DNA from: Candidatus Uhrbacteria bacterium | GTDB taxonomy: Bacteria; Patescibacteriota; Patescibacteriia; 2-12-FULL-60-25 | DNA length: 64,000 nt | Direction: 5' to 3' | NCBI GenBank assembly: GCA_016203535.1 | Contig: JACQMO010000003.1 | Span: 47,110 to 111,109, forward strand | Part shown: positions 1-64,000 of the stretch, in pieces | How the letters are laid out: each line of letters opens with the position of its first letter | Position numbering within the stretch: the stretch's first letter is position 1 | The notes under the pieces: model-generated | What the model was told of the DNA's origin: nothing | Seen by the model: the letters and a program-made list of their open reading frames with translations, nothing else | The model's database searches: none | Translations under genes and position numbers: made by a program

Positions 1-1106
1 GTCTCCTGGATGAAGAGACTCTTCAGCGCGAGATCATCCCCGCCGTCCGGCTTCTTGAATTGAAAAATCGGATGCGGCCCGAGTCCGATCACGGATGTCG
101 GCACGCCGGTCGTTTCGGCGAGCGTACGATATCCCTGCATCATCTGTTTCCCGCGCTCCCAGAGCGTTTTCTGAACCGGATGCGCGTCCATGAATTCCAG
201 CGTGGCAAGCGACGCGGCCAGACTCGGGAGGTATCCCGCATACGTGAACGAAAAGAACACGTCCTGACCGTCCAGCACGGACATCAGATCTTTTCGGCCT
301 CCGAGAACCGATAACGGTTCGCCGTTCGAGATCGCTTTGCCGTAACAGACGAGATCCGGCGTGACGTTGAAGTACTCGGCTGCGCCTCCCAATGCCAAAC
401 GGAACCCCGTCACTAATTCATCGAAAATGAACACCGCCCCGTGTTCATGGGCCAAATCCCGCACGCCCTCCAAAAACCCCGGCTCAGGCGACACCGCGGA
501 AACCGGTTCGAGGATCACGGCAGCAACCTGGTTCGGATGGTCCTCGAAAATCTTTCGCAGCGTGTCGAGCTTGTTGTACGAAAACTCATGCGTGAGCTCT
601 TTCACGGCCTGCGGAATCCCCTTGGAGCGCAATGGGTGCGTCGCAATGCTCCAGTCCGCCCATCCATGATATCCGCATTTCGCCACATGGTCGCGTCCGG
701 TGAACGCGCGCGCCACGCGAATCGCGGCCGTCGTCACATCAGACCCGTTCATGCCAAAACGAACCGACTCAATGAACGGAATGCGCTTGATGATCTGTTC
801 GGCCAGCTCAACTTCCAGATCACCGGGGATGGAAAACAACGTGCCGCGCGCCCGCTGGCGAACGACGGCTTCCTCGATCACGGGATGACGGTAACCGAGA
901 ACGATCGCTCCGAGCGACGACACGAGATCGATATATTCGTTTCCATCTACGTCCCACACGCGGCATCCTTCGCCGCGCGCAATCGCATACGGGGAGACGC
1001 CGCGGACAAACTGGTCCGGCGCTTTGCTCAACGTCTGCGCCGCGCGCGGGATGACCTGTTCCGCGCGGGCGAGAAGCAATTTGGATTTCTCGGTTGATCG
1101 CTGCAT
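1..1106 (-). CDS. Class III aminotransferase, glutamate-1-semialdehyde-aminomutase-like (C-terminus cut by window edge)
   Basis: PLP-dependent fold-type I enzyme related to glutamate-1-semialdehyde 2,1-aminomutase. The reading frame starts at the ATG at 1106 and is open to the window edge, giving about 368 residues without the C-terminus. Visible hallmarks are the PLP-contact motif FDELVTGFR near residues 228-236 and the Schiff-base lysine in YGKAISNGEP near residue 257, with the N-terminal block VWDVDGNEYIDL near residues 50-61. In clusters with PseB/PseC-type enzymes and Gfo/Idh oxidoreductases such proteins act in nonulosonic or amino-sugar synthesis rather than in haem synthesis; that is inferred from context. 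It starts 2 bp after the stop of the oxidoreductase gene, so it is probably translated from the same mRNA. The exact substrate cannot be read from the sequence. Confidence 0.9.
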   Translation of the reverse strand, partial: MQRSTEKSKLLLARAEQVIPRAAQTLSKAPDQFVRGVSPYAIARGEGCRVWDVDGNEYIDLVSSLGAIVLGYRHPVIEEAVVRQRARGTLFSIPGDLEVELAEQIIKRIPFIESVRFGMNGSDVTTAAIRVARAFTGRDHVAKCGYHGWADWSIATHPLRSKGIPQAVKELTHEFSYNKLDTLRKIFEDHPNQVAAVILEPVSAVSPEPGFLEGVRDLAHEHGAVFIFDELVTGFRLALGGAAEYFNVTPDLVCYGKAISNGEPLSVLGGRKDLMSVLDGQDVFFSFTYAGYLPSLAASLATLEFMDAHPVQKTLWERGKQMMQGYRTLAETTGVPTSVIGLGPHPIFQFKKPDGGDDLALKSLFIQE

Positions 1107-1108
1107 AT

Positions 1109-2119
1109 CTAAAGAGTCACAATAGTGTTCTTTTTTGCAGAACGCTTCATGGCCTCAAGCGTCTGAACGACGCTGGAGGCGCTTGTTAGATCCCCCTCCC
1201 CGGGGGTTCTCGAGCGGACGCATTTCAGGAAGGCGCGGAGTTCGCGAAGGAACATGTCATTCCGTCGCTCGTCTGCGTCTGCGTTGGGATAGAGCCGAAT
1301 CGTCCGCAACTGCTTCGTTGTTCCGTCTTCAAGCATGACGCGGTCATTCGGAAAATCCCATGTCATCCGCCCGCGCTCGCATTGGATCTCAACGACATGA
1401 CGCTTCGGCACGCTGAAAAAATCGAGTTCAATCGACGACGCGACGCCGGATGTATGCCGAAGCGATGCGAGCGCATAATCTTCCGCGTCGATTTTGAGAC
1501 GACTGACATTTCCCGCGTGCGCGCTCACCCGTTTCACCGGCCCGAACAACGCCTGAAGATAGTCGACGACGTGCGAACCCGAATCGAGGATCACTCCCCC
1601 GCCGGTCTTCGCGCGCGCCGCATATGTCTTCCGATAATCAACGCCCTTCCGAGACGCGGAAAGATCATGCCCCAGCACGACGCGAGCCGTGAGCGGAGCG
1701 CCGAACTTCTTCGTGCGCACCGCCTTCTCGAGCAACCGGAATCCCGGATGGAACCGGTAGTTGCAGGCGGTCATGGCGACGAGTTTTTTTCGTTTTGCCA
1801 ATCGGACGAGCGCATCAACGCCGAGAAGCGTATGCGACAGCGGTTTTTCGATAAACAGGTCGCAGCCGGCGCGGGCGCAAATGAGCGCATCTTTCACATG
1901 TCGGTTTGTCGGCGTACAGATGAACGCGATGCGGAATTCGGATGCGCAGGCAGACGTCACCGGCCCAATCCGTTTAACCGGAGACCAATTGGCAAACGCG
2001 CGATCATCCGGATCCGATACGGAGATATTCCTGTATCCAAGAGACAGCAAGTTCCCGACATGCCGTTTGGCGATGGAGCCGTACCCCAGGACGAGAATCG
2101 GAAGGTTCTTCGAGGGCAT
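1109..2119 (-). CDS. Gfo/Idh/MocA-family NAD(P)-dependent sugar oxidoreductase
   Basis: A 336-residue oxidoreductase with an N-terminal Rossmann fold (ILVLGYGSIAKRHVGNL, residues 8-24) and the family's catalytic EKPLSHTL motif (lysine near residue 92). The C-terminal half looks like the GFO_IDH_MocA substrate domain, with GGGVILDSGSHVVDYLQAL including the conserved histidine. The family oxidises or reduces hydroxyls of (nucleotide-)sugars. Here it lies between a PseC-like aminotransferase (1 bp upstream) and a class III aminotransferase (2 bp downstream), an arrangement known from pseudaminic/legionaminic-type sugar clusters. Substrate unknown. No truncation or odd codon use was seen. Confidence 0.9.
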   Translation of the reverse strand: MPSKNLPILVLGYGSIAKRHVGNLLSLGYRNISVSDPDDRAFANWSPVKRIGPVTSACASEFRIAFICTPTNRHVKDALICARAGCDLFIEKPLSHTLLGVDALVRLAKRKKLVAMTACNYRFHPGFRLLEKAVRTKKFGAPLTARVVLGHDLSASRKGVDYRKTYAARAKTGGGVILDSGSHVVDYLQALFGPVKRVSAHAGNVSRLKIDAEDYALASLRHTSGVASSIELDFFSVPKRHVVEIQCERGRMTWDFPNDRVMLEDGTTKQLRTIRLYPNADADERRNDMFLRELRAFLKCVRSRTPGEGDLTSASSVVQTLEAMKRSAKKNTIVTL

Positions 2120-2120
2120 A

Positions 2121-3248
2121 TCAGGAAAGGAGTTCGCGGAGCGTCGCGATGACGAACGTCTGGTCCTGATCAGTCAAATCCGGATACACCGGAAGGGAGA
2201 TCTCCGCCGCGTAAAACGCTTCGGCGTTCGGACACAGCGCGCGCGCGTACCCGAGCCGCTCGTAATAGGGGTGGAGGTACACCGGAATGTAATGGACCTG
2301 CACGCCGATGCCGGCCGCGCGCAACGCGTCGAACACTTCGCGCCGCTTCCCGGCCCATTGGCCCTTCAGTCGGATGGGAAATAAATGCCACCCGGACCTC
2401 GCTCCGTCCGGCAAATGGACGAACTCCAGCGCAGGATGTTCTCGAAGCTCCTCCATATATCTCGCGACGATCCGATTCCGCGCCTCGATGAACCGGTCCA
2501 ACTTTTTCAGCTGGCTCAATCCCAGGGCGCAATGGATGTCCGTGACGCGGTAATTCAATCCGAGCTCCTGCATCTCATAATACCAGGCGCCGTCCGACGG
2601 ATGTTCGAACCGTTCCTTCCGGATTCCGGACAGCCGGAACATCCGCATCCGTTCGGCGTATTCCGCGTTATCCGTCGTGACCGCCCCGCCGTCTCCCATC
2701 GTCATCGGTTTGATCGGATGAAAACTGAACGCCGTCATGTCTGCGAGCGAACCGATTTTCCGTCCGCCGAGGGATCCGCCGAGCGAGTGGCAACCGTCCT
2801 CAAGAACAACCAGATGATGTCTTTTCGCGATCTCCTTGATCGCCGGAATGTCCGCCGGCGTCCCCGCGTAATCCACCGGAACGATCGCTTTCGTCCGTTC
2901 CGTGATATGCCGCTCGATCTCGGCCGCGTCGATATTTCCCGTTGCCGGATCAATGTCCACGAATACCGGCTTCCCGCCCTGCCAGATCCCCGTGTTCGAC
3001 GTCGACGCGAACGTCATCGGAGTCGTGATGAACTCGTCTCCGGGTTTGAGACCCATGGCGAAATATGCCGCATGAAGAGCCGCCGTCCCGTTCGGGAACA
3101 CCACCGCCTCTTTCGTGCCGCAGTACGCCGCGAGCGCCCGCTCGAACTCGGCGATTTTCGGTCCCATCACCAGCGCGTCCGACCGCAAGACCTCCACCAC
3201 GGCCGCGATGTCGCCCTCCCCGATCGACTGACGGCTGTACGGGATCAT
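2121..3248 (-). CDS. pseC: DegT/DnrJ/EryC1 aminotransferase, PseC-like (UDP-4-keto-6-deoxy-sugar transaminase)
   Basis: A 375-residue PLP enzyme that would add the 4-amino group to the keto sugar produced by the adjacent PseB-like dehydratase. The N-terminus MIPYSRQSIGEGDIAAV and the block FPNGTAALHAAYFAMG are typical of PseC/ArnB-type transaminases. The PLP lysine lies in FSFHPIKPMTMGDGG (K180), and LEDGCHSLG (residues 149-157) carries the PLP-ring aspartate. The start codon overlaps the stop of the PseB-like gene by 4 bp, which implies translational coupling. The PseC assignment rests on the FHPIKPMTMGDGG block and the PseB neighbour. A related amino-sugar product (for example of the bacillosamine type) cannot be excluded. 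Confidence 0.85.
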   Translation of the reverse strand: MIPYSRQSIGEGDIAAVVEVLRSDALVMGPKIAEFERALAAYCGTKEAVVFPNGTAALHAAYFAMGLKPGDEFITTPMTFASTSNTGIWQGGKPVFVDIDPATGNIDAAEIERHITERTKAIVPVDYAGTPADIPAIKEIAKRHHLVVLEDGCHSLGGSLGGRKIGSLADMTAFSFHPIKPMTMGDGGAVTTDNAEYAERMRMFRLSGIRKERFEHPSDGAWYYEMQELGLNYRVTDIHCALGLSQLKKLDRFIEARNRIVARYMEELREHPALEFVHLPDGARSGWHLFPIRLKGQWAGKRREVFDALRAAGIGVQVHYIPVYLHPYYERLGYARALCPNAEAFYAAEISLPVYPDLTDQDQTFVIATLRELLS

Positions 3249-4237
3249 ACGTCCAGCGATTTGAGCAACTCCCGCAATCCGGCTTCATCCAGCCAGTGGG
3301 AATTCGTATCGCTCGTAAAGGAGAATCCGCGTGTGAGCGGCGCGCCGCCGATCTTTCCCGCGATGTCTTTTCCGTGCGTGAATTCCGGATAAATCACATA
3401 GTGCCGTTCCTGCTCCAGCGTGTGCGGCGATTCCTCCGGCGTCACGAGAACCTCGTGCAATTTTTCGCCCGGCCGGATTCCGATGATCTTCATCTCGCAT
3501 TCCGGCGCGAGAAGTTTCAGCAAATCCTTCACCTTCATGCTCGGGATTTTCGGGATGAAAATTTCCCCGCCGACCATGTTGCGCAAGCCGTGCATGACGA
3601 GCTCGACTCCCTGGTCCAACGTGATCCAAAACCGCGTCATGTCTTCGTGCGTCAGCTTCACGACGCCGGTCTTCCGCTGTTCTTCGATGAGTTTGAGTAA
3701 GCTCCCGCGGCTGCCGAGGACGTTGCCATAACGGACGGCCGCGAAGACGGTCCGGTCGCCGGACGAATGGGCGGCGCTGATCGCGAGCCGCTCCGCGCAC
3801 AGTTTCGTCGCGCCGTAGAGATTCGCCGGGTTCGCGGCCTTGTCGGTGGAGATAAGGAGGACCTTTCCGACGCCTTGGTCGATCGCCGCATGGATGACGT
3901 TCTGCGTCCCGATCACGTTCGTTTGGATCGCTTCGAACGGGTTGTATTCGAGCGACGGGACTTGTTTCAACGCGGCGGCATGGATGACGACGTCGACGCC
4001 GTAAAAGGCGCGGTTCACGCGGGAGATGTCGCGTACGTCGCCCAAAAAATACCGAAGGCGCTCGTCGTGGGCCGCAAAGACGGACTGCATCTGTGACTGC
4101 TTGAGTTCATCACGGCTGAACACGACCACGTGCCGCGCATCTGAACGGTCGAGAAGCGTTTTGACAAGACGCTGTCCGAGGGAACCCGTTCCGCCGGTGA
4201 TGAGAATCCGTTTACCGCTCAAGAAATCCAAGTTCAT
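3245..4237 (-). CDS. pseB: UDP-N-acetylglucosamine 4,6-dehydratase, PseB-like
   Basis: A 330-residue short-chain (extended SDR) dehydratase, first step of pseudaminic-acid-type sugar synthesis: UDP-GlcNAc to UDP-4-keto-6-deoxy-HexNAc. It has the NAD(P) motif ITGGTGSLGQRL after residue 10, the ISTDKAANPANLYGATK segment characteristic of the PseB/FlaA1 family (Lys where many SDRs have Tyr), and RYGNVLGSRGS. I chose the ATG at 4237 because the family begins a few residues before the ITGGTGS motif; the frame is open further upstream to 4324 but that stretch looks non-coding. The length (about 330) matches PseB. It overlaps pseC by 4 bp. The remaining pathway enzymes would lie outside the window, if present. 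Confidence 0.92.
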   Translation of the reverse strand: MNLDFLSGKRILITGGTGSLGQRLVKTLLDRSDARHVVVFSRDELKQSQMQSVFAAHDERLRYFLGDVRDISRVNRAFYGVDVVIHAAALKQVPSLEYNPFEAIQTNVIGTQNVIHAAIDQGVGKVLLISTDKAANPANLYGATKLCAERLAISAAHSSGDRTVFAAVRYGNVLGSRGSLLKLIEEQRKTGVVKLTHEDMTRFWITLDQGVELVMHGLRNMVGGEIFIPKIPSMKVKDLLKLLAPECEMKIIGIRPGEKLHEVLVTPEESPHTLEQERHYVIYPEFTHGKDIAGKIGGAPLTRGFSFTSDTNSHWLDEAGLRELLKSLDV

Positions 4238-4244
4238 AGTTAGG

Positions 4245-5336
4245 TTAGGAGTTAACCGTTTTTTCAGGCGAAGCGCAAGCATCCGGGAGCGTTTCCGCGT
4301 ACCGTTCCGTGAACAATCGCTCATCCGACTCGAACGCCGCGCGCGAACAATACTTCACCCCCCGATAATACGGCCGGAAGTCTCCGACGAATCCGCGCTT
4401 GAACAACGCGATGTTCCGCTGTTTCGCGTCCGGATAACAATCCCGCTGCGCAGAAGGACTTGCCGGCTGCCCGGTGTCGATCGATCGGACGCCCCGACGT
4501 TGCAATTCCTGCATCGCCGTATAGAGCATCCCATGATAGAGCGGTTTTCCTGTTACGTCCGGATCATCGGCGCCGGACGCATACAGAGCCTTGCCGTTTT
4601 GAAATTCAAAATAGGCGCACACGGCCGGCGACCCGCGATACCGAAGCCCGACCATCATCGCTTCCCCGCGTTCCAATTGCGCGAACTGCGCGTCAAACGT
4701 CTCCTTCGGGCGCGTCACGCGGCCGGCGCACTTTTCGTGAAGGGCGCGGTAGATCTCATGCCGCTCATACGCGTCCGACGTCTCGCGATCAACAACGAAC
4801 GGTTCGATATCCGGGTCGCGGAGGATCCGCTTGATATCGTACTCATGCCCGTGACGGCCGGCAGTAAGCAGATTGCGCGCCGGATCGAGGTCGATGGCGT
4901 ACGCGAGAATGGATGCGTCTAAAAAACCGAATCGCTGAAGCAGATTGTATGGATGATCATCTAACGGATCGAACATGAGCTTGATGCATTCGGTTCGTTC
5001 GGCCTCCGCGGCCTCGGTGAGATGCCCCATCACGTCCTTCCAGACACCCGGATCGGCGACGAGCGGCGCGAGCGTATATTCGCCGACAAGAGAAATCTGT
5101 CGGCGTCCGTCCAGCTGTTCAATCGGCACAACGGCCGCGGCGATCGGTTTGCCGTCGCGAAGGGCAAGAAAGCTCCGATCCCCCACGCCGAAACCGCGGC
5201 TCTGTGAGATCCCCGACTGCCAGTCGAAAAAACTCCGCGCCGCGCGCGGACCGGCTCCCGTTTCCGCGACAAGCTTCTCCCAACCGGCCCAGAAAGCCGA
5301 CGGATCAATCACTCGCTCAAGCCAAATCAATGCCAT
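4245..5336 (-). CDS. FemAB/GNAT-like acyl- or aminoacyltransferase
   Basis: A 363-residue protein resembling the BioF2-like/GNAT_acetyltr_6 proteins common in exopolysaccharide clusters. These combine two GNAT folds and are related to FemAB. Supporting segments are LALRDGKPIAAAVVPIEQL in the N-terminal half and GLRYRGSPAVCAYFEFQNGKALYASGA followed by GMLYTAMQELQRRGVRSIDTGQ in the C-terminal half. A plausible role is N-acylation of the amino sugar made by PseB/PseC, but this protein is about twice the size of PseH, so it is not a simple PseH. The start at 5336 (MALIWLERV) is preferred over the upstream in-frame ATG at 5369, which would overlap the ABC transporter gene. It ends 7 bp before pseB. 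Confidence 0.7.
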   Translation of the reverse strand: MALIWLERVIDPSAFWAGWEKLVAETGAGPRAARSFFDWQSGISQSRGFGVGDRSFLALRDGKPIAAAVVPIEQLDGRRQISLVGEYTLAPLVADPGVWKDVMGHLTEAAEAERTECIKLMFDPLDDHPYNLLQRFGFLDASILAYAIDLDPARNLLTAGRHGHEYDIKRILRDPDIEPFVVDRETSDAYERHEIYRALHEKCAGRVTRPKETFDAQFAQLERGEAMMVGLRYRGSPAVCAYFEFQNGKALYASGADDPDVTGKPLYHGMLYTAMQELQRRGVRSIDTGQPASPSAQRDCYPDAKQRNIALFKRGFVGDFRPYYRGVKYCSRAAFESDERLFTERYAETLPDACASPEKTVNS

Positions 5337-5337
5337 A

Positions 5338-7134
5338 TTATTTCGATGCGATGGAATAGGTCCGCGCAAAATAGGATTCCGGATCGTTCAGAAGATCCTG
5401 CGGCCGGCCTTCTTCGATGATCGTGCCGTCCGCCAACACGAAAATCCGATCGGTATTCAGCACCGTGGACAACCGGTGCGCGATCATGAGCACGGTGATC
5501 TTCCCCCGCAGCCCTTCGATCACCTGCTGGATCTGCCGCTCGGATTCGTTATCCAATGAACTCGTTGCTTCGTCCAAAATGAGCAGCTGCGGTTTTCGCG
5601 CGAGGACGCGCGCGATGATGAGGCGTTGCCGTTGTCCGACGGAAAGCAACGTCCCGCGCTCACCGATCACCGTGTCGTATCCGTTCGGAAGGGACCGGAT
5701 GAACTCGTGGATATTCGCCTGTTTCGCTGCTTCGTGTATCTCCTCGTCCGTCAGGCGCGTGTCATAAAACCGGATGTTGTTCGTCACCGTGTCATTCATG
5801 AGGAACACGTCCTGCGAGACATATCCCACGTTCGCCCTCCATGCATCGCGCCGGATCGCCGCCGCATCCGTTCCGTCGACGAGAATTTGACCGGTGATCG
5901 GATCAAACAACCGAAGGAGCAAATCGACGAGCGTGGTCTTTCCGGCGCCGGACGGCCCGATGAGCCCAATGACCTGCCCTTTTTTGATGGTGAGGTTCAC
6001 GTCCGACAGCACCGGCGGCCGCCCGGGATATCCGAATCCGAGATCGCGACACTCCACCGTTTGTTCAAATGTGAAATCTTCCGTCCCCGGATCCAGTTCG
6101 GCGCTGGCGAGGGCGCGGTCCTGCGTCGCGACCACCGCCTGGAGATAGGGAGTATATTCGAAAATTTCCCTTAAACTTCCCTGCGCTAATTGAAAATAAA
6201 TAAAAATACGTTGGATAAGGTAAATGACAGCAACAAATGATCCAATCTGAAAACCAGCTGCCTTATAGGAAAAGGCAAAAATAATACAAATAAAAATAAC
6301 CCCAATTGGCTGCATCAGCACATCCCCCAAGGATCGCAGTATGGAGATTCGATTTCTGGTATCCCGTAGAATATTGAAATAGTGAGAGCCCTTATCAGCA
6401 ACGATACGTTCCGCCGACACAGACTTCACCGCTTTCATTCCGATAGTACTTTCGCTCAAAAAATGGGAAACTTTTTTATAGAGCGTCTCGATATCATGAG
6501 AAAATTTTTTACTTCTACCTAAAAGTGGCCTGAAAAAGAAAAAGATACATATCCCAAAAAAGAAAGTAAAAATCGTTAGCGTTGCCGAAATGTTTAATGC
6601 GATAATCAAATAAATTGTCAGGTTGAAGGCAATAATAATAAGGTTACAAAGGTGTTCTAAAACGACTCCACTGTAATTCACATCCGTTAGTATCATTGTC
6701 GCCATGTGACCAAGCTTTTCACGCAAAGCATATGACCAACTGGCCCCGAGAAAAGCTTTAAGGAGAGCCTCTCTTTGGGACGTCTCATATGAGGTAATAA
6801 TACGGGTTTTTATGATTGAGCCAGCAAAGACGACCGCGGCCCGTAGGAAAAACAGAAGCGCGATGAACAGCAGGAGGTATTTCAGCGTGAACGGGATGTG
6901 GAGCGACGTGAAAAAAAAACGGATCGTACGGGAAATGGGGTCGTTCGCGGCGGTCGGATCCGCGCCCGGGATGAGAAACGCGAAGAGCGGTACGAGCGCG
7001 TTCACGCCGATCCCTTCGAACAGACCGCTCAAAAAACCGACCGCGATGAGCTTTGCGATGTTCATCCGATACACGCCGAACGCCCGACGGATCAGTCGGG
7101 CGAACGACGACGCTTTCGTGAAGAAGACCTTCAT
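5338..7134 (-). CDS. ABC transporter, fused permease and ATPase (MsbA/PglK-like flippase or exporter)
   Basis: A 598-residue half-transporter expected to act as a homodimer in the membrane, flipping a lipid-linked glycan. Residues 25-330 hold about six hydrophobic helices. The C-terminal ATPase has Walker A GPSGAGKTT (393-401), the signature LSVGQRQR (497-504) and Walker B LLILDEATSSLD (517-528), with the H-loop histidine in MIAHRLSTV. Its position in a glycan cluster suggests an oligosaccharide-lipid substrate; this is inference. Base composition is uneven inside the gene: residues about 102-325 are AT-rich (two 60-base rows at 6181-6300 are 30% GC), while the N-terminus and ATPase are GC-rich (row 6961 is 65% GC). 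Confidence 0.93.
   Translation of the reverse strand: MKVFFTKASSFARLIRRAFGVYRMNIAKLIAVGFLSGLFEGIGVNALVPLFAFLIPGADPTAANDPISRTIRFFFTSLHIPFTLKYLLLFIALLFFLRAAVVFAGSIIKTRIITSYETSQREALLKAFLGASWSYALREKLGHMATMILTDVNYSGVVLEHLCNLIIIAFNLTIYLIIALNISATLTIFTFFFGICIFFFFRPLLGRSKKFSHDIETLYKKVSHFLSESTIGMKAVKSVSAERIVADKGSHYFNILRDTRNRISILRSLGDVLMQPIGVIFICIIFAFSYKAAGFQIGSFVAVIYLIQRIFIYFQLAQGSLREIFEYTPYLQAVVATQDRALASAELDPGTEDFTFEQTVECRDLGFGYPGRPPVLSDVNLTIKKGQVIGLIGPSGAGKTTLVDLLLRLFDPITGQILVDGTDAAAIRRDAWRANVGYVSQDVFLMNDTVTNNIRFYDTRLTDEEIHEAAKQANIHEFIRSLPNGYDTVIGERGTLLSVGQRQRLIIARVLARKPQLLILDEATSSLDNESERQIQQVIEGLRGKITVLMIAHRLSTVLNTDRIFVLADGTIIEEGRPQDLLNDPESYFARTYSIASK
6160..6830. other. AT-rich segment inside the ABC transporter gene (mosaic block)
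   Basis: The stretch encoding transmembrane residues about 102-325 has many A/T-ending codons and runs of A. Hand counts give 18 G/C in each of the rows 6181-6240 and 6241-6300 (30%), against 39 of 60 in row 6961-7020. The reading frame is intact through both boundaries. Hydrophobic segments do favour U-rich codons, but not A-rich third positions, so recombination that replaced the substrate-facing domain is a reasonable explanation. Confidence 0.6.
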
Positions 7135-7138
7135 ACCA

Positions 7139-7387
7139 TTACCAAGGATTGATCTCCTCCACCACCTTCTTTTTCAACTTGAGGTAAGACTTCACGGCCT
7201 TCTGTTCAACCTTCGGCGACACGAGCCGCAAAATTTCTTTCCCGAGGATTCGATATTGCTTGCCGATCTTGTTCGCGCGGATCAATCCCTTTTTCAAGAG
7301 CCGTTTCATCGTGCTGTTGCTCACCTTGAGCAGTTCCTGCGTCTCCTCCGTCGTATACACGGCATGAGGTTCGATCTCGCGTGTCAT
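7139..7387 (-). CDS. Small helix-turn-helix (excisionase/MerR-like, HTH_17) DNA-binding protein
   Basis: An 82-residue protein with an HTH_17-type motif: YTTEETQELLKVSNSTMKRL then KKGLIRANKIGKQYRI, which resembles the winged-helix start of excisionase/MerR families. A basic, Lys-rich tail ends in KKVVEEINPW. The ATG at 7387 is chosen because the frame upstream overlaps the divergent gene. The promoter region holds GTGTCATATG twice (7381-7390, which includes the start codon, and 7407-7416) followed by GTGTCA (7417-7422), a possible autoregulatory operator. It ends 5 bp before the ABC transporter start, so it could be the first gene of the minus-strand operon and regulate both directions. Confidence 0.75.
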   Translation of the reverse strand: MTREIEPHAVYTTEETQELLKVSNSTMKRLLKKGLIRANKIGKQYRILGKEILRLVSPKVEQKAVKSYLKLKKKVVEEINPW

Positions 7388-7422
7388 ATGCCCTACGATA
7401 CGTTCGGTGTCATATGGTGTCA
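7381..7422. promoter_or_regulatory. Direct repeats GTGTCATATG, candidate operator of the HTH gene
   Basis: GTGTCATATG occurs at 7381-7390 and 7407-7416, 26 bp apart, directly followed by GTGTCA at 7417-7422. The CATATG core is itself palindromic. The repeats lie over the start of the HTH gene and 12 bp upstream of the -35 of the divergent promoter, a suitable position for controlling both transcripts. Binding by the HTH protein is inference. Confidence 0.5.
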
Positions 7423-7433
7423 AGAAGTGTCTC

Positions 7434-7462
7434 TTGATAGCTGATCCAGCCCCTGATATAGT
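7434..7462 (+). promoter_or_regulatory. Sigma-70-type promoter of the plus-strand glycan operon
   Basis: -35 TTGATA (7434-7439), a 17-bp spacer and -10 TATAGT (7457-7462). The expected transcription start, about 7 bp downstream, is only about 6 nt before the ATG at 7475. No Shine-Dalgarno sequence precedes that ATG (CAAACTCCT), so the mRNA may be leaderless. Confidence 0.65.
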
Positions 7463-7474
7463 CCTCAAACTCCT

Positions 7475-8983
7475 ATGGACACCTGCCTGAACGGCAAGCG
7501 CATCCTGATTCTCCAGCAACGCGGCTGGGCGCTCACGATCGGCCATTTTTTGGCGAAAAAACTCCAGGCCGAAGGGTGCCGGCTCGCGGCGATCACGCTT
7601 AAGCGTTCGACGGACGAATTCGTCCGGTCCCAGACGGACGTGCGCTACGACCTCCTCATGAGCAACGATGAGGTGATGGAGGACCCGAAAAAATTCCTGC
7701 GCGAAGAGACCGTCAGTCTCGAAGAGGTGTGCCGCGAACTCGGCGTCGACTCCGTCTGGCCGATCGTGATGACGCTCCGCCACCACGTGCGCTCGTACAA
7801 GGACAAATTTTATTACGGGTTCAAGCAGAATGTTCCGGACGAGGAGATCGTGGACTACGTCAAAGCGACGTACCTGTATATCCGCCGAATCTTCCGGGAT
7901 TTCAATCCAGACGTGATCCTCACGCCGAATTTCGTCGCGCTCCCCCACATCATGCTGAACCTCTACGCCGCAAAACGCGGGGTGAAGATGGTCGGCGTGA
8001 CGGACGCGAAAGTGAAGGGTATCTTCATCTTTTCACACAGCTACCGGGACGATGCCGGTCCGTTTTATGACCGCGTGGACGAATTGAACGACAGACGTGC
8101 GGAAAGTCCGAACCGCGAACGCGCGAAAACCTATATCGAAGAATTCCGGAAGGAATTCAAACGGCCGAGCTATCTCAAGAACGCAGCGCGAAAAACGCTC
8201 TGGAAACGGATACGGCATGAATTAAGTCCGTATCGTCTCATCTGGAAATGGGTTACCGACCGGCCGGTGAACCATCTGAAAAATCTCGGGATCACGGCGG
8301 ATTACCGGCCGCCGCGCATCATTCTGCGCGACTTCTACGCGGGGAAAAGATACCGGCGATACGCCGAGCGGTTTCCGTACGTCCCATTGGAACAAATCGG
8401 GAAATGCATCTATTTCCCGCTCCAGTTCCAGCCGGAAGCGACGATCGACGTGATCGCGCCGTATTTCAGCAACCAGATCGAGACGGCGCGCCTCATCGCC
8501 ATGTCCCTTCCGGACGACTATACGCTTGTCGTGAAAGAACACCCGGAAATGGTGGGGCTCCGTCCCCCGTCGTACCTCGAAAAAATCGCGCGCACGCCGA
8601 ACGTGAAACTGATCGACTGGCGGATTCCGAGCGACGTCGTCATCAAGAAGGCCGACCTCATCGTGAGCGCGAACAGCACGACGCTTGCCGAAGCCGCGTT
8701 CTACAACAAACCCGCGATCCAGCTGGGAAACCTCGGCACGACCCTCAAGATGCCGCACGTCGTGAAGCATTCGGATGTCTCAACGATCTCAACGACCATC
8801 CGCGAACGGCTCCGCGCGGATCTCCGGACGCCGGACTATGAGCGGCGTCTCGAAAACTTCGTTGCCGCGGCGTACGACACGGGTTTTGACATCCCGTACG
8901 TCTCCGTGTGGGAAGGAAAAGACGCCGAACTCCTGAACCCCCTTTGGGAGACCTACCGGCAAGAAATCGCCTCCTCCTTTTAA
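7475..8983 (+). CDS. Capsule-polysaccharide-synthesis-type protein (GT-B-like, KpsS/CDP-glycerol-transferase-like)
   Basis: A 502-residue predicted cytoplasmic protein. The C-terminal half has the pattern of capsule polysaccharide (Capsule_synth) and related GT-B proteins: YTLVVKEHPEM, then NVKLIDWRIPSDVVIKKADL, then VSANSTTLAEAAFYNKPAI, which would bind the nucleotide-sugar. The N-terminal half has a Rossmann-like start (KRILILQQRGWALTIGHFLA) and PDVILTPNFVALPHIMLNLYA. The likely role is transfer of a glycan or polyol-phosphate unit in surface polysaccharide synthesis; donor and acceptor are unknown. It is the first gene of the plus-strand operon, with the promoter at 7434-7462 and no visible ribosome-binding site. 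Its GC-rich codon use matches the main cluster, unlike the genes that follow it. Confidence 0.7.
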   Translation: MDTCLNGKRILILQQRGWALTIGHFLAKKLQAEGCRLAAITLKRSTDEFVRSQTDVRYDLLMSNDEVMEDPKKFLREETVSLEEVCRELGVDSVWPIVMTLRHHVRSYKDKFYYGFKQNVPDEEIVDYVKATYLYIRRIFRDFNPDVILTPNFVALPHIMLNLYAAKRGVKMVGVTDAKVKGIFIFSHSYRDDAGPFYDRVDELNDRRAESPNRERAKTYIEEFRKEFKRPSYLKNAARKTLWKRIRHELSPYRLIWKWVTDRPVNHLKNLGITADYRPPRIILRDFYAGKRYRRYAERFPYVPLEQIGKCIYFPLQFQPEATIDVIAPYFSNQIETARLIAMSLPDDYTLVVKEHPEMVGLRPPSYLEKIARTPNVKLIDWRIPSDVVIKKADLIVSANSTTLAEAAFYNKPAIQLGNLGTTLKMPHVVKHSDVSTISTTIRERLRADLRTPDYERRLENFVAAAYDTGFDIPYVSVWEGKDAELLNPLWETYRQEIASSF

Positions 8984-8997
8984 TACGTAACCTAGTT

Positions 8998-10173
8998 ATG
9001 AATTCAGCGCCTCGTAATAAACCAAACCTCCTGAGCGTCGCGTGGATCGGCCATGGTGATTTCGGCGATGAAGTAATGGCATATGTCATGCGCTCCTTTT
9101 TAAAATCCTTGGGGATGGAAAAGCTGACGTATTACGAAGCGGGTCCTGAACCCCGCTTCATTGGTAAAAACGATCTTTTCGCTCCAGCCCTTCATCGGCA
9201 TGATACGCGGTCTGTCGTGAAAAAGATTTTCGACGCGTTCGCGCTCCCCTACTTCGATGCACTTGTAATCGGCGGCGGTTCAATATTTCACTCTGCAAAT
9301 AGCATCAAATGGAAGCATGAGATAACTAGAAAAATGAAGTATGGCAATCGGAACGCATTTACGGCCTGTGTGGGGGTTTCGCTCGGACCTTTTGCGACAA
9401 AAAATGATGAAGCTGCTTGTGGCAAGCTCCTTGATGAAATTGATATCGTCATCCTGCGTGACGAGTCATCGTATGCGATAGCCAAATCCATCAGTCGAAA
9501 TCCCAACATTCACACGTCCTTCGATTCCTCCTTCCTGCTGCAAGACATACGCTTTCAACAAATGAAAATAAAAAAACCTTTACAGAGAAAAACAGTCGGC
9601 ATCATCCTTGTCTACGGCACGGAAGCGACCGCCTCGTACTCGGAGGAATGTTTAATCTCGACATATACCAGGATTGTTGAACATACGCTTAAAAAGGATC
9701 ATGACGTGATGCTACTCACGCTCTACACCGGCTCCTCTTTTCAAGATCGACGTATCAATAAAGAAATCCAGCGACGCATCAATCAACCGGATCGCGTACG
9801 CATGCACGAATTCGGTGGTGATATCACCAAGACGATCGAGGCACTGAGTAATTGTGACGTGATCATATCCATGCGTCTGCACGGAATTATTTTCGCTTAC
9901 GCTCTTGGCATACCGTTTATTTCCATCGGCTACAATCCGAAAAATCGTTTTTTTTGCACATCAGTACATTATCCGGAGCGCTTCACGTTCGAAATTGAAA
10001 TCTTGTCGGACATCCGACCCCTTCTCGATACGTTTGATGAACTCTGCCAGCAGGACCGTTCTGTGTTTGCAGAATCGGAACCGGTTGAAAAAATCTCAAG
10101 TATCGTTCGTCATAATTTCGACCTGTTTGGTAAAGCCCTACGGCGCCATCTTTTACAAGCCGGAGTACTATGA
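8998..10173 (+). CDS. Polysaccharide pyruvyltransferase-family protein (CsaB/WcaK-like)
   Basis: A 391-residue member of the PS_pyruv_trans family, which transfers pyruvate from phosphoenolpyruvate to sugar residues. Diagnostic segments are SVAWIGHGDFGDEVMAYVM near the N-terminus, ALVIGGGSIFHSANS, VILRDESSYAIAKS, and the C-terminal SMRLHGIIFAYALGIPFISI, whose RLHG is nearly invariant in the family. I chose the ATG at 8998 because the alignment to the family begins there; the frame upstream only overlaps the preceding gene. A pyruvyl ketal would add negative charge to the surface glycan. The composition shifts here: row 9301-9360 has 22 G/C of 60 (37%). It overlaps the next gene by 4 bp. Confidence 0.85.
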   Translation: MNSAPRNKPNLLSVAWIGHGDFGDEVMAYVMRSFLKSLGMEKLTYYEAGPEPRFIGKNDLFAPALHRHDTRSVVKKIFDAFALPYFDALVIGGGSIFHSANSIKWKHEITRKMKYGNRNAFTACVGVSLGPFATKNDEAACGKLLDEIDIVILRDESSYAIAKSISRNPNIHTSFDSSFLLQDIRFQQMKIKKPLQRKTVGIILVYGTEATASYSEECLISTYTRIVEHTLKKDHDVMLLTLYTGSSFQDRRINKEIQRRINQPDRVRMHEFGGDITKTIEALSNCDVIISMRLHGIIFAYALGIPFISIGYNPKNRFFCTSVHYPERFTFEIEILSDIRPLLDTFDELCQQDRSVFAESEPVEKISSIVRHNFDLFGKALRRHLLQAGVL

Positions 10174-11387
10174 ACACCAATAAAGAAATCCGGCCGCTTT
10201 GTATCAGCTTTTGGACGCCTCCGTTAATCCGCCCGCAGGCCATCCTCATGCAAAAAATGATCCCGGAATGGTGCCGTCAAGGAGTAGAGCCAGTGATCGT
10301 TACATATGACATCTGTGGCCAATGGGATATAGATATTCCGATCTACCATATCCCTCCCTATGCAGGACCACCGCGACGTTTTGCCTGGAATCCGTTTGCA
10401 GGTAGCTGGTATGAATTTAAATATTACCGTGAGATGTGTGAGCGTCTGATTCCGATAATCCACAGACATAACATCAATGTCATCTATTCTTTCGCCAATC
10501 CGACGTCGAGCAACCTTCTCGGTGTCGCGTTAAAACAAAAGACCGGCGCACCGCTCGTCGCACATTTCAGTGATCCATGGTTCGATAATCCATTAAAAGA
10601 GCGATCTTGGCTTTCATCATTCAAGATCCGCCTATTAGAGTGGTATGTCATCAAGCACAGTGATCTTGTCACGACCGTTGACGAAGCGATGAAGGAGCAT
10701 ATCAAGAAAAAATATCCTTTCGAGTGGCAAAAAAAAATCCGCGTCGTCAACCATTGCTACGACCCAAAACTCTATCCGACCAAGACGCTCTCATCTGACG
10801 GGCGCCCCTACATCATCAGTCATATCGGCGCATTCTATAAAAAAAGAATGCCCCATGCACTGTTCCGCTCCCTCGTGATGCTCCGCAATCATCGTCCGGA
10901 CATCGCCGAGCGACTGTGCATTCGTCTCATAGGTGGAAATGCTGATTACACACGCGTGACATCTGATACTCTGGACAAACTCGTTCGCTCTTATAACCTC
11001 CAAAGGATGGTCGAACTTCTTCCCACCGTTGAATATCAAGAAAGCCTATGTTTAATGACAAATTCAGATGCCCTCCTGGTCATTGACCCAGAATTCCGCT
11101 ATTATATCGCATCGAAAGTCATAGACTACGCCGGAAGCAGGCGACCGATCATCGCCATCACGCAGCATGACAGTTCGACAGCTTTGTTCGTAAAACAACT
11201 GGGCTACCAGACGTTCACCCATACACAAACCGAAGAACTTGCCGGTTATCTCACTGATCTCATAGAGGGAAAAATTTCCTTCGAGCCAAGGACAGAATTT
11301 CTAAGCCAGTATAGCGTAACGAGCACCACATCCCGACTCTTCGAATTATTCAAAGAAGCGATGCAAGGACACGCCACACTATCGTGA
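10170..11387 (+). CDS. GT4-like glycosyltransferase
   Basis: A 405-residue GT-B glycosyltransferase. The N-terminal domain has LCISFWTPPLIRPQAILMQKM and the block INVIYSFANPTSSNLLGVAL (family: search for acceptor-side Rossmann fold), followed by APLVAHFSDPWFDNP and HSDLVTTVDEAM. The C-terminal part has ISHIGAFYKKR and the conserved late acidic region SDALLVIDPEFRYYIASKVIDYAGS. The usual EX7E motif is not sharply conserved, so it is a divergent member. Start and stop overlap the neighbours by 4 bp each (ATGA, GTGA), showing a coupled operon. It belongs to the lower-GC block 8998-14410. Sugar specificity cannot be predicted. Confidence 0.75.
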   Translation: MNTNKEIRPLCISFWTPPLIRPQAILMQKMIPEWCRQGVEPVIVTYDICGQWDIDIPIYHIPPYAGPPRRFAWNPFAGSWYEFKYYREMCERLIPIIHRHNINVIYSFANPTSSNLLGVALKQKTGAPLVAHFSDPWFDNPLKERSWLSSFKIRLLEWYVIKHSDLVTTVDEAMKEHIKKKYPFEWQKKIRVVNHCYDPKLYPTKTLSSDGRPYIISHIGAFYKKRMPHALFRSLVMLRNHRPDIAERLCIRLIGGNADYTRVTSDTLDKLVRSYNLQRMVELLPTVEYQESLCLMTNSDALLVIDPEFRYYIASKVIDYAGSRRPIIAITQHDSSTALFVKQLGYQTFTHTQTEELAGYLTDLIEGKISFEPRTEFLSQYSVTSTTSRLFELFKEAMQGHATLS

Positions 11388-12628
11388 CACTTCATATGAT
11401 AACGACGAACTCCAGCTGTAGGATCTGCAAATCTTCCCAACTAAGAAAATTCCTGTCTTTGGGCGATCAACCACCCGCTAACCGCTTTATAGAAAAAAAA
11501 GACATCGACGCTCCGGAGCCGCAGTATCCGTTAGATGTGTATTGGTGCGCGAACTGTCACCTTGCCCAGCTTCGGGACATCGTCGATAAGCAAGAGTTGT
11601 TCGAGAATTATATTTATTTTTCATCCGGCATGCCCAAACTCTCTGACCACTTTCGGAATTACGCGGAAGACATCATGAGACGTTTTTTGCGTCCGGGTGA
11701 CTTTGTGATCGAACTCGCTTCTAATGACGGTATCCTGCTAAAATTCTTCAAGGATCGAGGGCATCGTATTCTCGGAGTCGACCCGGCAAAAAATATTGCG
11801 AGCAAAGCGCAATCACTCGGCGTCGCGACGATCTGTGATTTTTTCAGCGAAGATCTTGCGGAAAAAATCGCGAAGTCCGAAGGGAAGGCCGCGGCGATTC
11901 TTGCGAATAACGTCGTCGCACATATCAACGATCATCACGACCTTGCGAAGGGCATCGCAAAACTACTTGATGAACGAGGCGTCTTCGTCCTTGAGGCACC
12001 CTATCTCGTCGATATGTTTGAGAACCTAACCTATGACACAATCTATCACGAGCATCTCTCCTATCTCGCCGTTCACCCGCTGAAGACGCTGTTTGAACAG
12101 TTCGGACTCGAAATCTTTGACGTCGAGATTCATCCCGTTCAGGGGCAATCCATTCGTGTCTTTACGGGGAAAAAAGGCGCACATGAAGTCGCACCATCAG
12201 TCGCCGCATGCATTGAACGAGAGCACCAACTCGGCTTCGACGCCTTTGAATCCTATCAAAAGCTTGCCGAACGGGTGACCGCTTCAAAAAAGAAGCTCAT
12301 CGAGACCCTGCGGGAGCTCAAACGACAAGGAAAACGTATCGCTGCTTACGGAGCCCCCGCCAAAGGCAACACGGTTCTAAACTTCTGCAAAATTGGAACG
12401 GATCTCGTCGACTACGCGCTGGAAGACCTACCGTCGAAACATGCTCTTCTGACGCCCGGGATGCATCTACCGGTCGTCGATCGTAAAACCGCTGAATCAA
12501 ATCCTCCGGATGTTTATCTCCTGCTTGCCTGGAATTATCTCAAACCCATACTCGCAAAAGAGGAGGTATTCCGATCGAGAGGTGGCAAATTTATCTTGCC
12601 TATCGGCGACGAGATCACCATCCTCTAA
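11384..12628 (+). CDS. Sugar C-methyltransferase with N-terminal zinc-binding domain
   Basis: A 414-residue SAM-dependent enzyme of the NovU/TylC3-type family, which C-methylates 4-keto nucleotide sugars. Three parts are visible: a cysteine zinc-binding domain (CRICKSSQLRKFLSLGDQP ... YWCANCHLAQL), a Rossmann methyltransferase core (VIELASNDGILLKFFKDRG) with DTIYHEHLSYL, and a C-terminal domain with IAAYGAPAKGNTVLNFCKIG. All three match the family order and length (about 410). The start is GTG at 11384 overlapping the upstream TGA; the ATG at 11396 is an alternative. A second, more GC-rich member of this family is encoded at 19397-20677, suggesting two different C-methylated sugars or a recently acquired duplicate function. 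Confidence 0.9.
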   Translation: MTLHMITTNSSCRICKSSQLRKFLSLGDQPPANRFIEKKDIDAPEPQYPLDVYWCANCHLAQLRDIVDKQELFENYIYFSSGMPKLSDHFRNYAEDIMRRFLRPGDFVIELASNDGILLKFFKDRGHRILGVDPAKNIASKAQSLGVATICDFFSEDLAEKIAKSEGKAAAILANNVVAHINDHHDLAKGIAKLLDERGVFVLEAPYLVDMFENLTYDTIYHEHLSYLAVHPLKTLFEQFGLEIFDVEIHPVQGQSIRVFTGKKGAHEVAPSVAACIEREHQLGFDAFESYQKLAERVTASKKKLIETLRELKRQGKRIAAYGAPAKGNTVLNFCKIGTDLVDYALEDLPSKHALLTPGMHLPVVDRKTAESNPPDVYLLLAWNYLKPILAKEEVFRSRGGKFILPIGDEITIL

Positions 12629-12647
12629 AACGAAGGTAAACTTTTAT

Positions 12648-13658
12648 ATGCATATCCTCATCACCGGCGGCGCAGGATATCTCGGCGGGGTTCTTGTCCC
12701 CTTGTTGCTAAAACGAGGACATCGCGTAACGGTGTTCGATAAAATGATCTTTGGGGACGAGGGGCTCAAAACTGTCAACGAAAAAATCACGCTTATCAAA
12801 GGCGACGTCCTGCATCCACCGAACGACCTCATGCATGGCATCGATGCGGTCATCCACCTTGCCGGCGTTTCAAGCCAAGCCAAGGCATCTAGCCGAAGCC
12901 CAAGATATACCGATCTCTCAAACCATATCGCGACTGAGATCCTGGCACGGCAAGCGAAATGCGATGGCGTGCGCCGTTTTATTTTAGCAAGCTCATGTTC
13001 AATTTATTGCTCGTACCGCTATACAACGACTTCCATCGCTCCTCTCTGTATAGAGACGGATGAAATCAACGCAGTCAACGCGTATGCATTTTCCAAGCGG
13101 GCGGCCGAAGAAGTTCTGTTTGAACTGATGGACAGTTCTTTCCAACCTGTCTGTCTGCGCAAAGGTACCTTGTATGGGTTTTCACCAAAAATGCGCTATG
13201 ACCTTGTACTCAACTCATTCACCAAAGATGCATTTTCAAAAAGAAAAATCACCGTCTCCGCGGCAGGCGAACTATACCGCCCGATGATTGACATTCATGA
13301 TGCCGCAGCAGCCTATGTGAGCGCCGTCGAACTCCCTGACGAGAAAGTTGGAGGAAAAAACTTCAACGTCGTGGATCGGAATTGGAAACTAGCCGATCTC
13401 GCTGTAGCTTTTACGAGCGTGCTCAAATCGGAAAAAAATATCGACATTGAGATTGATATTAAACCATTCGACATTGCCTACAGCTACCAGGCGGACAACC
13501 GTGCGTTCTGCGAAACGTTCTCATATAAACCCACAGGTAACATACGTAACGCGATACTAGAAATTTGGGATCATCTGGAAAAAGGACACAATTATCAAGA
13601 TCAGCGTTTTTATAATGACCCATGGTACGCCGAAGCTCTCAAGCGAGACCTGCTATGA
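12648..13658 (+). CDS. NAD-dependent epimerase/dehydratase (extended SDR)
   Basis: A 336-residue nucleotide-sugar SDR with the cofactor motif HILITGGAGYLGGVLVPLL at the N-terminus, the LAGVSSQAKAS loop, and a catalytic Tyr-x3-Lys-type motif in NAYAFSKRAAEEVL (Tyr and Lys three apart). RKGTLYGFSPKMRYDLVLN and RPMIDIHDAAAAYVSAVE follow. It likely epimerises, reduces or dehydrates the same nucleotide sugar that the preceding C-methyltransferase modifies. The ATG at 12648 is supported by the family N-terminus. The upstream sequence GAAGGTAAAC gives a modest ribosome-binding site. It overlaps the next gene by 4 bp (ATGA). Confidence 0.85.
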   Translation: MHILITGGAGYLGGVLVPLLLKRGHRVTVFDKMIFGDEGLKTVNEKITLIKGDVLHPPNDLMHGIDAVIHLAGVSSQAKASSRSPRYTDLSNHIATEILARQAKCDGVRRFILASSCSIYCSYRYTTTSIAPLCIETDEINAVNAYAFSKRAAEEVLFELMDSSFQPVCLRKGTLYGFSPKMRYDLVLNSFTKDAFSKRKITVSAAGELYRPMIDIHDAAAAYVSAVELPDEKVGGKNFNVVDRNWKLADLAVAFTSVLKSEKNIDIEIDIKPFDIAYSYQADNRAFCETFSYKPTGNIRNAILEIWDHLEKGHNYQDQRFYNDPWYAEALKRDLL

Positions 13659-14410
13659 ATTTCACCCTACGTCCATCAAAAACTTTTCTTTTTGATCTCG
13701 TCGAGCACAAGCTCTCGCGCCGCGGCGGAGCAATAGGCCTTGATGCCGCAGCCGAGAATCTCAAGAACCGTAAGTGGTTCAAAACACATTCATATTACGG
13801 ACTTGATATCGACCTCAACAGCCTGCGCCGCGGCATTGAGAGAGCATCCAATAACACATCAATCTACGGAATCCTTGCTGATCTTGCAAGCATCGACTCA
13901 ATCCAGGAAGGGAGTGTGGACGTGATCGTTTCCACAAACACATTGTATCACTTGTCCGAAGATCAACGACTGCGCGCAGTGTCACATTTGAGCCGAATTG
14001 TTTCTCCCGATGGTTTGCTACTCATGGATCTGCCGATTCAACTCGTCAGCCCATCGATCGACGAGGTCCTACGTAACAACTTCCTCACCATTGAACGCTT
14101 ATACTTTCGCAACTTCATTAGCCGATTTTATGAAGGTATTTTCGAACGGGACGGAGACCTCGGTTCCCATCCGATCGCTGGAACAAAACCGTTCCGTCTC
14201 CTCGCTTGGCTCGTTAGCCGCTTGGAATATCTCACGAGCCAACGACCTCAGTGGAACAAACAAGTCCTTTTCATTTGTACAGACAAAAAAAATCAAGTTA
14301 AGCTCCCGTTTGATCTCTCTACTTACCCGATGATTGATGGACGGATTTACAATCTCCTGCCGCGCATCGGGGGCGATCAAACCAGCTTTTCAATATCGGC
14401 ACGAGGGTGA
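13655..14410 (+). CDS. Class I SAM-dependent methyltransferase
   Basis: A 251-residue methyltransferase with a degenerate Rossmann core. AIGLDAAAENL followed by YGLDIDLNSLRRG corresponds to motifs I and II, ILADLASIDS to motif III, and DVIVSTNTLYHLSEDQRLRAV plus HLSRIVSPDGLLLMDLP to motifs IV-VI. The glycine-rich loop is weaker than usual. It likely methylates a sugar in the glycan made by this operon. Translation is coupled to the upstream epimerase by an ATGA overlap. It is the last gene of the plus-strand operon and ends 13 bp from the convergent GT4 gene; no clear terminator hairpin was seen between them. Confidence 0.75.
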   Translation: MNFTLRPSKTFLFDLVEHKLSRRGGAIGLDAAAENLKNRKWFKTHSYYGLDIDLNSLRRGIERASNNTSIYGILADLASIDSIQEGSVDVIVSTNTLYHLSEDQRLRAVSHLSRIVSPDGLLLMDLPIQLVSPSIDEVLRNNFLTIERLYFRNFISRFYEGIFERDGDLGSHPIAGTKPFRLLAWLVSRLEYLTSQRPQWNKQVLFICTDKKNQVKLPFDLSTYPMIDGRIYNLLPRIGGDQTSFSISARG

Positions 14411-14423
14411 TCTGAACTACTGA

Positions 14424-15581
14424 CTACCAAAGCTGACGAAGCGCGTCTGAAATCCGCTTCCCGCGGTTCTGCCAGGTGAATGTTTCCGCGCGGCGTTTGG
14501 CCTCGGCAGCCATGTGTGTCCGGTCGTCCGGCGAACGTGAGCGAAAGCGGTTCATCGCGTCCAGAAAATCCTGTGGAGAATCCGGTTTGAAAAAAAGCGC
14601 CGTGGATTCTTCCAACACTTCCCGCGATGACGGGACGTCACTTGCGATCACCGGAAGCCCAGCCGCAAGGTATTCAAAAAGTTTCAGCGGCGAGGTGAAG
14701 CTTCGTCCGATTTCAAAATTGGCTGACGTGGGGAGGATCGCCGCATCGGCGGCCGCGAGCCATGTGAGAACCCCGCGGCGATCCACTCGCGGCAGGAGCG
14801 ATGTTCGGACCATCTCTCCGCCGACGGCGGCCACGACGCGCTCCCGATCAGGCGCTTCCCCACCGACGATCGCGATTTGAGTACCGTCCGGAACCTGCCG
14901 GAAGGCCGGCGCGATCCCGTCCACTCCTTTCCACCGAAGCAACTGGCCGAGATAGACGAAGAGCGTCACGTCCTCCGGGATGTCGAGCTCCGCGCGAGCC
15001 GCGGAACGCGAAGGAAGGTTGGCGAGTTCTTTCGCGTCATAAGCGTCCGGCGCAACGCAGACACGAGCTCGATCAATCCCCTCCTCCACGAGCAGTTCTT
15101 CCAACGCACGCGAAATCACGACCCATCCGGCGACGCGCGTTTTGATCCGTTCCCAGCGCGAGCGATTCGTCCGCGGATCATCGTGCACTTCCATGACGGT
15201 CGGAAGTCCGGAGGCGAGCAACGTCTCCGCGACGGCCGGATCGCGCGTGTAGCACACCGTTCCGTCTCGCGGCACGAGCCGGAGGAAGCGCGCGACGCCG
15301 CGCAAAAACGTCCAACGTTCGAGCACGTACGGGATGCGTTCCAACGCGAACGGCATGTACGGCACGAGGTCGAACACCGGAAGCCAACGAACCTTAAAAC
15401 ACGGTTCGATCCCGTAGTATTCAAACAAACTTCGTTTTTTGCGCTCCGGATTTCCCCGTCGCGGCAACACGAGTTCGACCTCAAGCCCGGCTTTCGCCAG
15501 CGCTTCGCACGTCTTCACGATCTGGTATCCGTGCGCCCACTCGGTCGGGAGGTTCGCGTTCTGGACGTAGAGCAGCCGCAT
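14424..15581 (-). CDS. GT4-family glycosyltransferase
   Basis: A 385-residue GT-B retaining glycosyltransferase. The N-terminus MRLLYVQNANLPTEWAHGY marks the true start (ATG at 15581); the longer frame upstream is only antisense/shadow sequence of gmd. The C-terminal nucleotide-sugar domain has VFVYLGQLLRWKGVDGI-type sequence, AIVGGEAPDRERV, and PTSANFEIGRSFTSPLKLFEYLAAGLPVI with the family's EX7E-like acid pair replaced by the F-E-I...K-L-F-E-Y pattern. Likely function is addition of a 6-deoxyhexose (possibly the GDP-sugar made by the adjacent gmd); this is inference. It lies 5 bp downstream of gmd. Confidence 0.85.
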   Translation of the reverse strand: MRLLYVQNANLPTEWAHGYQIVKTCEALAKAGLEVELVLPRRGNPERKKRSLFEYYGIEPCFKVRWLPVFDLVPYMPFALERIPYVLERWTFLRGVARFLRLVPRDGTVCYTRDPAVAETLLASGLPTVMEVHDDPRTNRSRWERIKTRVAGWVVISRALEELLVEEGIDRARVCVAPDAYDAKELANLPSRSAARAELDIPEDVTLFVYLGQLLRWKGVDGIAPAFRQVPDGTQIAIVGGEAPDRERVVAAVGGEMVRTSLLPRVDRRGVLTWLAAADAAILPTSANFEIGRSFTSPLKLFEYLAAGLPVIASDVPSSREVLEESTALFFKPDSPQDFLDAMNRFRSRSPDDRTHMAAEAKRRAETFTWQNRGKRISDALRQLW

Positions 15582-15586
15582 CGGCG

Positions 15587-16597
15587 TCAGATGTGCTTCA
15601 AAAAATGCTTCATGAACCGGTCCGGATGCTGGTACTTTTCCAGATCCGCGCGGACCATCATTCGCACCAGTTCCGAGAACGGCGTTTCCTTCTGGTTCCA
15701 GCCGAGCATACGCTGGGCCTTGGAGGAATCGCCCTGCAGGTGTGCGACATCGCGCGGCCGGACGAACTTCTGGTCGACCACGACGTAGTCTTTCGCTTGA
15801 AGTCCAAGTTCCCCGAACGCCACGTCGCAGAACTCCTGGACCGAATGACTTTCGCCCGTCGCGATCACGAAGTCGTCCGGCGTCGGCTGTTGCAGCATGA
15901 GCCACATCGCCTTCACGTAGTCTCCGGCAAACCCCCAGTCGCGTTTCGCCTCGAGATTGCCGAGATGAAGCTTCTCCGACAGGCCGAGTTTGATCCGCGC
16001 GGCCGTATCCGTGATTTTTTTCGTGACGAACTCGATCCCGCGGATCGGCGATTCGTGGTTGAACAAAATCCCCGAGCAGGCAAACAAACCGTACGCCTCG
16101 CGGTAATTCCGAACCACCCAATGCGCGTACAGTTTCGCCGCGGCATACGGGCTCGACGGCTGGAATGGCGTATCTTCGTTCTGCGGGACGATCGTTGAAT
16201 TGCCGTACATCTCGCTCGTGGATGCCTGGTACAGCTTGATCTTCGGGTTGAGCAGCCGGATCGTGTCGAGGATGCGGACCACGCCGAGGCCCGAAATCTC
16301 GCCGGTCGCAATCGGTTCCATGAACGAATCACCCACGAAACTCTGCGCCGCAAGGTTGTAGATCTCATCCGGTTCGCAGGACGATATCGCCTGCATGATG
16401 GACGTCTGGTCGATCATGTCCACTGGCAGGAGTTCGATGTCTTTTTTCACGTCGAGATAATGCAGCCGCCAAAAATTCCGCGTGGACGACCGGCGGTAGG
16501 CGCCGAACACCTTGTAGCCCTTGGACACCAAAAACTTGGCGAGGTAGGCCCCGTCCTGTCCGGTGATGCCGGTGATGAGCGCGCGTTTGTTGAACAT
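15587..16597 (-). CDS. gmd: GDP-mannose 4,6-dehydratase
   Basis: A 336-residue extended SDR converting GDP-D-mannose to GDP-4-keto-6-deoxy-D-mannose. It begins with KRALITGITGQDGAYLAKFL, the Gmd-type cofactor motif, followed by YNLAAQSFVGDSF and the catalytic block QASTSEMYG ... SSPYAAAKLYAHWVVRNYRE (Tyr and Lys three apart). GILFNHESPIRGIEFVTKKI and GNLEAKRDWGFAGDYV are near-diagnostic of Gmd. The ATG at 16597 fits the family N-terminus; the frame upstream is not conserved. Slightly shorter than E. coli Gmd (about 370), as in many bacterial variants. With the perosamine-synthase-like gene at 17885 it would supply GDP-perosamine. Confidence 0.95.
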   Translation of the reverse strand: MFNKRALITGITGQDGAYLAKFLVSKGYKVFGAYRRSSTRNFWRLHYLDVKKDIELLPVDMIDQTSIMQAISSCEPDEIYNLAAQSFVGDSFMEPIATGEISGLGVVRILDTIRLLNPKIKLYQASTSEMYGNSTIVPQNEDTPFQPSSPYAAAKLYAHWVVRNYREAYGLFACSGILFNHESPIRGIEFVTKKITDTAARIKLGLSEKLHLGNLEAKRDWGFAGDYVKAMWLMLQQPTPDDFVIATGESHSVQEFCDVAFGELGLQAKDYVVVDQKFVRPRDVAHLQGDSSKAQRMLGWNQKETPFSELVRMMVRADLEKYQHPDRFMKHFLKHI

Positions 16598-16607
16598 GTC
16601 GGTTGCG

Positions 16608-17882
16608 TTACGGTGATGAGATGATGCGTTCGAGTTCACGGAGCATCCGTCCGGCGCAGGCGTTCAAATCCACAAGTTCCTGCGCGATTTCGAGGCCCCG
16701 TGACCCCATGCGCTCCCGTTCCTCCGGAGGTAAACGCTTCACGCGGATGATGGCCTCGGCCAAGGCAGGAATATCGTCCACCGGCGTGAGGAACCCATTA
16801 TCGCCATGAAAAACGACTTCCGGCAACCCCCCGTAGTCATAGGCGATCGTCGGGAGGCGCGCGGCCATGGCTTCGGTGAGCGACATCCCGAGGCAGGCGC
16901 GGGGAGTGTTCGACGCATCCACATAGCAATCCGCCGTGCCGTACAGCCGGATAAGTTCGCGTTCCGAAAGACCTTGGAAGAAAAAGATGCGATCCGCCAT
17001 CCCCTGCTCATCGGCGAGCGTCTTCAGCCACGCCGAATCACCGGCGCCGCACAGAACCACGGCGAACTGCCCCTCCTCCGGGGCGAGCTTCGCGACGGCC
17101 TTGATGATCTGGCTGTGCCCTTTGCGCGGGGTATACGCGCCGACCGCCATCACAATGAACGCGTCAGCCGGCAATCCGAAATCGCGACGAGTCGCAGCCT
17201 TATCTTCGGAAAACGCCGCGGCGTATTTCGCGACTTCAATGCCGCTGTAAATGACTTTGACCTTTTCCGGCGGCGCATATGCGAGCGGCCCCTTGGCACA
17301 ATACCGGCTCGGCGCGATGATGACCTGCGGCATCGCAAGAAACTTCCGCCAGACCTCCGCGCGATGCGCGGCAAAGCGATCCATCCCTTTCATCGAGACG
17401 TCGTGCACTTCCGCATAGGTGTCGAGCGCGAGCGGAATCTGATGACGTTTCGCAATTTGCGCCGCCATGAACGTCCGGATGAGCGCCATCTCGGAAAGAA
17501 TCACGGTGGGGCGGAATGCGCGCACCACCCCGTCGAGCCACACGCCGTACGCGGAATAGAGAATCCCCTCCTTCGAAAGAAATCCGTACGTCTCCCGGTA
17601 CGCGCGAAGAAGCGACAGGAGAAGCGCGGGATCCTTGACCGCGTACTGAAGGAAAAAAAGAATTTTATCGAAACGCGACGGCGACTTCGGATATTCAAAA
17701 AAATAGTCCGCGCCGGCGCCCATATCATCGGACGGGGTCTTTTCATGCAGGAGACACACACCCACCGCATGTCCCTCGCGTTTCCACACCCGCGCGAGCA
17801 TGAGGGCGCGCTTGGGAATGCCGGCATACGGGGGCGGAAGGGAGTCGCCGACCATCCCGGCAATGAGGATGCGGAGCGCCAT
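16608..17882 (-). CDS. GT4-family glycosyltransferase
   Basis: A 424-residue GT-B glycosyltransferase. It starts with RILIAGMVGDSLPPPYAGIPKRALMLARVW and has the C-terminal features FIVMAVGAYTPRKGHSQIIKAV, AVVLCGAGDSAWLKTLADEQG, FFQGLSERELIRLYGTADCYV, and the donor-binding acidic motif in NTPRACLGMSLTEAMAARLPTIAYDYGG (glutamate of the EX7E region). The start at 17882 is 2 bp downstream of the stop of the upstream aminotransferase gene, indicating the same transcript. Donor probably the GDP-amino sugar of this operon, by context only. Confidence 0.88.
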   Translation of the reverse strand: MALRILIAGMVGDSLPPPYAGIPKRALMLARVWKREGHAVGVCLLHEKTPSDDMGAGADYFFEYPKSPSRFDKILFFLQYAVKDPALLLSLLRAYRETYGFLSKEGILYSAYGVWLDGVVRAFRPTVILSEMALIRTFMAAQIAKRHQIPLALDTYAEVHDVSMKGMDRFAAHRAEVWRKFLAMPQVIIAPSRYCAKGPLAYAPPEKVKVIYSGIEVAKYAAAFSEDKAATRRDFGLPADAFIVMAVGAYTPRKGHSQIIKAVAKLAPEEGQFAVVLCGAGDSAWLKTLADEQGMADRIFFFQGLSERELIRLYGTADCYVDASNTPRACLGMSLTEAMAARLPTIAYDYGGLPEVVFHGDNGFLTPVDDIPALAEAIIRVKRLPPEERERMGSRGLEIAQELVDLNACAGRMLRELERIISSP

Positions 17883-17884
17883 AC

Positions 17885-19012
17885 TTATGCGACGCCGAGT
17901 GCCGTAACCACCTCTCGGACCGACGCGACGACATGCGCGAGTTCGGGTTCGGAAATGTCCGTGCCGCTCGGAAGATACAGCCCGTCTTTCGAGATGTCAT
18001 TCGCCACCGGACAATCTTCCGGTTTCGTGAGTCCTCGCGCGATAAAAATGTCTTGAAGGTTGAACGGGACGAAATCCTCGCGGGTTTCAACGCCGCGCTC
18101 TTTGAGCGCCGCCATGAACGCCGTCCGTTTCCCGGAAAGCGGCCCGCGGAGGACGATGTTGAACATCCAGTAGACGTTCGACGCGTACGGTTCTTCGACC
18201 GGAAGCTGGATAGCGGAAATACCGGCGAGCTCGCGGAGGTAGTACGCGGCCATCTCCTTTTTGCGCCGGAGAATGTCGTCGATCTTTCCCATTTGCGCCA
18301 CGCCAACCGCGGCCTGGAGGTTCGTGAGCCGGTAGTTGTATCCCACGTCCTGATGCATGAATTTATTCTCTGTCCCGAACGCGAGGGATTTGAGCATCCG
18401 TGCGCGCTCCGCAAGCTCCGGCCGGTTCGTGGTGACCATCCCACCTTCGCCGGTCGTGACGATCTTGTTCGCATAAAAACTGAAACAGCCGATGTCGCCC
18501 AGCGATCCGACGCGCTTTCCCTTATACGTTGCGCCGTGCGCTTCGGCCGCGTCCTCGATGACGAACAGGTTGTGCCTCCGCGCGACGTCGAGCACCGGAT
18601 CCATGTTTACCGGATGACCGAACAGATGCACGGGAAGGATCGCTTTGGTGCGCGGCGTGATCTTTTGCTCGAGCAGACGCGGATCCATGTTGAGCGTGTG
18701 GGCTTCCATGTCGATCGGAATCGGCGTCGCGCCCTGATAGAGCACGGCGAAAAACGTCGCCATGTTGGTAAAGGTCGAGACGAGCACCTCATCTCCCAGC
18801 CCGATGCGGAGCGTCGCGAGCGCGAGGTGGAGCGCTGCGGTTCCGCTCGAAACCGTAACGGCATGCGACGTTCCGCAAAACTCTGCGAATCGCGTCTCGA
18901 ATTCCTTGATGCGCGAACCGCTGAAACCAGAAATCTCGCCGCGGGACATCACGTCCATGACGAGCTCGGTCTCCTCCTTTCCCAAAAGCGGGCGTGAAAC
19001 GGGGACGAACAT
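17885..19012 (-). CDS. DegT/DnrJ/EryC1 aminotransferase, GDP-perosamine-synthase-like
   Basis: A 375-residue PLP enzyme. It resembles RfbE/Per (GDP-perosamine synthase): KTKAILPVHLFGHPVNMDPV-type segment (residues 122-140), LFVIEDAAEAHGATYKGKRVG, GDIGCFSFYANKIVTTGEGG with the PLP lysine at K183, and GYNYRLTNLQAAVGVAQM. Acting on the Gmd product (GDP-4-keto-6-deoxymannose), it would give GDP-perosamine, a sugar found in O-antigens and S-layer glycans. Gmd lies one gene downstream, which supports the assignment. It is a distinct paralogue of the PseC-like enzyme at 2121 and would use a GDP- rather than UDP-sugar; that is inferred from sequence type and context. Confidence 0.85.
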   Translation of the reverse strand: MFVPVSRPLLGKEETELVMDVMSRGEISGFSGSRIKEFETRFAEFCGTSHAVTVSSGTAALHLALATLRIGLGDEVLVSTFTNMATFFAVLYQGATPIPIDMEAHTLNMDPRLLEQKITPRTKAILPVHLFGHPVNMDPVLDVARRHNLFVIEDAAEAHGATYKGKRVGSLGDIGCFSFYANKIVTTGEGGMVTTNRPELAERARMLKSLAFGTENKFMHQDVGYNYRLTNLQAAVGVAQMGKIDDILRRKKEMAAYYLRELAGISAIQLPVEEPYASNVYWMFNIVLRGPLSGKRTAFMAALKERGVETREDFVPFNLQDIFIARGLTKPEDCPVANDISKDGLYLPSGTDISEPELAHVVASVREVVTALGVA

Positions 19013-19015
19013 GGG

Positions 19016-19393
19016 TTAGACAAGCGGCTTCTCCAGTCGGAACGTGTCCAGTTCGTAGTCGTCGCCGCGGCGCGGACCGAATCCGAGCTGCAGCAAATGG
19101 GACGGTTCGATCGCCTTGAACGCGTGCGCTTCGTTCGGTCCGTGCATGAGCAGGTCGCCGGCCTTCACGATCTTCTTCACGACCTTCCCGCGCATCCCCT
19201 TCCGGCCGTATGACATGAGCTTCCCGCTCAAGATATAGGTATATTGCGTGGTCTTCTTATGGTAGTGGTTGCCGCGAATCGCTCCCGTGGCGCACGTGAT
19301 GGACGTGACGGAATCGATCGCGACATGCGTCAAGATGTCACGGATCTCGCCGCGCGCATCCTTGAAATTGACCTTCGTGCGGATGAATTTCAT
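19016..19393 (-). CDS. Small cupin (RmlC-like sugar-modifying or sugar-sensing protein)
   Basis: A 125-residue single-domain cupin. GAIRGNHYHKKTTQYTYILSG carries the HxHx3-4Q/E metal-site pattern of cupin motif 1, and KAGDLLMHGPNEAHAFKAI is motif 2 with the second histidine. Such proteins occur as dTDP/GDP-sugar isomerases or epimerase-like partners in sugar clusters. The start at 19393 is 3 bp downstream of the C-methyltransferase stop. It may act on the keto intermediate of the C-methylation/perosamine pathway, but catalytic His-Tyr pairs of RmlC cannot be assigned with certainty. Confidence 0.75.
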   Translation of the reverse strand: MKFIRTKVNFKDARGEIRDILTHVAIDSVTSITCATGAIRGNHYHKKTTQYTYILSGKLMSYGRKGMRGKVVKKIVKAGDLLMHGPNEAHAFKAIEPSHLLQLGFGPRRGDDYELDTFRLEKPLV

Positions 19394-19396
19394 AGA

Positions 19397-20677
19397 TTAG
19401 ACGATGGTGGGGTCAGGAATAGGAATGATAAAACGGCCGCCTTTGTCCGCATAGGGCTTGAGGTTGGCCATGATCTCTTTGGAGAAATTCCATGCGAGGA
19501 GGAGCGCGTAATCCGGTCGTACCTCGATGAGCCGGTCGTCGGGAACGATGGGGATGTGGCCGCCGGGGGTCACGCGGCCGATTTTGAGCCGCGCCTTTTC
19601 CGATGCGAACAGCACGTGCCGCGTCGAGAATCCGCAATAATTCAGAAGCGTCATCCCTTTCGCCGGCGTGCTTACGATCGCGATCGTTTTTCCGTCTTTG
19701 AGCAGCCCCTCGACCAGCTGCATCAGTTTCCGGCGGTTCTCGGCGACGCGCGTGGCGAATTCCTGAAGCGTGGGGAGTTCGTGGATCCGCGCGGCAGCTT
19801 CTTGTTCGAGGAGCGCCGTGACGCTCGCATCAATGGGTCGCTTCCCTTCGCGGCCGATGTAGACACGGAACGATCCGCCGTGGATGTCCGACTCTTCGAC
19901 CGCAAAGACTTCCAAACCGAACCGCTTCACGAACGCCGCAACCGGTTTGAGGGAGAGGTACGACAGGTGTTCGTGGTAGATGGTGTCGTATTCCAGGTTC
20001 GATACGAGATGGCGGAACTGCGGCGACTCGAAGATGAAGACGCCCGTGTCCGTGAGGAGCCGCGCGGCTGCGGTCATGAATCCCGCGAGATCGTCCACGT
20101 GGGCGTACACGTTCGTGCCGGTAATGACCTCGGCCGCGCCGGCGCGCTGTTTCACGTCGTCCGCCGCCGCATCGCCGAAAAATGCGCAGATCGTTTCGAT
20201 CCCACGCTGGTTCGCGATCTCGACGATGTTCGGCGCCGGATCCACGCCCATCACGCGCATGCCGCGCTCCTTAAAACAGAAAAGAAGCGTCCCGTCGTTC
20301 GACCCGGCGTCCACGACCAATGCGTTCGCCGGAAGCGCGAGCCGAGCGATCACTTTTTCCGCGAACTCATTCCAATGCGCCAGACCGGTTTTCGTAATGG
20401 AAGATTCGTACGGATAATCAAATTGGTAGAGCACACGCGGATCCACGACATGGGAGAGCTGCGACAGTCCGCACGACCGGCACAGATTCACGCGGAGCGG
20501 ATAGGAAATTTCGGGGAGGTCGAGTTCTTCTGGCTTGCGGAACTGGTCTGCGGGAGCCGTGAATCCGAGGTCGAGATACGTCACGAGATCCCGTCCGTCG
20601 CACATGCGGCAACGGTCCGCGAGACGATACAAACCTGCGACGGCTTCCGCCTGCAAATCGCGCGAAATAGCTGTCAT
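19397..20677 (-). CDS. Sugar C-methyltransferase with N-terminal zinc-binding domain (second copy)
   Basis: A 426-residue paralogue of the plus-strand gene at 11384. The N-terminal zinc domain is CRMCDGRDLVTYLDLG ... VNLCRSCGLSQLSHV. The methyltransferase core is VVDAGSNDGTLLFCFKERG, followed by DTIYHEHLSYL, and the C-terminal domain contains IAIVSTPAKGMTLLNYCGF. The family transfers a methyl group from SAM to C3 (or C5) of a 4-keto-6-deoxy sugar. ATG at 20677 is preferred; the frame extends upstream to 20716 into the next gene's terminus. GC-rich, unlike its plus-strand relative, so the two are not a recent duplication. It sits 3 bp upstream of the cupin gene. Confidence 0.9.
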   Translation of the reverse strand: MTAISRDLQAEAVAGLYRLADRCRMCDGRDLVTYLDLGFTAPADQFRKPEELDLPEISYPLRVNLCRSCGLSQLSHVVDPRVLYQFDYPYESSITKTGLAHWNEFAEKVIARLALPANALVVDAGSNDGTLLFCFKERGMRVMGVDPAPNIVEIANQRGIETICAFFGDAAADDVKQRAGAAEVITGTNVYAHVDDLAGFMTAAARLLTDTGVFIFESPQFRHLVSNLEYDTIYHEHLSYLSLKPVAAFVKRFGLEVFAVEESDIHGGSFRVYIGREGKRPIDASVTALLEQEAAARIHELPTLQEFATRVAENRRKLMQLVEGLLKDGKTIAIVSTPAKGMTLLNYCGFSTRHVLFASEKARLKIGRVTPGGHIPIVPDDRLIEVRPDYALLLAWNFSKEIMANLKPYADKGGRFIIPIPDPTIV

Positions 20678-20693
20678 ATCCGCACGGAGATTA

Positions 20694-21455
20694 TCACGCA
20701 GCCCGCTTCCTGGCAACGATTGCTATGGCCCAATAGGCGTCCGACGGCGGTTCGGATATTTCCGGAAACCGCGATGCGCGGACGAGCTCAAGGCCGTGCG
20801 CGTCGAGAAGGCGTTTGATGTCCGCGATGTCCCAATAATGGACGGCGTGCCGTTCGGACGTCCGTTCCCCGTCCGTGCGATCGATCGTGATGTCGAGGTC
20901 AACGCGATGTTTCTCCGGGACGTGCGTTGCCGTCGTCGCGCGCGTGATCGTGACGACGTCCTGCTCGAACGTTGCGGTGCGGTCATGCGGCGGTTCTTTT
21001 CGGACCGCCGCCGCATTCCAGGCGTCGAACACGAGCACGCCTCCCGACCGAAGCGCCGTCGCCGCGTTGGCAATCACCCGTTCGAGGTCCGGCAACCCGT
21101 CGCAATACGCCACGACGTTAAAAAAAAGCGCCACGGCGTCATAGGAACCCGGAGCCGCCTGATAGGACGTCATGTCCCCCTGTTCGACCGTGATCCCCTC
21201 AATCCCTTCAGACCGGATCCGTTCGGCGGCGAGCTCCACCATGGTTGGCGAAAGATCCACGCCGTGGAAACGGTATCCCTTTCCGATGAGGAACCGCTCG
21301 TGCCCGAGCGTTCCGGAACCGAAACTCAACACCGTCCGAACCGGCCCGTCCGCCAGCTGAAACAATTCATGGTACGCCTCCGCTTCTCGCGGATAATCCT
21401 TTGCGGCATACATCGCATCATAGGAGGACGCCATCACGGGATCGAAGGTTGTCAT
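20694..21455 (-). CDS. Class I SAM-dependent methyltransferase
   Basis: A 253-residue methyltransferase with a full Methyltransf_25/11-type core: VRTVLSFGSGTLGHERFLIG (motif I, GSGT in place of GxGxG), YRFHGVDLSPTMVELAAER (motif II acid), and EGITVEQGDMTSYQAAPGSYDAVALFFNVVAYC (motif III-IV). A C-terminal beta region with HYWDIADIKRLLDAHGLELV is common in N- and O-methyltransferases of small molecules and sugars. The true start is the ATG at 21455, overlapping the stop of the upstream membrane glycosyltransferase by 4 bp; the longer frame is spurious. Likely methylates a sugar of the glycan. Confidence 0.85.
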   Translation of the reverse strand: MTTFDPVMASSYDAMYAAKDYPREAEAYHELFQLADGPVRTVLSFGSGTLGHERFLIGKGYRFHGVDLSPTMVELAAERIRSEGIEGITVEQGDMTSYQAAPGSYDAVALFFNVVAYCDGLPDLERVIANAATALRSGGVLVFDAWNAAAVRKEPPHDRTATFEQDVVTITRATTATHVPEKHRVDLDITIDRTDGERTSERHAVHYWDIADIKRLLDAHGLELVRASRFPEISEPPSDAYWAIAIVARKRAA

Positions 21456-23104
21456 AGGGACTCGGATGAAGGATAAGCGACGCCGCGACAGTCGTAGAGT
21501 CGCGCGCTGACGCGCCGGTCGTCCTCCGAGAAGAGGGTGTGGCAGGTCGAGAGATATCGCATGATTTTCTGATCGGGTGAAATCGGCGGCATGGTTACGA
21601 CCACATAATGGCCGTCGAACCCGGCGAATTTTTTCTCGTTCACCGCCGCGAACTCCGGATTCAGGTAAAAACGGCGGTCGTATTTCCCGCACTCCCCGAG
21701 CTCCCACGCAGCGATGTCGTTATAGGTGATGATGCGCGACACGTCCGGCGAGGCGCAGGCCGCCGCAGCCGCGCGCTTCGCAAGCGCGGAGGCGTTGCCG
21801 TAGAAGAGTCCGGTTCCGTATTCAAGCGTCGTGAACAGACTGAACGCGATCGTGAGCGCGGTGAGGACGGGAAATGCGGCGGCGCGGAGGCGGAGCGTCC
21901 GGTTCGCAACGAGCGTCGCAACGAGCGTCGCAGCGAACGCGAACAGCGCGACGTTCGCCGGAACAAAAAAACCGATCGGCCCCGAACCGCCGGTGATCGG
22001 AATGAGAAACGAAAGGTCGCCCCGCGTCACGTGACGGAGAAAATCCGCTTTCGGATGGAGCGGAATCGCGGCGGCCGGAAGCAAAAGCAACCCGACGAGG
22101 ACGACCATGCCGACGGCAGCCGTGATCCATCCTACGCGCCGGCGGTAGGTCGGTGAGGCCCAGCCGCGGGCAAGGGCGTCTCCCGCAATCGCCGCGACGG
22201 GCAGGGTGAACGCAAGCAGATACCGCTCGATGGTGCGATGCGTGAAATCGAACGCGACGAAATAAAAAAGAAACTGGAACAGGGCGTATGAGAGAAGCGG
22301 CCGATATCTCGCCGCCTCGCGCCATGAAGCCACGGCGGCAACGGCCGCGACCGGACCGAGAAGAATTCCCGATTTGAGCGTCAAGAGAAGCAACTCGAAA
22401 TAATCCCGATCCGCCAGATTCATGAACCCGAACCCTTTGGCGTACGTCACGAACCCGATCCCGTTCAGGAGCGGAGAGGCCCAGAGCAACACCCCGCCGA
22501 TGGCGGCGAGTCCGACGACGATGGGATGGGACTTCTTCGGCCGATATCCGCTTCGCAACGCCCATTCGACTCCGATGGCCGGGAGAAGCAGAAAAAACGA
22601 AAGCTTCGTGAGGGCGCCGCCGATGCAGGCAACAAGAAGCAATCCCCAACCGCGGCGCGCGTCTCGCCGTTCCCAAATGTCCGTCACGGCATGGAGGGCG
22701 ATGAGCGTCCAAAACGGAAGCAACGCGCCATCAATGTCGATCTGCACCGAACCGAGCACGCTCGCGGTCACGACGGACGAGAGCGCGCCGAACCACCACG
22801 CGCTCCGCTCTCCGTACCATCGCTTCACGAGAAAAAATCCCAAAATCAAATTGGCGATGGACACGACGAACGGCAACCCGCGCAACCCGTCGAACCCCGC
22901 GACCATGGCCCAAAGACGATACGCGTTTTCGCCGAGCGGCGGATGCGGGACCGTTCCCGCAAGGCCATACGACGTATCCACGATCTGCGCCCACTTATAC
23001 TCGTCCTGATGGTAGATCTGCCCGAGCGCGGGGATCCGAAACAGCGTGAACGCGGCGAGAAGCGCCGCGAGTCCGATCCAAAATTTCAATCGTCCGGTTC
23101 TCAT
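21452..23104 (-). CDS. Polytopic membrane glycosyltransferase, PMT/ArnT-like (GT-C)
   Basis: A 550-residue membrane protein with about ten hydrophobic segments. The first extracytoplasmic loop contains YHQDEYKWAQIVD with the Asp-Glu pair expected for the catalytic acid of GT-C enzymes. It is followed by a GENAYRLWAMVAGFDGLRGLPF stretch resembling dolichyl-phosphate-mannose-protein-mannosyltransferase-type proteins. Such enzymes take sugars from polyprenyl-phosphate carriers and glycosylate lipids or secreted proteins outside the membrane. The C-terminal 110 residues form a soluble extracytoplasmic domain. ATG at 23104 overlaps the upstream stop by 4 bp. The GT2 genes at 24772 and 27868 could supply the polyprenyl-phosphate sugar donor. 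Confidence 0.8.
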   Translation of the reverse strand: MRTGRLKFWIGLAALLAAFTLFRIPALGQIYHQDEYKWAQIVDTSYGLAGTVPHPPLGENAYRLWAMVAGFDGLRGLPFVVSIANLILGFFLVKRWYGERSAWWFGALSSVVTASVLGSVQIDIDGALLPFWTLIALHAVTDIWERRDARRGWGLLLVACIGGALTKLSFFLLLPAIGVEWALRSGYRPKKSHPIVVGLAAIGGVLLWASPLLNGIGFVTYAKGFGFMNLADRDYFELLLLTLKSGILLGPVAAVAAVASWREAARYRPLLSYALFQFLFYFVAFDFTHRTIERYLLAFTLPVAAIAGDALARGWASPTYRRRVGWITAAVGMVVLVGLLLLPAAAIPLHPKADFLRHVTRGDLSFLIPITGGSGPIGFFVPANVALFAFAATLVATLVANRTLRLRAAAFPVLTALTIAFSLFTTLEYGTGLFYGNASALAKRAAAAACASPDVSRIITYNDIAAWELGECGKYDRRFYLNPEFAAVNEKKFAGFDGHYVVVTMPPISPDQKIMRYLSTCHTLFSEDDRRVSARLYDCRGVAYPSSESL

Positions 23105-24039
23105 ACGTCGTGCGAGCGATACCAGTCCACCGTCCGCGCAATCCCCTCCTCGATCCCGATCGTCGGCTCGAATCCGAGTCGCTCGCGCGCAAGCGCGGTG
23201 TCCGCGACACACGCCATCACTTCGCCGGTCCGGTTCTCCTCGATGTGAACGGACGCGCTGCGGCCGAACGCCTTGGACACCAGTTCCGCGATTTGAAGAA
23301 CCGTCGTCCCAACGCCTGACGCAATATTGTATACATTGTCTTTCGCGACATCGAACCGCTCGACGGCTCGCATGATTCCGGACACCGCGTCATCGATATG
23401 GATGAAATCCAGAGTCTTCCCTTTGCCGTACACAACAAGCTCCTTCCCCTCTCGGGAACGCCGGATGAACAGCGGGATGACGCGGTCGTGGAGGTCGTAC
23501 ATGCCGTACGCGTTTGCGAACCGGAGGGTGAGCGATGGGACTCCGTAGCATCGGCGATACGCCCAGACGAACGCCTCCCCGGACATTTTCGATGCCGTGT
23601 ACGGATTTTCACTCCGTTCAAGATGCACGTCGTCCTCGCGGTGCGCCGCCTCCGACGTGTCGCCGTACACCTCGCGGGATGATGCGAAGAGAATCGGAAT
23701 CTTTCTCGCCCGCGCATATTCAAGCGCTGTGAACGTCGTTTCGACGTTCTCCCGCGCGAGCTCCGGCCGTTGGATCAAGTCGAACACGCGCGCGTGCGCC
23801 GCGAGATGGATGACCATGTCCGCGTCCGTCGGCAATTGCGCGAGCGACGCCGCCGTATCGCGAAGGTCGAGACGGATGGTGCGTCCGCCGATCTCCGCGT
23901 CCCACCGATTCGGTTTGATATCGACGCCCGTCGCGACGATTCCTGCATCGCGGAGCCGTTCCATAAGCCGCGTGCCGATCATGCCGCTTGAACCGGTAAC
24001 GAGGACGTGTTTCGGCATAGACATTTGGTTCGTGATCAT
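23101..24039 (-). CDS. NAD-dependent epimerase/dehydratase (extended SDR)
   Basis: About 305-312 residues. It has the cofactor motif HVLVTGSSGMIGTRLMERL, MVIHLAAHARVFDLI, the catalytic block FASSREVYGD ... NPYTASKMSGEAFVWAYRR (Tyr and Lys three apart), and RFANAYGMYDLHDRVIPLFI, which fits UDP-glucose/UDP-GlcNAc 4-epimerase or dTDP-glucose-dehydratase relatives. The start is uncertain: ATGs at 24039, 24024 and 24018 are all close. 24039 is only 5 bp from the upstream gene's end with a weak GGAA, and the conserved part begins at about 24018. Substrate not determinable from sequence. Confidence 0.85.
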   Translation of the reverse strand: MITNQMSMPKHVLVTGSSGMIGTRLMERLRDAGIVATGVDIKPNRWDAEIGGRTIRLDLRDTAASLAQLPTDADMVIHLAAHARVFDLIQRPELARENVETTFTALEYARARKIPILFASSREVYGDTSEAAHREDDVHLERSENPYTASKMSGEAFVWAYRRCYGVPSLTLRFANAYGMYDLHDRVIPLFIRRSREGKELVVYGKGKTLDFIHIDDAVSGIMRAVERFDVAKDNVYNIASGVGTTVLQIAELVSKAFGRSASVHIEENRTGEVMACVADTALARERLGFEPTIGIEEGIARTVDWYRSHDV

Positions 24040-24043
24040 ACCG

Positions 24044-24769
24044 TCATTCCGGCTTCCGCGCCACGACAAGAAGCGACACCCCCCATGGGAGGTTCATGTG
24101 ACGCAGGAGAAAACGTTCCGCGGAAAAAATCCGCGCGAGGATCCCGTTCACGAACGGCGCGGGGACGTTAAAATCAGAATCCTTCCTGCCGAGCGCGCGG
24201 AACACGAGGCGAAGCGCCAGGATCGCGGGAAACAGGAAAAAATTAAAAAAGGTGACGCGCTCAATGACGAATCCCGTTTCCGTTAATTTCCGAATCAGTT
24301 CCGCCCGCGCGTATCTCCGAAAATGATGGCTCATGACGTCATGCCCGCTCCAAAGCAGTTTGAACGCCGGGACCGTGCAGATGAATCTTCCTCCGGATGG
24401 AAGCGCGTCCCAAATCGCCCGCAGCGCCGCGCGGTCGTCCTCGATATGCTCGAGCACGTCGAACATGGTGATCACGTCATGCCCGGCAAGGTCGATGTCC
24501 CCCAAGAATCCGGGAAGCACACGGACGCGTTCCCCGAAACGTTTCTGCAGCGCTTCGCGTGATGCCGAATCCCCTTCCGCCGCCGTCACCGTTCCGTGTG
24601 GGAGAAGTGTCTCGATCATCCCCCCGGCGCCGGAACCGATATCAAGAATCCGTCGTCCGGAAAACTGCGGAAGCCGTGACAGGATATCGGAGACGACAGC
24701 CCTCCGTCCGAGAAACCACCAGTGCGTTTCGTTCAGTTCATCAAGCGCGCGATAGACGTCCCGATCCAT
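24044..24769 (-). CDS. Class I SAM-dependent methyltransferase (Methyltransf_12/23-type)
   Basis: A 241-residue methyltransferase. HWWFLGRRAVVSDIL precedes motif I ILDIGSGAGGMIETLL, with TVTAAEGDSASREALQKRFG (motif II) and HDVITMFDVLEHIEDDRAALRAI (motif IV). LPSGGRFICTVPAFKLLWSGHD follows, and a hydrophobic C-terminal stretch (FFNFFLFPAILALRLVF) suggests membrane association. Proteins of this type usually sit beside polyprenyl-phosphate GT2 genes, as here (2 bp downstream of the GT2 gene at 24772). ATG at 24769; the upstream open frame overlaps the GT2 gene and is not conserved. Confidence 0.85.
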   Translation of the reverse strand: MDRDVYRALDELNETHWWFLGRRAVVSDILSRLPQFSGRRILDIGSGAGGMIETLLPHGTVTAAEGDSASREALQKRFGERVRVLPGFLGDIDLAGHDVITMFDVLEHIEDDRAALRAIWDALPSGGRFICTVPAFKLLWSGHDVMSHHFRRYARAELIRKLTETGFVIERVTFFNFFLFPAILALRLVFRALGRKDSDFNVPAPFVNGILARIFSAERFLLRHMNLPWGVSLLVVARKPE

Positions 24770-24771
24770 AC

Positions 24772-25698
24772 TCAAAACCCTTCCTTCTTTCCAACGATAT
24801 AGAGCGGCCGGCCGCGCACTTCGGTCGTGATGCGCGCAAGGTACTCGCCCATGATCCCGAGGACGAACAGCTGAACCCCACCGAGAAAAAACGCGATGAC
24901 CATGAGCGACGCCCATCCTTGCGGCGTGCTTCCATAATAAAGTTTCAGCCACAGGATGACGGCCGCGGCGAATACGCTTACGAGCGAAATGAAAAATCCC
25001 AGATAAATCGAAAGCTTGAGCGGGACCGTCGAGAAGCTCACGATCCCGTCGAGCGCCAGCCGAAGGAGTTTCCGGAAACTGTATTTCGTCTCGCCGGCTT
25101 CGCGCGCGCCGCGGTCGTACTCCACGCCGACGCTCGGAAACCCGGTCCACGCGCGGAGCCCGCGCAAAAACCGCGTGTGTTCCGGCATCGCGCGGATGGC
25201 ATCGACTACCTTCCGGTCCATCAGACAGAAATCGCCGGAGTCGAGCGGGATCCGCACATCCGTGAGCGACTGGAGCAGCCGATAAAACGCCTTGTAGCAA
25301 AACCGTTTCAGGAGCGATTCCTGGCGCCGTTTCCGCACGGCATACACGATGTCCGCGCCGGCGCGCCATTTGGCGATGAACTCGCGGATGAGCTCTGGCG
25401 GGTCCTGGAGATCGCCATCCAAAATCACGACCGCTTCTCCCGTCGCATGGTCGAGCCCGGCGGACAACGCGACCTGATGGCCGAAATTCCGCGTGAACGA
25501 AACGAGGCGCATGGGCGGGTCTGCGGGCGTGCGCCGACGAATCTCGTCGGTGATCATGCGCGAGGTCGCATCGCGGCTCCCGTCGTTCACGAACAGAATT
25601 TCATGCGGGCCGATCTCCCGACCGACGTCCGCGAGACGCGAAAGCAATTTCGGAAGCATCGCTTCTTCGTTATAGACGGGAATGATGAGGGAAATCAT
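24772..25698 (-). CDS. GT2 polyprenyl-phosphate glycosyltransferase with two C-terminal TM helices (GtrB/ArnC-like)
   Basis: A 308-residue inverting glycosyltransferase that would load a sugar onto undecaprenyl phosphate. ISLIIPVYNEEAMLPKLLSRL is the N-terminal GT-A motif, ILDGDLQDPPELIREFI carries the DxD-like metal-binding acid, and YKAFYRLLQSLTDVRIPLDSGDFCLMDRKV is typical of the GtrB/DPM1 group. The end has two transmembrane helices (ISLVSVFAAAVILWLKLYYG and LMVIAFFLGGVQLFVLGIMG). The product would feed GT-C enzymes such as those at 21452 and at the end of 28572. Start at 25698 is supported by the family N-terminus. Confidence 0.9.
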   Translation of the reverse strand: MISLIIPVYNEEAMLPKLLSRLADVGREIGPHEILFVNDGSRDATSRMITDEIRRRTPADPPMRLVSFTRNFGHQVALSAGLDHATGEAVVILDGDLQDPPELIREFIAKWRAGADIVYAVRKRRQESLLKRFCYKAFYRLLQSLTDVRIPLDSGDFCLMDRKVVDAIRAMPEHTRFLRGLRAWTGFPSVGVEYDRGAREAGETKYSFRKLLRLALDGIVSFSTVPLKLSIYLGFFISLVSVFAAAVILWLKLYYGSTPQGWASLMVIAFFLGGVQLFVLGIMGEYLARITTEVRGRPLYIVGKKEGF

Positions 25699-25738
25699 AT
25701 GGGAATCGAAGCCATGGTGTCGGAATGATGCGCGAGCG

Positions 25739-26791
25739 TCAAGCTAAATGCGCGGCGCCGGGGAACGCCTCTCGGATCACCTGCTGCACTTGGGAGCGCA
25801 TGGAGTGGCGTTCGACGACGGATGCGCGCAGCCGGTTCGCGAGCGCACGACGTTCGTCCGGAGAAAGCGCCGCCGCGCGTTCGAGCGCATCGTGCGCCTC
25901 GGAATACGACGAAACGGCAAGCCAGCGATCCGGTTCCGGAATCGCGTGGACAGCCGCGCGGGTTACGATGATCGGAATCACGCCGCATGCCATGGCTTCC
26001 AAAATCCCCTTATCCAGACTCCCCTCGCAAAAACTGATGGTGAAATCGAACGATCCGAGCAGCGCGGGCATCTCATCATAGGAAACGCCTTCCGCCGTCC
26101 ATGTGACGTTCGGATGCCTCGCGATCGCGGCCGTCACGGCGTCCCGCGATGCATCATCCGTCGCGCGGCCGAGGATCACGCATTCGCCGCCGCGCGACGC
26201 GAACGCGCTCCGGAGGAAGGTCTCGATCGTTTCCGGAACGTGCTTCACCGGAGACACGCGGCCGATGACGACGGTTCGGAAACGATCGAAGGGTTTGTCC
26301 GTCGGGATCGTAAATCTCTCCGTCGGCACGGACTGTCCGATGACGATCGGTTTCTTGATTCGGATCGCGCACGCTTCCGGCACCGACGTGACGACGCTGT
26401 GGGCGAACACGGCGGCGGATTCCGCCATCCACGGCGTCTGGTAGTGCGCGAACCACAACACGACGCGCTTTCCCAAGAGTCGCCACAGCCATCCGGCCGC
26501 GAGCAGGAACACCGGCGCCTGCCGAACGAACACGGCGCAGTATGAACGGCGACGAACCCACGACACGCGCAGAAGAGCGAGCGCACGGCGAACGACGGAG
26601 ATCAACGATCCGCCGCGCGGAAGTTCGATGATCTCATGCGCCCGATACGCCGGCATGCGGCCGCGACGAAGGCAGCACACGATCGCCGTGACGCCCTGTC
26701 GCTCCAGTTCCAGAAGCCATTCCGCAAAAAATCCGTACGCGCGGTCGTCCAGATCCACGGCCTCCACGCAGATGAGCATGGTCCGTTCCAT
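25739..26791 (-). CDS. GT4-like glycosyltransferase
   Basis: A 350-residue GT-B protein. The donor-binding half includes FRTVVIGRVSPVKHVPETIETFL, GGECVILGRATDDASRDAV, and EGVSYDEMPALLGSFDFTISFCEGSLDKGILEAMACGVIPII, with the glutamates of the EX7E motif (E-G-S-L-D-K-G-I-L-E). The N-terminal half is short (VRRRSYCAVFVRQAPVFLLAAGWLW). It lies 40 bp downstream of the start of the GT2 gene's neighbour (gap 25699-25738 holds nothing recognisable) and 3 bp from the WecB-type epimerase gene. Possible ManNAc-related transferase by adjacency, weak inference. Confidence 0.8.
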   Translation of the reverse strand: MERTMLICVEAVDLDDRAYGFFAEWLLELERQGVTAIVCCLRRGRMPAYRAHEIIELPRGGSLISVVRRALALLRVSWVRRRSYCAVFVRQAPVFLLAAGWLWRLLGKRVVLWFAHYQTPWMAESAAVFAHSVVTSVPEACAIRIKKPIVIGQSVPTERFTIPTDKPFDRFRTVVIGRVSPVKHVPETIETFLRSAFASRGGECVILGRATDDASRDAVTAAIARHPNVTWTAEGVSYDEMPALLGSFDFTISFCEGSLDKGILEAMACGVIPIIVTRAAVHAIPEPDRWLAVSSYSEAHDALERAAALSPDERRALANRLRASVVERHSMRSQVQQVIREAFPGAAHLA

Positions 26792-26794
26792 ATA

Positions 26795-27871
26795 CTAGGC
26801 GCGGCCGAGGATATCGAGGACGCGCGACGACGTGGTCCCGTCCCCGAACGGATTCCGCCAATCATTCGGTTTCGCCATCATCATGCGGATCGCCTGCTCG
26901 AGCGATGCACCGTCGGCCGCAAAATGCAGCACGTTGGAACCGACATGAAGCGTTTCCGGACGTTCCGTATTTTCCCGGAGCGTCACGCACGGGACGCGGA
27001 GCACGCACGCCTCCTCCTGAATCCCGCCGGAATCCGTGAGCACGACATCCGCGGAGGATTGGAGCCGGAGAAGGTCGAGATACCCGAGCGGTTCCGTCGT
27101 CAAAAACGCGCCGCCCAGCGTCACCCCGTGGCGTTCCAATGCGGAGCGCGTCCGCGGATGGACCGGAAACACGATGCGCTGTCCCAAGCGGGACGCGGCG
27201 GCGTCCAACGCCGCCGTGATCGCGCGCAGCCGTTCCGGTTCGTCCACGTTCGACGGCCGGTGCATGGTGAGGAGCGCGTACGGCCGGTTCGTAATTTTCA
27301 GCCGCTCGGCGATGTCGCTCTTGTCGTACGCGACCTTGGCGTAATGGAGCGACGCGTCCACGATCGTGTTGCCGACGACGGACACGCCGTCATGCGCGAT
27401 CGCTTCCTGCCGCAGCCGCTCGCGCTGCACTTCGGTCGGGCAGAACAGCCATTTGGAAATGCGGTCGGTCAGCACGCGGTTGGCTTCTTCCGGCATCGCC
27501 CAGTCGTCGCTCCGAAGTCCGGCCTCGAGGTGCGCGACCGGAATATCAGCCTTATACGCGGCAAGCGCGCCGGCGAGGACGGAGTTCGTATCCCCTTCCA
27601 CCATCACGACGCGCGGCTTGATCTCATCGAAAATCTCGGCGAGCCGCTGCATCATGAGCCCGATCTGCTTGCCCGCGGGATGCGAACCAACGTGGGCGTG
27701 TGCGACCGGCGCCGGAAGGTTCAGTTCATGAAAAAATGTGGCATCCATCTCGGGCGAATAATGCTGCCCGGTATGGATGATGCCGACGGATTCACCACGC
27801 CGCATTGCCTCGAGGACGACGGGCGCGCACTTGATGATTTCCGGACGAGTGCCCAACACGATCGCGATCAT
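26795..27871 (-). CDS. wecB: UDP-N-acetylglucosamine 2-epimerase (non-hydrolysing)
   Basis: A 358-residue enzyme making UDP-ManNAc from UDP-GlcNAc. IAIVLGTRPEIIKCAPVV at the N-terminus, HTGQHYSPEMDATFF, MVEGDTNSVLAGALAAYKADIPVAHLEAGLRS, and the C-terminal LTDSGGIQEEACVLRVPCVTLRENTERPET are near-invariant blocks of WecB/MnaA. Length is normal (about 360-380). It overlaps the GT2 gene upstream by 4 bp. UDP-ManNAc would be a donor or precursor for the surface glycan. Confidence 0.96.
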   Translation of the reverse strand: MIAIVLGTRPEIIKCAPVVLEAMRRGESVGIIHTGQHYSPEMDATFFHELNLPAPVAHAHVGSHPAGKQIGLMMQRLAEIFDEIKPRVVMVEGDTNSVLAGALAAYKADIPVAHLEAGLRSDDWAMPEEANRVLTDRISKWLFCPTEVQRERLRQEAIAHDGVSVVGNTIVDASLHYAKVAYDKSDIAERLKITNRPYALLTMHRPSNVDEPERLRAITAALDAAASRLGQRIVFPVHPRTRSALERHGVTLGGAFLTTEPLGYLDLLRLQSSADVVLTDSGGIQEEACVLRVPCVTLRENTERPETLHVGSNVLHFAADGASLEQAIRMMMAKPNDWRNPFGDGTTSSRVLDILGRA

Positions 27872-28575
27872 GTGCGTGGCGCTCCGCGGAGACGCATGAG
27901 CGCGATGCGTTTGAGCAGTCGCAGATGCCGTTTCATTTCCTTTCCATAATCCAGTTTGCTCTCGCCGTGGATCCGTTGCGTGAGCGGCGCCGGAACCTCT
28001 GCGATCTTCCGTCCGTCACGAATGAGATAAAAAAGAATCTCGGCGTTGATATCGAATCCGGTCGCCTGCAGCGGCAGATGGAGAAGCTGCTCCCGTTTAT
28101 AGAGCCGAAAAATCGGACTCACCGCCGTCACGCGCGCGCCGAGGACGATCTGATAGACGAGCGTCGCGATGCGGGCGACGAACAGGCGATATGACGGAAT
28201 CTCTTTCCCATACCCGGCGAGTTTGGGAGATCCGGAAACCACATCCACATCGGCCTTGCGAAAACGTTCCAAAAGCCGCGCGACGAGCGACGGCGCAAAC
28301 GTCAGGTCCGAATCCATCGTGATGACGAGATCGCCCGTTGCCGCAGCGATGCCGGTTCGGACGGCCGCGCCCAAACCGCGGTTCCGTTCATGGCGGACCA
28401 GACGGACCGTCGCGCCGATGGACGCGGCCACGGCAGCCGTATCGTCGGACGAACCGTCGTCAATGATGAGGATTTCGTACGGTTCGCCGAGCTTGTTGAA
28501 TTCCGGAATCACTTCGCTCGGGAAGCGGCGAAGGTTTTCGGCCTCATTGAACGCCGGAAAGACGAAGGAAATCAT
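27868..28575 (-). CDS. GT2 glycosyltransferase (dolichyl/polyprenyl-phosphate sugar synthase-like)
   Basis: A 235-residue soluble GT-A protein: ISFVFPAFNEAENLRRFPSEV, ILIIDDGSSDDTAAVAASIG, ERNRGLGAAVRTGIAAATGDLVITMDSDLTFAP with the metal-binding DSD, and YRLFVARIATLVYQIVLG. This is the short form of DPM1/ALG5-type enzymes without C-terminal membrane helices. It would make a polyprenyl-phosphate sugar for GT-C enzymes such as the one encoded directly upstream (4-bp overlap with the 1190-residue gene). Confidence 0.87.
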   Translation of the reverse strand: MISFVFPAFNEAENLRRFPSEVIPEFNKLGEPYEILIIDDGSSDDTAAVAASIGATVRLVRHERNRGLGAAVRTGIAAATGDLVITMDSDLTFAPSLVARLLERFRKADVDVVSGSPKLAGYGKEIPSYRLFVARIATLVYQIVLGARVTAVSPIFRLYKREQLLHLPLQATGFDINAEILFYLIRDGRKIAEVPAPLTQRIHGESKLDYGKEMKRHLRLLKRIALMRLRGAPRT

Positions 28576-31500
28576 AGGCGTCGCTTGTGCCGGAGACTAT
28601 CCCAAAGCGCGACAATCGTCCACCCCGCGTACGCGGCCATCAGGTGATCGAGCGGAATGCGGTATTTGGTGTAGCCGGCGAAAAAGGAGTGCAGAAGCGT
28701 ATACGCCCCGATCACGATGAGCGACAGCCAGACGTTTTTGTCGCGCCTCCGAAGGGCGAACGCGATGCCGATCCAGCCGCCGAAAATCACGATGGAGGAC
28801 GCGACGGTCATGGCGTTCCGGGCCAGCCAGACTTTGATCGGATTATCGGCGAATGACCACGGCGCACCCGTTTTGACCGAAGGGAACAACGCCGGCTGCC
28901 AGAACGTTTTGATCTTCAGAAGCTGGAGTTTCCAACCCTGTTCAAACCAATGTTCCGTGATCCAACTCGTGGCCTTGTCGGTCCAGTAGCGGTTCTGCTC
29001 GACTTCAGTATTCGGACCGAGTTCGGCACACGTATTCGTTTCGAACGCGGGCTCCAGCGCGTGCCATTCGGTCCAGAATTTCGATTCTCGAAAAACGCCG
29101 TCTCGTTTGAGTTCGTCTTCGATCTCCGGGCGAAGTCGCGCGCGCCAATAGAACGGATTCGTTGACGACGTTTCATCGAAATCAACGACTTCTTGCGGGT
29201 ACCCGCGCTTCGTGAGTTCGTAAATGTTTTCGCTGTTCGCCTTGAACAGCCCGAATCCCAGATCCGTCGTGAGCGGAACGAACGTGTGGAGCTCCGTCCA
29301 ATTGCGATAGGTCCACGGCGCGATGAGCCCGGCCGAACACACGGCCATGATCACGGCGGCGATGAGCGTCCGTTTCCAGTCCGGCCACCATTTCCAAAGA
29401 AGCCACGCGACGATGAACGGGGTCGCAATGAGGATCGTCCCCTGAACGTACGCAAGCGCGCCGATCGAGAGTCCTGCGCCAATGGCATTCCGCCACCGCT
29501 TGGATTCCGCAAGCCGGAGCACGAACCAAACAATGAGCAACAGGAAAAAGGATGAAAGGAAGGTGTGATAGTACTGTGTGTAATGATAGAAGGTGTAGGG
29601 ATATGCGGCCATGAGGAATCCGGCGACGAGTCCCGCGCGTTTGCCGACGAGCCGGGCGCCGACCAGATAGGTCAGCCAAAGCGTCAACACGACGAAGATG
29701 TTTTGAACAATCGCTTGCGCCAATGTGTTTTCCGGACGGAAGATGCTGTAGAGCCCCGTCAGAAAAAAGAGATACCCCGGCGAACGATAGGCAGAGGCGC
29801 AACCGAGCTCACGGGCGTAACTGTAACCGAACCCTTCAAACCAATGGATGACCAATTTGTAGATACCCCATTCACGGTTCATGAGACTCTTATGAAAAAG
29901 AATCGCCGATGCGGCGCGCGAGGCGATGGAGAACAGAACAAACGCACCGACCCACAAATCAAATCTAGGTTGTAGGTTGTAGGTTGTAGGTTGTAGTAAA
30001 TTTTTCCATCCCTGACGCTGTTTGTTATGAAATGCAGCTTGTGAAGGAAAGCTTCTCGCGCGCTCCCGTGCCTGCGTGCGCATCCAATCGCGGCGGTCCG
30101 TCTCCCGGACATGTTCCTCGATCGCCGCGGCCAAACCTACAGCATCACCCGGCTGGACCACGCGACCGTCAATGTGGGGGCGAAAGAGCGACCCGACACA
30201 ACCGACATCGGTTGTCACGACAGGGACTCCGGCAGCCATGGCTTCGGCGATGGTCCGTCCGAATCCTTCGTAGTTCGAGGAGAGGACAAACAGATCGGCG
30301 CGCGACCAGATGTCATGCGGATTCTCCCATGGAAGAATTCTCACGACCTCCGTCAGTTTATTTGCCTCCATAAAGGCCCGAAGCGAGCCGTCCAACGGAC
30401 CGGAACCGATCAGTTCGAGGGAAAAACGAATGCCGCGCGAATGAAGGATCGCCGCCGCGCGGAGAAGCGTGCTTAACCCCTTTTGTGGAACGAAGCGGCA
30501 TGGAGCGACGAGAAGCGGGATCTCGGGAAACGGTCGCATGGGAAGCGACAGGAGTCCGGAAAGGTACATAGCAACCGGAATGACGTCGATGCGATCCGCG
30601 GGCACGCCGATCCGGATGAGATGATCTTTCACGCGTTCGCTCACCACGCGCACGCGTTCGGCGCGTTTCAGAATGAAACGACCGACGCAGGAGAGCAATC
30701 GGTTCCTCCATGATTCACGTGTCCAATACCCGGAAAAGAAATCCCCGTGTTCCTGAATTTCAAGCGGTGCGTTCGTCCAACGCGAGATGCAATATCCGAC
30801 GACGCCGGCGGCGAACGGATCCTGCGCAGTGATGACGGTTCGTCCCGGCAACCGTCTTGCGAAACGGATTCCTCGGACGATATTTCGAAACACGCGTCCC
30901 TGCATGACGATGATGTTGACCGCATGATTCCCATCCGAGAGCGATGCAACGCGCGCATGGGCGGCGGAAGAAGGATCGAGGAGATCGCGATCATAGCTCA
31001 CCATGACCGTCTGCATCGGGTGATCAATGCCGGAAAGGACTTTTTCCGTTGCATCAATCATGTGATCATGGGAATAGGGGGTAGGTTGTAGGTGGTAGGT
31101 GGTAGGTCGGATTGACTGACGGGTCAAAGAATTGACCCAAGAAGACTCGTCAAGGTACGGCAACACAGTGACGAGGTCGTCGAAGGTCTCCCTCGTCTCC
31201 GGATTGCCGCCTTGGTCGCTTACGATACACGGCAGTCCGCGCGAGGCGGCTTCGGCGACGACGTGCGGGTATCCTTCATATCCGGAGTTCAAGACAAACG
31301 CGTCGGCGGCGTCATACCATCTGGCAAGCTCTTGCCGGTTGATGCGACCGAGAAACCGCACACGATCGCCTACGCCCAATTCATGCGCGAGTGTCTTCCA
31401 TCTCTCCAGCTCCGGACCGTCGCCCGCAACGACCAAGTGATGCGACGCCGGCAGCTCCTTCCACCAGGAGATAAGTTCGCTGACGCCTTTCCACGGCACG

Positions 31501-32144
31501 GCGCGCACGGCCGTCAGAATAACGACCTTCTCCGCAACGTCGAATGCCTGCCGTTCCGTCTCTCGTTCGCGCGTTTCCGGCAACGGTTCGTTCGCGTTCA
31601 AAATCACCTGAACCCGTTCGGACGGCACGCCCCATTTCTCAACGACCGTTTTCAAATACCGGCTCGGCACGATCACGCGCCGCGCCCGCTTCGCCGTCCA
31701 CCGCTCGATCCTCTCATACAATCCGATCAATCCCCGATGTCGCGTTTTCAAAAACTCATCCAGACCAAACTTTTGGGTTTTGACATTTAACTTTTGACTT
31801 GCCATTTCCCACGCATAATCCCCCACGACTTTTATGTAGATCGGAACTCCCGCGAGCTTCGCCGCAATCGTCGCCGGCAACCCCTCGGATACCGGCCCTT
31901 GCGCATATAGGATATCCGAACGTCGAGCGAGAAAAAATGCTTTCCACACATAGCGCAGATACCGGATCGCCGGACCACCCTTGCGTGAGATACGCGTCAC
32001 TCCATCGTTCCGCCCCGTTTCCCCATACGCGATGACCTGGACCGAATGCCCGCGCGCGCGAAGCGCTTCAAACAACCCCTTCGTATACGTGGCGGGACCC
32101 CCGCTCTCCGGCGGATAAATTCCTGTCGCAAGAAGCACCCTCAT
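28572..32144 (-). CDS. Three-domain protein: GT4 + GT4 + polytopic GT-C-like membrane glycosyltransferase
   Basis: A single 1190-codon open frame. Residues 1 to about 376 are a GT4 protein (LLATGIYPPESGGPATYTKG, VPSRYLKTVVEKWGV, AVRAVPWKGVSELISWW, LNSGYEGYPHVVAEAASRG). Residues 377 to about 716 are a second GT4 (starting at MQTVMVSYDRDLLDP; VAPCRFVPQKGLSTLLRAA; LSSNYEGFGRTIAEAMAAG). Residues 727-1190 are a membrane protein with about ten hydrophobic helices resembling ArnT/PMT-like enzymes. Each half of the junctions carries an in-frame 7-bp tandem repeat: residues 346-355 (near the end of GT A) and 717-726 (between GT B and the membrane part). Either a real fusion, or three genes joined because the repeats contain no stop codon in this orientation. 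Overlaps of 4 bp with both neighbours. Confidence 0.85.
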   Translation of the reverse strand: MRVLLATGIYPPESGGPATYTKGLFEALRARGHSVQVIAYGETGRNDGVTRISRKGGPAIRYLRYVWKAFFLARRSDILYAQGPVSEGLPATIAAKLAGVPIYIKVVGDYAWEMASQKLNVKTQKFGLDEFLKTRHRGLIGLYERIERWTAKRARRVIVPSRYLKTVVEKWGVPSERVQVILNANEPLPETRERETERQAFDVAEKVVILTAVRAVPWKGVSELISWWKELPASHHLVVAGDGPELERWKTLAHELGVGDRVRFLGRINRQELARWYDAADAFVLNSGYEGYPHVVAEAASRGLPCIVSDQGGNPETRETFDDLVTVLPYLDESSWVNSLTRQSIRPTTYHLQPTPYSHDHMIDATEKVLSGIDHPMQTVMVSYDRDLLDPSSAAHARVASLSDGNHAVNIIVMQGRVFRNIVRGIRFARRLPGRTVITAQDPFAAGVVGYCISRWTNAPLEIQEHGDFFSGYWTRESWRNRLLSCVGRFILKRAERVRVVSERVKDHLIRIGVPADRIDVIPVAMYLSGLLSLPMRPFPEIPLLVAPCRFVPQKGLSTLLRAAAILHSRGIRFSLELIGSGPLDGSLRAFMEANKLTEVVRILPWENPHDIWSRADLFVLSSNYEGFGRTIAEAMAAGVPVVTTDVGCVGSLFRPHIDGRVVQPGDAVGLAAAIEEHVRETDRRDWMRTQARERARSFPSQAAFHNKQRQGWKNLLQPTTYNLQPRFDLWVGAFVLFSIASRAASAILFHKSLMNREWGIYKLVIHWFEGFGYSYARELGCASAYRSPGYLFFLTGLYSIFRPENTLAQAIVQNIFVVLTLWLTYLVGARLVGKRAGLVAGFLMAAYPYTFYHYTQYYHTFLSSFFLLLIVWFVLRLAESKRWRNAIGAGLSIGALAYVQGTILIATPFIVAWLLWKWWPDWKRTLIAAVIMAVCSAGLIAPWTYRNWTELHTFVPLTTDLGFGLFKANSENIYELTKRGYPQEVVDFDETSSTNPFYWRARLRPEIEDELKRDGVFRESKFWTEWHALEPAFETNTCAELGPNTEVEQNRYWTDKATSWITEHWFEQGWKLQLLKIKTFWQPALFPSVKTGAPWSFADNPIKVWLARNAMTVASSIVIFGGWIGIAFALRRRDKNVWLSLIVIGAYTLLHSFFAGYTKYRIPLDHLMAAYAGWTIVALWDSLRHKRRL
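29967..29996 (-). repeat. Heptamer tandem array (TACAACC)x4 in frame
   Basis: On the minus strand the unit TACAACC is repeated four times with two extra bases. Since 7 is not a multiple of 3, three units encode a 7-residue cycle YNLQPTT. The array forms the junction between the second GT4 domain and the membrane domain. In this orientation none of the three frames has a stop codon, while the opposite orientation has TAG in the cycle. Gain or loss of one unit would shift the downstream frame. Confidence 0.9.
31082..31109 (-). repeat. Degenerate heptamer array, four units related to TACAACC/TACCACC
   Basis: Four 7-bp units (minus-strand CGACCTA, CCACCTA, CCACCTA, CAACCTA) encode the PTTYHLQP stretch at residues 346-355 of the first GT4 domain. 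It is the same family as the array at 29967 but with mismatches, so it is probably older. It is inserted shortly before the C-terminal helix HMIDATEKVL of the GT4 domain. Confidence 0.8.
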
Positions 32145-32839
32145 GGTTTTTGGACGACGAGCGTCGTTGAGAGCATCACGGGGTCGAGCCGCTCCGGTGG
32201 AAAGAGATCGTTTAGCTTACGTTCGAACGCAAACCACTCAAGAATCGCCGGCTCCTCGGCCCCCTTCATGATCTTTTTCATGGCCGCGAGATTGTGCTTT
32301 TTCGTGGTGAGAACGCGGAATCCGACGGTTTCCGCCTGCTTCCGGAAGGCCGCGTCATGTACGCGCTTCATATACGGACCCTCGATTCCGACCATCGCGA
32401 GCATCTGGCTCACGGGCACCATGATCCGCTCTTTCACGTCGCGCGAGCGGAAATGACCGACGTCGTAATTCAGATACGCCGTACCGCCGGAACGGAGCGC
32501 GCTCCACGTGGTCCGCAAAAATGCCGGACGATCCACGACGTGCTCGATCGCGCTCATGGCGACGACGACATCAAACGTTTCCGTCAAACGCTCCTGCGCA
32601 TCGAACACGCGGAGGTCGATGCGGGGTTCGGCGTGAAACGACGCGCGGCCGCGGGCGATGACGCGCGCATCCGTGTCGATTCCGACCACGCGCGTCTCCG
32701 GATGCGTCGGAAGAAAGGCGGCCCATTCTCCCGCGTCGCCACATCCGAGATCCAAAATTCGCACGGCGCCGTCCATGAACCGATGATCCAGTTCCTCAAG
32801 GATCCATTGCTTTGCGGCGTTGTTGCGGACGTAGATCAT
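32141..32839 (-). CDS. Class I SAM-dependent methyltransferase
   Basis: A 232-residue methyltransferase. RILDLGCGDAGEWAAFLPTHPETRVVGIDTDARVIARG gives motifs I and II, and FDVVVAMSAIEHVVDRPAFLRTTWSALRSGGTAYLNYDVGHF gives motifs IV-VI. The true start is ATG 32839, overlapping the upstream GT4 stop by 4 bp; its stop overlaps the start of the 1190-residue gene. Likely a sugar or lipid-carrier methyltransferase of the glycan pathway, by context. Confidence 0.85.
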   Translation of the reverse strand: MIYVRNNAAKQWILEELDHRFMDGAVRILDLGCGDAGEWAAFLPTHPETRVVGIDTDARVIARGRASFHAEPRIDLRVFDAQERLTETFDVVVAMSAIEHVVDRPAFLRTTWSALRSGGTAYLNYDVGHFRSRDVKERIMVPVSQMLAMVGIEGPYMKRVHDAAFRKQAETVGFRVLTTKKHNLAAMKKIMKGAEEPAILEWFAFERKLNDLFPPERLDPVMLSTTLVVQKP

Positions 32840-33978
32840 ACGGAGAGAGAGGCAAAAAGTTCTTCCATCTTCCGGGTGATGGGATTCCAATCGTAGCTCT
32901 GACGGACGAGCACGCGTGCGTTTTCCGTGAGCCGTGAGCGTAGATTCGGATCGGCTTTGAGCCGCTTCACGGCCGTCGCGACGGATTCCGGATCGCGCAC
33001 GCGGCAAAAAAGTCCCGTCTCGCCGTCCCGTAAAAAATCCGGGATGCCGCCCACCGACGTTCCGATGATCGGCACGCCTGCGGCCATGGCCTCCAAAAAC
33101 GCGTTGCCGAGCCCTTCGGAGAGCGAGGGCCGGACGAAGACGTCCGCGGCGTTCAGAAGATCCGGCAATTCTTCGTATGCCTTTGTTCCGGTAAAAACGA
33201 CGCGCGGCTCAAGACCTTTCTGCCGGACGAGCGTTTCGAGCTTCACGCGATCCTCCCCTTCTCCGATGCACAGAAGTTTCGCGGAAGACGAAAGAAACGT
33301 AAGCGATCGGATCAGATCGTCGATCCCGTTCTTCAACGAAAGACGGGAGACCGTGATCAGGACCGTATCGCCCATTCCGAAGCCGAATGACGCACGGAGT
33401 TCTTCACGGCGTTCCGGACTCATCGTTTTCGTAAACCGTTCAATGTCAACGCCGTTCGGAACCACGGCCGGCGTTCCGCGGAATCCCATCCGCATCGCCC
33501 AATCCGCCAGAAAGCGGCTGATCGTCTGCACGGCGTCTGCGCGTTTGAAAATTTCCTTATGCAAAAATGCGAGCCGTCCCGTCCGTCGTGCGTAGTGCTC
33601 CAGCGGATCCCCTTCCTGCAGCGTCAGAAGCAGCCGCGTGCGCGGGCGAAGCCAGCAATAGACGAGGGCGGCAAATCCGCCGTAGGAAGCCATGATGGAC
33701 CAGACGAGAGGCCGGGAGGTACCGTGAACCGTGAGCCGCAGCGCGGACAGGGGGCCGAGGATGGGGAGCAGATATTTGTCGAATGACGAACCGAAGCCGA
33801 CGCGGTGGACCGTCACCGAGCCGATCCGTTCGAGCGATGGAAGTTTCGGATCAAGCTTCGCGCAGAACAGATGAAATTCCCGGTCCGGAATCCGGGAGGT
33901 GATTTCGCGGACGGCGATTTCCGCGCCGCCGACATGCGGAAGATAGGCCGTGGAAAAAACGATCACCGGCGACGTCAT
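32836..33978 (-). CDS. GT4-family glycosyltransferase
   Basis: A 380-residue GT-B protein. It starts with [22 protein letters not shown], a GT4 N-terminus with the glycine-rich acceptor loop. The C-terminal domain has [89 protein letters not shown] with the EX7E glutamates. Residues about 81-87 (LTVHGTS) are encoded by a two-unit heptamer (33721-33734). The longer frame upstream is the antisense shadow of the UXS gene. ATG at 33978 overlaps the UXS stop by 4 bp. Confidence 0.92.
33721..33734 (-). repeat. Two-unit heptamer (TCACGGT)x2 inside a GT4 gene
   Basis: Plus-strand ACCGTGA is repeated twice; on the coding strand it reads TCACGGT twice and encodes the LTVHGT stretch of the glycosyltransferase. 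The unit is closely related to the array at 37521. With only two units it is weak evidence on its own, but the peptide is not conserved in the family region around it. Confidence 0.5.
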
Positions 33979-34904
33979 AGGATCTTCCGAAAATACACGA
34001 TGGTCTTCAGAAGTCCTTCGCGCAGAGGAATACGCGGTTCCCACGACAATTTTTCTTTCGCAAGGGCGATGTCCGCCTTCCGCTGTTTCGGATCGTGTTC
34101 GACCGGCGGCAGATGGACGATCTTCGAGGTTGACCCGGTCATCTCGACGACGAGCGTCGCCAGTTCCCCGATCGTGAACTCGTGCGGATTGCCGATGTTC
34201 ACCGGCCCGGTGAATCCGTCGGCCTCCATCATGCGCATCATTCCCTCGATCAGGTCGTCGATGAATTGGAACGACCGGGTGTACGATCCGTCGCCGTAGA
34301 CCGTCAGATCTTCGCCGCGGAGCGCCTGAAGGATGAAGTTCGACACGACGCGGCCGTCGTCCTTCGCCATCCGCGGCCCGTACGTGTTGAAAATGCGGAT
34401 GATCTTCACGTCGACGCCGTATTCGCGATGGTAATCGAAACAGAGCGTTTCGGCGCAACGCTTCCCTTCGTCGTAGCAGGCGCGGCGCGAAATCGGATTG
34501 ACGTTCCCCCAGTAGGTCTCGTCTTGCGGATGGCAGAGCGGATCCCCGTACACTTCGGACGTGGATGCCTGAAGCACGCGCGCGCCGGTTGATTTGGCGA
34601 GTTCGAGCATGTTGATCATCCCGAGCACGCTGGTTCGGACGGTTTCAACCGGATCCTCCTGGTAGTGGACGGGCGACGCCGGACAGGCGAGATTAAAAAT
34701 CCAGTCGACCTGCGCGAAGAACGGAAGCTGGACATCGCGCTCGATGAACGAAAAATTCGGGTGCGCCAGAAGATGCTCGATGTTCGTCCGTGATCCGGTG
34801 AACAGGTTGTCCAAGCAGATCACGGCATGGCCGTCTTGAATCAACCGATCGCAGAGATGCGAGCCCACAAAACCAGCGCCGCCGGTCACGAGGATACGTT
34901 TCAT
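33975..34904 (-). CDS. UDP-glucuronate decarboxylase (UDP-xylose synthase)
   Basis: A 309-residue extended SDR that would convert UDP-glucuronate to UDP-xylose. Blocks: [53 protein letters not shown], the catalytic [11 protein letters not shown] and [21 protein letters not shown] (Tyr and Lys three apart), and [10 protein letters not shown] with [13 protein letters not shown]. The PASPxHYQxDPV and [10 protein letters not shown] blocks separate UXS from UDP-glucose epimerase. UDP-glucuronate would have to come from a dehydrogenase not seen in this window. Start overlaps the asnB stop by 4 bp. Confidence 0.93.
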
Positions 34905-36718
34905 GCGTAGTTCTCAAGCCATGTCGCTAACGTCATCAACATCCACAAGCGGTTTCCGTGGTCGGCGCCGCTCGCGTTTTCTTCGAGAAGTTTTTGGATG
35001 GATTCCTGTTTCATGAGCGAGCGGAGCGGGCTTGATGGATCAAGGCATACGTCGCGGACGGTCTGCTCAAGCGGACCCCGAAACCATTCGGCGAGCGGCA
35101 CCTGAAATCCCTGCTTCGGACGGTTCAAAACCCAATCCGGAACGATTCCGTGGAGCGCCCGTTTCAAGGCGATTTTCGTCTTACCATGATTCACCTTTTG
35201 GTTCAATGGAAGCGAGCGGGCGAAGGAAACGAGGTCCTGGTCGAGAAACGGACTCCTCGCTTCAAGCCCGAACGCCATGGTCGCCCGGTCCATTTTCACG
35301 TTCAAGTCATCAGGAAGATAGGACGTGAGATCGAAACGGAGGGCGTCCTGGAGCGACGGACCGGCGTGCGCGTCAACGTAGGCGACGGCGTCGGATTCGC
35401 GCGTCCGTTCCAGAAACTCCGGCGTGCATAGGTTCTGAATGCCGTTCGTGTTGAAATACGATCCGCAAAAGAGCTCGCCGTAGGAATGCGTGCCCACCGC
35501 GTCCGCCATCCTGATGAATCTCGGATCATGGACGACGCGTCCGGTCAATTCGAAGAGAGGCGCCGCCGCGCTCGGCATCTGTAACGCGCGCTGGTACGCC
35601 GCGTACCGCCGGTAACCGCCGAACGTCTCGTCTCCCCCGTCCCCCGTCAGGACGACCTTGATCTGTTTTGCGGTCTCCCGAGCAAGAAGCCACAGCGGCA
35701 ATGCGGACGAATCCGCGTACGGGGCGTCGTAATGGTCAACGAGCGTCGGGATCAGTTCGAGCAGGTGTTCCGGACGCGCTTCAAAATCCATGTGATCCGT
35801 CCCGAAATGCTCGGCGATCTTCCGCGCGGCGTCGCGTTCATCGCGCTCGGCGTTCGGAAATCCCATGGTGAACGTCTGGAGGGGACGTTCCGCGTGTTTG
35901 GATGCGAATGCGACCACCGCTGCGGAATCAATTCCGCTCGAGAGGAAAGCGCCAACAGAAACGTCCGACGCGAGCTGTCGGATCTTCACCGCGTCGTCGA
36001 GCCGAGACCGTATCTCCCGATCGATCTCCTGTTCCCGGTTCCCGGCACCCGGCTCACGTTCCCAAACATGATATTTTTCCGTCCGCCAACCGCTCGCATC
36101 CAAAATCCCGATCGATCCGGGTTCGAGCTGGCTCACCCCTTCGAATCCTGTTCGCGGCGACGGGACGTACTGCAACCCGAGAAACAAACGGATCGCGTTC
36201 CAGTCCGGCTTGAGATCCCGCACGCCCCGAAATGCTTTGATTTCGGACGCGAACAAAAAATCGCCGGAAGTGGTCCGCGCGTAAAACAACGGTTTCTTTC
36301 CGATCCGGTCGCGTGCGAGAAGCAGGCGCTTCCGCGGCGCATCCCAAATCGCGAACGCAAACATTCCGCGGAGGCGCTTCACGACGTCGTCGCCCCACGC
36401 GCGATACCCCTCGAGGATCACTTCCGTGTCGCTGTCCGATTTCCAGTCCGCGCGAAGCTCCTGTTTTAATTCGCGGTAGTTGTAGATTTCCCCGTTGAAC
36501 ACAATCGTTATCTCACCGCGAGCGTCGTGCATGGGCTGGGCGCCACGATCGGAGAGATCAATGATGGCGAGACGGCGATGCGCAAGGCCAACGCCCGACG
36601 ACGTCCACACGCCCTCGCCATCCGGCCCGCGATGTGCGACGGCCGAGGACATACGGCGAAGCAACGCCTCGTCCGGGAGCGCGCCGCTTTTCGTGACCAT
36701 GCCTGCAATGCCGCACAT
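34901..36718 (-). CDS. asnB: Asparagine synthetase, glutamine-hydrolysing
   Basis: A 605-residue class II amidotransferase. The mature N-terminus MCGIAGMV carries the glutaminase nucleophile Cys2; residues 2-200 are the glutaminase domain ([39 protein letters not shown]). The ATP-pyrophosphatase domain begins at about 240 with the PP-loop [18 protein letters not shown] and has [33 protein letters not shown]. In polysaccharide clusters AsnB-like proteins amidate carboxyl sugars, so glycan amidation (for example of a uronic acid) is as likely as asparagine synthesis. GGGAGG sits about 10 bp before the ATG at 36718. A 10-bp inverted repeat lies in the divergent promoter region upstream. Confidence 0.92.
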
Positions 36719-36739
36719 ATTATTTTTTTCCTCCCGGGC

Positions 36740-36815
36740 GTTTGTCATCCAACGAAGGAAAACGGGTGACATGGCGAGCGATACGGATGACAAAACGTCG
36801 GGGTTCAGCTATCTT
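36740..36815 (+). promoter_or_regulatory. Divergent promoter region with inverted repeat (asnB / GT4)
   Basis: For the plus-strand gene the match is -35 ATGACA (36787-36792), 17-bp spacer, -10 TATCTT (36810-36815), with the ATG at 36826 only about 4 nt beyond the expected start site and no Shine-Dalgarno motif, so the transcript may be leaderless. An inverted repeat TTTGTCATCC (near 36741) / GGATGACAAA (36785-36794) overlaps the -35 and is a candidate operator for both directions. Confidence 0.55.
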
Positions 36816-36825
36816 AGCGGCTATT

Positions 36826-37971
36826 ATGGACGCCGCCAAGACGCGCATCCTCTTCCTCATCACAACGGCCGACTGGGGCGGGGCGCAGCATGTCGTGTTT
36901 CGAATCGCAGCCGAATGCCGTACGCGCGGGATGGAGGTGCTGGTCGCGGCTGGCGGAACCGGAGAACTGGAATCGCGATGTCACGATGCAGGGATCCCAT
37001 ACCGGACGCTCGCGGCGATGCGGCGGGAGATCTCGCTGTTCCACGATTTGGCGGCCCTGCATGAATTGCGCCTCCTGCTCCGCGAATACAAACCGACCGT
37101 CGTTCATCTGAACAGCTCGAAAATCGGCATCCTCGGCGCCATGGCGGCGAATATGGAACGCGTGCCCCGCGTCATCTACCGCATCGGCGGATGGGCGTTT
37201 TTGGAAGACATCGGAAGGGTGAAGCAATGGCTGTATCTCACGGCCGAACGGTGGTCCGCGTCAAAAAAAGACGCCATCGTCACGGTCCACCCCGGAGACG
37301 AGCAGATCGGGAAGCGGCTCGGAATCCGGCCGCGCGGACGAATGCTCACGATCCCGAACGGCATCGACCTCCCCGCGTTCGACCGTTCCCTTCTGCCGCG
37401 GGAGGAAGCCCGGCGCGCGCTCGGACTTCCCGCCGACGCCCTGTGCATCGGGACGGTCGCGAATTTCTATCCCCCAAAAAATATCCCGTGGTTTCTCCGA
37501 ACCATCGCGCCGCTCTTCAGTTCACCGCTCACCGCTCACGGTTCACCTATTATTTTTGTCATCATCGGCGACGGGCCGGAACGTGCGAACATCGAACGGC
37601 TCCACGCCGAACTCACATTGCATGACCGCGTCATTCTGGCCGGCCGCCGGAGCGACGCGTCCCGGCTTCTCCGCGCGTTCGACATCTTCGTTCTCCCCTC
37701 CTCCAAAGAAGGGATGCCGAACGCGCTGCTCGAAGCGATGGCGGCGGGACTCCCCTGCATCGCCACGGATGTCGGCGCCTGCCGATGGATGCTGGAACCG
37801 GGCGCGGGCGTCATCATCCCACCGAATGATTCCAACGCTCTCGAACGAGCAATACGTGAACTGATGGACAACCCCGAAAAACGCAGAGCGTTTGGCGATG
37901 CCGCCCGCCGCGCCGTCGAAACCCGCTTCCGCTGGGAAACGACGGTCGAAAAGACAATGGAATTGTTTTAA
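36826..37971 (+). CDS. GT4-family glycosyltransferase (PelF/WbnK-like start) with in-frame heptamer insertion
   Basis: A 381-residue GT-B protein. TRILFLITTADWGGAQHVVFRIA is the typical acceptor-domain start, PTVVHLNSSKIGILGAMAA and AIVTVHPGDEQIGKRLGI follow, then GTVANFYPPKNIPWFLRTI and FVIIGDGPERANIERLHAEL, and LPSSKEGMPNALLEAMAAGLPCIATDVGA with the EX7E glutamates. Residues 232-241 (SPLTAHGSP) are encoded by a 27-bp heptamer array that extends a surface loop just before the beta strand of the donor domain. The ATG at 36826 has no ribosome-binding site. It ends converging with the O-antigen ligase gene (4-bp overlap of the two stops). Confidence 0.9.
   Translation: MDAAKTRILFLITTADWGGAQHVVFRIAAECRTRGMEVLVAAGGTGELESRCHDAGIPYRTLAAMRREISLFHDLAALHELRLLLREYKPTVVHLNSSKIGILGAMAANMERVPRVIYRIGGWAFLEDIGRVKQWLYLTAERWSASKKDAIVTVHPGDEQIGKRLGIRPRGRMLTIPNGIDLPAFDRSLLPREEARRALGLPADALCIGTVANFYPPKNIPWFLRTIAPLFSSPLTAHGSPIIFVIIGDGPERANIERLHAELTLHDRVILAGRRSDASRLLRAFDIFVLPSSKEGMPNALLEAMAAGLPCIATDVGACRWMLEPGAGVIIPPNDSNALERAIRELMDNPEKRRAFGDAARRAVETRFRWETTVEKTMELF
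37521..37547 (+). repeat. Heptamer array (TTCACCG/CTCACCG/CTCACGG) in frame in a GT4 gene
   Basis: The units are TTCACCG, CTCACCG, CTCACGG and TTCACC: almost four 7-bp units in 27 bp. They read in frame as SPLTAHGSP inside the glycosyltransferase loop. It belongs to a second heptamer family (TCACCG type), related to the two-unit matches at 33721-33734 and 46668-46681. Confidence 0.75.
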
Positions 37972-40304
37972 CGGCGCGGCCCCGGCCCACTCGACGTCGC
38001 GACCGTCGCGCCGCCCGGAGGCGAGGTGATGATGCCGCTCCCGTCCGACGTGAGGTCGAGCGCCTCCTGGATGCTCGAAACCGTCCCGAGCTTGAGCGGC
38101 ATGATACGCGTCGCGAAATTCGAATCGATCTTCGAAAGCGCATTCAGAATCCGGTCGCGTTCGGCGGTGAGTCCTTTCCGTTCCATGGCGCGGGCGATCT
38201 GCACGTACACGTCGAGTTCCGCCTGCGGAAGCGTCGGAAGAAGCACGATAAGCGACTTCAATCCCTCGATGTCATTCGTCTGCTCGTATGCCAGGGCGAG
38301 GGCGAGCGATTCACGGCCTTCCTGCAGGACGTACCGCGACGACACGCGTTGCGATTTCACGATCTCTTGCGCGCCGCGCTCCACGTCTTGGCGATTGAAC
38401 AGCAGGTGGATGCCGAGAAGCCAGTGCGATTCGCCGATCTCGTCGTCCAACGCCACCGCCTCCTTCAGAAGCTCCGTCGCCTCATCCGGACGGTTCGTGT
38501 TCACGAGGAACCGGGCATAACTGTAGAGGAGCTGCTGGCGCTTCGGGCTCAACGCAAGGGCTTTCTTGTATTCGCGGTCGGCAAGCGACGCGTCGCTTTG
38601 GATGCGATTCATCATGGACTCCAAAAACCGCGCATAGATGAAATGCGGATGGACGTTGTCCGGATGCTCCGAGAGATGCTTGTCCGTCACGGCGATGATG
38701 AGGTCGTGCCATTCCTTCCACACCGGCACCTGTTCCAAATCTCCCGACGCGACCGAAATGAAATTCCGCGACTGGAGGAACGTCTGCTCGTCGAGGTAGG
38801 GCGTCGGGGTCTCCCACGCTTCTTTCGCCAAACGGTATGCCTCATCCAGCCGCCCCTGCGAGAATGCGGTATTAGACTGGATGGACAGCATCGATGCGCG
38901 GAACGGCAGGACGGACATGCGCCACACGACAAGCGCCGCGAGCAGCTGAATCACGGCAAAGAGCGTCCATGGGACCGGTTTTGTTGCCGCTGCCCCGGAC
39001 GCCGGCGGCGTCGACGCCGGAGACAAAAACTCCGCCGACGAGCATGCGATAACGAGTGCGAAGAGCAGGTAGCTCATGGAAAACGCGGCCGGATGGTCGA
39101 AGACGAACAGGTTCTGGACGAAATATCCCGCCGGAAGCGCCAGGAGCACGGACATGAACGGAAGGTCGATCCACCCGCGGCGTTTCGCCCGGACGACCGC
39201 GATGAACAGCGTGATGAAAACCGCCGCGAACGTCACGAGCCCGAACAGCCCCGTCATGGACAGGACATCCATGATCGTGTTGTGCGACCGGTCGAACCAC
39301 GTTTCGTAATATCCGAACCGGAGCGATTCCGGATTGTACTTCTGGTTGAACAGCACGTGGTACGTATCGAATCCCCAGCCGGTGATCGGCCGTTCGAGAA
39401 ACCCTTTCCAGGCGATATCCCACGCGATGAACCGCGTCCGCGAGGTGGCCGTGAAATTCGTGAACCGCGCGAACGTTGAGGTACGCACGAACTCCGTGTC
39501 GCGGAGCGCGAACAGTACGCCGTACCCGACGACGCAGAGCAGGAGTCCGGAGAGCACCAGCCGCTTCGCCTTCTTGCTCGGGGTCATGGACCCGTAGGCG
39601 ATTGCGAACACCAACACGCCGACCGCGAGTCCGACCAACGCGCCGCGGGATTGCGCCGCGAGGAACGCCGCGATATCGAGGAACGCAACGAGCGCGTAAT
39701 AGACCATCGCTTTTTTCGACGGTTTTTTGAGCAGGAGGAGCGCCAGAAAAAACAGGTTGAAGATCTGGTACGACGCCATGTAGATCGGGTTGTCGAGCAG
39801 CCCCCCGACGCGGTCACCGGCCGGAAACGAGAGGAGACGCGGAAACGGTTTTTGAAGCAGCGCGACGATCGCCATGAATGCCGAGAGCGTCACCTCATAG
39901 TTCAAAAGCCGGCGCCACTGCGGCCAGGTTTTCACCACGCCGACCGTCATCGAGAGCCACGCGAAAAAATGGAGCAGGGTGAACAGCCCGTTCATTCGCT
40001 CCTGGTTCCCCCACCATGAGCGCAGCGGATCCACGGAAAAAATCGTGGATGCGCCGACCGCGATGAAATACGAAATGATCGCGAGGTAGAGCAGCGTCGG
40101 TTTCGGCCGGTACCGCGGCTCGGCCCACGCCAACACCAGATACGCCGGGAACGTCAGCCCGATGAGCGCCTGGAAAAAAATCAGCTTGGAAAAGACGAAG
40201 GGAAAAATCACGACCGGCCAAAAAAACAACGGCATGAGCAGGCCGCCGTAGATGCCGATGTAACTGATGGCTTTGAGCCACTTGATCGCGTCTTGTCTAG
40301 TCAT
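37968..40304 (-). CDS. O-antigen ligase/polymerase-family membrane protein with C-terminal TPR-like repeats
   Basis: A 778-residue protein. Residues 1-450 have about eleven hydrophobic helices and the Wzy_C family signature ITGWGFDTYHVLFNQKY followed by WFDRSHNTIMDVLSMTGLFGL, whose His-Asn pair is typical of O-antigen ligases and protein O-oligosaccharyltransferases. Residues 450-740 are soluble and contain helical repeats such as YRLAKEAWETPTPY and EYKKALALSPKRQQLLYSYARFLVNTNRPDEATELLKEAV. The tail is Gly/Ser/Pro-rich. The gene lies directly downstream of the S-layer-like gene, so it may transfer glycan to the S-layer protein; this is inference. A signal for a terminator lies between them (40381-40409). 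Confidence 0.88.
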   Translation of the reverse strand: MTRQDAIKWLKAISYIGIYGGLLMPLFFWPVVIFPFVFSKLIFFQALIGLTFPAYLVLAWAEPRYRPKPTLLYLAIISYFIAVGASTIFSVDPLRSWWGNQERMNGLFTLLHFFAWLSMTVGVVKTWPQWRRLLNYEVTLSAFMAIVALLQKPFPRLLSFPAGDRVGGLLDNPIYMASYQIFNLFFLALLLLKKPSKKAMVYYALVAFLDIAAFLAAQSRGALVGLAVGVLVFAIAYGSMTPSKKAKRLVLSGLLLCVVGYGVLFALRDTEFVRTSTFARFTNFTATSRTRFIAWDIAWKGFLERPITGWGFDTYHVLFNQKYNPESLRFGYYETWFDRSHNTIMDVLSMTGLFGLVTFAAVFITLFIAVVRAKRRGWIDLPFMSVLLALPAGYFVQNLFVFDHPAAFSMSYLLFALVIACSSAEFLSPASTPPASGAAATKPVPWTLFAVIQLLAALVVWRMSVLPFRASMLSIQSNTAFSQGRLDEAYRLAKEAWETPTPYLDEQTFLQSRNFISVASGDLEQVPVWKEWHDLIIAVTDKHLSEHPDNVHPHFIYARFLESMMNRIQSDASLADREYKKALALSPKRQQLLYSYARFLVNTNRPDEATELLKEAVALDDEIGESHWLLGIHLLFNRQDVERGAQEIVKSQRVSSRYVLQEGRESLALALAYEQTNDIEGLKSLIVLLPTLPQAELDVYVQIARAMERKGLTAERDRILNALSKIDSNFATRIMPLKLGTVSSIQEALDLTSDGSGIITSPPGGATVATSSGPGPRR

Positions 40305-40380
40305 AGATCGGAGAAGGATAACACCGCACCAAACGAAACGCCACCAGCAAAAAAACTAACGCCAACCCCTCCCCCACAAA

Positions 40381-40409
40381 CCAAAGACCCAGCCGAAGCC
40401 GGGTCTTGG
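40381..40409 (-). terminator. Intrinsic terminator of the S-layer-like gene (UUCG tetraloop)
   Basis: On the minus strand the stem CCAAGACCC pairs with GGGTCTTTGG (one bulge), with an inner GC-UUCG-GC tetraloop, and is followed by TTTGGTTTGT. It lies 60 bp after the stop at 40470. Two further small hairpins (40422-40435 and about 40439-40457) lie between stop and terminator. The tail is not a pure T-run, so termination may be partial. Confidence 0.7.
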
Positions 40410-40469
40410 TAACCGATGAACCGTAGGTTCCTACGTGTCCGTTCCCGTGAGGGACGGAACAGCGTCGGA

Positions 40470-43400
40470 TTACAAGCTCAAGGTCTGTGTTTGCGAGATG
40501 TCCTCGACGTAAACGTCGTTGGTCCAGTCTCGCGAACCGCCCAGGGTGCCGGAAGCAGTGCTATGCGGCAATTCTGAGAGGTCTGACCACACGAAGGTAC
40601 CGCTGGCGTTGGCCGGGTTGCCCGAGGCCGTACCGCCGACCGCCGTGCTGATGTTGTAGATATCAGTACTGGTGGTCTGTGCAACGCCGATCGGGGCGTT
40701 GTTCAGGTACCCTGTGACGACCGTATTCGAGGTGTCGCGGAGGAACGACAGTGAGACGTTCGATCCGGAGGCTGCCCCCGAAATGTCGGCCTTGAGGGAG
40801 TACACGTTTCCGGAACCGGAAATCGTTTCCTCGCTCGTGAAGGACACGATGATCGTGCCCGTGTTCTGGTTGACTCCGAGCGTGCTGGCTTCGACGTCTT
40901 GGACGTTTGCGCCCGTTGACGAGACGAAGCTCACGGCGAAGTCTGCAAGCGCCATGGACTGCGAGCCCTTGTACACGCGGAAGTTACCCACGGACAAGGC
41001 GCCGCTGCCGGCCGTCGAGCTGGATTTGGAGAAGCTCAGCATGATCTGCTTGAGCGCCACCGTTCCGGCGGTATCGGCTGCGACCTGGAACTTGAGAAGT
41101 TCGAGGCCGGCCGAGTTCGACAGTGTCGTAGACGAGATGGACTGCTTCGTCACGATCGGCTTGCTCTTGCGAGTCACGAACACGTTCCCGTCGGTCACGT
41201 TGGTCGACGACGCGTAGATGCGTTCGCCGGACGCCTGACCGGTGGAGCGGATGTTCGCGCTCTGGAAGTAGTTGGAGTCCCATTCACCCGTGGTGAGACC
41301 GTTTCGGAGACCGAGGCGCGGGCTCTGGCCCGAGCGGTGGGTTCCGGTGGTCGCGCCGGAAACGGTTGAGGAGGACTGCACGGCGGACAGCTTCGCCCAC
41401 AACTGGAAGTTCACCGATCCGTCTTTCGGAATGATGATCTTGTTCGTCGTGAGGTCGATGTCCTTGGTGCTGGTCGATCCGGACGACAGGATGTCCGAGC
41501 CCTTGACCGCGCCACCGCTCGCGATGGCAACGGCCGTGAAGGCGGCGTTGTCCGCGTTGTGCGTGACACCGGCGGAAGAGCTGACATGCGTCATCGCAAT
41601 GCGGTCGATCTCCATGGCTTCGAACTGGGCCGTGGCCTTGTACGAAGCGAATGGCACCCACACGTCCTTCCCGGCGATCACGATGGTCGAGACCGGATGG
41701 GAATCCGTGTTGTAAGTGACGACACCGCTGTTGCGGATGGTCTGGACGACGGACGGGGTGGCGGAGTCGGACTGGTCGTCAACGGCCGTGGAGCGCGAAG
41801 CTGTCACGGTGTTGGAATCCATGTCCTGCGCCTGGACGTCCGCGTCAGCCGCGATCCCGACAGACACCTGGTCGAACGGCGACGTAGTGGAGGCGGTCGA
41901 GCTGAACGTGGCGGCAACCGTCAGGTTGACGCTCTGTCCGGCCGCGACGGTCAGATCCGTGTTGGAGATCTGCGCGGCGCCGGTCGTGGTGTCCGGAGCT
42001 TTGGCCTGGCCGACTTGCGTCGCGCCGTTCCAGAGCGAGAGGGACGTGATCCGTTCGTTACAGTCCGCTTTCGCGGCAGTCGAACCGAAGGCGACGCCGG
42101 TCGCGGCCAGCTTGGCCTGACAGGTGAGCGTGATGCTCGTCACCTTGACGGAGGACTGCGCGCCGGCCGAGAGCACGAGGCCCGCAATCGGCACGTTGGC
42201 TGATTTCTTCACCACGGTCCCGGAGGACGGGGAGCCGGCGAGCGAGATCGAGAGGCTTGAGGCCTTCACGTTCTGCGCGTTCCCGGTGACCTGCTGGTTC
42301 GGAACGATCTGGGCGAGCGCGAGGAATTCGCCGGTGTCAACGATGCGGACGTCGTTCGACTGGAACGCCTGGAGGATGACGACGTATCCGCAGTTGCTGT
42401 TGCCGAAGAATTGGCCGGTCGCATCTTCCGAGTTCGACAGGTCCGCCGCGACGGCGAGGTTCAGGGTCTGGCCGGCGGTCACGTTGAACGCGTCGGACAG
42501 GGTGATGGTCCCGGAACCGTCGGAGCTGGCGGCCAATGCCGTGGCGAGTTCGGTCGGACCCATGACGTTGGAGCCAGTGTCCAAGTTCTTCACGCGGATG
42601 TTGCGGAAGTAGTTGGTGCTGGCAGACCCCTTGACCAGACAGGCGGCCGCGGAGTCGTTCGTCGTGGTGACCGAGAAGCGGAGGTTGCGGATTTCAACCG
42701 TGTTCTCCGCCGTGAGCGAGAACTTGTAGAGCGGAACGCCCAACTGGCCCTTGGCGATGTTTGAGGTCGCCGGACCGTTGAAGGCGTTCGTCAACGTCCC
42801 ACCCTGGGTGGTGACGGTGATGGAGTTGTCGTCCGAAGTGCCGGCGCCATTCTCATCGCCGTCGAACGAACCCTGGCTGGTCGCGGAACACCCGCCGATG
42901 GCGGTGTCAGCGATACAGACCGCGGCTCCTGCGCCGTACACCTTGTCCGTCGCCGTGACGTCCGTGGTGTATTCGACGTAGGTAACGATCGTTCGGTTGG
43001 CGCGTCCGCCGACCTTCGCCTTGAGGGAGAAGATCTTCGTCGTGCCGTTCGTGATGAGGTACGGGCTGGTGAACTTCAGGACGATGCGTCCGGAAGTGGT
43101 CACGCCGGCGGCCGTGGCGACCAAGGTCGAGCCCTGGTAGAGCTTCAGGTCGGTGAGGTCGGCGTTCGTGATCGAACCCGCCTGGTACAGCGTGACTTGG
43201 TCAACCATGATGTCGTTCGTGTTCGCGGTCAGCTTGAAGCTGGAAACTTCCGCTTCCGCCGCGCCCACGTTCGGGTTGCCCGGGATCGTGCCCTTGGTCA
43301 CATCCAAGCGACCGGACACACCGGTTCCGACGGTAAAGGAATTGCCCTTCACCGGGAAGTTGCCACCGACGGTGGCGGACCCGCTCACGACTACGGATGC

Positions 43401-44336
43401 CGCGTCGGCGATCTCGAAGGCGTGGACGCCTCCGGTGGAGCCGGCGGCGACGTTGAAGTCACCGTAGACGTAGATGGACGTCGAGCCGTTGGCCGGGACG
43501 ACGATGCTAAGGGAGCTGAACGCTGCCGTGTGCGCCGTCGAATTGATCGTGCGGCCCGTCGTGAGACGGACGCCGTTCGCGTCGTACAGGTAGACGTTCG
43601 AGAGTTCCGTGGCCAAACCGCTGCCGACGCGATGGACGGTCAGACCGGTGATGGTCACGTCGCTCGTGCCGCCCCAGAAGGTGTACTTGGCCAACTTCTG
43701 CGAGGAGGCGTTGCGCGTCACCGTGATGCCGGCCGGGGTGTCCGACGCGAGCGAAACGGTGAGCTGTCCGGCGACGGACGGCGCGAGGCTCTTGTCCACA
43801 TCAATCGATGTGGCCGCGGCCATGACGGCGGCCTTGTCGTAGGACGTCGCTGCCGGGATCGACGAGCCCACGGTGTAGTTCACGAAGAACGCATCCGGGA
43901 CGTCATCAATCATCTTATTCCAATCCGATCCGTAGAGCGCCGTGGCGACGGCTTCTGATTCCACCCAACGGAGCGTCCCGCCTTTGTCGACGGCATAGAC
44001 CTTGGGATCGGTGGTGATCTTCACCATCTTGACCCCAGGCTTGTAGGTAACGTTTCCCCCGATTGAGAGAGCGGCGAGTTCTGCATCGGTGATGGTTTTG
44101 ACCGATGAGAAATCGGCGTACCAGGAAAAGTACGTCTTCTCATTCGGGAAAACATAGCGCTTCCCGTCTGCCCCGTAGTAGTACACCGCGGGACCTGACG
44201 CTTTGACGAGGTCACCGGCCATCAACGTGGCGGCGGTGGCGACGTTGGCGAATCCCAACGAGCCAAAGCCCACGGACGACACGATGGTCATCATCGCGAC
44301 AAAAGACGAGAAGGCTTTCTTAAGGGCTTTAACCAT
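40470..44336 (-). CDS. Large secreted S-layer-like surface protein
   Basis: A 1288-residue secreted protein. The N-terminus (MVKALKKAFSSFVAMM, then a hydrophobic stretch ending in ANVATAA) is a Sec signal peptide of about 35 residues. Next comes VYYYGADGKRYVFPNEKTYFSWY and VKMVKITTDPKVYAVDKGG with LRWVESEAVATALYGSDWN, a block I associate with Parcubacteria S-layer-type proteins. The rest is low in Cys and very rich in Thr/Ser/Gly/Val/Ala, with many beta-type repeats (for example LYLYD/VYLYDANGVRL, GSTSIYVYGDF, AGQTLNLAVAADLS, AGQSVNLTVAATFS). It likely forms the cell wall layer and is a candidate glycoprotein. Start: ATG 44336 with AAAGG 6-10 nt upstream, partly in a small hairpin. Highly expressed type, single terminator. 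Confidence 0.85.
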   Translation of the reverse strand: MVKALKKAFSSFVAMMTIVSSVGFGSLGFANVATAATLMAGDLVKASGPAVYYYGADGKRYVFPNEKTYFSWYADFSSVKTITDAELAALSIGGNVTYKPGVKMVKITTDPKVYAVDKGGTLRWVESEAVATALYGSDWNKMIDDVPDAFFVNYTVGSSIPAATSYDKAAVMAAATSIDVDKSLAPSVAGQLTVSLASDTPAGITVTRNASSQKLAKYTFWGGTSDVTITGLTVHRVGSGLATELSNVYLYDANGVRLTTGRTINSTAHTAAFSSLSIVVPANGSTSIYVYGDFNVAAGSTGGVHAFEIADAASVVVSGSATVGGNFPVKGNSFTVGTGVSGRLDVTKGTIPGNPNVGAAEAEVSSFKLTANTNDIMVDQVTLYQAGSITNADLTDLKLYQGSTLVATAAGVTTSGRIVLKFTSPYLITNGTTKIFSLKAKVGGRANRTIVTYVEYTTDVTATDKVYGAGAAVCIADTAIGGCSATSQGSFDGDENGAGTSDDNSITVTTQGGTLTNAFNGPATSNIAKGQLGVPLYKFSLTAENTVEIRNLRFSVTTTNDSAAACLVKGSASTNYFRNIRVKNLDTGSNVMGPTELATALAASSDGSGTITLSDAFNVTAGQTLNLAVAADLSNSEDATGQFFGNSNCGYVVILQAFQSNDVRIVDTGEFLALAQIVPNQQVTGNAQNVKASSLSISLAGSPSSGTVVKKSANVPIAGLVLSAGAQSSVKVTSITLTCQAKLAATGVAFGSTAAKADCNERITSLSLWNGATQVGQAKAPDTTTGAAQISNTDLTVAAGQSVNLTVAATFSSTASTTSPFDQVSVGIAADADVQAQDMDSNTVTASRSTAVDDQSDSATPSVVQTIRNSGVVTYNTDSHPVSTIVIAGKDVWVPFASYKATAQFEAMEIDRIAMTHVSSSAGVTHNADNAAFTAVAIASGGAVKGSDILSSGSTSTKDIDLTTNKIIIPKDGSVNFQLWAKLSAVQSSSTVSGATTGTHRSGQSPRLGLRNGLTTGEWDSNYFQSANIRSTGQASGERIYASSTNVTDGNVFVTRKSKPIVTKQSISSTTLSNSAGLELLKFQVAADTAGTVALKQIMLSFSKSSSTAGSGALSVGNFRVYKGSQSMALADFAVSFVSSTGANVQDVEASTLGVNQNTGTIIVSFTSEETISGSGNVYSLKADISGAASGSNVSLSFLRDTSNTVVTGYLNNAPIGVAQTTSTDIYNISTAVGGTASGNPANASGTFVWSDLSELPHSTASGTLGGSRDWTNDVYVEDISQTQTLSL

Positions 44337-44565
44337 AATGAACCTTTTCAGAGGTTTTGCGTTTGCGATGGACGATCCGTAGTTCGGATCCATCCACCGC
44401 GTAAGGTGAGTAGTGGCGCGAGCCTCCGACGGACGTCGGAGTCGACCTTTAGACTCGGGCCAGTGGCGAGGATATGACACGAGCGGGCGAGTATCCCCCG
44501 CCCGTCAGGATGGCCATCTGCGATCGCGGATAGACACCCTGCAAGACCGAGGAAAACAACATGGG
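44337..44565 (-). promoter_or_regulatory. Structured leader of the S-layer-like gene (229 bp)
   Basis: The gap between the DUF5667 gene and the S-layer start contains several inverted repeats: CTCCGAC / GTCGGAG with 4-nt loop (44424-44441), CGGGCG / CGCCCG (44484-44504), GATGGA-GATCC / GGATC-CATC (44367-44394) and AACCT / AGGTT (44341-44356), the last covering part of the AAAGG ribosome-binding site. CTAAAGGTCGACTCC (minus strand, 44438-44452) is also found in the leader of the YegP-like gene. No promoter was identified with confidence. Likely controls stability or translation of an abundant mRNA. Confidence 0.55.
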
Positions 44566-45672
44566 CTATGGCGGCGTGAGAAGCGAATCCGAGGTTGTGG
44601 GTTGCGTGGTCGTAGCGGCCGTCGTCGAGGTCGTCGTGGGAACCGGGGCAGTTGAAGAACCGCTGCCGCCGACGGGAACGCCCGTAGTGCCGGTCGCCGA
44701 GACGCTCACGCCGATCGCCGTTCCCGTCGCCCCGGCGGCATTGCCAAGCTGCTGTTGTTCCATCGCGAACGCCTGCTGCGTCGCGGCCTTGATCTGCTCG
44801 ACCACTTCTCCGAACGGGACGGGATCCGTCCCCGTCGCCGAGGTGATCGACGACGACGTCGCGACAAGAGACCCCGAAGTTGCGTCCGCCACGGCTTTGC
44901 TGTGGCCCTGGATGAGCTGGACCAGTTCCTCCTTCGGCACGACGTCCTCGGATTCGGAATGTTTCTGCACCAGGATCTCGATCGCCTTGACGCCGGCATC
45001 CGCGGCCGCCGCCTGCGCTTCCACGAGTTTCTTCTTCGTATCGTCCGATTGATCGGACTTGGTTTCTTGCAGGACCTGGACGAGCTCGTTCGTCTTCTGG
45101 TCCACCAGCTTCGCGGCTTCGGCGGCCGCTTTCGGCTCCGAGCCGTTCTTCACGTCATCCAACTGCTGCTTCAGCGTATTCAAATCGCGCTTCAGGACTT
45201 CCGTCCCCTGGGAAATGCGTTCGGACTTGGACCCGTCCGAAGTCTTCGCGACCTTTTTCAGCTCTTCCGCACGGCGGCCCGTGAACTCGACTTTGAGCTT
45301 GAGCTTTTCCTCCTTGCCCGAAGTGAGCGCCAGCCGCGCCTGCTCGGTTGCGAGCTTCAGCGAATATAAAAAATCGCCGGGCAAGGACTGTTCCGCCGCG
45401 GACACGGACGCGACGGATCCTCCGAGCGCGACCACGAACACCGAGAGAACGGCGAGAACCGGGCCGCGGACCGCCGGAAACAGCCGTCCGGAAAAAAAAG
45501 CGCGGACGGACGCCGCCATCGCGCGCGCCATGGGAACGCGCTCTTGCGAAAGGGAATTTTTCGCCTGCATCACCAAAATCTCGCGGGTGTGCGCCACCCA
45601 CGCGTCGTCCGGCCGGAGGCGCGATTCGAGAAGGCGCAGGGCCCGGAGGCGTTTTTGGAGGGAGTTTGACAT
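44566..45672 (-). CDS. DUF5667-like membrane protein, probable regulator partner of the ECF sigma factor
   Basis: A 368-residue protein. The N-terminal 70 residues are cytoplasmic and basic (SLQKRLRALRLLESRLRPDDAWV), followed by one transmembrane helix (VLAVLSVFVVALGGSVASVSAAEQ) and the domain ASVSAAEQSLPGDFLYSLKLATEQARLAL, the hallmark of DUF5667 proteins encoded beside ECF sigma factors in CPR and actinobacteria. A long helical/coiled-coil region follows (residues 115-250) and then a Thr/Ser/Gly/Pro-rich tail. It starts 1 bp after the sigma gene's stop. A likely role is a membrane-bound anti-sigma factor or envelope-stress sensor, by analogy. It lies directly upstream of the S-layer-like gene. 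Confidence 0.75.
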   Translation of the reverse strand: MSNSLQKRLRALRLLESRLRPDDAWVAHTREILVMQAKNSLSQERVPMARAMAASVRAFFSGRLFPAVRGPVLAVLSVFVVALGGSVASVSAAEQSLPGDFLYSLKLATEQARLALTSGKEEKLKLKVEFTGRRAEELKKVAKTSDGSKSERISQGTEVLKRDLNTLKQQLDDVKNGSEPKAAAEAAKLVDQKTNELVQVLQETKSDQSDDTKKKLVEAQAAAADAGVKAIEILVQKHSESEDVVPKEELVQLIQGHSKAVADATSGSLVATSSSITSATGTDPVPFGEVVEQIKAATQQAFAMEQQQLGNAAGATGTAIGVSVSATGTTGVPVGGSGSSTAPVPTTTSTTAATTTQPTTSDSLLTPP

Positions 45673-45673
45673 G

Positions 45674-46237
45674 TCAGTCTTTCAGCATCTTGAGCGCCCG
45701 ATGGAACATGACCCGTACGTTCGACGAGGACTTCCCAAGGATCTTGGAAATATCTCCGAAGGCCAGTCCGTCAACGAGCCGAAGGGTGACCACGTCCCGG
45801 TAGTCATCCTTAAGCTTCCCGATCTGCTCCAGGACCAGGGCGAGCTCCGCGCGGGCTTCCATGAGCTCTTGGTCCCGCCCATGGTCCTGCGCATCATGCC
45901 CTACGGAATGAGACGGGGAATCGGGGTCGGATGTTACAGAAAGAAACTCAACCCCCCTGGCTTCCGGCCGGGTCCGGTAATAGTCGGAGATTAGGTTCCG
46001 CGCGATCTGGTACAGCAATGCCCGGACGTGCGTGACGCGCTGGTGATCCTGGAGGTAATTCCACGTTTTTGTGAAGGTTTCGGCCGTAATATCCTGGGCG
46101 TCTTCCTTTGAGGGAAGTTTCAACAGGACAAACCGATACAAGGCATTGACGTACCGATCGTAGATCCGCGCGAATGCCTCTGGGTCGCGTTTAGTCCGGA
46201 TCCGAAACAGGAGATATCGGTCGAGAAGATTCGACAT
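45674..46237 (-). CDS. ECF-type RNA polymerase sigma factor
   Basis: A 187-residue sigma-70 family protein with only regions 2 and 4. Region 2: AFARIYDRYVNALYRFVLLK followed by DAQDITAETFTKTWNYLQDH and ALLYQIARNLISDYYR. Region 4: IGKLKDDYRDVVTLRLVDGLAFGDISKILGKSSSNVRVMFHRALKML, whose HTH binds -35 elements. The pair with the DUF5667-like gene (1 bp apart) and the S-layer-like gene downstream suggests it controls surface-layer genes. The divergent HTH gene at 46377 shares the 139-bp intergenic region, which contains an inverted repeat. Length is typical of ECF factors. Confidence 0.92.
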   Translation of the reverse strand: MSNLLDRYLLFRIRTKRDPEAFARIYDRYVNALYRFVLLKLPSKEDAQDITAETFTKTWNYLQDHQRVTHVRALLYQIARNLISDYYRTRPEARGVEFLSVTSDPDSPSHSVGHDAQDHGRDQELMEARAELALVLEQIGKLKDDYRDVVTLRLVDGLAFGDISKILGKSSSNVRVMFHRALKMLKD

Positions 46238-46326
46238 TTCCGAAGTGGAGGTACGGTACCCCGGAAACGCCGCCTTATCAAGATTCAGAGATCTAAAACA
46301 AAGGGAAAAACTCCAAATTGGATCGT

Positions 46327-46355
46327 TTGTCTAAACTATTGTTGACAAATAAGAT
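46327..46355 (+). promoter_or_regulatory. Promoter of the divergent HTH gene with embedded inverted repeat
   Basis: -35 TTGTCT (46327-46332), 17-bp spacer, -10 TAAGAT (46350-46355), with ATG at 46377 about 15 nt after the expected start. TTGTC (46327-46331) and GACAA (46344-46348) form an inverted repeat spanning the spacer; a second -35-like TTGACA starts at 46342. This is a plausible site for autoregulation and for crosstalk with the sigma gene promoter. Confidence 0.5.
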
Positions 46356-46376
46356 GATTCGATAGACACTCACTCG

Positions 46377-46679
46377 ATGTTGGAGCTCGAAAAGAAAGCG
46401 CTGGTCGTCCGCGTGTCCGTTTCAGAGGCGTCACGCCTCTTTGGAGTGCACGCCCGGACGGTTCGCCGAGCCATCGCGGCCGGAGAGGTTCGGTATATCG
46501 TCGTGCGAGGCCGGTATCAAATCCATTTCGAATCGCTCGTGCGATGGTCGCAGAAACAACCGACCGTGAGGAACAAGCGGGATGAAAAAGGGATCGGGCA
46601 ATGGGTGGAGCAGTGGAAAATTCGGAATCCGAAGTTCTCTCCGAGAACTCCGCGCGGGGATACTGGTCGTGAACCGTGA
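46377..46679 (+). CDS. Small HTH DNA-binding protein (excisionase/MerR-like)
   Basis: A 100-residue protein whose residues 10-60 form an HTH_17-type domain: RVSVSEASRLFGVHARTVRRAI followed by AGEVRYIVVRGRYQIHFESLVRW. The C-terminal third is basic and low-complexity (KRDEKGIGQWVEQWKIRNPKF ...). Same class as the small gene at 7139, but the sequences differ. It is transcribed divergently from the sigma factor and converges with the gene ending at 46684 (4-bp gap, with a two-unit heptamer at 46668-46681). It may regulate the sigma/S-layer region. The tail could be a non-conserved extension. Confidence 0.7.
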   Translation: MLELEKKALVVRVSVSEASRLFGVHARTVRRAIAAGEVRYIVVRGRYQIHFESLVRWSQKQPTVRNKRDEKGIGQWVEQWKIRNPKFSPRTPRGDTGREP

Positions 46680-46683
46680 CCAC

Positions 46684-48339
46684 TCATTCAACCGTTCCCC
46701 TTCCGTTTGCCCGTTCGTCGTTTTGCAGATTCGTGTCTTGCGATGGCGCTTCGGCTTCGAGGGTCGCGCCGGACCGCGCTTCGATCCCCGTGGCGGAACT
46801 TTTTCCGACAAGCTGAACCACCTTCCCGCGATGAGCCGCGGTCGGCGCGTATTCGATTTCAAACGCGAAGGTCGTCGGCGTATCCCCCGACCGGGACACG
46901 GACGGGACGCTCCAACGCGCGCGTCCGTCGTCAGACGAAAAATTCCCCGGGACATCGGAGGCGAATTTGCCGGTCGCGCGAACGCCGTTCAGAAGCGGCG
47001 CCTCGATGGTCAGATCGCGAAGGTCCGCGTCCGTCGGGCCGACCGACCACACGATCCAATAGGATGTCGTTTCGCCGACCCGCGGGGGGAGCGGACCGAC
47101 GCCGACCTGATCTCCGGTCTCGGCGTAGTATCTCCCCGCGGCCGCAAACGGGAACGGCGTCGAAAGAACGCCGACGGTGCGTTTCCCGACGACGGTCATG
47201 CCGCTGCGAACGATGAATGGGATGACGGACCAGGTGGAGTCGGTCGTCCGCGCTCCCGGACGGATCGGGATGCTGATGCGGGACGTTCCGGCCGCGAGAT
47301 CATACGTGCGGGCATGCGACGCCGACCCGGTTTCCTGAAGAGGATGGGCGACCCACAATCCCGCAGGCGCGTCCGAGACGGTCGAGATGGCCGTGGCGCC
47401 TCCCGGCGTCGAGCGCAACGGTTCGACGACGTGAACGCCGACCGAGTCCGAGATCCGGAGCGGGATCCGGAACACCTGCACGGTTCTGGACTCGTCCTGC
47501 AATTCCCATCGGAGCTCCACGCGGCTCACGCCGGGATCCGGAACCACCGAGAGATACGCGATCCGTTCCTCCTCGGCGCCCAGCGCGCCGATATGGACGT
47601 CCGAGCCGTCATCGAACCGCGAACGCGCGGCCCCGTCCGCGCCGGTGAGCCGAAGGATCACCGCGGGCGCCGCGAGCGAACTCCCGTTTTTCACGATAAT
47701 CGGGATCGTCCCGCCGGGCTCCACCTGGTCGACGGAAAACGCCGGCGTCGCGGTGAGGGCGCTCGCCACGACCGGACGAGACTCGCTTCCCGTAAACACG
47801 TTTCCCGACAACGGCGACCCCTCCTGAAGTTTGAATGCGAACGGGACGTCCGTATCGGACGGCGCGCGGATCAGGACACGCAAGCGGGATCGCCGATCCT
47901 GCGCGGGCGAGACCTCGCCGAGCAGCACGGAGTTGTTTTCCGTGAGGGGCGGTTCGGCCGAAACGATTTCAACCCATGACGGCAGATGCCAGGTGAGTCC
48001 GACGTTCGGATGCGTCCGACCGTCCGTCGCGCGGATGACGGCCTCGATCGGGACCGGTCGCGCCGCGGTAAGCGGCGGAGCGCGCAGGACCAACTCGACC
48101 CCGCGAAGCGGAGAGAAAAACGGCCGGAGGACGAAAAAGAGGTTCGCGGCCACGAGCAATCCCGCAACGGCCAGGAGCGCGAGGTCGAATGCGAACAACC
48201 ATCCGGAAGCTCCGCGTCGGCGATACCGATGATCGAACCACTTCCGAAGATATGACGTCACGGCGCGCGACGGGGCAAGCACCACCTGCGCGGCCTGGAT
48301 CGGGAGTCCTGTTTTGCGCTTTGGCGCAAATAATATCAT
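46684..48339 (-). CDS. Membrane-anchored extracytoplasmic protein of unknown function (beta-rich, CARDB-like)
   Basis: A 551-residue protein. A short cytoplasmic N-terminus with basic residues (SYLRKWFDHRYRRRG) is followed by a single TM helix (GWLFAFDLALLAVAGLLVAANLFFVLRPF, residues about 45-75). The rest is predicted extracellular: repeated beta-sandwich-like segments of about 130-150 residues, such as VVASALTATPAFSVDQVEPG with GGTIPIIVKNGSSLAAPAVILRLTG and a later AETGDQVGVGPLPPRVGETTSYWIVW. These resemble CARDB/DUF11 domains of envelope proteins. No catalytic motif was seen. ATG at 48339 is 4 bp after the glycosidase stop; the frame upstream is not supported. It probably anchors or spaces a wall structure. 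Confidence 0.6.
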   Translation of the reverse strand: MILFAPKRKTGLPIQAAQVVLAPSRAVTSYLRKWFDHRYRRRGASGWLFAFDLALLAVAGLLVAANLFFVLRPFFSPLRGVELVLRAPPLTAARPVPIEAVIRATDGRTHPNVGLTWHLPSWVEIVSAEPPLTENNSVLLGEVSPAQDRRSRLRVLIRAPSDTDVPFAFKLQEGSPLSGNVFTGSESRPVVASALTATPAFSVDQVEPGGTIPIIVKNGSSLAAPAVILRLTGADGAARSRFDDGSDVHIGALGAEEERIAYLSVVPDPGVSRVELRWELQDESRTVQVFRIPLRISDSVGVHVVEPLRSTPGGATAISTVSDAPAGLWVAHPLQETGSASHARTYDLAAGTSRISIPIRPGARTTDSTWSVIPFIVRSGMTVVGKRTVGVLSTPFPFAAAGRYYAETGDQVGVGPLPPRVGETTSYWIVWSVGPTDADLRDLTIEAPLLNGVRATGKFASDVPGNFSSDDGRARWSVPSVSRSGDTPTTFAFEIEYAPTAAHRGKVVQLVGKSSATGIEARSGATLEAEAPSQDTNLQNDERANGRGTVE

Positions 48340-48343
48340 AGTC

Positions 48344-50368
48344 CTAAAATGCGGAAATGCCGCCGACCACGATCTCCTTTCGGCCGTCACCCGCGACGTC
48401 GGCGACGGTCACCGTGACCCCGTTCAATGCCGGCGTGTCGCCCAGCGAGAATTCCTTCCGTAGCGTACCGCGGAAATCGAAAACCCGCACCCGCGGCCGC
48501 GCGCCTTCGCCGGATCCCACGACGATCTCATCCCGCCCGTCGCCGTCCACGTCCCCGACGGCGACGCTCACCCCGCCGCGCTCGCTCTCATGGAAGGCGA
48601 AAAAGCTTCCGCCCCATGTGAGACCGTCCGTCTTCCAGACGCGGATGTGCGGACCGCCGCCCGGACCCGCGCCCGTCACGATTTCCCGCAGCCCGTCGCC
48701 GTCGAGGTCGCCGATCCCGACGCGCGCGCCTCCGGAAAACTGCGGATGGTACGCCGTCCAGCGCGCGAGCTCCGTCCCGGCGCGCGAAAACATCCGCACG
48801 TCCGACGGACGCGCCTTGTCGCGTCCCACGATGATTTCCGACGCGGCGTCGCGGTTGGCGTTCCCGACCGCGATCGTGAGCGAACCCGCATACGACCGGC
48901 CGAACGGCCAAAACGTCACCGTCCGCTCTCCCGGCGTCTTCACGGTAACGGCCCCCTTTTGCGCGATCACGAGACTCTCAACGCCGCGTCCGGCAAGATC
49001 CGCCGCAAGCACCGTCGCGCCGGCCGGCCCGTCGTCGCGCTGCGCGAAAAATCCGTTCCGCACCTGGCGTCCCTCCGCGTCATACACCCGGACGAATTCC
49101 CCGTTCCGGAACGCGCTCTGCCGGATCACCACGGCATTCGCTTCGCCGAGGAGGATGCGCGCGTCCTCCGCCGGAACCGCGAGCGAACGAACCAGTCCTC
49201 CGTCGTTCGATCGCGGATCCTGAACCCCGCGAAGTTTCTCGTACGTCCCGGGAAGCGCGATCGTCCCGGCGGCGGAACCACTGTTCACGACGACGATCCC
49301 GCGCTGGTAATTCCGCATCCAGAGGCCGCTCCCATCCGAACGTCCGGACGCGCGGACGAACCGCGCGGGACCGGTCGGCCGACCGAGCGACGCGTCGTAC
49401 TCGTCATACCACCACGTCCGCTGATGCCCCCGGTCACCCGCGTCGAACGAATAATAGGCGTCCGCAAGGAGCGCGCTCCCCAACCCGTAGCGCATGAGCC
49501 GATAGTCCGAAGGGGTTTCGACGTTGTTCGTGTTGGTGTTGATCGCGCTCACCTTGGGTGACGCGTTTTTGGCGAGCGAATCCTGAAGCTCGCGAAAGGG
49601 CGCGATCCATCCGTAGCGCGGAAAATTTTCAAACAGGACGCCGTTCACCTGCGACGCATACGACGCGCTGCTGTTGTTCATGATGATCCGGTTCGGACCG
49701 AGAGCCGCGCGCATGTTTCGGAGGAGCCGCGACATGCCCGAGCGCCACGCGGCGTTCACGGACGCGGCCGGATTCGCGGTCCCGTTCCCATCCGGATCGA
49801 TATTGGTCCCGAAAAAATGGGTGATATCGCTGTATGCGGCGTCCAGAAACACGCCGTCCCAAAGCCCCGTGGACATGAGCTCGCGCGCGACGAATTCCGG
49901 GAGCGCGTCGGCCCAGCGCTGGCCGCTCATCGCGGGGCCGAGGTCCGTGGCATTCATGAGGTGCGCGCCCGGCCACCACTGCATCCGCCGTCCGTCCGGC
50001 TGGTGCATGAAAAATTCTTCGGGTGCGATCTGGGACAGGTGGAAACTCGGGGACGTCGGATCGCCGAGCGCCCGCGCGTCCGCGAGTTCCCCCGCGCTCA
50101 CGTACGCGAGGAGCTTGATGCCGGGATTCGCCAGACGAAGTTCGCGCATCCGTTCCGGCGCCTGCCATTGCAGGTCCATATCGAGCACGACCACGTCCCA
50201 GTTGGCGAGCGCCGTCCGATCGGTATCGAAAATATTCCAGCCGAGATAGAGGTTCAGGAGTTTCGGCGCGTCCTGCGTCCCGCGCGCGGCGAACGTCGCC
50301 GTCGGCATGACGAACGCCGTCAATACCATCAGGACCGCCGTTCCGTTTGTCAGCCAGTGTCTCATCAT
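48344..50368 (-). CDS. Secreted GHL15-like putative glycosidase with C-terminal FG-GAP/VCBS repeats
   Basis: A 674-residue protein. Signal peptide MRHWLTNGTAVLMVLTAFV...ATFAARG. Residues about 30-380 match the putative glycosyl-hydrolase-like family 15 (TIM barrel): WDVVVLDMDLQWQAPERM, IKLLAYVSAGELADARAL, STGLWDGVFLDAAYSDITHF, NRIIMNNSSASYASQVNG, with the acids at barrel strand ends plausible as catalytic. Residues 420-674 have four FG-GAP-type Ca-binding repeats (GIGDLDGDGLREIVTGAG, AVGDVDGDGRDEIVVGSGEG, TVADVAGDGRKEIVVGG). The pairing suggests a surface-attached enzyme acting on the cell's own or host glycans. Gene ends 4 bp before the membrane-anchored protein. Confidence 0.8.
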   Translation of the reverse strand: MMRHWLTNGTAVLMVLTAFVMPTATFAARGTQDAPKLLNLYLGWNIFDTDRTALANWDVVVLDMDLQWQAPERMRELRLANPGIKLLAYVSAGELADARALGDPTSPSFHLSQIAPEEFFMHQPDGRRMQWWPGAHLMNATDLGPAMSGQRWADALPEFVARELMSTGLWDGVFLDAAYSDITHFFGTNIDPDGNGTANPAASVNAAWRSGMSRLLRNMRAALGPNRIIMNNSSASYASQVNGVLFENFPRYGWIAPFRELQDSLAKNASPKVSAINTNTNNVETPSDYRLMRYGLGSALLADAYYSFDAGDRGHQRTWWYDEYDASLGRPTGPARFVRASGRSDGSGLWMRNYQRGIVVVNSGSAAGTIALPGTYEKLRGVQDPRSNDGGLVRSLAVPAEDARILLGEANAVVIRQSAFRNGEFVRVYDAEGRQVRNGFFAQRDDGPAGATVLAADLAGRGVESLVIAQKGAVTVKTPGERTVTFWPFGRSYAGSLTIAVGNANRDAASEIIVGRDKARPSDVRMFSRAGTELARWTAYHPQFSGGARVGIGDLDGDGLREIVTGAGPGGGPHIRVWKTDGLTWGGSFFAFHESERGGVSVAVGDVDGDGRDEIVVGSGEGARPRVRVFDFRGTLRKEFSLGDTPALNGVTVTVADVAGDGRKEIVVGGISAF

Positions 50369-50396
50369 GCGTGTGTACTCAAAACATACGTCCCTG

Positions 50397-51077
50397 TCAA
50401 TCCGTCACCCGTTCAAGAACAAGATTGAAATTCGCCGTCCAGCCGAACGCGCGCTGACGGATCAGACGGGCGCGATGGGTCCGCGGGACAAGGGAGCGAA
50501 GCCCGCGCGCCCCGAGAAGACGGAGTCGCTCCTCGCTCGCGAAATACGCGCGTCCGAACAAACGGTAGATGCGGTTCCGCCACGGAAGCGGCAGCCAGTG
50601 CGCGAACAGGATGAGCGTGTGCGCATCCACCGGAAACCATCGGTTCGGCGTCGAGAGGAACACGCGGTCCCCCACGCGGCACGCTTCGGCGACGAACCGT
50701 TTCTGGTCCCGTTCGGTTCCGACGTGTTCGACGACCGCGTTCGAAAACACGAGATCGAACGACCGGTCGGGAAACGGAAGATCTTTCCCGTCCCCGATCA
50801 CGAGCTTCGCCTCCGGAAACGCCTTGCGGAATTCCGGAAGGTCGGACAACGCCACCGCCGTGATCCGCGACCGCCATGGATACCACGTTTCAAAAAAATT
50901 CACGTTGCGCCCCTCCCCTTCCCCCGCGCCGATATCGAGCACGCGGTCGACGGGATTCGGCTTCATGGCGGCCATGAATAGGTCGAAGCGTTTTCGGCGC
51001 GACGCCTCGGTGGTCCGCCGCGTCAGGCGCCATGCGAGCCCGTCAGGCCACTTCCAGAGGACGTCAAACAGCTTCAT
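50397..51077 (-). CDS. Class I SAM-dependent methyltransferase
   Basis: A 226-residue methyltransferase with VDRVLDIGAGEGEGRNVNFFE (motif I), ITAVALSDLPEFRKAFPEAKLVIGDGKDLPFPDRSFDLVFSNAVVEHVG (motifs II-IV) and VFLSTPNRWFPVDAHTLI. The DLPFPDRSFDLVFSNAVVEH block is typical of Methyltransf_11. It overlaps the GT4 gene upstream by 14 bp, so the two are probably coupled. Role in glycan decoration inferred from context. Confidence 0.88.
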   Translation of the reverse strand: MKLFDVLWKWPDGLAWRLTRRTTEASRRKRFDLFMAAMKPNPVDRVLDIGAGEGEGRNVNFFETWYPWRSRITAVALSDLPEFRKAFPEAKLVIGDGKDLPFPDRSFDLVFSNAVVEHVGTERDQKRFVAEACRVGDRVFLSTPNRWFPVDAHTLILFAHWLPLPWRNRIYRLFGRAYFASEERLRLLGARGLRSLVPRTHRARLIRQRAFGWTANFNLVLERVTD

Positions 51078-52281
51078 AGATGTCCTGGAGCGCGTTCACA
51101 TGTCCCTTCCAGTCCGGATAATTCGTTTCCGCGAGCACAGCGCTCTGTCGCGCCATTTCCTCCCGCTCCTGATCACCCAGCGCCTGAAACCGTTTCAGCG
51201 CCTCCACCCATGCGTCCGTGTTGCCGCGTTCGACGAGAACCCCGCTTTGTCCGTCCGCCACCATCTCGCGCAGCCCGCTGAAATCCGTCGCAAGAATTGG
51301 AAGACCGACTCCCAGTGCATCAAGCACCGCGAGTGGCGCGTTTTCGTGGCCGATGGGACAGGCGATGAACGCCTCGGCATACCGGTAGAGGTCTTCGAGC
51401 TCCTGCCCTCGCTTGAATCCGACCAGCTCGATGTCCGACGTTCGCTCATTCGCGCGAATGAGCGAACGGAGGCGGTCCTCGAGCGGGCCGGTGCCGGCGA
51501 TTTTGATCCGCATCCCCGGGACGCGCGCGGTCGCGTGGATCAATTCTTCGTATCCCTTTTCGGGCGAGAGGCGGCCGACCGCGAGCAGATACCCGCCGCC
51601 GCGCGGCGCCCGCTCCCGCCGCACGACCGGCATCCGCACGACCGTAAACTTCGACGGCGGCTCCCCCCACTCGACCATCTTGTCCGCCATGAACTGCGAC
51701 GGGCAGATAAACGTAGAGACGGTCCGCTCGTACGACTGCCGCGCCTTGGTCATCCCCATTTCGAGCGCGGCCAGCATGTTCGGAAGCATGTTCGGAAACA
51801 GGCACCGATGCTTCACCGCTTCGTAATACCGACCTCCCTTGCACCGCTCGCACGGGGCGCCCTCGGTGTACATGCGATAATTCGGGCAGGCGAGCTTCAG
51901 GTCATGCAGCGTCTGTACGGAGCGTACGCGGCTCCGGCGGATCGGCCCGAGAATCGAGGTCGACAGGTGGTGGTAGATGTTATGGAGGTGCACGACGTCC
52001 GGCTTGAGCTCATCGAGCGTCTGTTGCATCGCCCGTTTGGCCTCGCGGTTCCACAAAAAATTCGCGGCCTTTTTCGCGTCGGTCGACGAACCGTCGGAGA
52101 TCGACAGGTCATAGCGCGTGACGAACCGGAACGCGTCCGACGACGGGAGGTTGTTCGGCGAGCGGGTCGAGAGCGCATGGACGTCGTGCCCGGCGTCGCG
52201 CTGGCGCGCCATGAGCTCATGCAGGTACACTTCCGCGCCGCCGCGAAGATCGAAAAATTTATTGACATGGAGAATTCGCAT
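51064..52281 (-). CDS. GT4-family glycosyltransferase with a palindromic element in its coding sequence
   Basis: A 405-residue GT-B protein. MRILHVNKFFDLRGGAEVYLHEL (acceptor domain start), VVHLHNIYHHLSTSILGPIRR, and CPNYRMYTEGAPCERCKGGRYYEAVKHRC, a Cys cluster seen in GT4 subfamily proteins. Donor domain: LAVGRLSPEKGYEELIHATARV, IKIAGTGPLEDRLRSLIRAN, ELVGFKRGQELEDLYRYAEAFIACPIGHENAPLAVLDALGVGLPILAT with the acidic EX7E-like region. Residues RSLIRANERT are encoded by a perfect 30-bp palindrome (51439-51468) of the family found around metK/arsR, apparently domesticated in a helix of the donor domain. Ends 12 bp after... the start of the next gene lies 13 bp away at 52294. Confidence 0.9.
   Translation of the reverse strand: MRILHVNKFFDLRGGAEVYLHELMARQRDAGHDVHALSTRSPNNLPSSDAFRFVTRYDLSISDGSSTDAKKAANFLWNREAKRAMQQTLDELKPDVVHLHNIYHHLSTSILGPIRRSRVRSVQTLHDLKLACPNYRMYTEGAPCERCKGGRYYEAVKHRCLFPNMLPNMLAALEMGMTKARQSYERTVSTFICPSQFMADKMVEWGEPPSKFTVVRMPVVRRERAPRGGGYLLAVGRLSPEKGYEELIHATARVPGMRIKIAGTGPLEDRLRSLIRANERTSDIELVGFKRGQELEDLYRYAEAFIACPIGHENAPLAVLDALGVGLPILATDFSGLREMVADGQSGVLVERGNTDAWVEALKRFQALGDQEREEMARQSAVLAETNYPDWKGHVNALQDIYEAV
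51439..51468. repeat. Perfect 30-bp palindrome (CGTTCGCTCATTCG arm) inside a GT4 gene
   Basis: The arm CGTTCGCTCATTCGC is followed by its exact reverse complement, with no mismatch over 30 bp. It is a member of the CG-TTCGC-YYRTTCG palindrome family at 59667-63306 but with CG instead of CA/TT at the outer ends. It is read in frame as RSLIRANERT, so it did not break the gene. Confidence 0.9.
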
Positions 52282-52293
52282 AATCGCTCCTCG

Positions 52294-53385
52294 CTACCTG
52301 CCTACTCGCCTACCGGCCTTCTTCAGAAGTTCCCGATACAGCTTCGCATGTTGTTCCACCATCCGGTCGAGCGACGCGGCGGCGGCGACCTTCGGGACGG
52401 CGCGGTTCGCGCGGAGGACGGCGGCCGTCGGATCATCCAGTGTCCGCCGGATCGCGTCGGCCCATGCCGAAACGTCGCCCGACGGCGGGAACAGGGCGTC
52501 GTCGCCCGCCAGGATTTCCCGAAGCGGCGGAAGATCCGACGCGATCATCGGGACGCCGGCCGCCGCCGCTTCCACCGCGGCGAGACCGAACCCCTCATAC
52601 CGCGACGGGAAACAAAACGCGTCCGACGCCGCGAGGAGTTCCGGCACGTCCTCCCGCGCGCCCAGCCACTCGATCCGCGAGGAGAGATGGAGCCGTTCGG
52701 CGAGCGCGCGGAGTTCTCCCTCGAGCGGGCCGACGCCGACGATCTGGAGCCGCCACGGACGTTTGATGAGCGCGAGCGCCTTGAGGAGCGTCGCGTGGTC
52801 CTTTTGCGGATGCAGCCGGCCGACGGTGATGAGGCGCGGGACGTCGCGGAACGGACGCGTGCCGCGCGGGACCACCCGCCCGAGGTCGATGCCGTTCAGG
52901 ATGACGCGGATTTTTTTCAACGAAACCCCTTCCACGCGATGTAGCTCCGCTTTCACGTCGCCGGAGACCGCGATATGCGCGTCCGTCAGAAACGAAAGCA
53001 GGGCATTCGTGAGACGATGGAAAAACCCGTACGTCGGATTCACGTTGTGCTCGGTCGACACGATCACGGGGACGCGCGCGAGCCACGCCGCGAGCCGTCC
53101 CCACGTGTCCGCGAGGAAGAGATGTGTGTGGACGATCTCCGGACGTTCCGCGCGGAACGCGCGATAGAGCGCGCAGATCGTGGCGAGCCCGAAAAAGCCG
53201 CGGCGCGGGATCGCGAACACGCGCACGTCGCCTTCCGCAAGCAGATGTTCCAGCGCCCCGCCCGAGAGCACGGTCACGACCGACGTCTCAAACCCTTTTG
53301 CGGGAAGCCGCGACGCCAACTCGACCACCAGCCGTTCGGCTCCGGCCATTTCCAGGCTGTGCGTCACGAAGATAACGTTCGTCAT
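52294..53385 (-). CDS. GT4-family glycosyltransferase
   Basis: A 363-residue GT-B protein. IFVTHSLEMAGAERLVVELASRL (GT4 acceptor start), ERPEIVHTHLFLADTWGRLAA, VPVIVSTEHNVNPTYGFFHRL, AHIAVSGDVKAELHR, and the donor domain LITVGRLHPQKDHATLLKAL, LQIVGVGPLEGELRALAERL, EWLGAREDVPELLAASDAFCFPSRYEGFGLAAVEAAAAGVPMIASDLPP with the EX7E glutamates. ATG at 53385 overlaps the stop of the O-antigen-ligase gene by 4 bp; the long upstream frame is a shadow of that gene. Confidence 0.93.
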   Translation of the reverse strand: MTNVIFVTHSLEMAGAERLVVELASRLPAKGFETSVVTVLSGGALEHLLAEGDVRVFAIPRRGFFGLATICALYRAFRAERPEIVHTHLFLADTWGRLAAWLARVPVIVSTEHNVNPTYGFFHRLTNALLSFLTDAHIAVSGDVKAELHRVEGVSLKKIRVILNGIDLGRVVPRGTRPFRDVPRLITVGRLHPQKDHATLLKALALIKRPWRLQIVGVGPLEGELRALAERLHLSSRIEWLGAREDVPELLAASDAFCFPSRYEGFGLAAVEAAAAGVPMIASDLPPLREILAGDDALFPPSGDVSAWADAIRRTLDDPTAAVLRANRAVPKVAAAASLDRMVEQHAKLYRELLKKAGRRVGR

Positions 53386-54800
53386 ACCGGTTCCCGCGCG
53401 CGATCGGCTTTTCCGCCCTTGTCCCGGAGCGCGAACGACGCCGCGACCGCCAACCCGATGGGCAGCCACATCTTTCCGGTCCAGTAATTCGTGTTGAACA
53501 GCTGGTATGCGACGGCGCCGGCGGCGGCGAGCGTCAGGAACAGAAGCGCGTGCCGATCCGGACCGTCCGGAAATTTCTTCCGCGCGAGGAGCATCAGGCG
53601 CGCGAACGAGATGACCACCGCCGCGAACGCCGCGAGGCCGATGACGCCGGTTTCCGCCGCCAGCTTCTGGATCACGCCGTGAGAATCGAGCGGTTCGCCG
53701 TATTCGAGCCGGAAAATGTAGGCCGAACCGACGCGGTCCACGAACGTGCCCGCGCCGCCGCCGAGCCACGGGCTTGACTGGAACACTTCGCCGGCGATTT
53801 CAAGAAGGGCGAAACGCGTGGACGTGCTGCTCTGCGCGACCGTGGAAAACCCGATGCGAACCATCGCCCCGACGAGCGGAAGCGCGAGAAGCAACGCCGC
53901 GAGGATGAACGCAAGATGGCGGCGGAGGACGTGACGATATTCGAGGGCGGCAAGGACCGCGCCGAGCGCCGCGAACACGATCCAGACGGTGCGTGAAAAC
54001 GTGAGGAGCCCGACGACGATCTGGAGCGCGGCCGACCCCAGGAGCAGCCGCTTCGACCGTCCGTCCCGCGTGAGATGCGCGAGCGCGATGGTGATGAACG
54101 AGGTCGCGGCCAGAAGTTCGGCAAGCAGGTTATGGTTGTCGCCCAGGGCCGGGATGCCGAAAATCGGCAGCGGGTGCGCGCGACGGAGGAACTGGCTCTC
54201 CGGCCCGACGAAGAACAGCGACACCGCGCCGTTCAGCGCGGCGAACGTGCCGACGGCGGCAAGGACGCCGAGCGCCGCGATGAGCCGCCGCCGAGAGCGC
54301 AGGAGGTTCACCGGCAGCGCGATGTACGCGAGATAGCAGAAGAGCACCGGCCGCAGGGCGAATTTCGTCGTGAGGACCGGATCCGGTTCGAGCGGGGAAA
54401 ACGCGGAGAGGAGATGCGCGGCGACGAGCGACGCATACGACCGGGCGAGCGGGAGCCGCGGCCGCCAATTCACGTCATGCCGACGGACCCAGAGGAGAAA
54501 AATTTTCATCGCCCACACGGCAAGCGCGACAAGCAGGACGGCTTCGGCCACGCTGATGTCGATCGCGCCGCGGTTCGCCCGTTTCCCGAAGGCGTGTTCT
54601 CCCGTCGGGATGGAAATGATGAACCCTAAAAACGGCGTGAACAGGAGGCCAAGATAAAAGGAAAGGTATGTGTAGCGGAACGCGAAGACAATCCCGAAGA
54701 GGATTCCCACGGCCAAGAGCGGACCAACCGGAACGCCGAGGGCGATGAAGATGGCGCTAACGGACAGGACGATGAAAAACCCCCACGACAACGTGGACAT
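53382..54800 (-). CDS. O-antigen polymerase/ligase-family membrane protein (Wzy_C)
   Basis: A 472-residue protein with about eleven hydrophobic helices. The key extracellular segment is SSPWLGGGAGTFVDRVGSAY followed by EYGEPLDSHGVIQKLAAETGVIGLAAFAA, the family motif with the catalytic-type His after Ser. It would polymerise or transfer lipid-linked glycan in the outer membrane face. This is the second such protein in the window (also 37968), so two acceptors or two glycans are likely. ATG at 54800; the 400-codon open frame upstream of it (up to 56006) is antisense shadow of the Gly/Ser-rich gene. It is the first gene of the minus-strand run to 50397. Confidence 0.88.
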   Translation of the reverse strand: MSTLSWGFFIVLSVSAIFIALGVPVGPLLAVGILFGIVFAFRYTYLSFYLGLLFTPFLGFIISIPTGEHAFGKRANRGAIDISVAEAVLLVALAVWAMKIFLLWVRRHDVNWRPRLPLARSYASLVAAHLLSAFSPLEPDPVLTTKFALRPVLFCYLAYIALPVNLLRSRRRLIAALGVLAAVGTFAALNGAVSLFFVGPESQFLRRAHPLPIFGIPALGDNHNLLAELLAATSFITIALAHLTRDGRSKRLLLGSAALQIVVGLLTFSRTVWIVFAALGAVLAALEYRHVLRRHLAFILAALLLALPLVGAMVRIGFSTVAQSSTSTRFALLEIAGEVFQSSPWLGGGAGTFVDRVGSAYIFRLEYGEPLDSHGVIQKLAAETGVIGLAAFAAVVISFARLMLLARKKFPDGPDRHALLFLTLAAAGAVAYQLFNTNYWTGKMWLPIGLAVAASFALRDKGGKADRAREPV

Positions 54801-55178
54801 GCCTGTAGAGTAACATACGCACACTGGTCCCGCCGCGGCCCACCCCCATCGTCCTCGCCGGTGCTCGGCTCCGGCCGCTGGGGGTCCCCCGTTCCGCGTC
54901 ACCCGTGCTGGCGCATGTTGAAATGGAAGGAAATATAGAGGGCGATTCGGGGGAGGTGTTTCGAGCACCATATCTTGGCCGAGCGGCCGCGAGTGTGTGC
55001 GAGGAATACCTCCCCCGAATCGGCCCATGGCAGGAGGACCCGTGGCCCCAACTCTTGACAAAACACCCATTTTTCTGCTTGGATGGGGGCGTGTGCTGAA
55101 CCTTATCTTGATCCTTTGACACCCTAACAACCAGTCTGTTGCTCCGCTTGAACGGCGGAGTCCCACAGAGAAGGAGGA
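54801..55178. promoter_or_regulatory. 378-bp divergent intergenic region with long inverted repeat and promoter
   Basis: The region separates the O-antigen-ligase gene (minus) from the Gly/Ser-rich gene (plus). It contains a 15-bp perfect inverted repeat, CGATTCGGGGGAGGT (54943-54957) and ACCTCCCCCGAATCG (55008-55022), with a 50-bp loop that itself holds GGCCG/CGGCC. A plus-strand promoter may be TTGACA (55055-55060), 18-bp spacer, TTGGAT with upstream TG. The ribosome-binding site AAGGAGG lies 7-10 bp before the ATGs at 55179/55182. No coding sequence is visible. Confidence 0.55.
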
Positions 55179-56906
55179 ATGATGCCGCGACGGCTTTTGA
55201 ACCTGTGGCCCGCCGCGACGGCTCTCGCTGTCGTGGTGATCACCGTGCTCACGATGCACGGATGCGGCGGGTTCGACACCCCCGCCGGAACGCAAGAAGG
55301 CCCGCTCGAGGGATGCATGGACAACGCGCCCTGCTCTCCGAACGGCCTGACCTGCACGAACAACAACGAAAGGTTCGTGTGCGTGAACGGTCAGTTCGAC
55401 CCGATCCCGGCCGAGTGCGTGGAGCACGGCTCCTGCACGTTGCCCGGATCTACCTGCGATGACGCGTGCGGAAGGCAGCTCTTCTGCAGCGCGAACAAGA
55501 CCCTCACCGCCAACCCCAACGACCCCGCATGCTCGTCCGACGGCGGAAGCGGGGGCGCAGGTGGGTCGTCCGGATCTGGCGCCAACGCCGGTTCGGGCGG
55601 AATCCCGGGCGTCGGAGGCGCCGGCGCGAGTTCGTCCGGATCCGGAGGGTCCGGCGGCGCGCCGCCCACGTGCGTCGAGCTGAACGAAGGGAAGAATTGC
55701 TCGCCGCCGTTCGAGGAGGGCGCGACCAAGTGCAACGGTGGCGCCCTCACCTGCCACTGCGGCGTCTGGGTCCAGACGGACCAGGTGAACGGATCCTGCG
55801 ATGCGGGATCGGGCGGCGCGGGCGGAAGCTCGGGCAGCGGCGGTTCCGGTGGAGGATCCGGCGGCGGCTTCGGTTCGGGTTCCGGTGGAATGACCGGTTC
55901 CGGCGGTTCGGGAGGATCCGCCGGCTCGGGCGGTTCCGGAGGAAGCTCCGGTTCCGGCGGTTCGGGAGGTTCCGGAGGTTCCGGCGAGGGCAACACGTGC
56001 TCCCAAGGGATGTCCTGTTTCCCGGACGGCGGCACCTGCCCGGACGTGAACAATCCGATGCAGACTCTCAAGTGCTGCGGAGGATTCCTCGTCGTGGTGG
56101 CCAACATGAACGACCCGTGCCCGGGTCAGAACGGTTCGGGCGGTTCCGGCGGTTCGGGCGGAAGCTCGGGCAGCGGCGGTTCGGGAGGTTCCGGTGGCGC
56201 GGGCGCATCCGGAGGGATGTCAGGGTCCGGCGGCAACGGCGGTACCGGAGGTTCCGATGGCGGAGCCGGCGCAGACGGAGGTGGCGGTTCCGGCGGTTCG
56301 GGAGGTTCCGGAGGAAGCTCGGGCAGCGGAGGCGCGGGCGGAAGCTCGGGCAGCGGCGGTTCGGGAGGTTCCGGAGGAAGCTCCGGTTCCGGCGGCAACG
56401 GCGGTTCGGGCGGTTCGCCTGATCCGTGCGCCATCCCGAGCGGCACGGTCCTCGGATCGTGCAACCCTCCCAACCCGGTTCCGGCAGGGATGGTGTACTT
56501 CTGCTACATCGCGGAAACGAACAAGGCGATCGGACGGTACGGACCGTTCGACCTGCAGTTCGAGGCGGACCCCCCAGGATCCACCGACTACGACTGCTGG
56601 AAGGGTCAGCCGGACTACGGCACGCCCGCCTGCGACCTGTGTCCGGACAGCAACCCCAACGACTCCGTCCTCGAATGCCTCCTGCCGTTCCCCAGCGGCA
56701 CCGCGAACTTCGAATTCACGGTCGAGGGGCTTTCACAGCCCACCTTCTACTGGGAGGACGAGGCCTTCTACTCCGAAGGGGGCTGCGGGGATTCGAACGG
56801 AACGGTGACGGTGACGGGGCCGGGAGGAAACATCTCCTACGCCCTCAAGCCGAACAACAACAACGGCAACCCGTTCTACAACGGGTTCATCTTCACCATC
56901 CAGTAA
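55179..56906 (+). CDS. Secreted Cys-rich modular protein with Gly/Ser-rich repeat linkers (putative lipoprotein)
   Basis: A 575-residue protein. N-terminal RRLLNLWPAATALAVVVITVLTMHGCGG has a hydrophobic core and a possible lipobox (MHGC). After it come three Cys-rich modules (for example GSCTLPGSTCDDACGRQLFC; CVELNEGKNCSPPFEEG; MSCFPDGGTCPDVNNPMQ) joined by long SGGSGG-type linkers; a C-terminal domain of about 160 residues ends in PFYNGFIFTIQ. The pattern (Cys-knot-like modules on flexible linkers) fits a surface adhesin or wall protein. Such proteins are common in myxobacteria, so acquisition is possible. The GC content and repeats differ from the neighbours. Strong ribosome-binding site and terminator (56913-56950). 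The function is unknown. Confidence 0.75.
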   Translation: MMPRRLLNLWPAATALAVVVITVLTMHGCGGFDTPAGTQEGPLEGCMDNAPCSPNGLTCTNNNERFVCVNGQFDPIPAECVEHGSCTLPGSTCDDACGRQLFCSANKTLTANPNDPACSSDGGSGGAGGSSGSGANAGSGGIPGVGGAGASSSGSGGSGGAPPTCVELNEGKNCSPPFEEGATKCNGGALTCHCGVWVQTDQVNGSCDAGSGGAGGSSGSGGSGGGSGGGFGSGSGGMTGSGGSGGSAGSGGSGGSSGSGGSGGSGGSGEGNTCSQGMSCFPDGGTCPDVNNPMQTLKCCGGFLVVVANMNDPCPGQNGSGGSGGSGGSSGSGGSGGSGGAGASGGMSGSGGNGGTGGSDGGAGADGGGGSGGSGGSGGSSGSGGAGGSSGSGGSGGSGGSSGSGGNGGSGGSPDPCAIPSGTVLGSCNPPNPVPAGMVYFCYIAETNKAIGRYGPFDLQFEADPPGSTDYDCWKGQPDYGTPACDLCPDSNPNDSVLECLLPFPSGTANFEFTVEGLSQPTFYWEDEAFYSEGGCGDSNGTVTVTGPGGNISYALKPNNNNGNPFYNGFIFTIQ

Positions 56907-56912
56907 CTCACA

Positions 56913-56950
56913 AGCCTTCCGGCGTCACACCCGGAGGGCTTTTTCTTTTT
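56913..56950 (+). terminator. Intrinsic terminator of the Gly/Ser-rich gene
   Basis: AGCCTTCCGG (56913-56922), 8-nt loop, CCGGAGGGCT (56931-56940) with one G-U pair, followed by TTTTCTTTTT. Strong and orientation-specific. It lies 7 bp after the stop codon. Confidence 0.9.
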
Positions 56951-56961
56951 GTCAGCCCCCA

Positions 56962-56990
56962 TTGACAAACGGCCCGATTTCGGGTATACA
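56962..56990 (+). promoter_or_regulatory. Consensus sigma-70-type promoter of the candidate ncRNA
   Basis: -35 TTGACA (56962-56967), exactly 17-bp spacer, -10 TATACA (56985-56990). One of the best promoter matches in the window. Expected start near 56997. It is separated from the upstream terminator by 12 bp. Confidence 0.75.
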
Positions 56991-56996
56991 TGGAAA

Positions 56997-57477
56997 TAGT
57001 CGTGCCCGCCTCTAGAGGACCCACGACGCGAAAAACATGGCCGCGACGGCCATCAGAGACGTCCCGTGCGTCTCCCCTTTGTGACCTGAAGAAGACGGCC
57101 CTGCAAGGACCGTCGGGGAACATGGACCCGACGGCGAAGATTCAATCAGCTTGAGGGCAGAGCTATTGGACACAGGCCATCAAGGGAAAGGCAGCGGAGA
57201 CGTTGAACGGAGTTCCGACACATGTACTTGTAGCGACGGTCAACAAGCGACCGCCGACCGCAGAAGAACCGGAATGCAATCGCTCTCATGCGCCACGCGC
57301 ACAAGGGCTTTCTGGGGCTGACGCCCCCTGCATCTGCGGCATCGGCGGAGCGAGCCAGTACATGACGAGAATTTGGTTTTGGTGCCCCGGGCTCTCCCCG
57401 GAACGGCACCAATCACTTCTCCACTAGGCGTGCTGCCTTTCCCCTGCCGCGTCGCCCCCTCGGGCCACGCGTTTTTT
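56997..57477 (+). ncRNA. Candidate structured ncRNA of about 480 nt (no recognised family)
   Basis: A transcription unit bounded by a consensus promoter and a strong terminator (57448-57477), with no convincing open frame of more than about 75 codons. It contains many potential hairpins: ATGGCC/GGCCAT near 57045-57061, GAGACG/CGTCTC near 57056-57078, GACGG/CCGTC near 57091-57112, CCCGTCGG-type pairs near 57108-57132, GGGGC/GCCCC near 57317-57331, and TTGGTGCC/GGCACCAA near 57379-57411. It has no T-loop or CCA end of tmRNA, and none of the conserved RNase P, 6S or SRP blocks that I could recognise. Length is in the range of RNase P or large ornate RNAs. I cannot assign it. Confidence 0.6.
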
Positions 57478-57480
57478 ATT
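57448..57480 (+). terminator. Terminator of the candidate ncRNA, overlapping the TrmB-like gene stop
   Basis: CGCGT (57448-57452) and ACGCG (57467-57471) enclose a GCCC/GGGC inner stem and are followed by TTTTTT then ATTTT. The T-run overlaps the minus-strand TAA of the TrmB-like gene (57476-57478), so it ends transcription from the left while the minus-strand gene comes from the right. Confidence 0.85.
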
Positions 57481-58234
57481 TTCCCGTCGCCTGCCACAGC
57501 AGGTCAAAAAAACTTTTGAACAATCCCGCAACGTCCTCGCTTTCGATGATGACGGCAATGGGTCTGGTCCGCATCGTGACGATATACAAAAATCGTTCGA
57601 AGATGTCGCATTCCCCGTTGAACGGAGCCGCATCCGTGAGTTGCCGCGCTTCCACGTTTTTCGCGTGCGTCGGGAGGGAGAGGCCGGGCTCGATCGAATA
57701 AAGCAGCCTCACGCGGTTCAAGGTCGTGGACAGGCGGAGACGCTGGTCCTGCTGATATTGCGCAAGATCGACCATCCCCTGGTCGTAATGGATGAACACG
57801 CGGCCCGCAAGCGTTCCGCGCGCCAAATCGATCATCGCCTCCCGCGCGGCACGGACCCCTTCTTCCCCTTCGAAGTACCGCACCTTCGGTTTGTCTTCCA
57901 CGGCGCGGAAGAGCGCGAGAAAATTCGGCATCACGTGTTCCAATCGTTTCTTCTTCTCCTCGGCGTGGCGCACTTCATCGTTCATGAGGAATAGGAGATG
58001 TTCGGGCGATTCTGGCGCGAACACGGTTTTCTTCCCGCGTTCGACGCTCGACATGAGCCCGTGACGCTTCAGCGATTCGAGCATCACGTAGGTCGTCGCG
58101 CGATTCACGCCCGCTTTTTTCGCGATGTCCTGGACGCTCGCGGGGCCGAGTTCCAGCATGGCGAGATACACGTTCGCCTCCTTGTCCGACAGACCGAATT
58201 CGACCAATTTATTCTTGAGGTCGTTCATAGTCAT
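57476..58234 (-). CDS. TrmB-family transcriptional regulator
   Basis: A 252-residue protein. Residues 1-70 form a TrmB-type winged helix: LKNKLVEFGLSDKEANVYLAML, GPASVQDIAKKAGVNRATTYVMLESLKRHGLMSSVERGKKTVFAPESPEHL. A coiled-coil follows (AEEKKKRLEHVMPNFLALF), then a C-terminal ligand-sensing-like domain with PKVRYFEGEEGVRAAREAMI and FIHYDQGMVDL. The family senses sugars in archaea and several bacteria, so regulation of sugar or glycan genes is plausible. The ATG at 58234 overlaps the stop of the GT4 gene (ATGA); the ATG at 58228 is an alternative. It ends on the ncRNA terminator. Confidence 0.85.
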   Translation of the reverse strand: MTMNDLKNKLVEFGLSDKEANVYLAMLELGPASVQDIAKKAGVNRATTYVMLESLKRHGLMSSVERGKKTVFAPESPEHLLFLMNDEVRHAEEKKKRLEHVMPNFLALFRAVEDKPKVRYFEGEEGVRAAREAMIDLARGTLAGRVFIHYDQGMVDLAQYQQDQRLRLSTTLNRVRLLYSIEPGLSLPTHAKNVEARQLTDAAPFNGECDIFERFLYIVTMRTRPIAVIIESEDVAGLFKSFFDLLWQATGK

Positions 58235-59361
58235 TCCCACCGCGTGAGGACAGGCAGCGTCATTTTTGCGGTGTTCTCCCAGGTATACGTTGCCGCCCGG
58301 GTGATTCCGGCGGTGCGCAGTTTCTCTTTCAGCCCCTGTTCAGAAGACAAACGGGATAATGCGTCGGCGAGCGCTTCCGGCTGGTCCGGAGAGAAAAACA
58401 ACGCAGCATCCGAACCGATGACGCCCGGCAAGCTGGCGGCGGAAGATGAAATGACCGGGCATCCCGACGCCATGGCCATGACCGGCGGCAAGCCGAACCC
58501 TTCATACCAGGACGGATGAACAAGCGCTTCGGCGGCGTTCAGGAGCGCCGGAAGGTCGAGCTCCGGAACGTATCCAAGCTCGATGATGTCCGCGCGCACG
58601 GGCGAACGCGCGATCGCGGCCTTGATCTCGTCATAACGGAATCCCGGAACGCCGACGAAGACGAGCTTGTGCGGATCGCCCACGCCGCGGCGCGCCTTGA
58701 ACGATTCGAACGCTTTCACGAGCGTGACCAGGTTTTTCTTCGCTTCCAGCCGGCCGATCGTGAGGAAAAACGGACGCGAGAGCCGATAACGATGAAGGCG
58801 TTCGTCGACGGCAGCGCGGTCTGTGATGGGACGGTAGTGCGTATGGTCGATCCCGTTCGGAATCACGGCGATGCGGCTCGGGTCGATGCCGTATGCCTCG
58901 GCGATCTCCTTCCCGCTGTACTCGGACACGGTGATGATCCGCGCGGCGCGGCGCCGAATGTCCTTCATCGCCGCTTCGTGGATGCGAACCTGCCGTTTTT
59001 TGTAGAGGTCGGGCAGACGGTGGAATCCTACGTCATGCACCGTCACGACCGTCTTCCGCGGAATGACGCGCGGGAGCGTACTGCCGGGAAGAAACAAGGT
59101 CTCGACCGGCCGGCGGGACATTTCCCAAGACAGGCGGAATTGCGTCCATCCGAACGGGAATGGCCACTTCGCGCGGACCTCGAACCAATTCGCGGGCAAC
59201 GCTTCCAACCCGCCGTGCAGGATCGCGTTCGTATAGAGGATCCAGGAATTGCCGTCGTTTACGGTGAGTTTTTTCAGCTCCTGGATTACATGCCAGGCGT
59301 ACCATTCGACGCCGGTTTTCGTGAGCTTGTTCGCGCGCGACGCCTCGATCCCGATCAACAT
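58231..59361 (-). CDS. GT4-family glycosyltransferase
   Basis: A 376-residue GT-B protein. It starts MLIGIEASRANKLTKTGVEWYAWHV. TVVTVHDVGFHRLPDLYKKRQ, RAARIITVSEYSGKEIAEAYGI, AVIPNGIDHTHYRP and the donor domain LTIGRLEAKKNLVTLVKAFESF, VPGFRYDEIKAAI, LGYVPELDLPALLNAAEALVHPSWYEGFGLPPVMAMASGCPVISSSAAS give a classic GT4 (mannosyltransferase-type) pattern. It precedes the TrmB-like gene (4-bp overlap), suggesting regulation by a sugar signal. Confidence 0.94.
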   Translation of the reverse strand: MLIGIEASRANKLTKTGVEWYAWHVIQELKKLTVNDGNSWILYTNAILHGGLEALPANWFEVRAKWPFPFGWTQFRLSWEMSRRPVETLFLPGSTLPRVIPRKTVVTVHDVGFHRLPDLYKKRQVRIHEAAMKDIRRRAARIITVSEYSGKEIAEAYGIDPSRIAVIPNGIDHTHYRPITDRAAVDERLHRYRLSRPFFLTIGRLEAKKNLVTLVKAFESFKARRGVGDPHKLVFVGVPGFRYDEIKAAIARSPVRADIIELGYVPELDLPALLNAAEALVHPSWYEGFGLPPVMAMASGCPVISSSAASLPGVIGSDAALFFSPDQPEALADALSRLSSEQGLKEKLRTAGITRAATYTWENTAKMTLPVLTRWE

Positions 59362-59368
59362 GTCGGGA

Positions 59369-59647
59369 TTATAACACTTTTACATCTTTCCAAAACGCGA
59401 TGTATCCCTTGATCTTCGCGGCGGCTTCTTTCGGATCGGGGTACGACCATGCCGTATCTGGAAGCGTCTCTCCGTCGACGACGACGTTGAAATACTGGCA
59501 TTTCCCTTTCCACGGACAGGTATACGGCGTCGGACTTTTTTGCAAATACTCCATCTTCACCGCGTCGGGCGGGAAATAGTGGTTGTTCTCGACGACGATC
59601 GTGTCGTCACTTTCCGCAATGACGGTATTTTTGTAGATGGCTTTCAT
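59369..59647 (-). CDS. DUF427-family protein
   Basis: A 92-residue protein. MKAIYKNTVIAESDDTIVVENNHYFPPDAV, then the family hallmark TPYTCPWKGKCQYFNVV, then DTAWSYPDPKEAAAKIKGYIAFWKDVKV. DUF427 proteins are small, conserved in bacteria and fungi, of unknown function. The family core is intact. The ATG at 59647 follows the palindrome 59667-59698 and the metK stop by 54 bp. It ends 7 bp before the GT4 gene's start codon. Confidence 0.92.
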   Translation of the reverse strand: MKAIYKNTVIAESDDTIVVENNHYFPPDAVKMEYLQKSPTPYTCPWKGKCQYFNVVVDGETLPDTAWSYPDPKEAAAKIKGYIAFWKDVKVL

Positions 59648-59666
59648 AGATTCTAAAGTATACGTC

Positions 59667-59698
59667 TTATTCGCCTATTCGTACGAATAGGCGAATAA
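59667..59698. repeat. Perfect 32-bp palindrome after metK
   Basis: TTATTCGCCTATTCGT and its exact reverse complement. It lies 3 bp downstream of the metK stop (59702). The middle CCTATT/AATAGG differs from the CTCATT version in the arsR copies but pairing is kept. No T-run follows, so it is not a standard terminator. Confidence 0.9.
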
Positions 59699-59701
59699 CG
59701 T

Positions 59702-60751
59702 CTATTCGCTCGACTGTTCCCACGGCAAATCTGATTTCCCAAAATGGCCGTACGCCGCCGTGCTGCGATAAATGGGGCGACGGAGGCCGAGGCGCTCGAT
59801 GATCGCGGCTGGGCGGAAGTCGAACGCTGCAAGCGCCGCGGAATCGATCGTTTTCCCTGCCCCGTCCATCGCATGGACCATCACGGGCTCGGCGCGACCG
59901 ATGGCGTATGCCACGGACACGAGACAATCGTCCGCGATCCCGCGCGCGACGAGATTCTTTGCGACGAAGCGCGCCATGTACGCCGCCGATCGATCAACTT
60001 TCGTCGGATCCTTTCCGGAAAACGCGCCGCCGCCGTGCTGGATCAACCCGCCATAGGTATCGACCATAAGCTTGCGGCCCGTGAGTCCGGTGTCAGCGGC
60101 AAATCCGCCGAGGGTAAAGGCGCCGGTCGGGTTCACCAGAATTTCGATGCCCTCGAGAGAACCGACCGTCGGTCCGATGAGATGCTGGATAAGCGATTCG
60201 CGGATTTCCTTCTGCCCGACCTCGCGCGCATGCTGGGTACTCACGAGGACCGTCGCGAGCTTTCCGTCCCGCATCGTAACTTGCGTTTTCCCGTCAGGCC
60301 CGAGCCACGGCAGAAGCCGGTAGCGACGCAAGCGTTCGAGACCCGCAGCGAGGCGATGCGCGAGCACCACGGCCCGCGGCAGAAGTTCCGGCGTTTCCTT
60401 TGAGGCATACCCGTACATGATCCCCTGGTCGCCGGCGCCGCCCACGTCCACACCTTGCGCGATATCCGGGGATTGGCGGACGATTTTGGTCAGCACGTTG
60501 ATGTCATCCGTGTAGCCGATGTCGCGATACACCTGACGCGCGACAACTTCGGCATCGACCTCGGCACAGCTCGTCACTTCACCGCCCACGACAAGAAGCC
60601 CATGACAGCCGAAGGCCTCGACCGCGACACGGGATGTCGGATCCTGAAGAATGTACGCATCAAGGATCGCGTCGGAAATCTGATCACACACTTTATCCGG
60701 ATGGCCGGACGTCACAGATTCGACGGTATACGTGGACGGAAGAATGGGCAT
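59702..60751 (-). CDS. metK: S-adenosylmethionine synthetase
   Basis: A 349-residue enzyme making SAM from methionine and ATP. Signature blocks: TVESVTSGHPDKVCDQISDAI (N-terminus with the His and Lys that bind phosphate), GGAGDQGIMYGYASKETPELLPRAVVLAHRLA, PWLGPDGKTQVTM, and DTYGGLIQHGGGAFSGKDPTKVDRSAAYMARFVAKNLVA, the phosphate-binding GGGAFSGKD motif. It ends TAAYGHFGKSDLPWE. It is shorter than the usual 380-400 residues, mainly in loops. It is preceded by a SAM-I riboswitch, so it is feedback-regulated by its product. SAM feeds the nine or so methyltransferases of this window. The ATG at 60751 follows the attenuator directly. Confidence 0.97.
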   Translation of the reverse strand: MPILPSTYTVESVTSGHPDKVCDQISDAILDAYILQDPTSRVAVEAFGCHGLLVVGGEVTSCAEVDAEVVARQVYRDIGYTDDINVLTKIVRQSPDIAQGVDVGGAGDQGIMYGYASKETPELLPRAVVLAHRLAAGLERLRRYRLLPWLGPDGKTQVTMRDGKLATVLVSTQHAREVGQKEIRESLIQHLIGPTVGSLEGIEILVNPTGAFTLGGFAADTGLTGRKLMVDTYGGLIQHGGGAFSGKDPTKVDRSAAYMARFVAKNLVARGIADDCLVSVAYAIGRAEPVMVHAMDGAGKTIDSAALAAFDFRPAAIIERLGLRRPIYRSTAAYGHFGKSDLPWEQSSE

Positions 60752-60774
60752 AAAAATTCTCTCGCACGGAGAGA
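60752..60774 (-). terminator. Attenuator hairpin of the SAM-I riboswitch
   Basis: On the minus strand TCTCTC-CGTGC-GAGAGA is followed by ATTTTTA, directly before the ATG at 60751. The 6-bp stem plus U-rich run is a compact intrinsic terminator; GAGAG could also act as a ribosome-binding site hidden in the stem. High SAM would favour it by default folding of the riboswitch. Confidence 0.8.
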
Positions 60775-60780
60775 TGTTAT

Positions 60781-60890
60781 TGCGTTATCTTTCCCCGCAG
60801 GGCTGGAATTGGCACCTTGTGACGCTTGTCGACAGGTTGCCGGCGGGTCATCGGGCCAGTGCCCTCGCCGCGCTCTTGATAGTCTTCAAT
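60781..60890 (-). promoter_or_regulatory. SAM-I riboswitch upstream of metK
   Basis: Minus-strand sequence shows the core of the S-box/SAM-I class: TATCAAGAG, then GGCACTGGCCCGATGA, then CCGGCAACC, then CACAAGGTGCCAATTCC, then GGGGAAAGATAAC. These correspond to P1, the ACTGGCCCGATGA of P2, the GCAACC junction, P3's AAGGTGCCAATTCC and the GAAAGATAA closing strand. The attenuator follows at 60752-60774. Directly controls metK by product feedback. Confidence 0.95.
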
Positions 60891-60933
60891 TGTAAGAGCA
60901 GTCTAACATGTGAAGCCCAGGATCTTCAAGATG

Positions 60934-60965
60934 TCATTCGCTCATTCGCATGAATGAGCGAATGA
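60934..60965. repeat. Palindrome containing the arsR1 stop codon
   Basis: Arms TCATTCGCTCATTC and GAATGAGCGAATGA with a 4-nt centre GCAT, 32 bp in all. The stop TGA of the first arsR gene (minus, 60942-60944) lies inside it, and its last residues (SFAHSCE) are encoded by the element. Confidence 0.9.
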
Positions 60966-61208
60966 TGTGGTTATCAGGACGATCGGATGAGGTCGAACCG
61001 ATAGCCGATAATAGACGTTTCGGCTTTTCTGACGACGGCGAACGACATCGGCATTGGAGAGGATGCGAAGATGTTTAGAGGTGGACCTGAAAGAAAGTTT
61101 TATGCGCTCCGCAATGTCGATAACAGTCAGCTCATTCGTCTGAAGATGCCAAAGAATAGCCAACCGACGTTCGTTCGCAAGGGCTTTGAGAGTTCGTTCA
61201 ATCAGCAT
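60942..61208 (-). CDS. ArsR/SmtB-type winged-helix repressor (copy 1)
   Basis: An 88-residue protein: LIERTLKALANERRLAILWHLQTNELTVIDIAERIKLSFRSTSKHLRILSNADVVRRRQKSRNVYYRLS. The HTH recognition helix is SFRSTSKHLRIL. No metal-ligand cysteine pairs of classic ArsR/SmtB are visible. The last residues come from a palindrome. It is about 60% identical to the second copy at 62899. The promoter upstream has TTGACA, a 23-bp spacer and TATATA, with another palindrome between -10 and ATG (61220-61249), a fitting operator site for autorepression. Confidence 0.88.
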   Translation of the reverse strand: MLIERTLKALANERRLAILWHLQTNELTVIDIAERIKLSFRSTSKHLRILSNADVVRRRQKSRNVYYRLSVRPHPIVLITTSFAHSCE

Positions 61209-61219
61209 ATCCGACCGGA

Positions 61220-61249
61220 CATTCGCTCGTTCGTACGAACGAGCGAATG
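61220..61249. repeat. Perfect 30-bp palindrome in the arsR1 leader (candidate operator)
   Basis: CATTCGCTCGTTCGT and its exact reverse complement, between the -10 and the ATG at 61208. The middle CTCGTT differs from CTCATT in other copies, and the partner strand changes to match (AACGAG). This compensatory change points to selection on the palindrome. Confidence 0.9.
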
Positions 61250-61256
61250 AGGGGCC

Positions 61257-61293
61257 TATATATACCGCTGAAGGAAAAAGCGTCCTGTGTCAA
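61257..61293 (-). promoter_or_regulatory. arsR1 promoter with unusual 23-bp spacer
   Basis: Minus-strand TTGACA (61288-61293), 23 bp, TATATA (61259-61264). The segment TTTTCCTTCAGCGG plus TATATATA is shared with the arsR2 promoter at the same spacing. The spacer is longer than the usual 16-18 bp, so activity may need an activator or an unusual sigma factor. Confidence 0.6.
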
Positions 61294-61323
61294 GGCGTGA
61301 CATGTGGACAACCTTGTTTAGAA

Positions 61324-61353
61324 CATTCGCTCATTCGTGCGAATGAGCGAATG
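61324..61353. repeat. Palindrome upstream of the arsR1 promoter
   Basis: CATTCGCTCATTCG, two-base centre TG, CGAATGAGCGAATG (30 bp). It lies between the small membrane-protein gene's end (61371) and the arsR1 -35. Confidence 0.85.
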
Positions 61354-61370
61354 ATTGGAACGGAGAGGGG

Positions 61371-61565
61371 TTATTTTTTGGACGGGGCGGAGAGGCCGAC
61401 GTAGGCCAGGTAGCCGGACACGACGAGCGCAACGATCGAAAGCCAGCTCGGGACATCCCAGATGCCGATCGTCGCGGGCCAGCGGTACATGAGCCGCATC
61501 GCATGGAGCAGCGCGATGAACAAAAAAATAGCTCCGCTCACTTTCGCATACATGGAAGGTTTCAT
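61371..61565 (-). CDS. Small two-helix membrane protein
   Basis: A 64-residue protein if ATG 61565 is used (the frame also starts at 61583). VSGAIFLFIALLHAMRLMYRW and VPSWLSIVALVVSGYLAYVGL are two transmembrane helices; the tail is SAPSKK. Function unknown. It lies between the composite repeat (61590-61649) and the palindrome 61324-61353, so it is part of the palindrome-rich block. Confidence 0.6.
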   Translation of the reverse strand: MKPSMYAKVSGAIFLFIALLHAMRLMYRWPATIGIWDVPSWLSIVALVVSGYLAYVGLSAPSKK

Positions 61566-61589
61566 ATGCACGCAGTATAACACGTTTTT

Positions 61590-61649
61590 CGCTTATTCCT
61601 GCCTACCCTGCCTACCGGCAGGCAGGCGGCAGGCGTACGAAGAGGCGAA
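61590..61649. repeat. Composite repeat: PAGRQ-type palindrome nested in an ATTCGC-type palindrome
   Basis: The centre is CCTGCCTACCGGCAGGCAGG (61607-61626), a 20-bp palindrome with one mismatched pair. It is flanked by TTCGCTTATTC on the left and GTACGAAGAGGCGAATAA on the right, which are the two broken arms of the other family. In one frame the right part reads LPAGRQ, a peptide often seen in CPR predicted proteins. Confidence 0.75.
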
Positions 61650-61666
61650 TAACAAACACGTGACAA

Positions 61667-62143
61667 TCAATTCAGTCTCCAAATTTCGACATTGAGATAG
61701 ATTGCGAAGGAAACCCACAGAAGATACGGCGCGAGTATATATGCGGCGGGTCGGGAGATCTTGTGGAACACGGCGATCGTCCAGATGATCGTCGCCCAGA
61801 GAAGAAAAATATCGAGAAGCGCGGCGCCGGGATTCCGCATGCCGAAAAAAAGAACGGACCAGATGGCGTTCAAAAACAGTTGGACATCGAAAATGATCAG
61901 AGCCGTCCTGATATTTCGTTGTTGCAATCCCCGGCGCCAAATCAAAAAAGCTGAAATGCCCATGAGGGCATAGAGCATGGTCCACACAGGACCGAAAATC
62001 CAACTTGGAGGATTCAATGCCGGCTTTGCCAGTCCGGCATACCACGTCGGTATCACGGAGACGGTAAACGCCGCACCGATGACCCCTGCGAGCTCGCAAA
62101 TTCCGATCGCGACGAAGAGTTTCAAAATATCTTTTCGGCTCAT
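61667..62143 (-). CDS. tspO: TspO/MBR-family membrane protein
   Basis: A 158-residue protein with five transmembrane helices. Family markers are WYAGLAKPALNPPSWIFGPVWTMLYALMGISAFLIW with the Pro-Pro and W-PVW motif, and ALLDIFLLWATIIWTIAVF plus LLWVSFAIYLNVEIWRLN. TspO proteins bind porphyrins, haem or cholesterol and act in stress response. ATG at 62143 overlaps the AlkD-like gene's stop by 4 bp. A tspO in a CPR genome is unusual since these lack porphyrin synthesis. Confidence 0.95.
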   Translation of the reverse strand: MSRKDILKLFVAIGICELAGVIGAAFTVSVIPTWYAGLAKPALNPPSWIFGPVWTMLYALMGISAFLIWRRGLQQRNIRTALIIFDVQLFLNAIWSVLFFGMRNPGAALLDIFLLWATIIWTIAVFHKISRPAAYILAPYLLWVSFAIYLNVEIWRLN

Positions 62144-62871
62144 GACGTGACAGTATACCTGACTTTCTGCAAAAACTTTTTTCTTTTGTTTTCGGGAAAC
62201 TTTTCAATCGCATACCGCAGCATGACGCGGGGCATGACGAGCGCATGTTTCTTTAAAAAAACTTCTTCTGTCTTGAGAGACCTGTCCCCCACTTCGCGAA
62301 GCATCCACCCGACGGCTTTATGGATCAGATCATGACGGTTCTGGAGAAGCAGCTCTGATATTTTGAGCGTGTCCGTGAAATCATTTTTCCTGATGAAGGC
62401 CTGGGTAGAAAGAATGGCAATGCGCTGATCCCACACATTGTTGGAGCGCGCGAGTTTGTAAAGAATTCTTCTGTCTCGGTTCAGGAGATGCCGGCCGAGA
62501 ATCTGCGGCGCGGATGAATCCACGAGATCCCAATTATTCACGCGCCGTCGGTTACGAAGATAGAGACGAACGATCTCCGCATGCGAGCGAGAGCTCCCAC
62601 GATCATATTGCCGCACAAGAATAATCAAAGCGGTCAACCGACATTCGTGGATCTTGCTCTGCAAAAGCTTCTCAATCTCTGTGAGAGGGAGATCCGTGAA
62701 CCGTCTCGCGATCTTGCGCTGTTCCGGCACGGTCACGCCAATAAACACGTCACCGTGGCCGTACTGCCCTTTCCCGGTCTTAAAAAACCACGCCGACGCT
62801 TTGGCCTTCGATGACGTTCCAAGTTTCTTCAGTTCTTTCGCAACTGCCGCCGCGGTTTGAGATACTTCCAT
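62140..62871 (-). CDS. DNA alkylation repair protein, AlkD-like HEAT-repeat family
   Basis: A 243-residue all-helical HEAT-like protein: SAWFFKTGKGQYGHGDVFIGVTVPEQRKIARRFTDLP (family N-terminal block, FFKTGxGxYGxGDxFxGVxVP), LLQSKIHECRLTALIILVRQYD, VNNWDLVDSSAPQILGRHLL (Asp of the binding pocket), VWDQRIAILSTQAFI and IHKAVGWMLREVG. It flips and excises alkylated bases in B. cereus AlkD. It is preceded by palindrome 62878-62908 and ends overlapping tspO. Confidence 0.95.
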   Translation of the reverse strand: MEVSQTAAAVAKELKKLGTSSKAKASAWFFKTGKGQYGHGDVFIGVTVPEQRKIARRFTDLPLTEIEKLLQSKIHECRLTALIILVRQYDRGSSRSHAEIVRLYLRNRRRVNNWDLVDSSAPQILGRHLLNRDRRILYKLARSNNVWDQRIAILSTQAFIRKNDFTDTLKISELLLQNRHDLIHKAVGWMLREVGDRSLKTEEVFLKKHALVMPRVMLRYAIEKFPENKRKKFLQKVRYTVTS

Positions 62872-62877
62872 CTTACG

Positions 62878-62908
62878 ATATTCGCCTATTCGTACGAATT
62901 AGAGAATA
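62878..62908. repeat. Palindrome variant containing the arsR2 stop codon
   Basis: TATTCGCCTATTCGTACGAAT followed by TAGAGAATAG, an imperfect version whose right arm differs at four positions. It is identical over about 30 bases to the copy at 63275-63306. The arsR2 stop (TAA, 62899-62901) lies inside. Confidence 0.85.
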
Positions 62909-63153
62909 GCGAGGGTTGTGTGGACGATGGGATGAGGCGCATGGGAAATGCGATAAAACACGGTGAGACTTTTTTGCCGTCGATCCAGAATATCTGCCCG
63001 CGCGAGGACATGGAGATGTTTTGAAGTTGATCTGAAGGAAAGCTTGATACTTGCCGCAATCTCGGCAACAGACAGCTCTCGATCCTTCAGCTTCTGAAGA
63101 ATCGTCAAACGACGCTGATTGGCGAGGGCCTTCAAAATTCGTTCAGTGGTCAT
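62899..63153 (-). CDS. ArsR/SmtB-type winged-helix repressor (copy 2)
   Basis: An 84-residue paralogue: TTERILKALANQRRLTILQKLKDRELSVAEIAASIKLSFRSTSKHLHVLARADILDRRQKSLTVFYRIS. The HTH (IKLSFRSTSKHL) is identical in copy 1, so both probably bind the same type of site. The C-terminus differs and ends within a palindrome. The upstream region again has TTGACA, a 23-bp spacer, TATATA and a palindrome (63168-63189) in the leader. No metal-ligand cysteines. Confidence 0.88.
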   Translation of the reverse strand: MTTERILKALANQRRLTILQKLKDRELSVAEIAASIKLSFRSTSKHLHVLARADILDRRQKSLTVFYRISHAPHPIVHTTLAIL

Positions 63154-63167
63154 AATCGCGCCTTATC

Positions 63168-63189
63168 CGCTTATTCGTACGAATAAGCG
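63168..63189. repeat. 22-bp perfect palindrome in the arsR2 leader (candidate operator)
   Basis: CGCTTATTCGT and its reverse complement, between the -10 and the ATG at 63153. The outer arms are degenerate. Same position as the 61220 copy in the arsR1 leader. Confidence 0.85.
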
Positions 63190-63201
63190 AATGGGGGCAT
63201 A

Positions 63202-63236
63202 TATATACCGCTGAAGGAAAACGGCGAGACTGTCAA
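63202..63236 (-). promoter_or_regulatory. arsR2 promoter with the same 23-bp spacer
   Basis: Minus-strand TTGACA (63231-63236), 23 bp, TATATA (63202-63207). TTTTCCTTCAGCGG and TATATATA are shared with the arsR1 promoter, while the first 9 bp of the spacer differ. Confidence 0.6.
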
Positions 63237-63274
63237 GATGTGGATAACGATCGCGATTAAAACGTTGCTCCAAA

Positions 63275-63306
63275 CTATTCGCCTATTCGTACGAATTAGA
63301 GAATAG
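63275..63306. repeat. Palindrome variant at the end of the 76-residue gene
   Basis: Same imperfect version as 62878-62908 (TATTCGCCTATTCGTACGAAT then TAGAGAATAG). The stop codon of the hypothetical gene (63296-63298) lies inside it. It sits upstream of the arsR2 promoter. Confidence 0.85.
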
Positions 63307-63526
63307 TGTGGTCGTGCTTGGCTTTAGTGAGGAGTTTTTTGAGGTCGGGGGCCGGAATCAGGGGGCAGTATTGGCCCCAGGTCCATTTGCCTTTGGCGCG
63401 GCCGATGCGGCCAACGATGTAATAGGCAAAACGATATTCGATATCCCCTTTTTTCCAAATTTTGTAGGCATGAGCACCGACTCTCAGCTCCTTCCGCAAG
63501 CGCTCGATAAGAAAACTATATTTCAT
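63296..63526 (-). CDS. Conserved small hypothetical protein (CPR type)
   Basis: A 76-residue protein: SFLIERLRKELRVGAHAYKIWKKG followed by EYRFAYYIVGRIGRAKGKWTWGQYCPLIPAPDLKKLLTKAK. The WTWGQYCPLIPxxDLxxLL segment resembles small uncharacterised proteins of Parcubacteria genomes, from memory. No catalytic motif or membrane helix is visible. Its C-terminal HDHTIL and stop are encoded in the palindrome 63275-63306. Function unknown. Confidence 0.7.
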   Translation of the reverse strand: MKYSFLIERLRKELRVGAHAYKIWKKGDIEYRFAYYIVGRIGRAKGKWTWGQYCPLIPAPDLKKLLTKAKHDHTIL

Positions 63527-63673
63527 GGTATTAGGTTAAGGTTCATTATTCCTCTTGATCTCAACTTAGAGATAGCTCCTTGACCAGTAAACAAACTTCC
63601 GTTGTAATTCTACTCGGCTCTTTGAAACGCTAGCGAGGTAGATTTGGGCGCTGTTGATTTTATTTAGGTCAGC

Positions 63674-63738
63674 CGACCTTTACTCTCCCGGAGAGAGCTT
63701 TGCTCTAGATCCCTTTCCTGGGGAGCAGCTAAAGGTCG
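63674..63738 (+). promoter_or_regulatory. Structured leader element (three hairpins closed by a 9-bp stem)
   Basis: The outer stem CGACCTTTA (63674-63682) pairs with TAAAGGTCG (63730-63738). Inside it are CTCTC/GAGAG, AGAGC-TTT-GCTCT and a TCCC/GGGA hairpin. It lies 34 bp before the YegP-like start. The compact, junction-like shape is reminiscent of a riboswitch or a protein-binding leader; no known class was recognised. Confidence 0.6.
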
Positions 63739-63772
63739 ACTCCCTAATAATTCATTGCAACCGAACCAGATT

Positions 63773-63946
63773 ATGACAAAAATTGTCATTTTTAAGGATC
63801 GTGCCGGTTATTACCGTTGGCGACTAGTTGCGGCAAATGGCGAAAAGGTCGCCGCGAGCGAAGCGTACGTAAGCCGAACGAACGCCGTACGGTCCGCTAA
63901 ACGAATCAAGATTCTTGCGGCCAGTGCAAGAATTGATCAGGTCTAA
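63773..63946 (+). CDS. YegP/DUF1508-like short protein
   Basis: A 57-residue protein: TKIVIFKDRAGYYRWRLVAANGEKVAASEAYVSRTNAVRSAKRIKILAASARI. This matches the single-repeat DUF1508 module (FKDxxGxYRWRLxAxNGxxIAxSxEGY). E. coli YegP has two copies; here one. ATG at 63773 is preferred over the TTG at 63755. It lies inside a 25-bp inverted repeat and behind a structured leader. Confidence 0.85.
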   Translation: MTKIVIFKDRAGYYRWRLVAANGEKVAASEAYVSRTNAVRSAKRIKILAASARIDQV

Positions 63947-64000
63947 CAAATAGACTGAATTCGTAAATCCTCGCTAGCTTTTCAAGGAGCTTCTTTTTAC

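Follow-up and report, generated by a model that had tools for sequence, protein, structure and literature searches.

Partner recognition and binding by episymbiotic bacteria of the CPR have been described as largely unknown (PMC12206443). Here, we ask what a large, cysteine-rich secreted protein encoded beside an O-antigen-ligase-like gene of a Candidatus Uhrbacteria genome does, and whether its gene was inherited or recently imported. The window, i.e., the whole stretch of 64,000 nucleotides analysed, belongs to a genome assembled into 30 contigs with a total of 811 kb and a completeness of 88%.

Gene and genomic context

The gene and its surroundings are listed in Table 1. Within the 575 aa ORF, the second ATG (55182) is better placed behind the AGGAGG motif and, from inspection of the sequence, is the likely true start. 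The layout is monocistronic: the gene diverges from the ligase-like gene and ends at a strong terminator of its own, as the first-pass annotation had stated for the latter. A search at the gene for a consensus sigma-70 promoter found none.

Two further observations were made in the window. A SAM (S-box) riboswitch (60782–60885, minus strand) lies in this CPR genome upstream of a methionine adenosyltransferase-like ORF (59702–60751, minus strand), and a GHL15 glycosyl-hydrolase-like protein that looks secreted and carries FG-GAP repeats is encoded where the run of glycan genes ends (48344–50368, minus strand).

Table 1. Features of the locus (positions within the window; res, residues of the 575 aa protein)
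Feature	Position	Strand	Evidence or remark
O-antigen-ligase-like membrane protein (Wzy_C), divergent neighbour, left slot edge	53382..54800	-	PF04932, E 4e-13; conserved flank
Dispersed hairpin element, conserved apical core, locus-specific arms	54935..55030	.	divergent intergenic region; inverted repeat 54940-55025
Cys-rich Gly/Ser-linked secreted protein	55179..56906	+	575 aa ORF; RBS AGGAGG; orthologues in G018, G004, G022
Signal peptide ending at atypical putative lipobox MHG-C (Cys29, codon 55263-55265)	55182..55265	+	sequence; aligned Cys in orthologues
N-terminal 10-Cys block, M1a (res 45-80) and M1b (res 80-118), Cys80 common to both	55311..55532	+	spacing conserved in four genera
Three Cys-free Gly/Ser linkers (res 121-163, 209-272, 317-415), alternating with M2 and M3	55539..56423	+	9- and 27-bp tandem DNA repeats
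Cys repeat M2 (res 164-207)	55668..55799	+	counterparts in G004, G022 and the G022 M23 lipoprotein
Cys repeat M3 (res 273-314)	55995..56120	+	counterparts in G018, G004
C-terminal domain (res 415-575), lineage-specific, predicted beta-sandwich	56421..56903	+	paralogue in M23 lipoprotein; family profile A1; AF2
Intrinsic terminator	56912..56941	+	11 bp and T-run, directly past the stop
TrmB-type HTH regulator, right slot edge	57476..58240	-	PF01978, E 1e-15; conserved flank
Glycosyltransferase past TrmB, kept in several relatives	58231..59361	-	PF00534

A modular, exported protein

The description as a secreted, Cys-rich protein was borne out by a signal peptide and 31 Cys among 575 residues (5.4%). 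At least three Cys modules on Gly/Ser linkers had been proposed; we count four Cys repeats, of which the first and second are fused, and the C-terminal domain contains Cys as well. The linkers hold none of the 31 Cys, which under random Cys placement has a chance of ~7e-7. Pfam and NCBIfam profile searches with the protein returned 0 families at E ≤ 1, the curated myxobacterial repeat models included. Sequence matches of the full protein in the PDB were discarded as low-complexity, as nearly all of them fall in the Gly/Ser linkers.

A possible lipobox had also been noted. A Cys motif is indeed present at the end of the signal peptide; MHGC, with His at −2, fails the PROSITE-type pattern. The aligned Cys is kept in three other genera, where it lies in a canonical lipobox in G018 (IVAC) and G004 (VGAC) and in the motif SIGC in G022. 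The genome itself encodes Lgt (PF01790, 126.8 bits) and LspA (PF01252, 72.9 bits), both over the cut-off, and, also over the cut-off, a VKOR disulfide enzyme. We consider lipidation at Cys29 likely, and we infer that the Cys of the protein are paired as disulfides.

Orthologues in four genera

Searching 41 genomes of the family with a profile of the 10-Cys block (A5), we obtained full-length matches in only four (the window genome, G018, G004 and G022). These represent four genera, and every one of the loci has the same Wzy_C ligase-like gene close by. In G018 and G004 the orthologue adjoins the Wzy_C gene directly and divergently, as in the window; in G022 it is also divergent, lies 2.6 kb upstream with another ORF between, and is cut short by the contig end. 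The ligase contig of G001, a genome of the same genus as the window, stops before the corresponding region.

Identity of the block to that of the window is only 27–47%, yet the three orthologues match its Cys spacings (5, 6, 8, 11, 5, 6, 3, 5, 14) to within 0–2 residues. The Cys spacing, for which a check had been suggested with a view to disulfides, is thus fixed across four genera. The linkers, in contrast, vary in length and composition, being Gly/Ser in the window and Ser/Thr-rich in G004. That orthologues occupy one locus in four genera, their Cys spacing fixed and their linkers free to vary, points to an inherited modular family and not to a recent import.

Other proteins of similar build were seen outside this locus. 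G001 encodes a different Gly/Ser-linked lipoprotein-like protein with the M1b repeat three times in tandem (L085, G001:C19), and the window genome a further Gly/Ser-linked lipoprotein-like protein beside prfA (L056, G000:C1, 8635–9381, minus strand).

A fixed slot with changing content

In genomes of the family, the region bounded by the Wzy_C gene and the TrmB-type regulator varies in content; we call it the slot. We surveyed the 19 genomes in which a single contig spans both flanks. The gap is 2.7–6.9 kb long in 18 of them and contains one to three large Cys-rich ORFs of secreted type, on either strand (at least 430 aa, 13–69 Cys; mechanical ORF calls, made without a gene finder). In 15 of these 18 filled slots, one or more of the ORFs have a lipobox that is canonical by regex. 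The remaining slot, in G016 (L098, G016:C64), is empty, the Wzy_C gene and TrmB being only 674 bp apart. The C-terminal domain was detected by HMM in only 6 of the 19 slots. Slot content turns over between genera while the flanks persist, a pattern that recognition proteins facing outward would be expected to show.

For several slot proteins, divergence is faster than for the neighbouring ligase, although the pattern is not uniform. Between G038 and G039 the ligase is 95% identical and the slot proteins are 80% and 93% identical; between G013 and G030 the corresponding values are 87% for the ligase and 69% and 61% for the slot proteins. In the pair G013 and G025, one slot protein is conserved equally with the ligase (60% each). 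Slot proteins of some relatives (L054, L062, L063, L066) contain TSP3 repeats, MopE repeats and a stretch similar to STIG1.

A C-terminal domain common to wall hydrolases

The separate C-terminal domain that had been suspected was found at residues 415–575. In the same genome, an M23-peptidase lipoprotein encoded beside recA ends in a paralogue of the domain, and relatives of this lipoprotein also adjoin recA in other genomes. On account of this second gene, contamination of the genome was rejected. Consistent with the earlier placement in the CPR, relatives of the domain are titled Candidatus Uhrbacteria or Patescibacteria group bacterium.

Among the Patescibacteria genomes sampled, the domain profile matched 4 of the 7 from the family and none of the 373 others. 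We also scanned 84,980 species genomes with a single peptide pattern, which detects only relatives retaining the motif PDG[SR][WYF]WGD. Ten matches were confirmed, and no named organism from outside Patescibacteria was among them. Three are titled plain “bacterium”, and their sequences are identical to those in genomes of the family.

AlphaFold2 modelled the domain of a close relative confidently as a beta-sandwich (pLDDT 86, pTM 0.81); the model of the window domain was poorer (pLDDT 67.6, pTM 0.68). According to these models, the domain is an autonomous beta-sandwich common to the slot protein and the M23 lipoproteins. Fold searches against solved and viral structures returned no match at E ≤ 0.001 and therefore indicate no ligand. 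The layout LPxGxxxFxF...DGxW had suggested a glycan module of the CBM48/CBM20/AMPK type; this candidate was rejected, as nothing significant appeared in Pfam, hhalign or fold searches. The CBM53 profile hit 1 of 19 domain members at a non-significant E of 0.058, and hhalign to a single CBM48-type sequence gave a probability of 2.3%, also not significant.

A dispersed hairpin element

The intergenic region upstream of the gene had been read as a private promoter region with a long inverted repeat. The repeat is real and folds with −65.5 kcal/mol (z −9.6), far beyond chance. Private it is not, given at least five dispersed, covarying copies. We found five strong copies and one weak copy in the window genome (G000) and two in G005, and none in the remaining 39 of the 41 family genomes. 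Besides the one in Table 1, copies are located in L103 (G000:C28, two copies), L056 (G000:C1), L104 (G000:C23) and G005:C37 (two copies). They have an apical core in common, GAGCAGCATAAGC..GGCCGAGCGGCCACGAGCGTCTGCGA, and their arms (~20 bp or more) differ by locus yet are self-complementary, with 7 of 19 pairs changed on both sides. A REP/MITE-like element is one possibility for the hairpin; another is an element that inserts into palindromes already present, e.g., terminators. Because the copies are dispersed, the inverted repeat was rejected as a regulatory element of the window gene. For the view that the gene is regulated apart from the glycan operon, the divergent orientation and the terminator remain; the hairpin is uninformative on the regulation of this particular gene.

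Possible function and alternatives

We propose, with a probability of about 0.5, that the protein is a lipid-anchored, disulfide-stiffened stalk that would show a binding domain past the glycan coat and act as an adhesin or in recognition toward another cell. The signal peptide would export the protein, and Cys29 would most likely be lipidated. The four Cys repeats may fold as disulfide-locked knots with the assistance of VKOR, and ~200 residues of Gly/Ser linker would keep the C-terminal beta-sandwich off the membrane and outside the glycan coat made by the flanking genes. There, the exposed domain could bind a glycan or a protein, most likely one carried by another cell. Gene, modules, Cys spacing, synteny, slot contents and the fold class of the domain in the close relative are direct results; from there we infer topology, ligand and adhesion. 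The product of the window gene is thus a plausible candidate for a cell-contact protein.

A domain common to a wall hydrolase fits binding to the own envelope equally with binding to a host. The C-terminal domain might then bind the own peptidoglycan or capsule, and the protein might organise or anchor the glycan layer with no contact to other cells. We consider this tentative, the less probable of the two, even though the M23-peptidase lipoproteins beside recA end in the same domain and the slot is bordered by the Wzy_C gene on one side and by a TrmB-type sugar regulator with a glycosyltransferase on the other. For such a role a more constant protein is expected, whereas slot proteins turn over between genera, mostly without the domain, next to persisting flanks. 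The very high Cys content would also suit a secreted protein that binds a metal or cofactor, with Cys as ligands or redox-active residues and without a structural role, and MopE metal-binding motifs do occur in slot neighbours of relatives. The window protein itself has no MopE motif, its 30 Cys beyond that of the lipobox are an even count, which suits disulfides, and the genome has VKOR; we therefore regard this as improbable.

The suggestion of the first-pass annotation that a myxobacterial surface protein was recently acquired by horizontal transfer rested on the style of Gly/Ser linkers and Cys modules. The likeness to myxobacterial proteins is supported only indirectly: slot proteins of relatives match MtsC (243 of 350 bits) and MXAN_6577 (39 of 100 bits), both sub-threshold, and carry MopE and TSP3 repeats, while the window protein itself matches no Pfam or NCBIfam family. 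Recent transfer is very hard to reconcile with orthologues at one locus in four genera and with a C-terminal domain found, among the genomes scanned, only in the family, all 10 confirmed matches of the scan lying on contigs titled Uhrbacteria, Patescibacteria or “bacterium”.

Returning to the proposed stalk with a binding domain, a more far-reaching version would make the slot a host-specificity locus, in which rapidly replaced Cys-rich lipoproteins decide the partner cell of each lineage and the window gene is one cassette; we consider this doubtful. A fixed locus with differing large Cys-rich secreted proteins in nearly all relatives surveyed provides a short, testable list of candidates for contact proteins of Uhrbacteria, and the new C-terminal domain offers a soluble probe for finding its ligand.

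Comparison with known systems

In the literature and family libraries searched, we found no description of the fixed slot, the C-terminal domain or the Cys block. The kind of protein is already known, as Cys-rich exported candidates for attachment have been reported from Peribacteria (PMC4736985). There, large Cys-rich exported proteins with a proposed function in attachment average 1,655 aa and include a cluster of 14 genes, with a Cys content in the cluster of 7.2 ± 2.4%; the proteins are strain-variable and weakly resemble Myxococcus Cys-rich repeats, and Lgt copies and a disulfide-forming protein were noted (PMC4736985). Both they and the window protein (5.4% Cys) are from the CPR, exported and very Cys-rich. 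Compared by description, the window protein differs in its 575 aa Gly/Ser-linked build, its fixed Wzy_C/TrmB locus, its distinct C-terminal domain and its lineage.

Myxobacterial MYXO-CTERM and Cys-rich repeat proteins (MtsC, NF047638; MXAN_6577, NF041328) are alike in their Cys modules and Gly/Ser linkers, and slot proteins of relatives have, below the cut-off, TSP3, MopE and MXAN_6577-like stretches as in the myxobacterial proteins. Unlike MtsC and MXAN_6577, the window protein matches no model and lacks TSP3 and MopE repeats. Within the family, the M23-peptidase lipoproteins beside recA have the same C-terminal domain, a Gly/Ser or Ser-rich linker and a canonical lipobox. They differ from the window protein in their locus and in carrying a peptidase M23 domain in place of the array of Cys modules.
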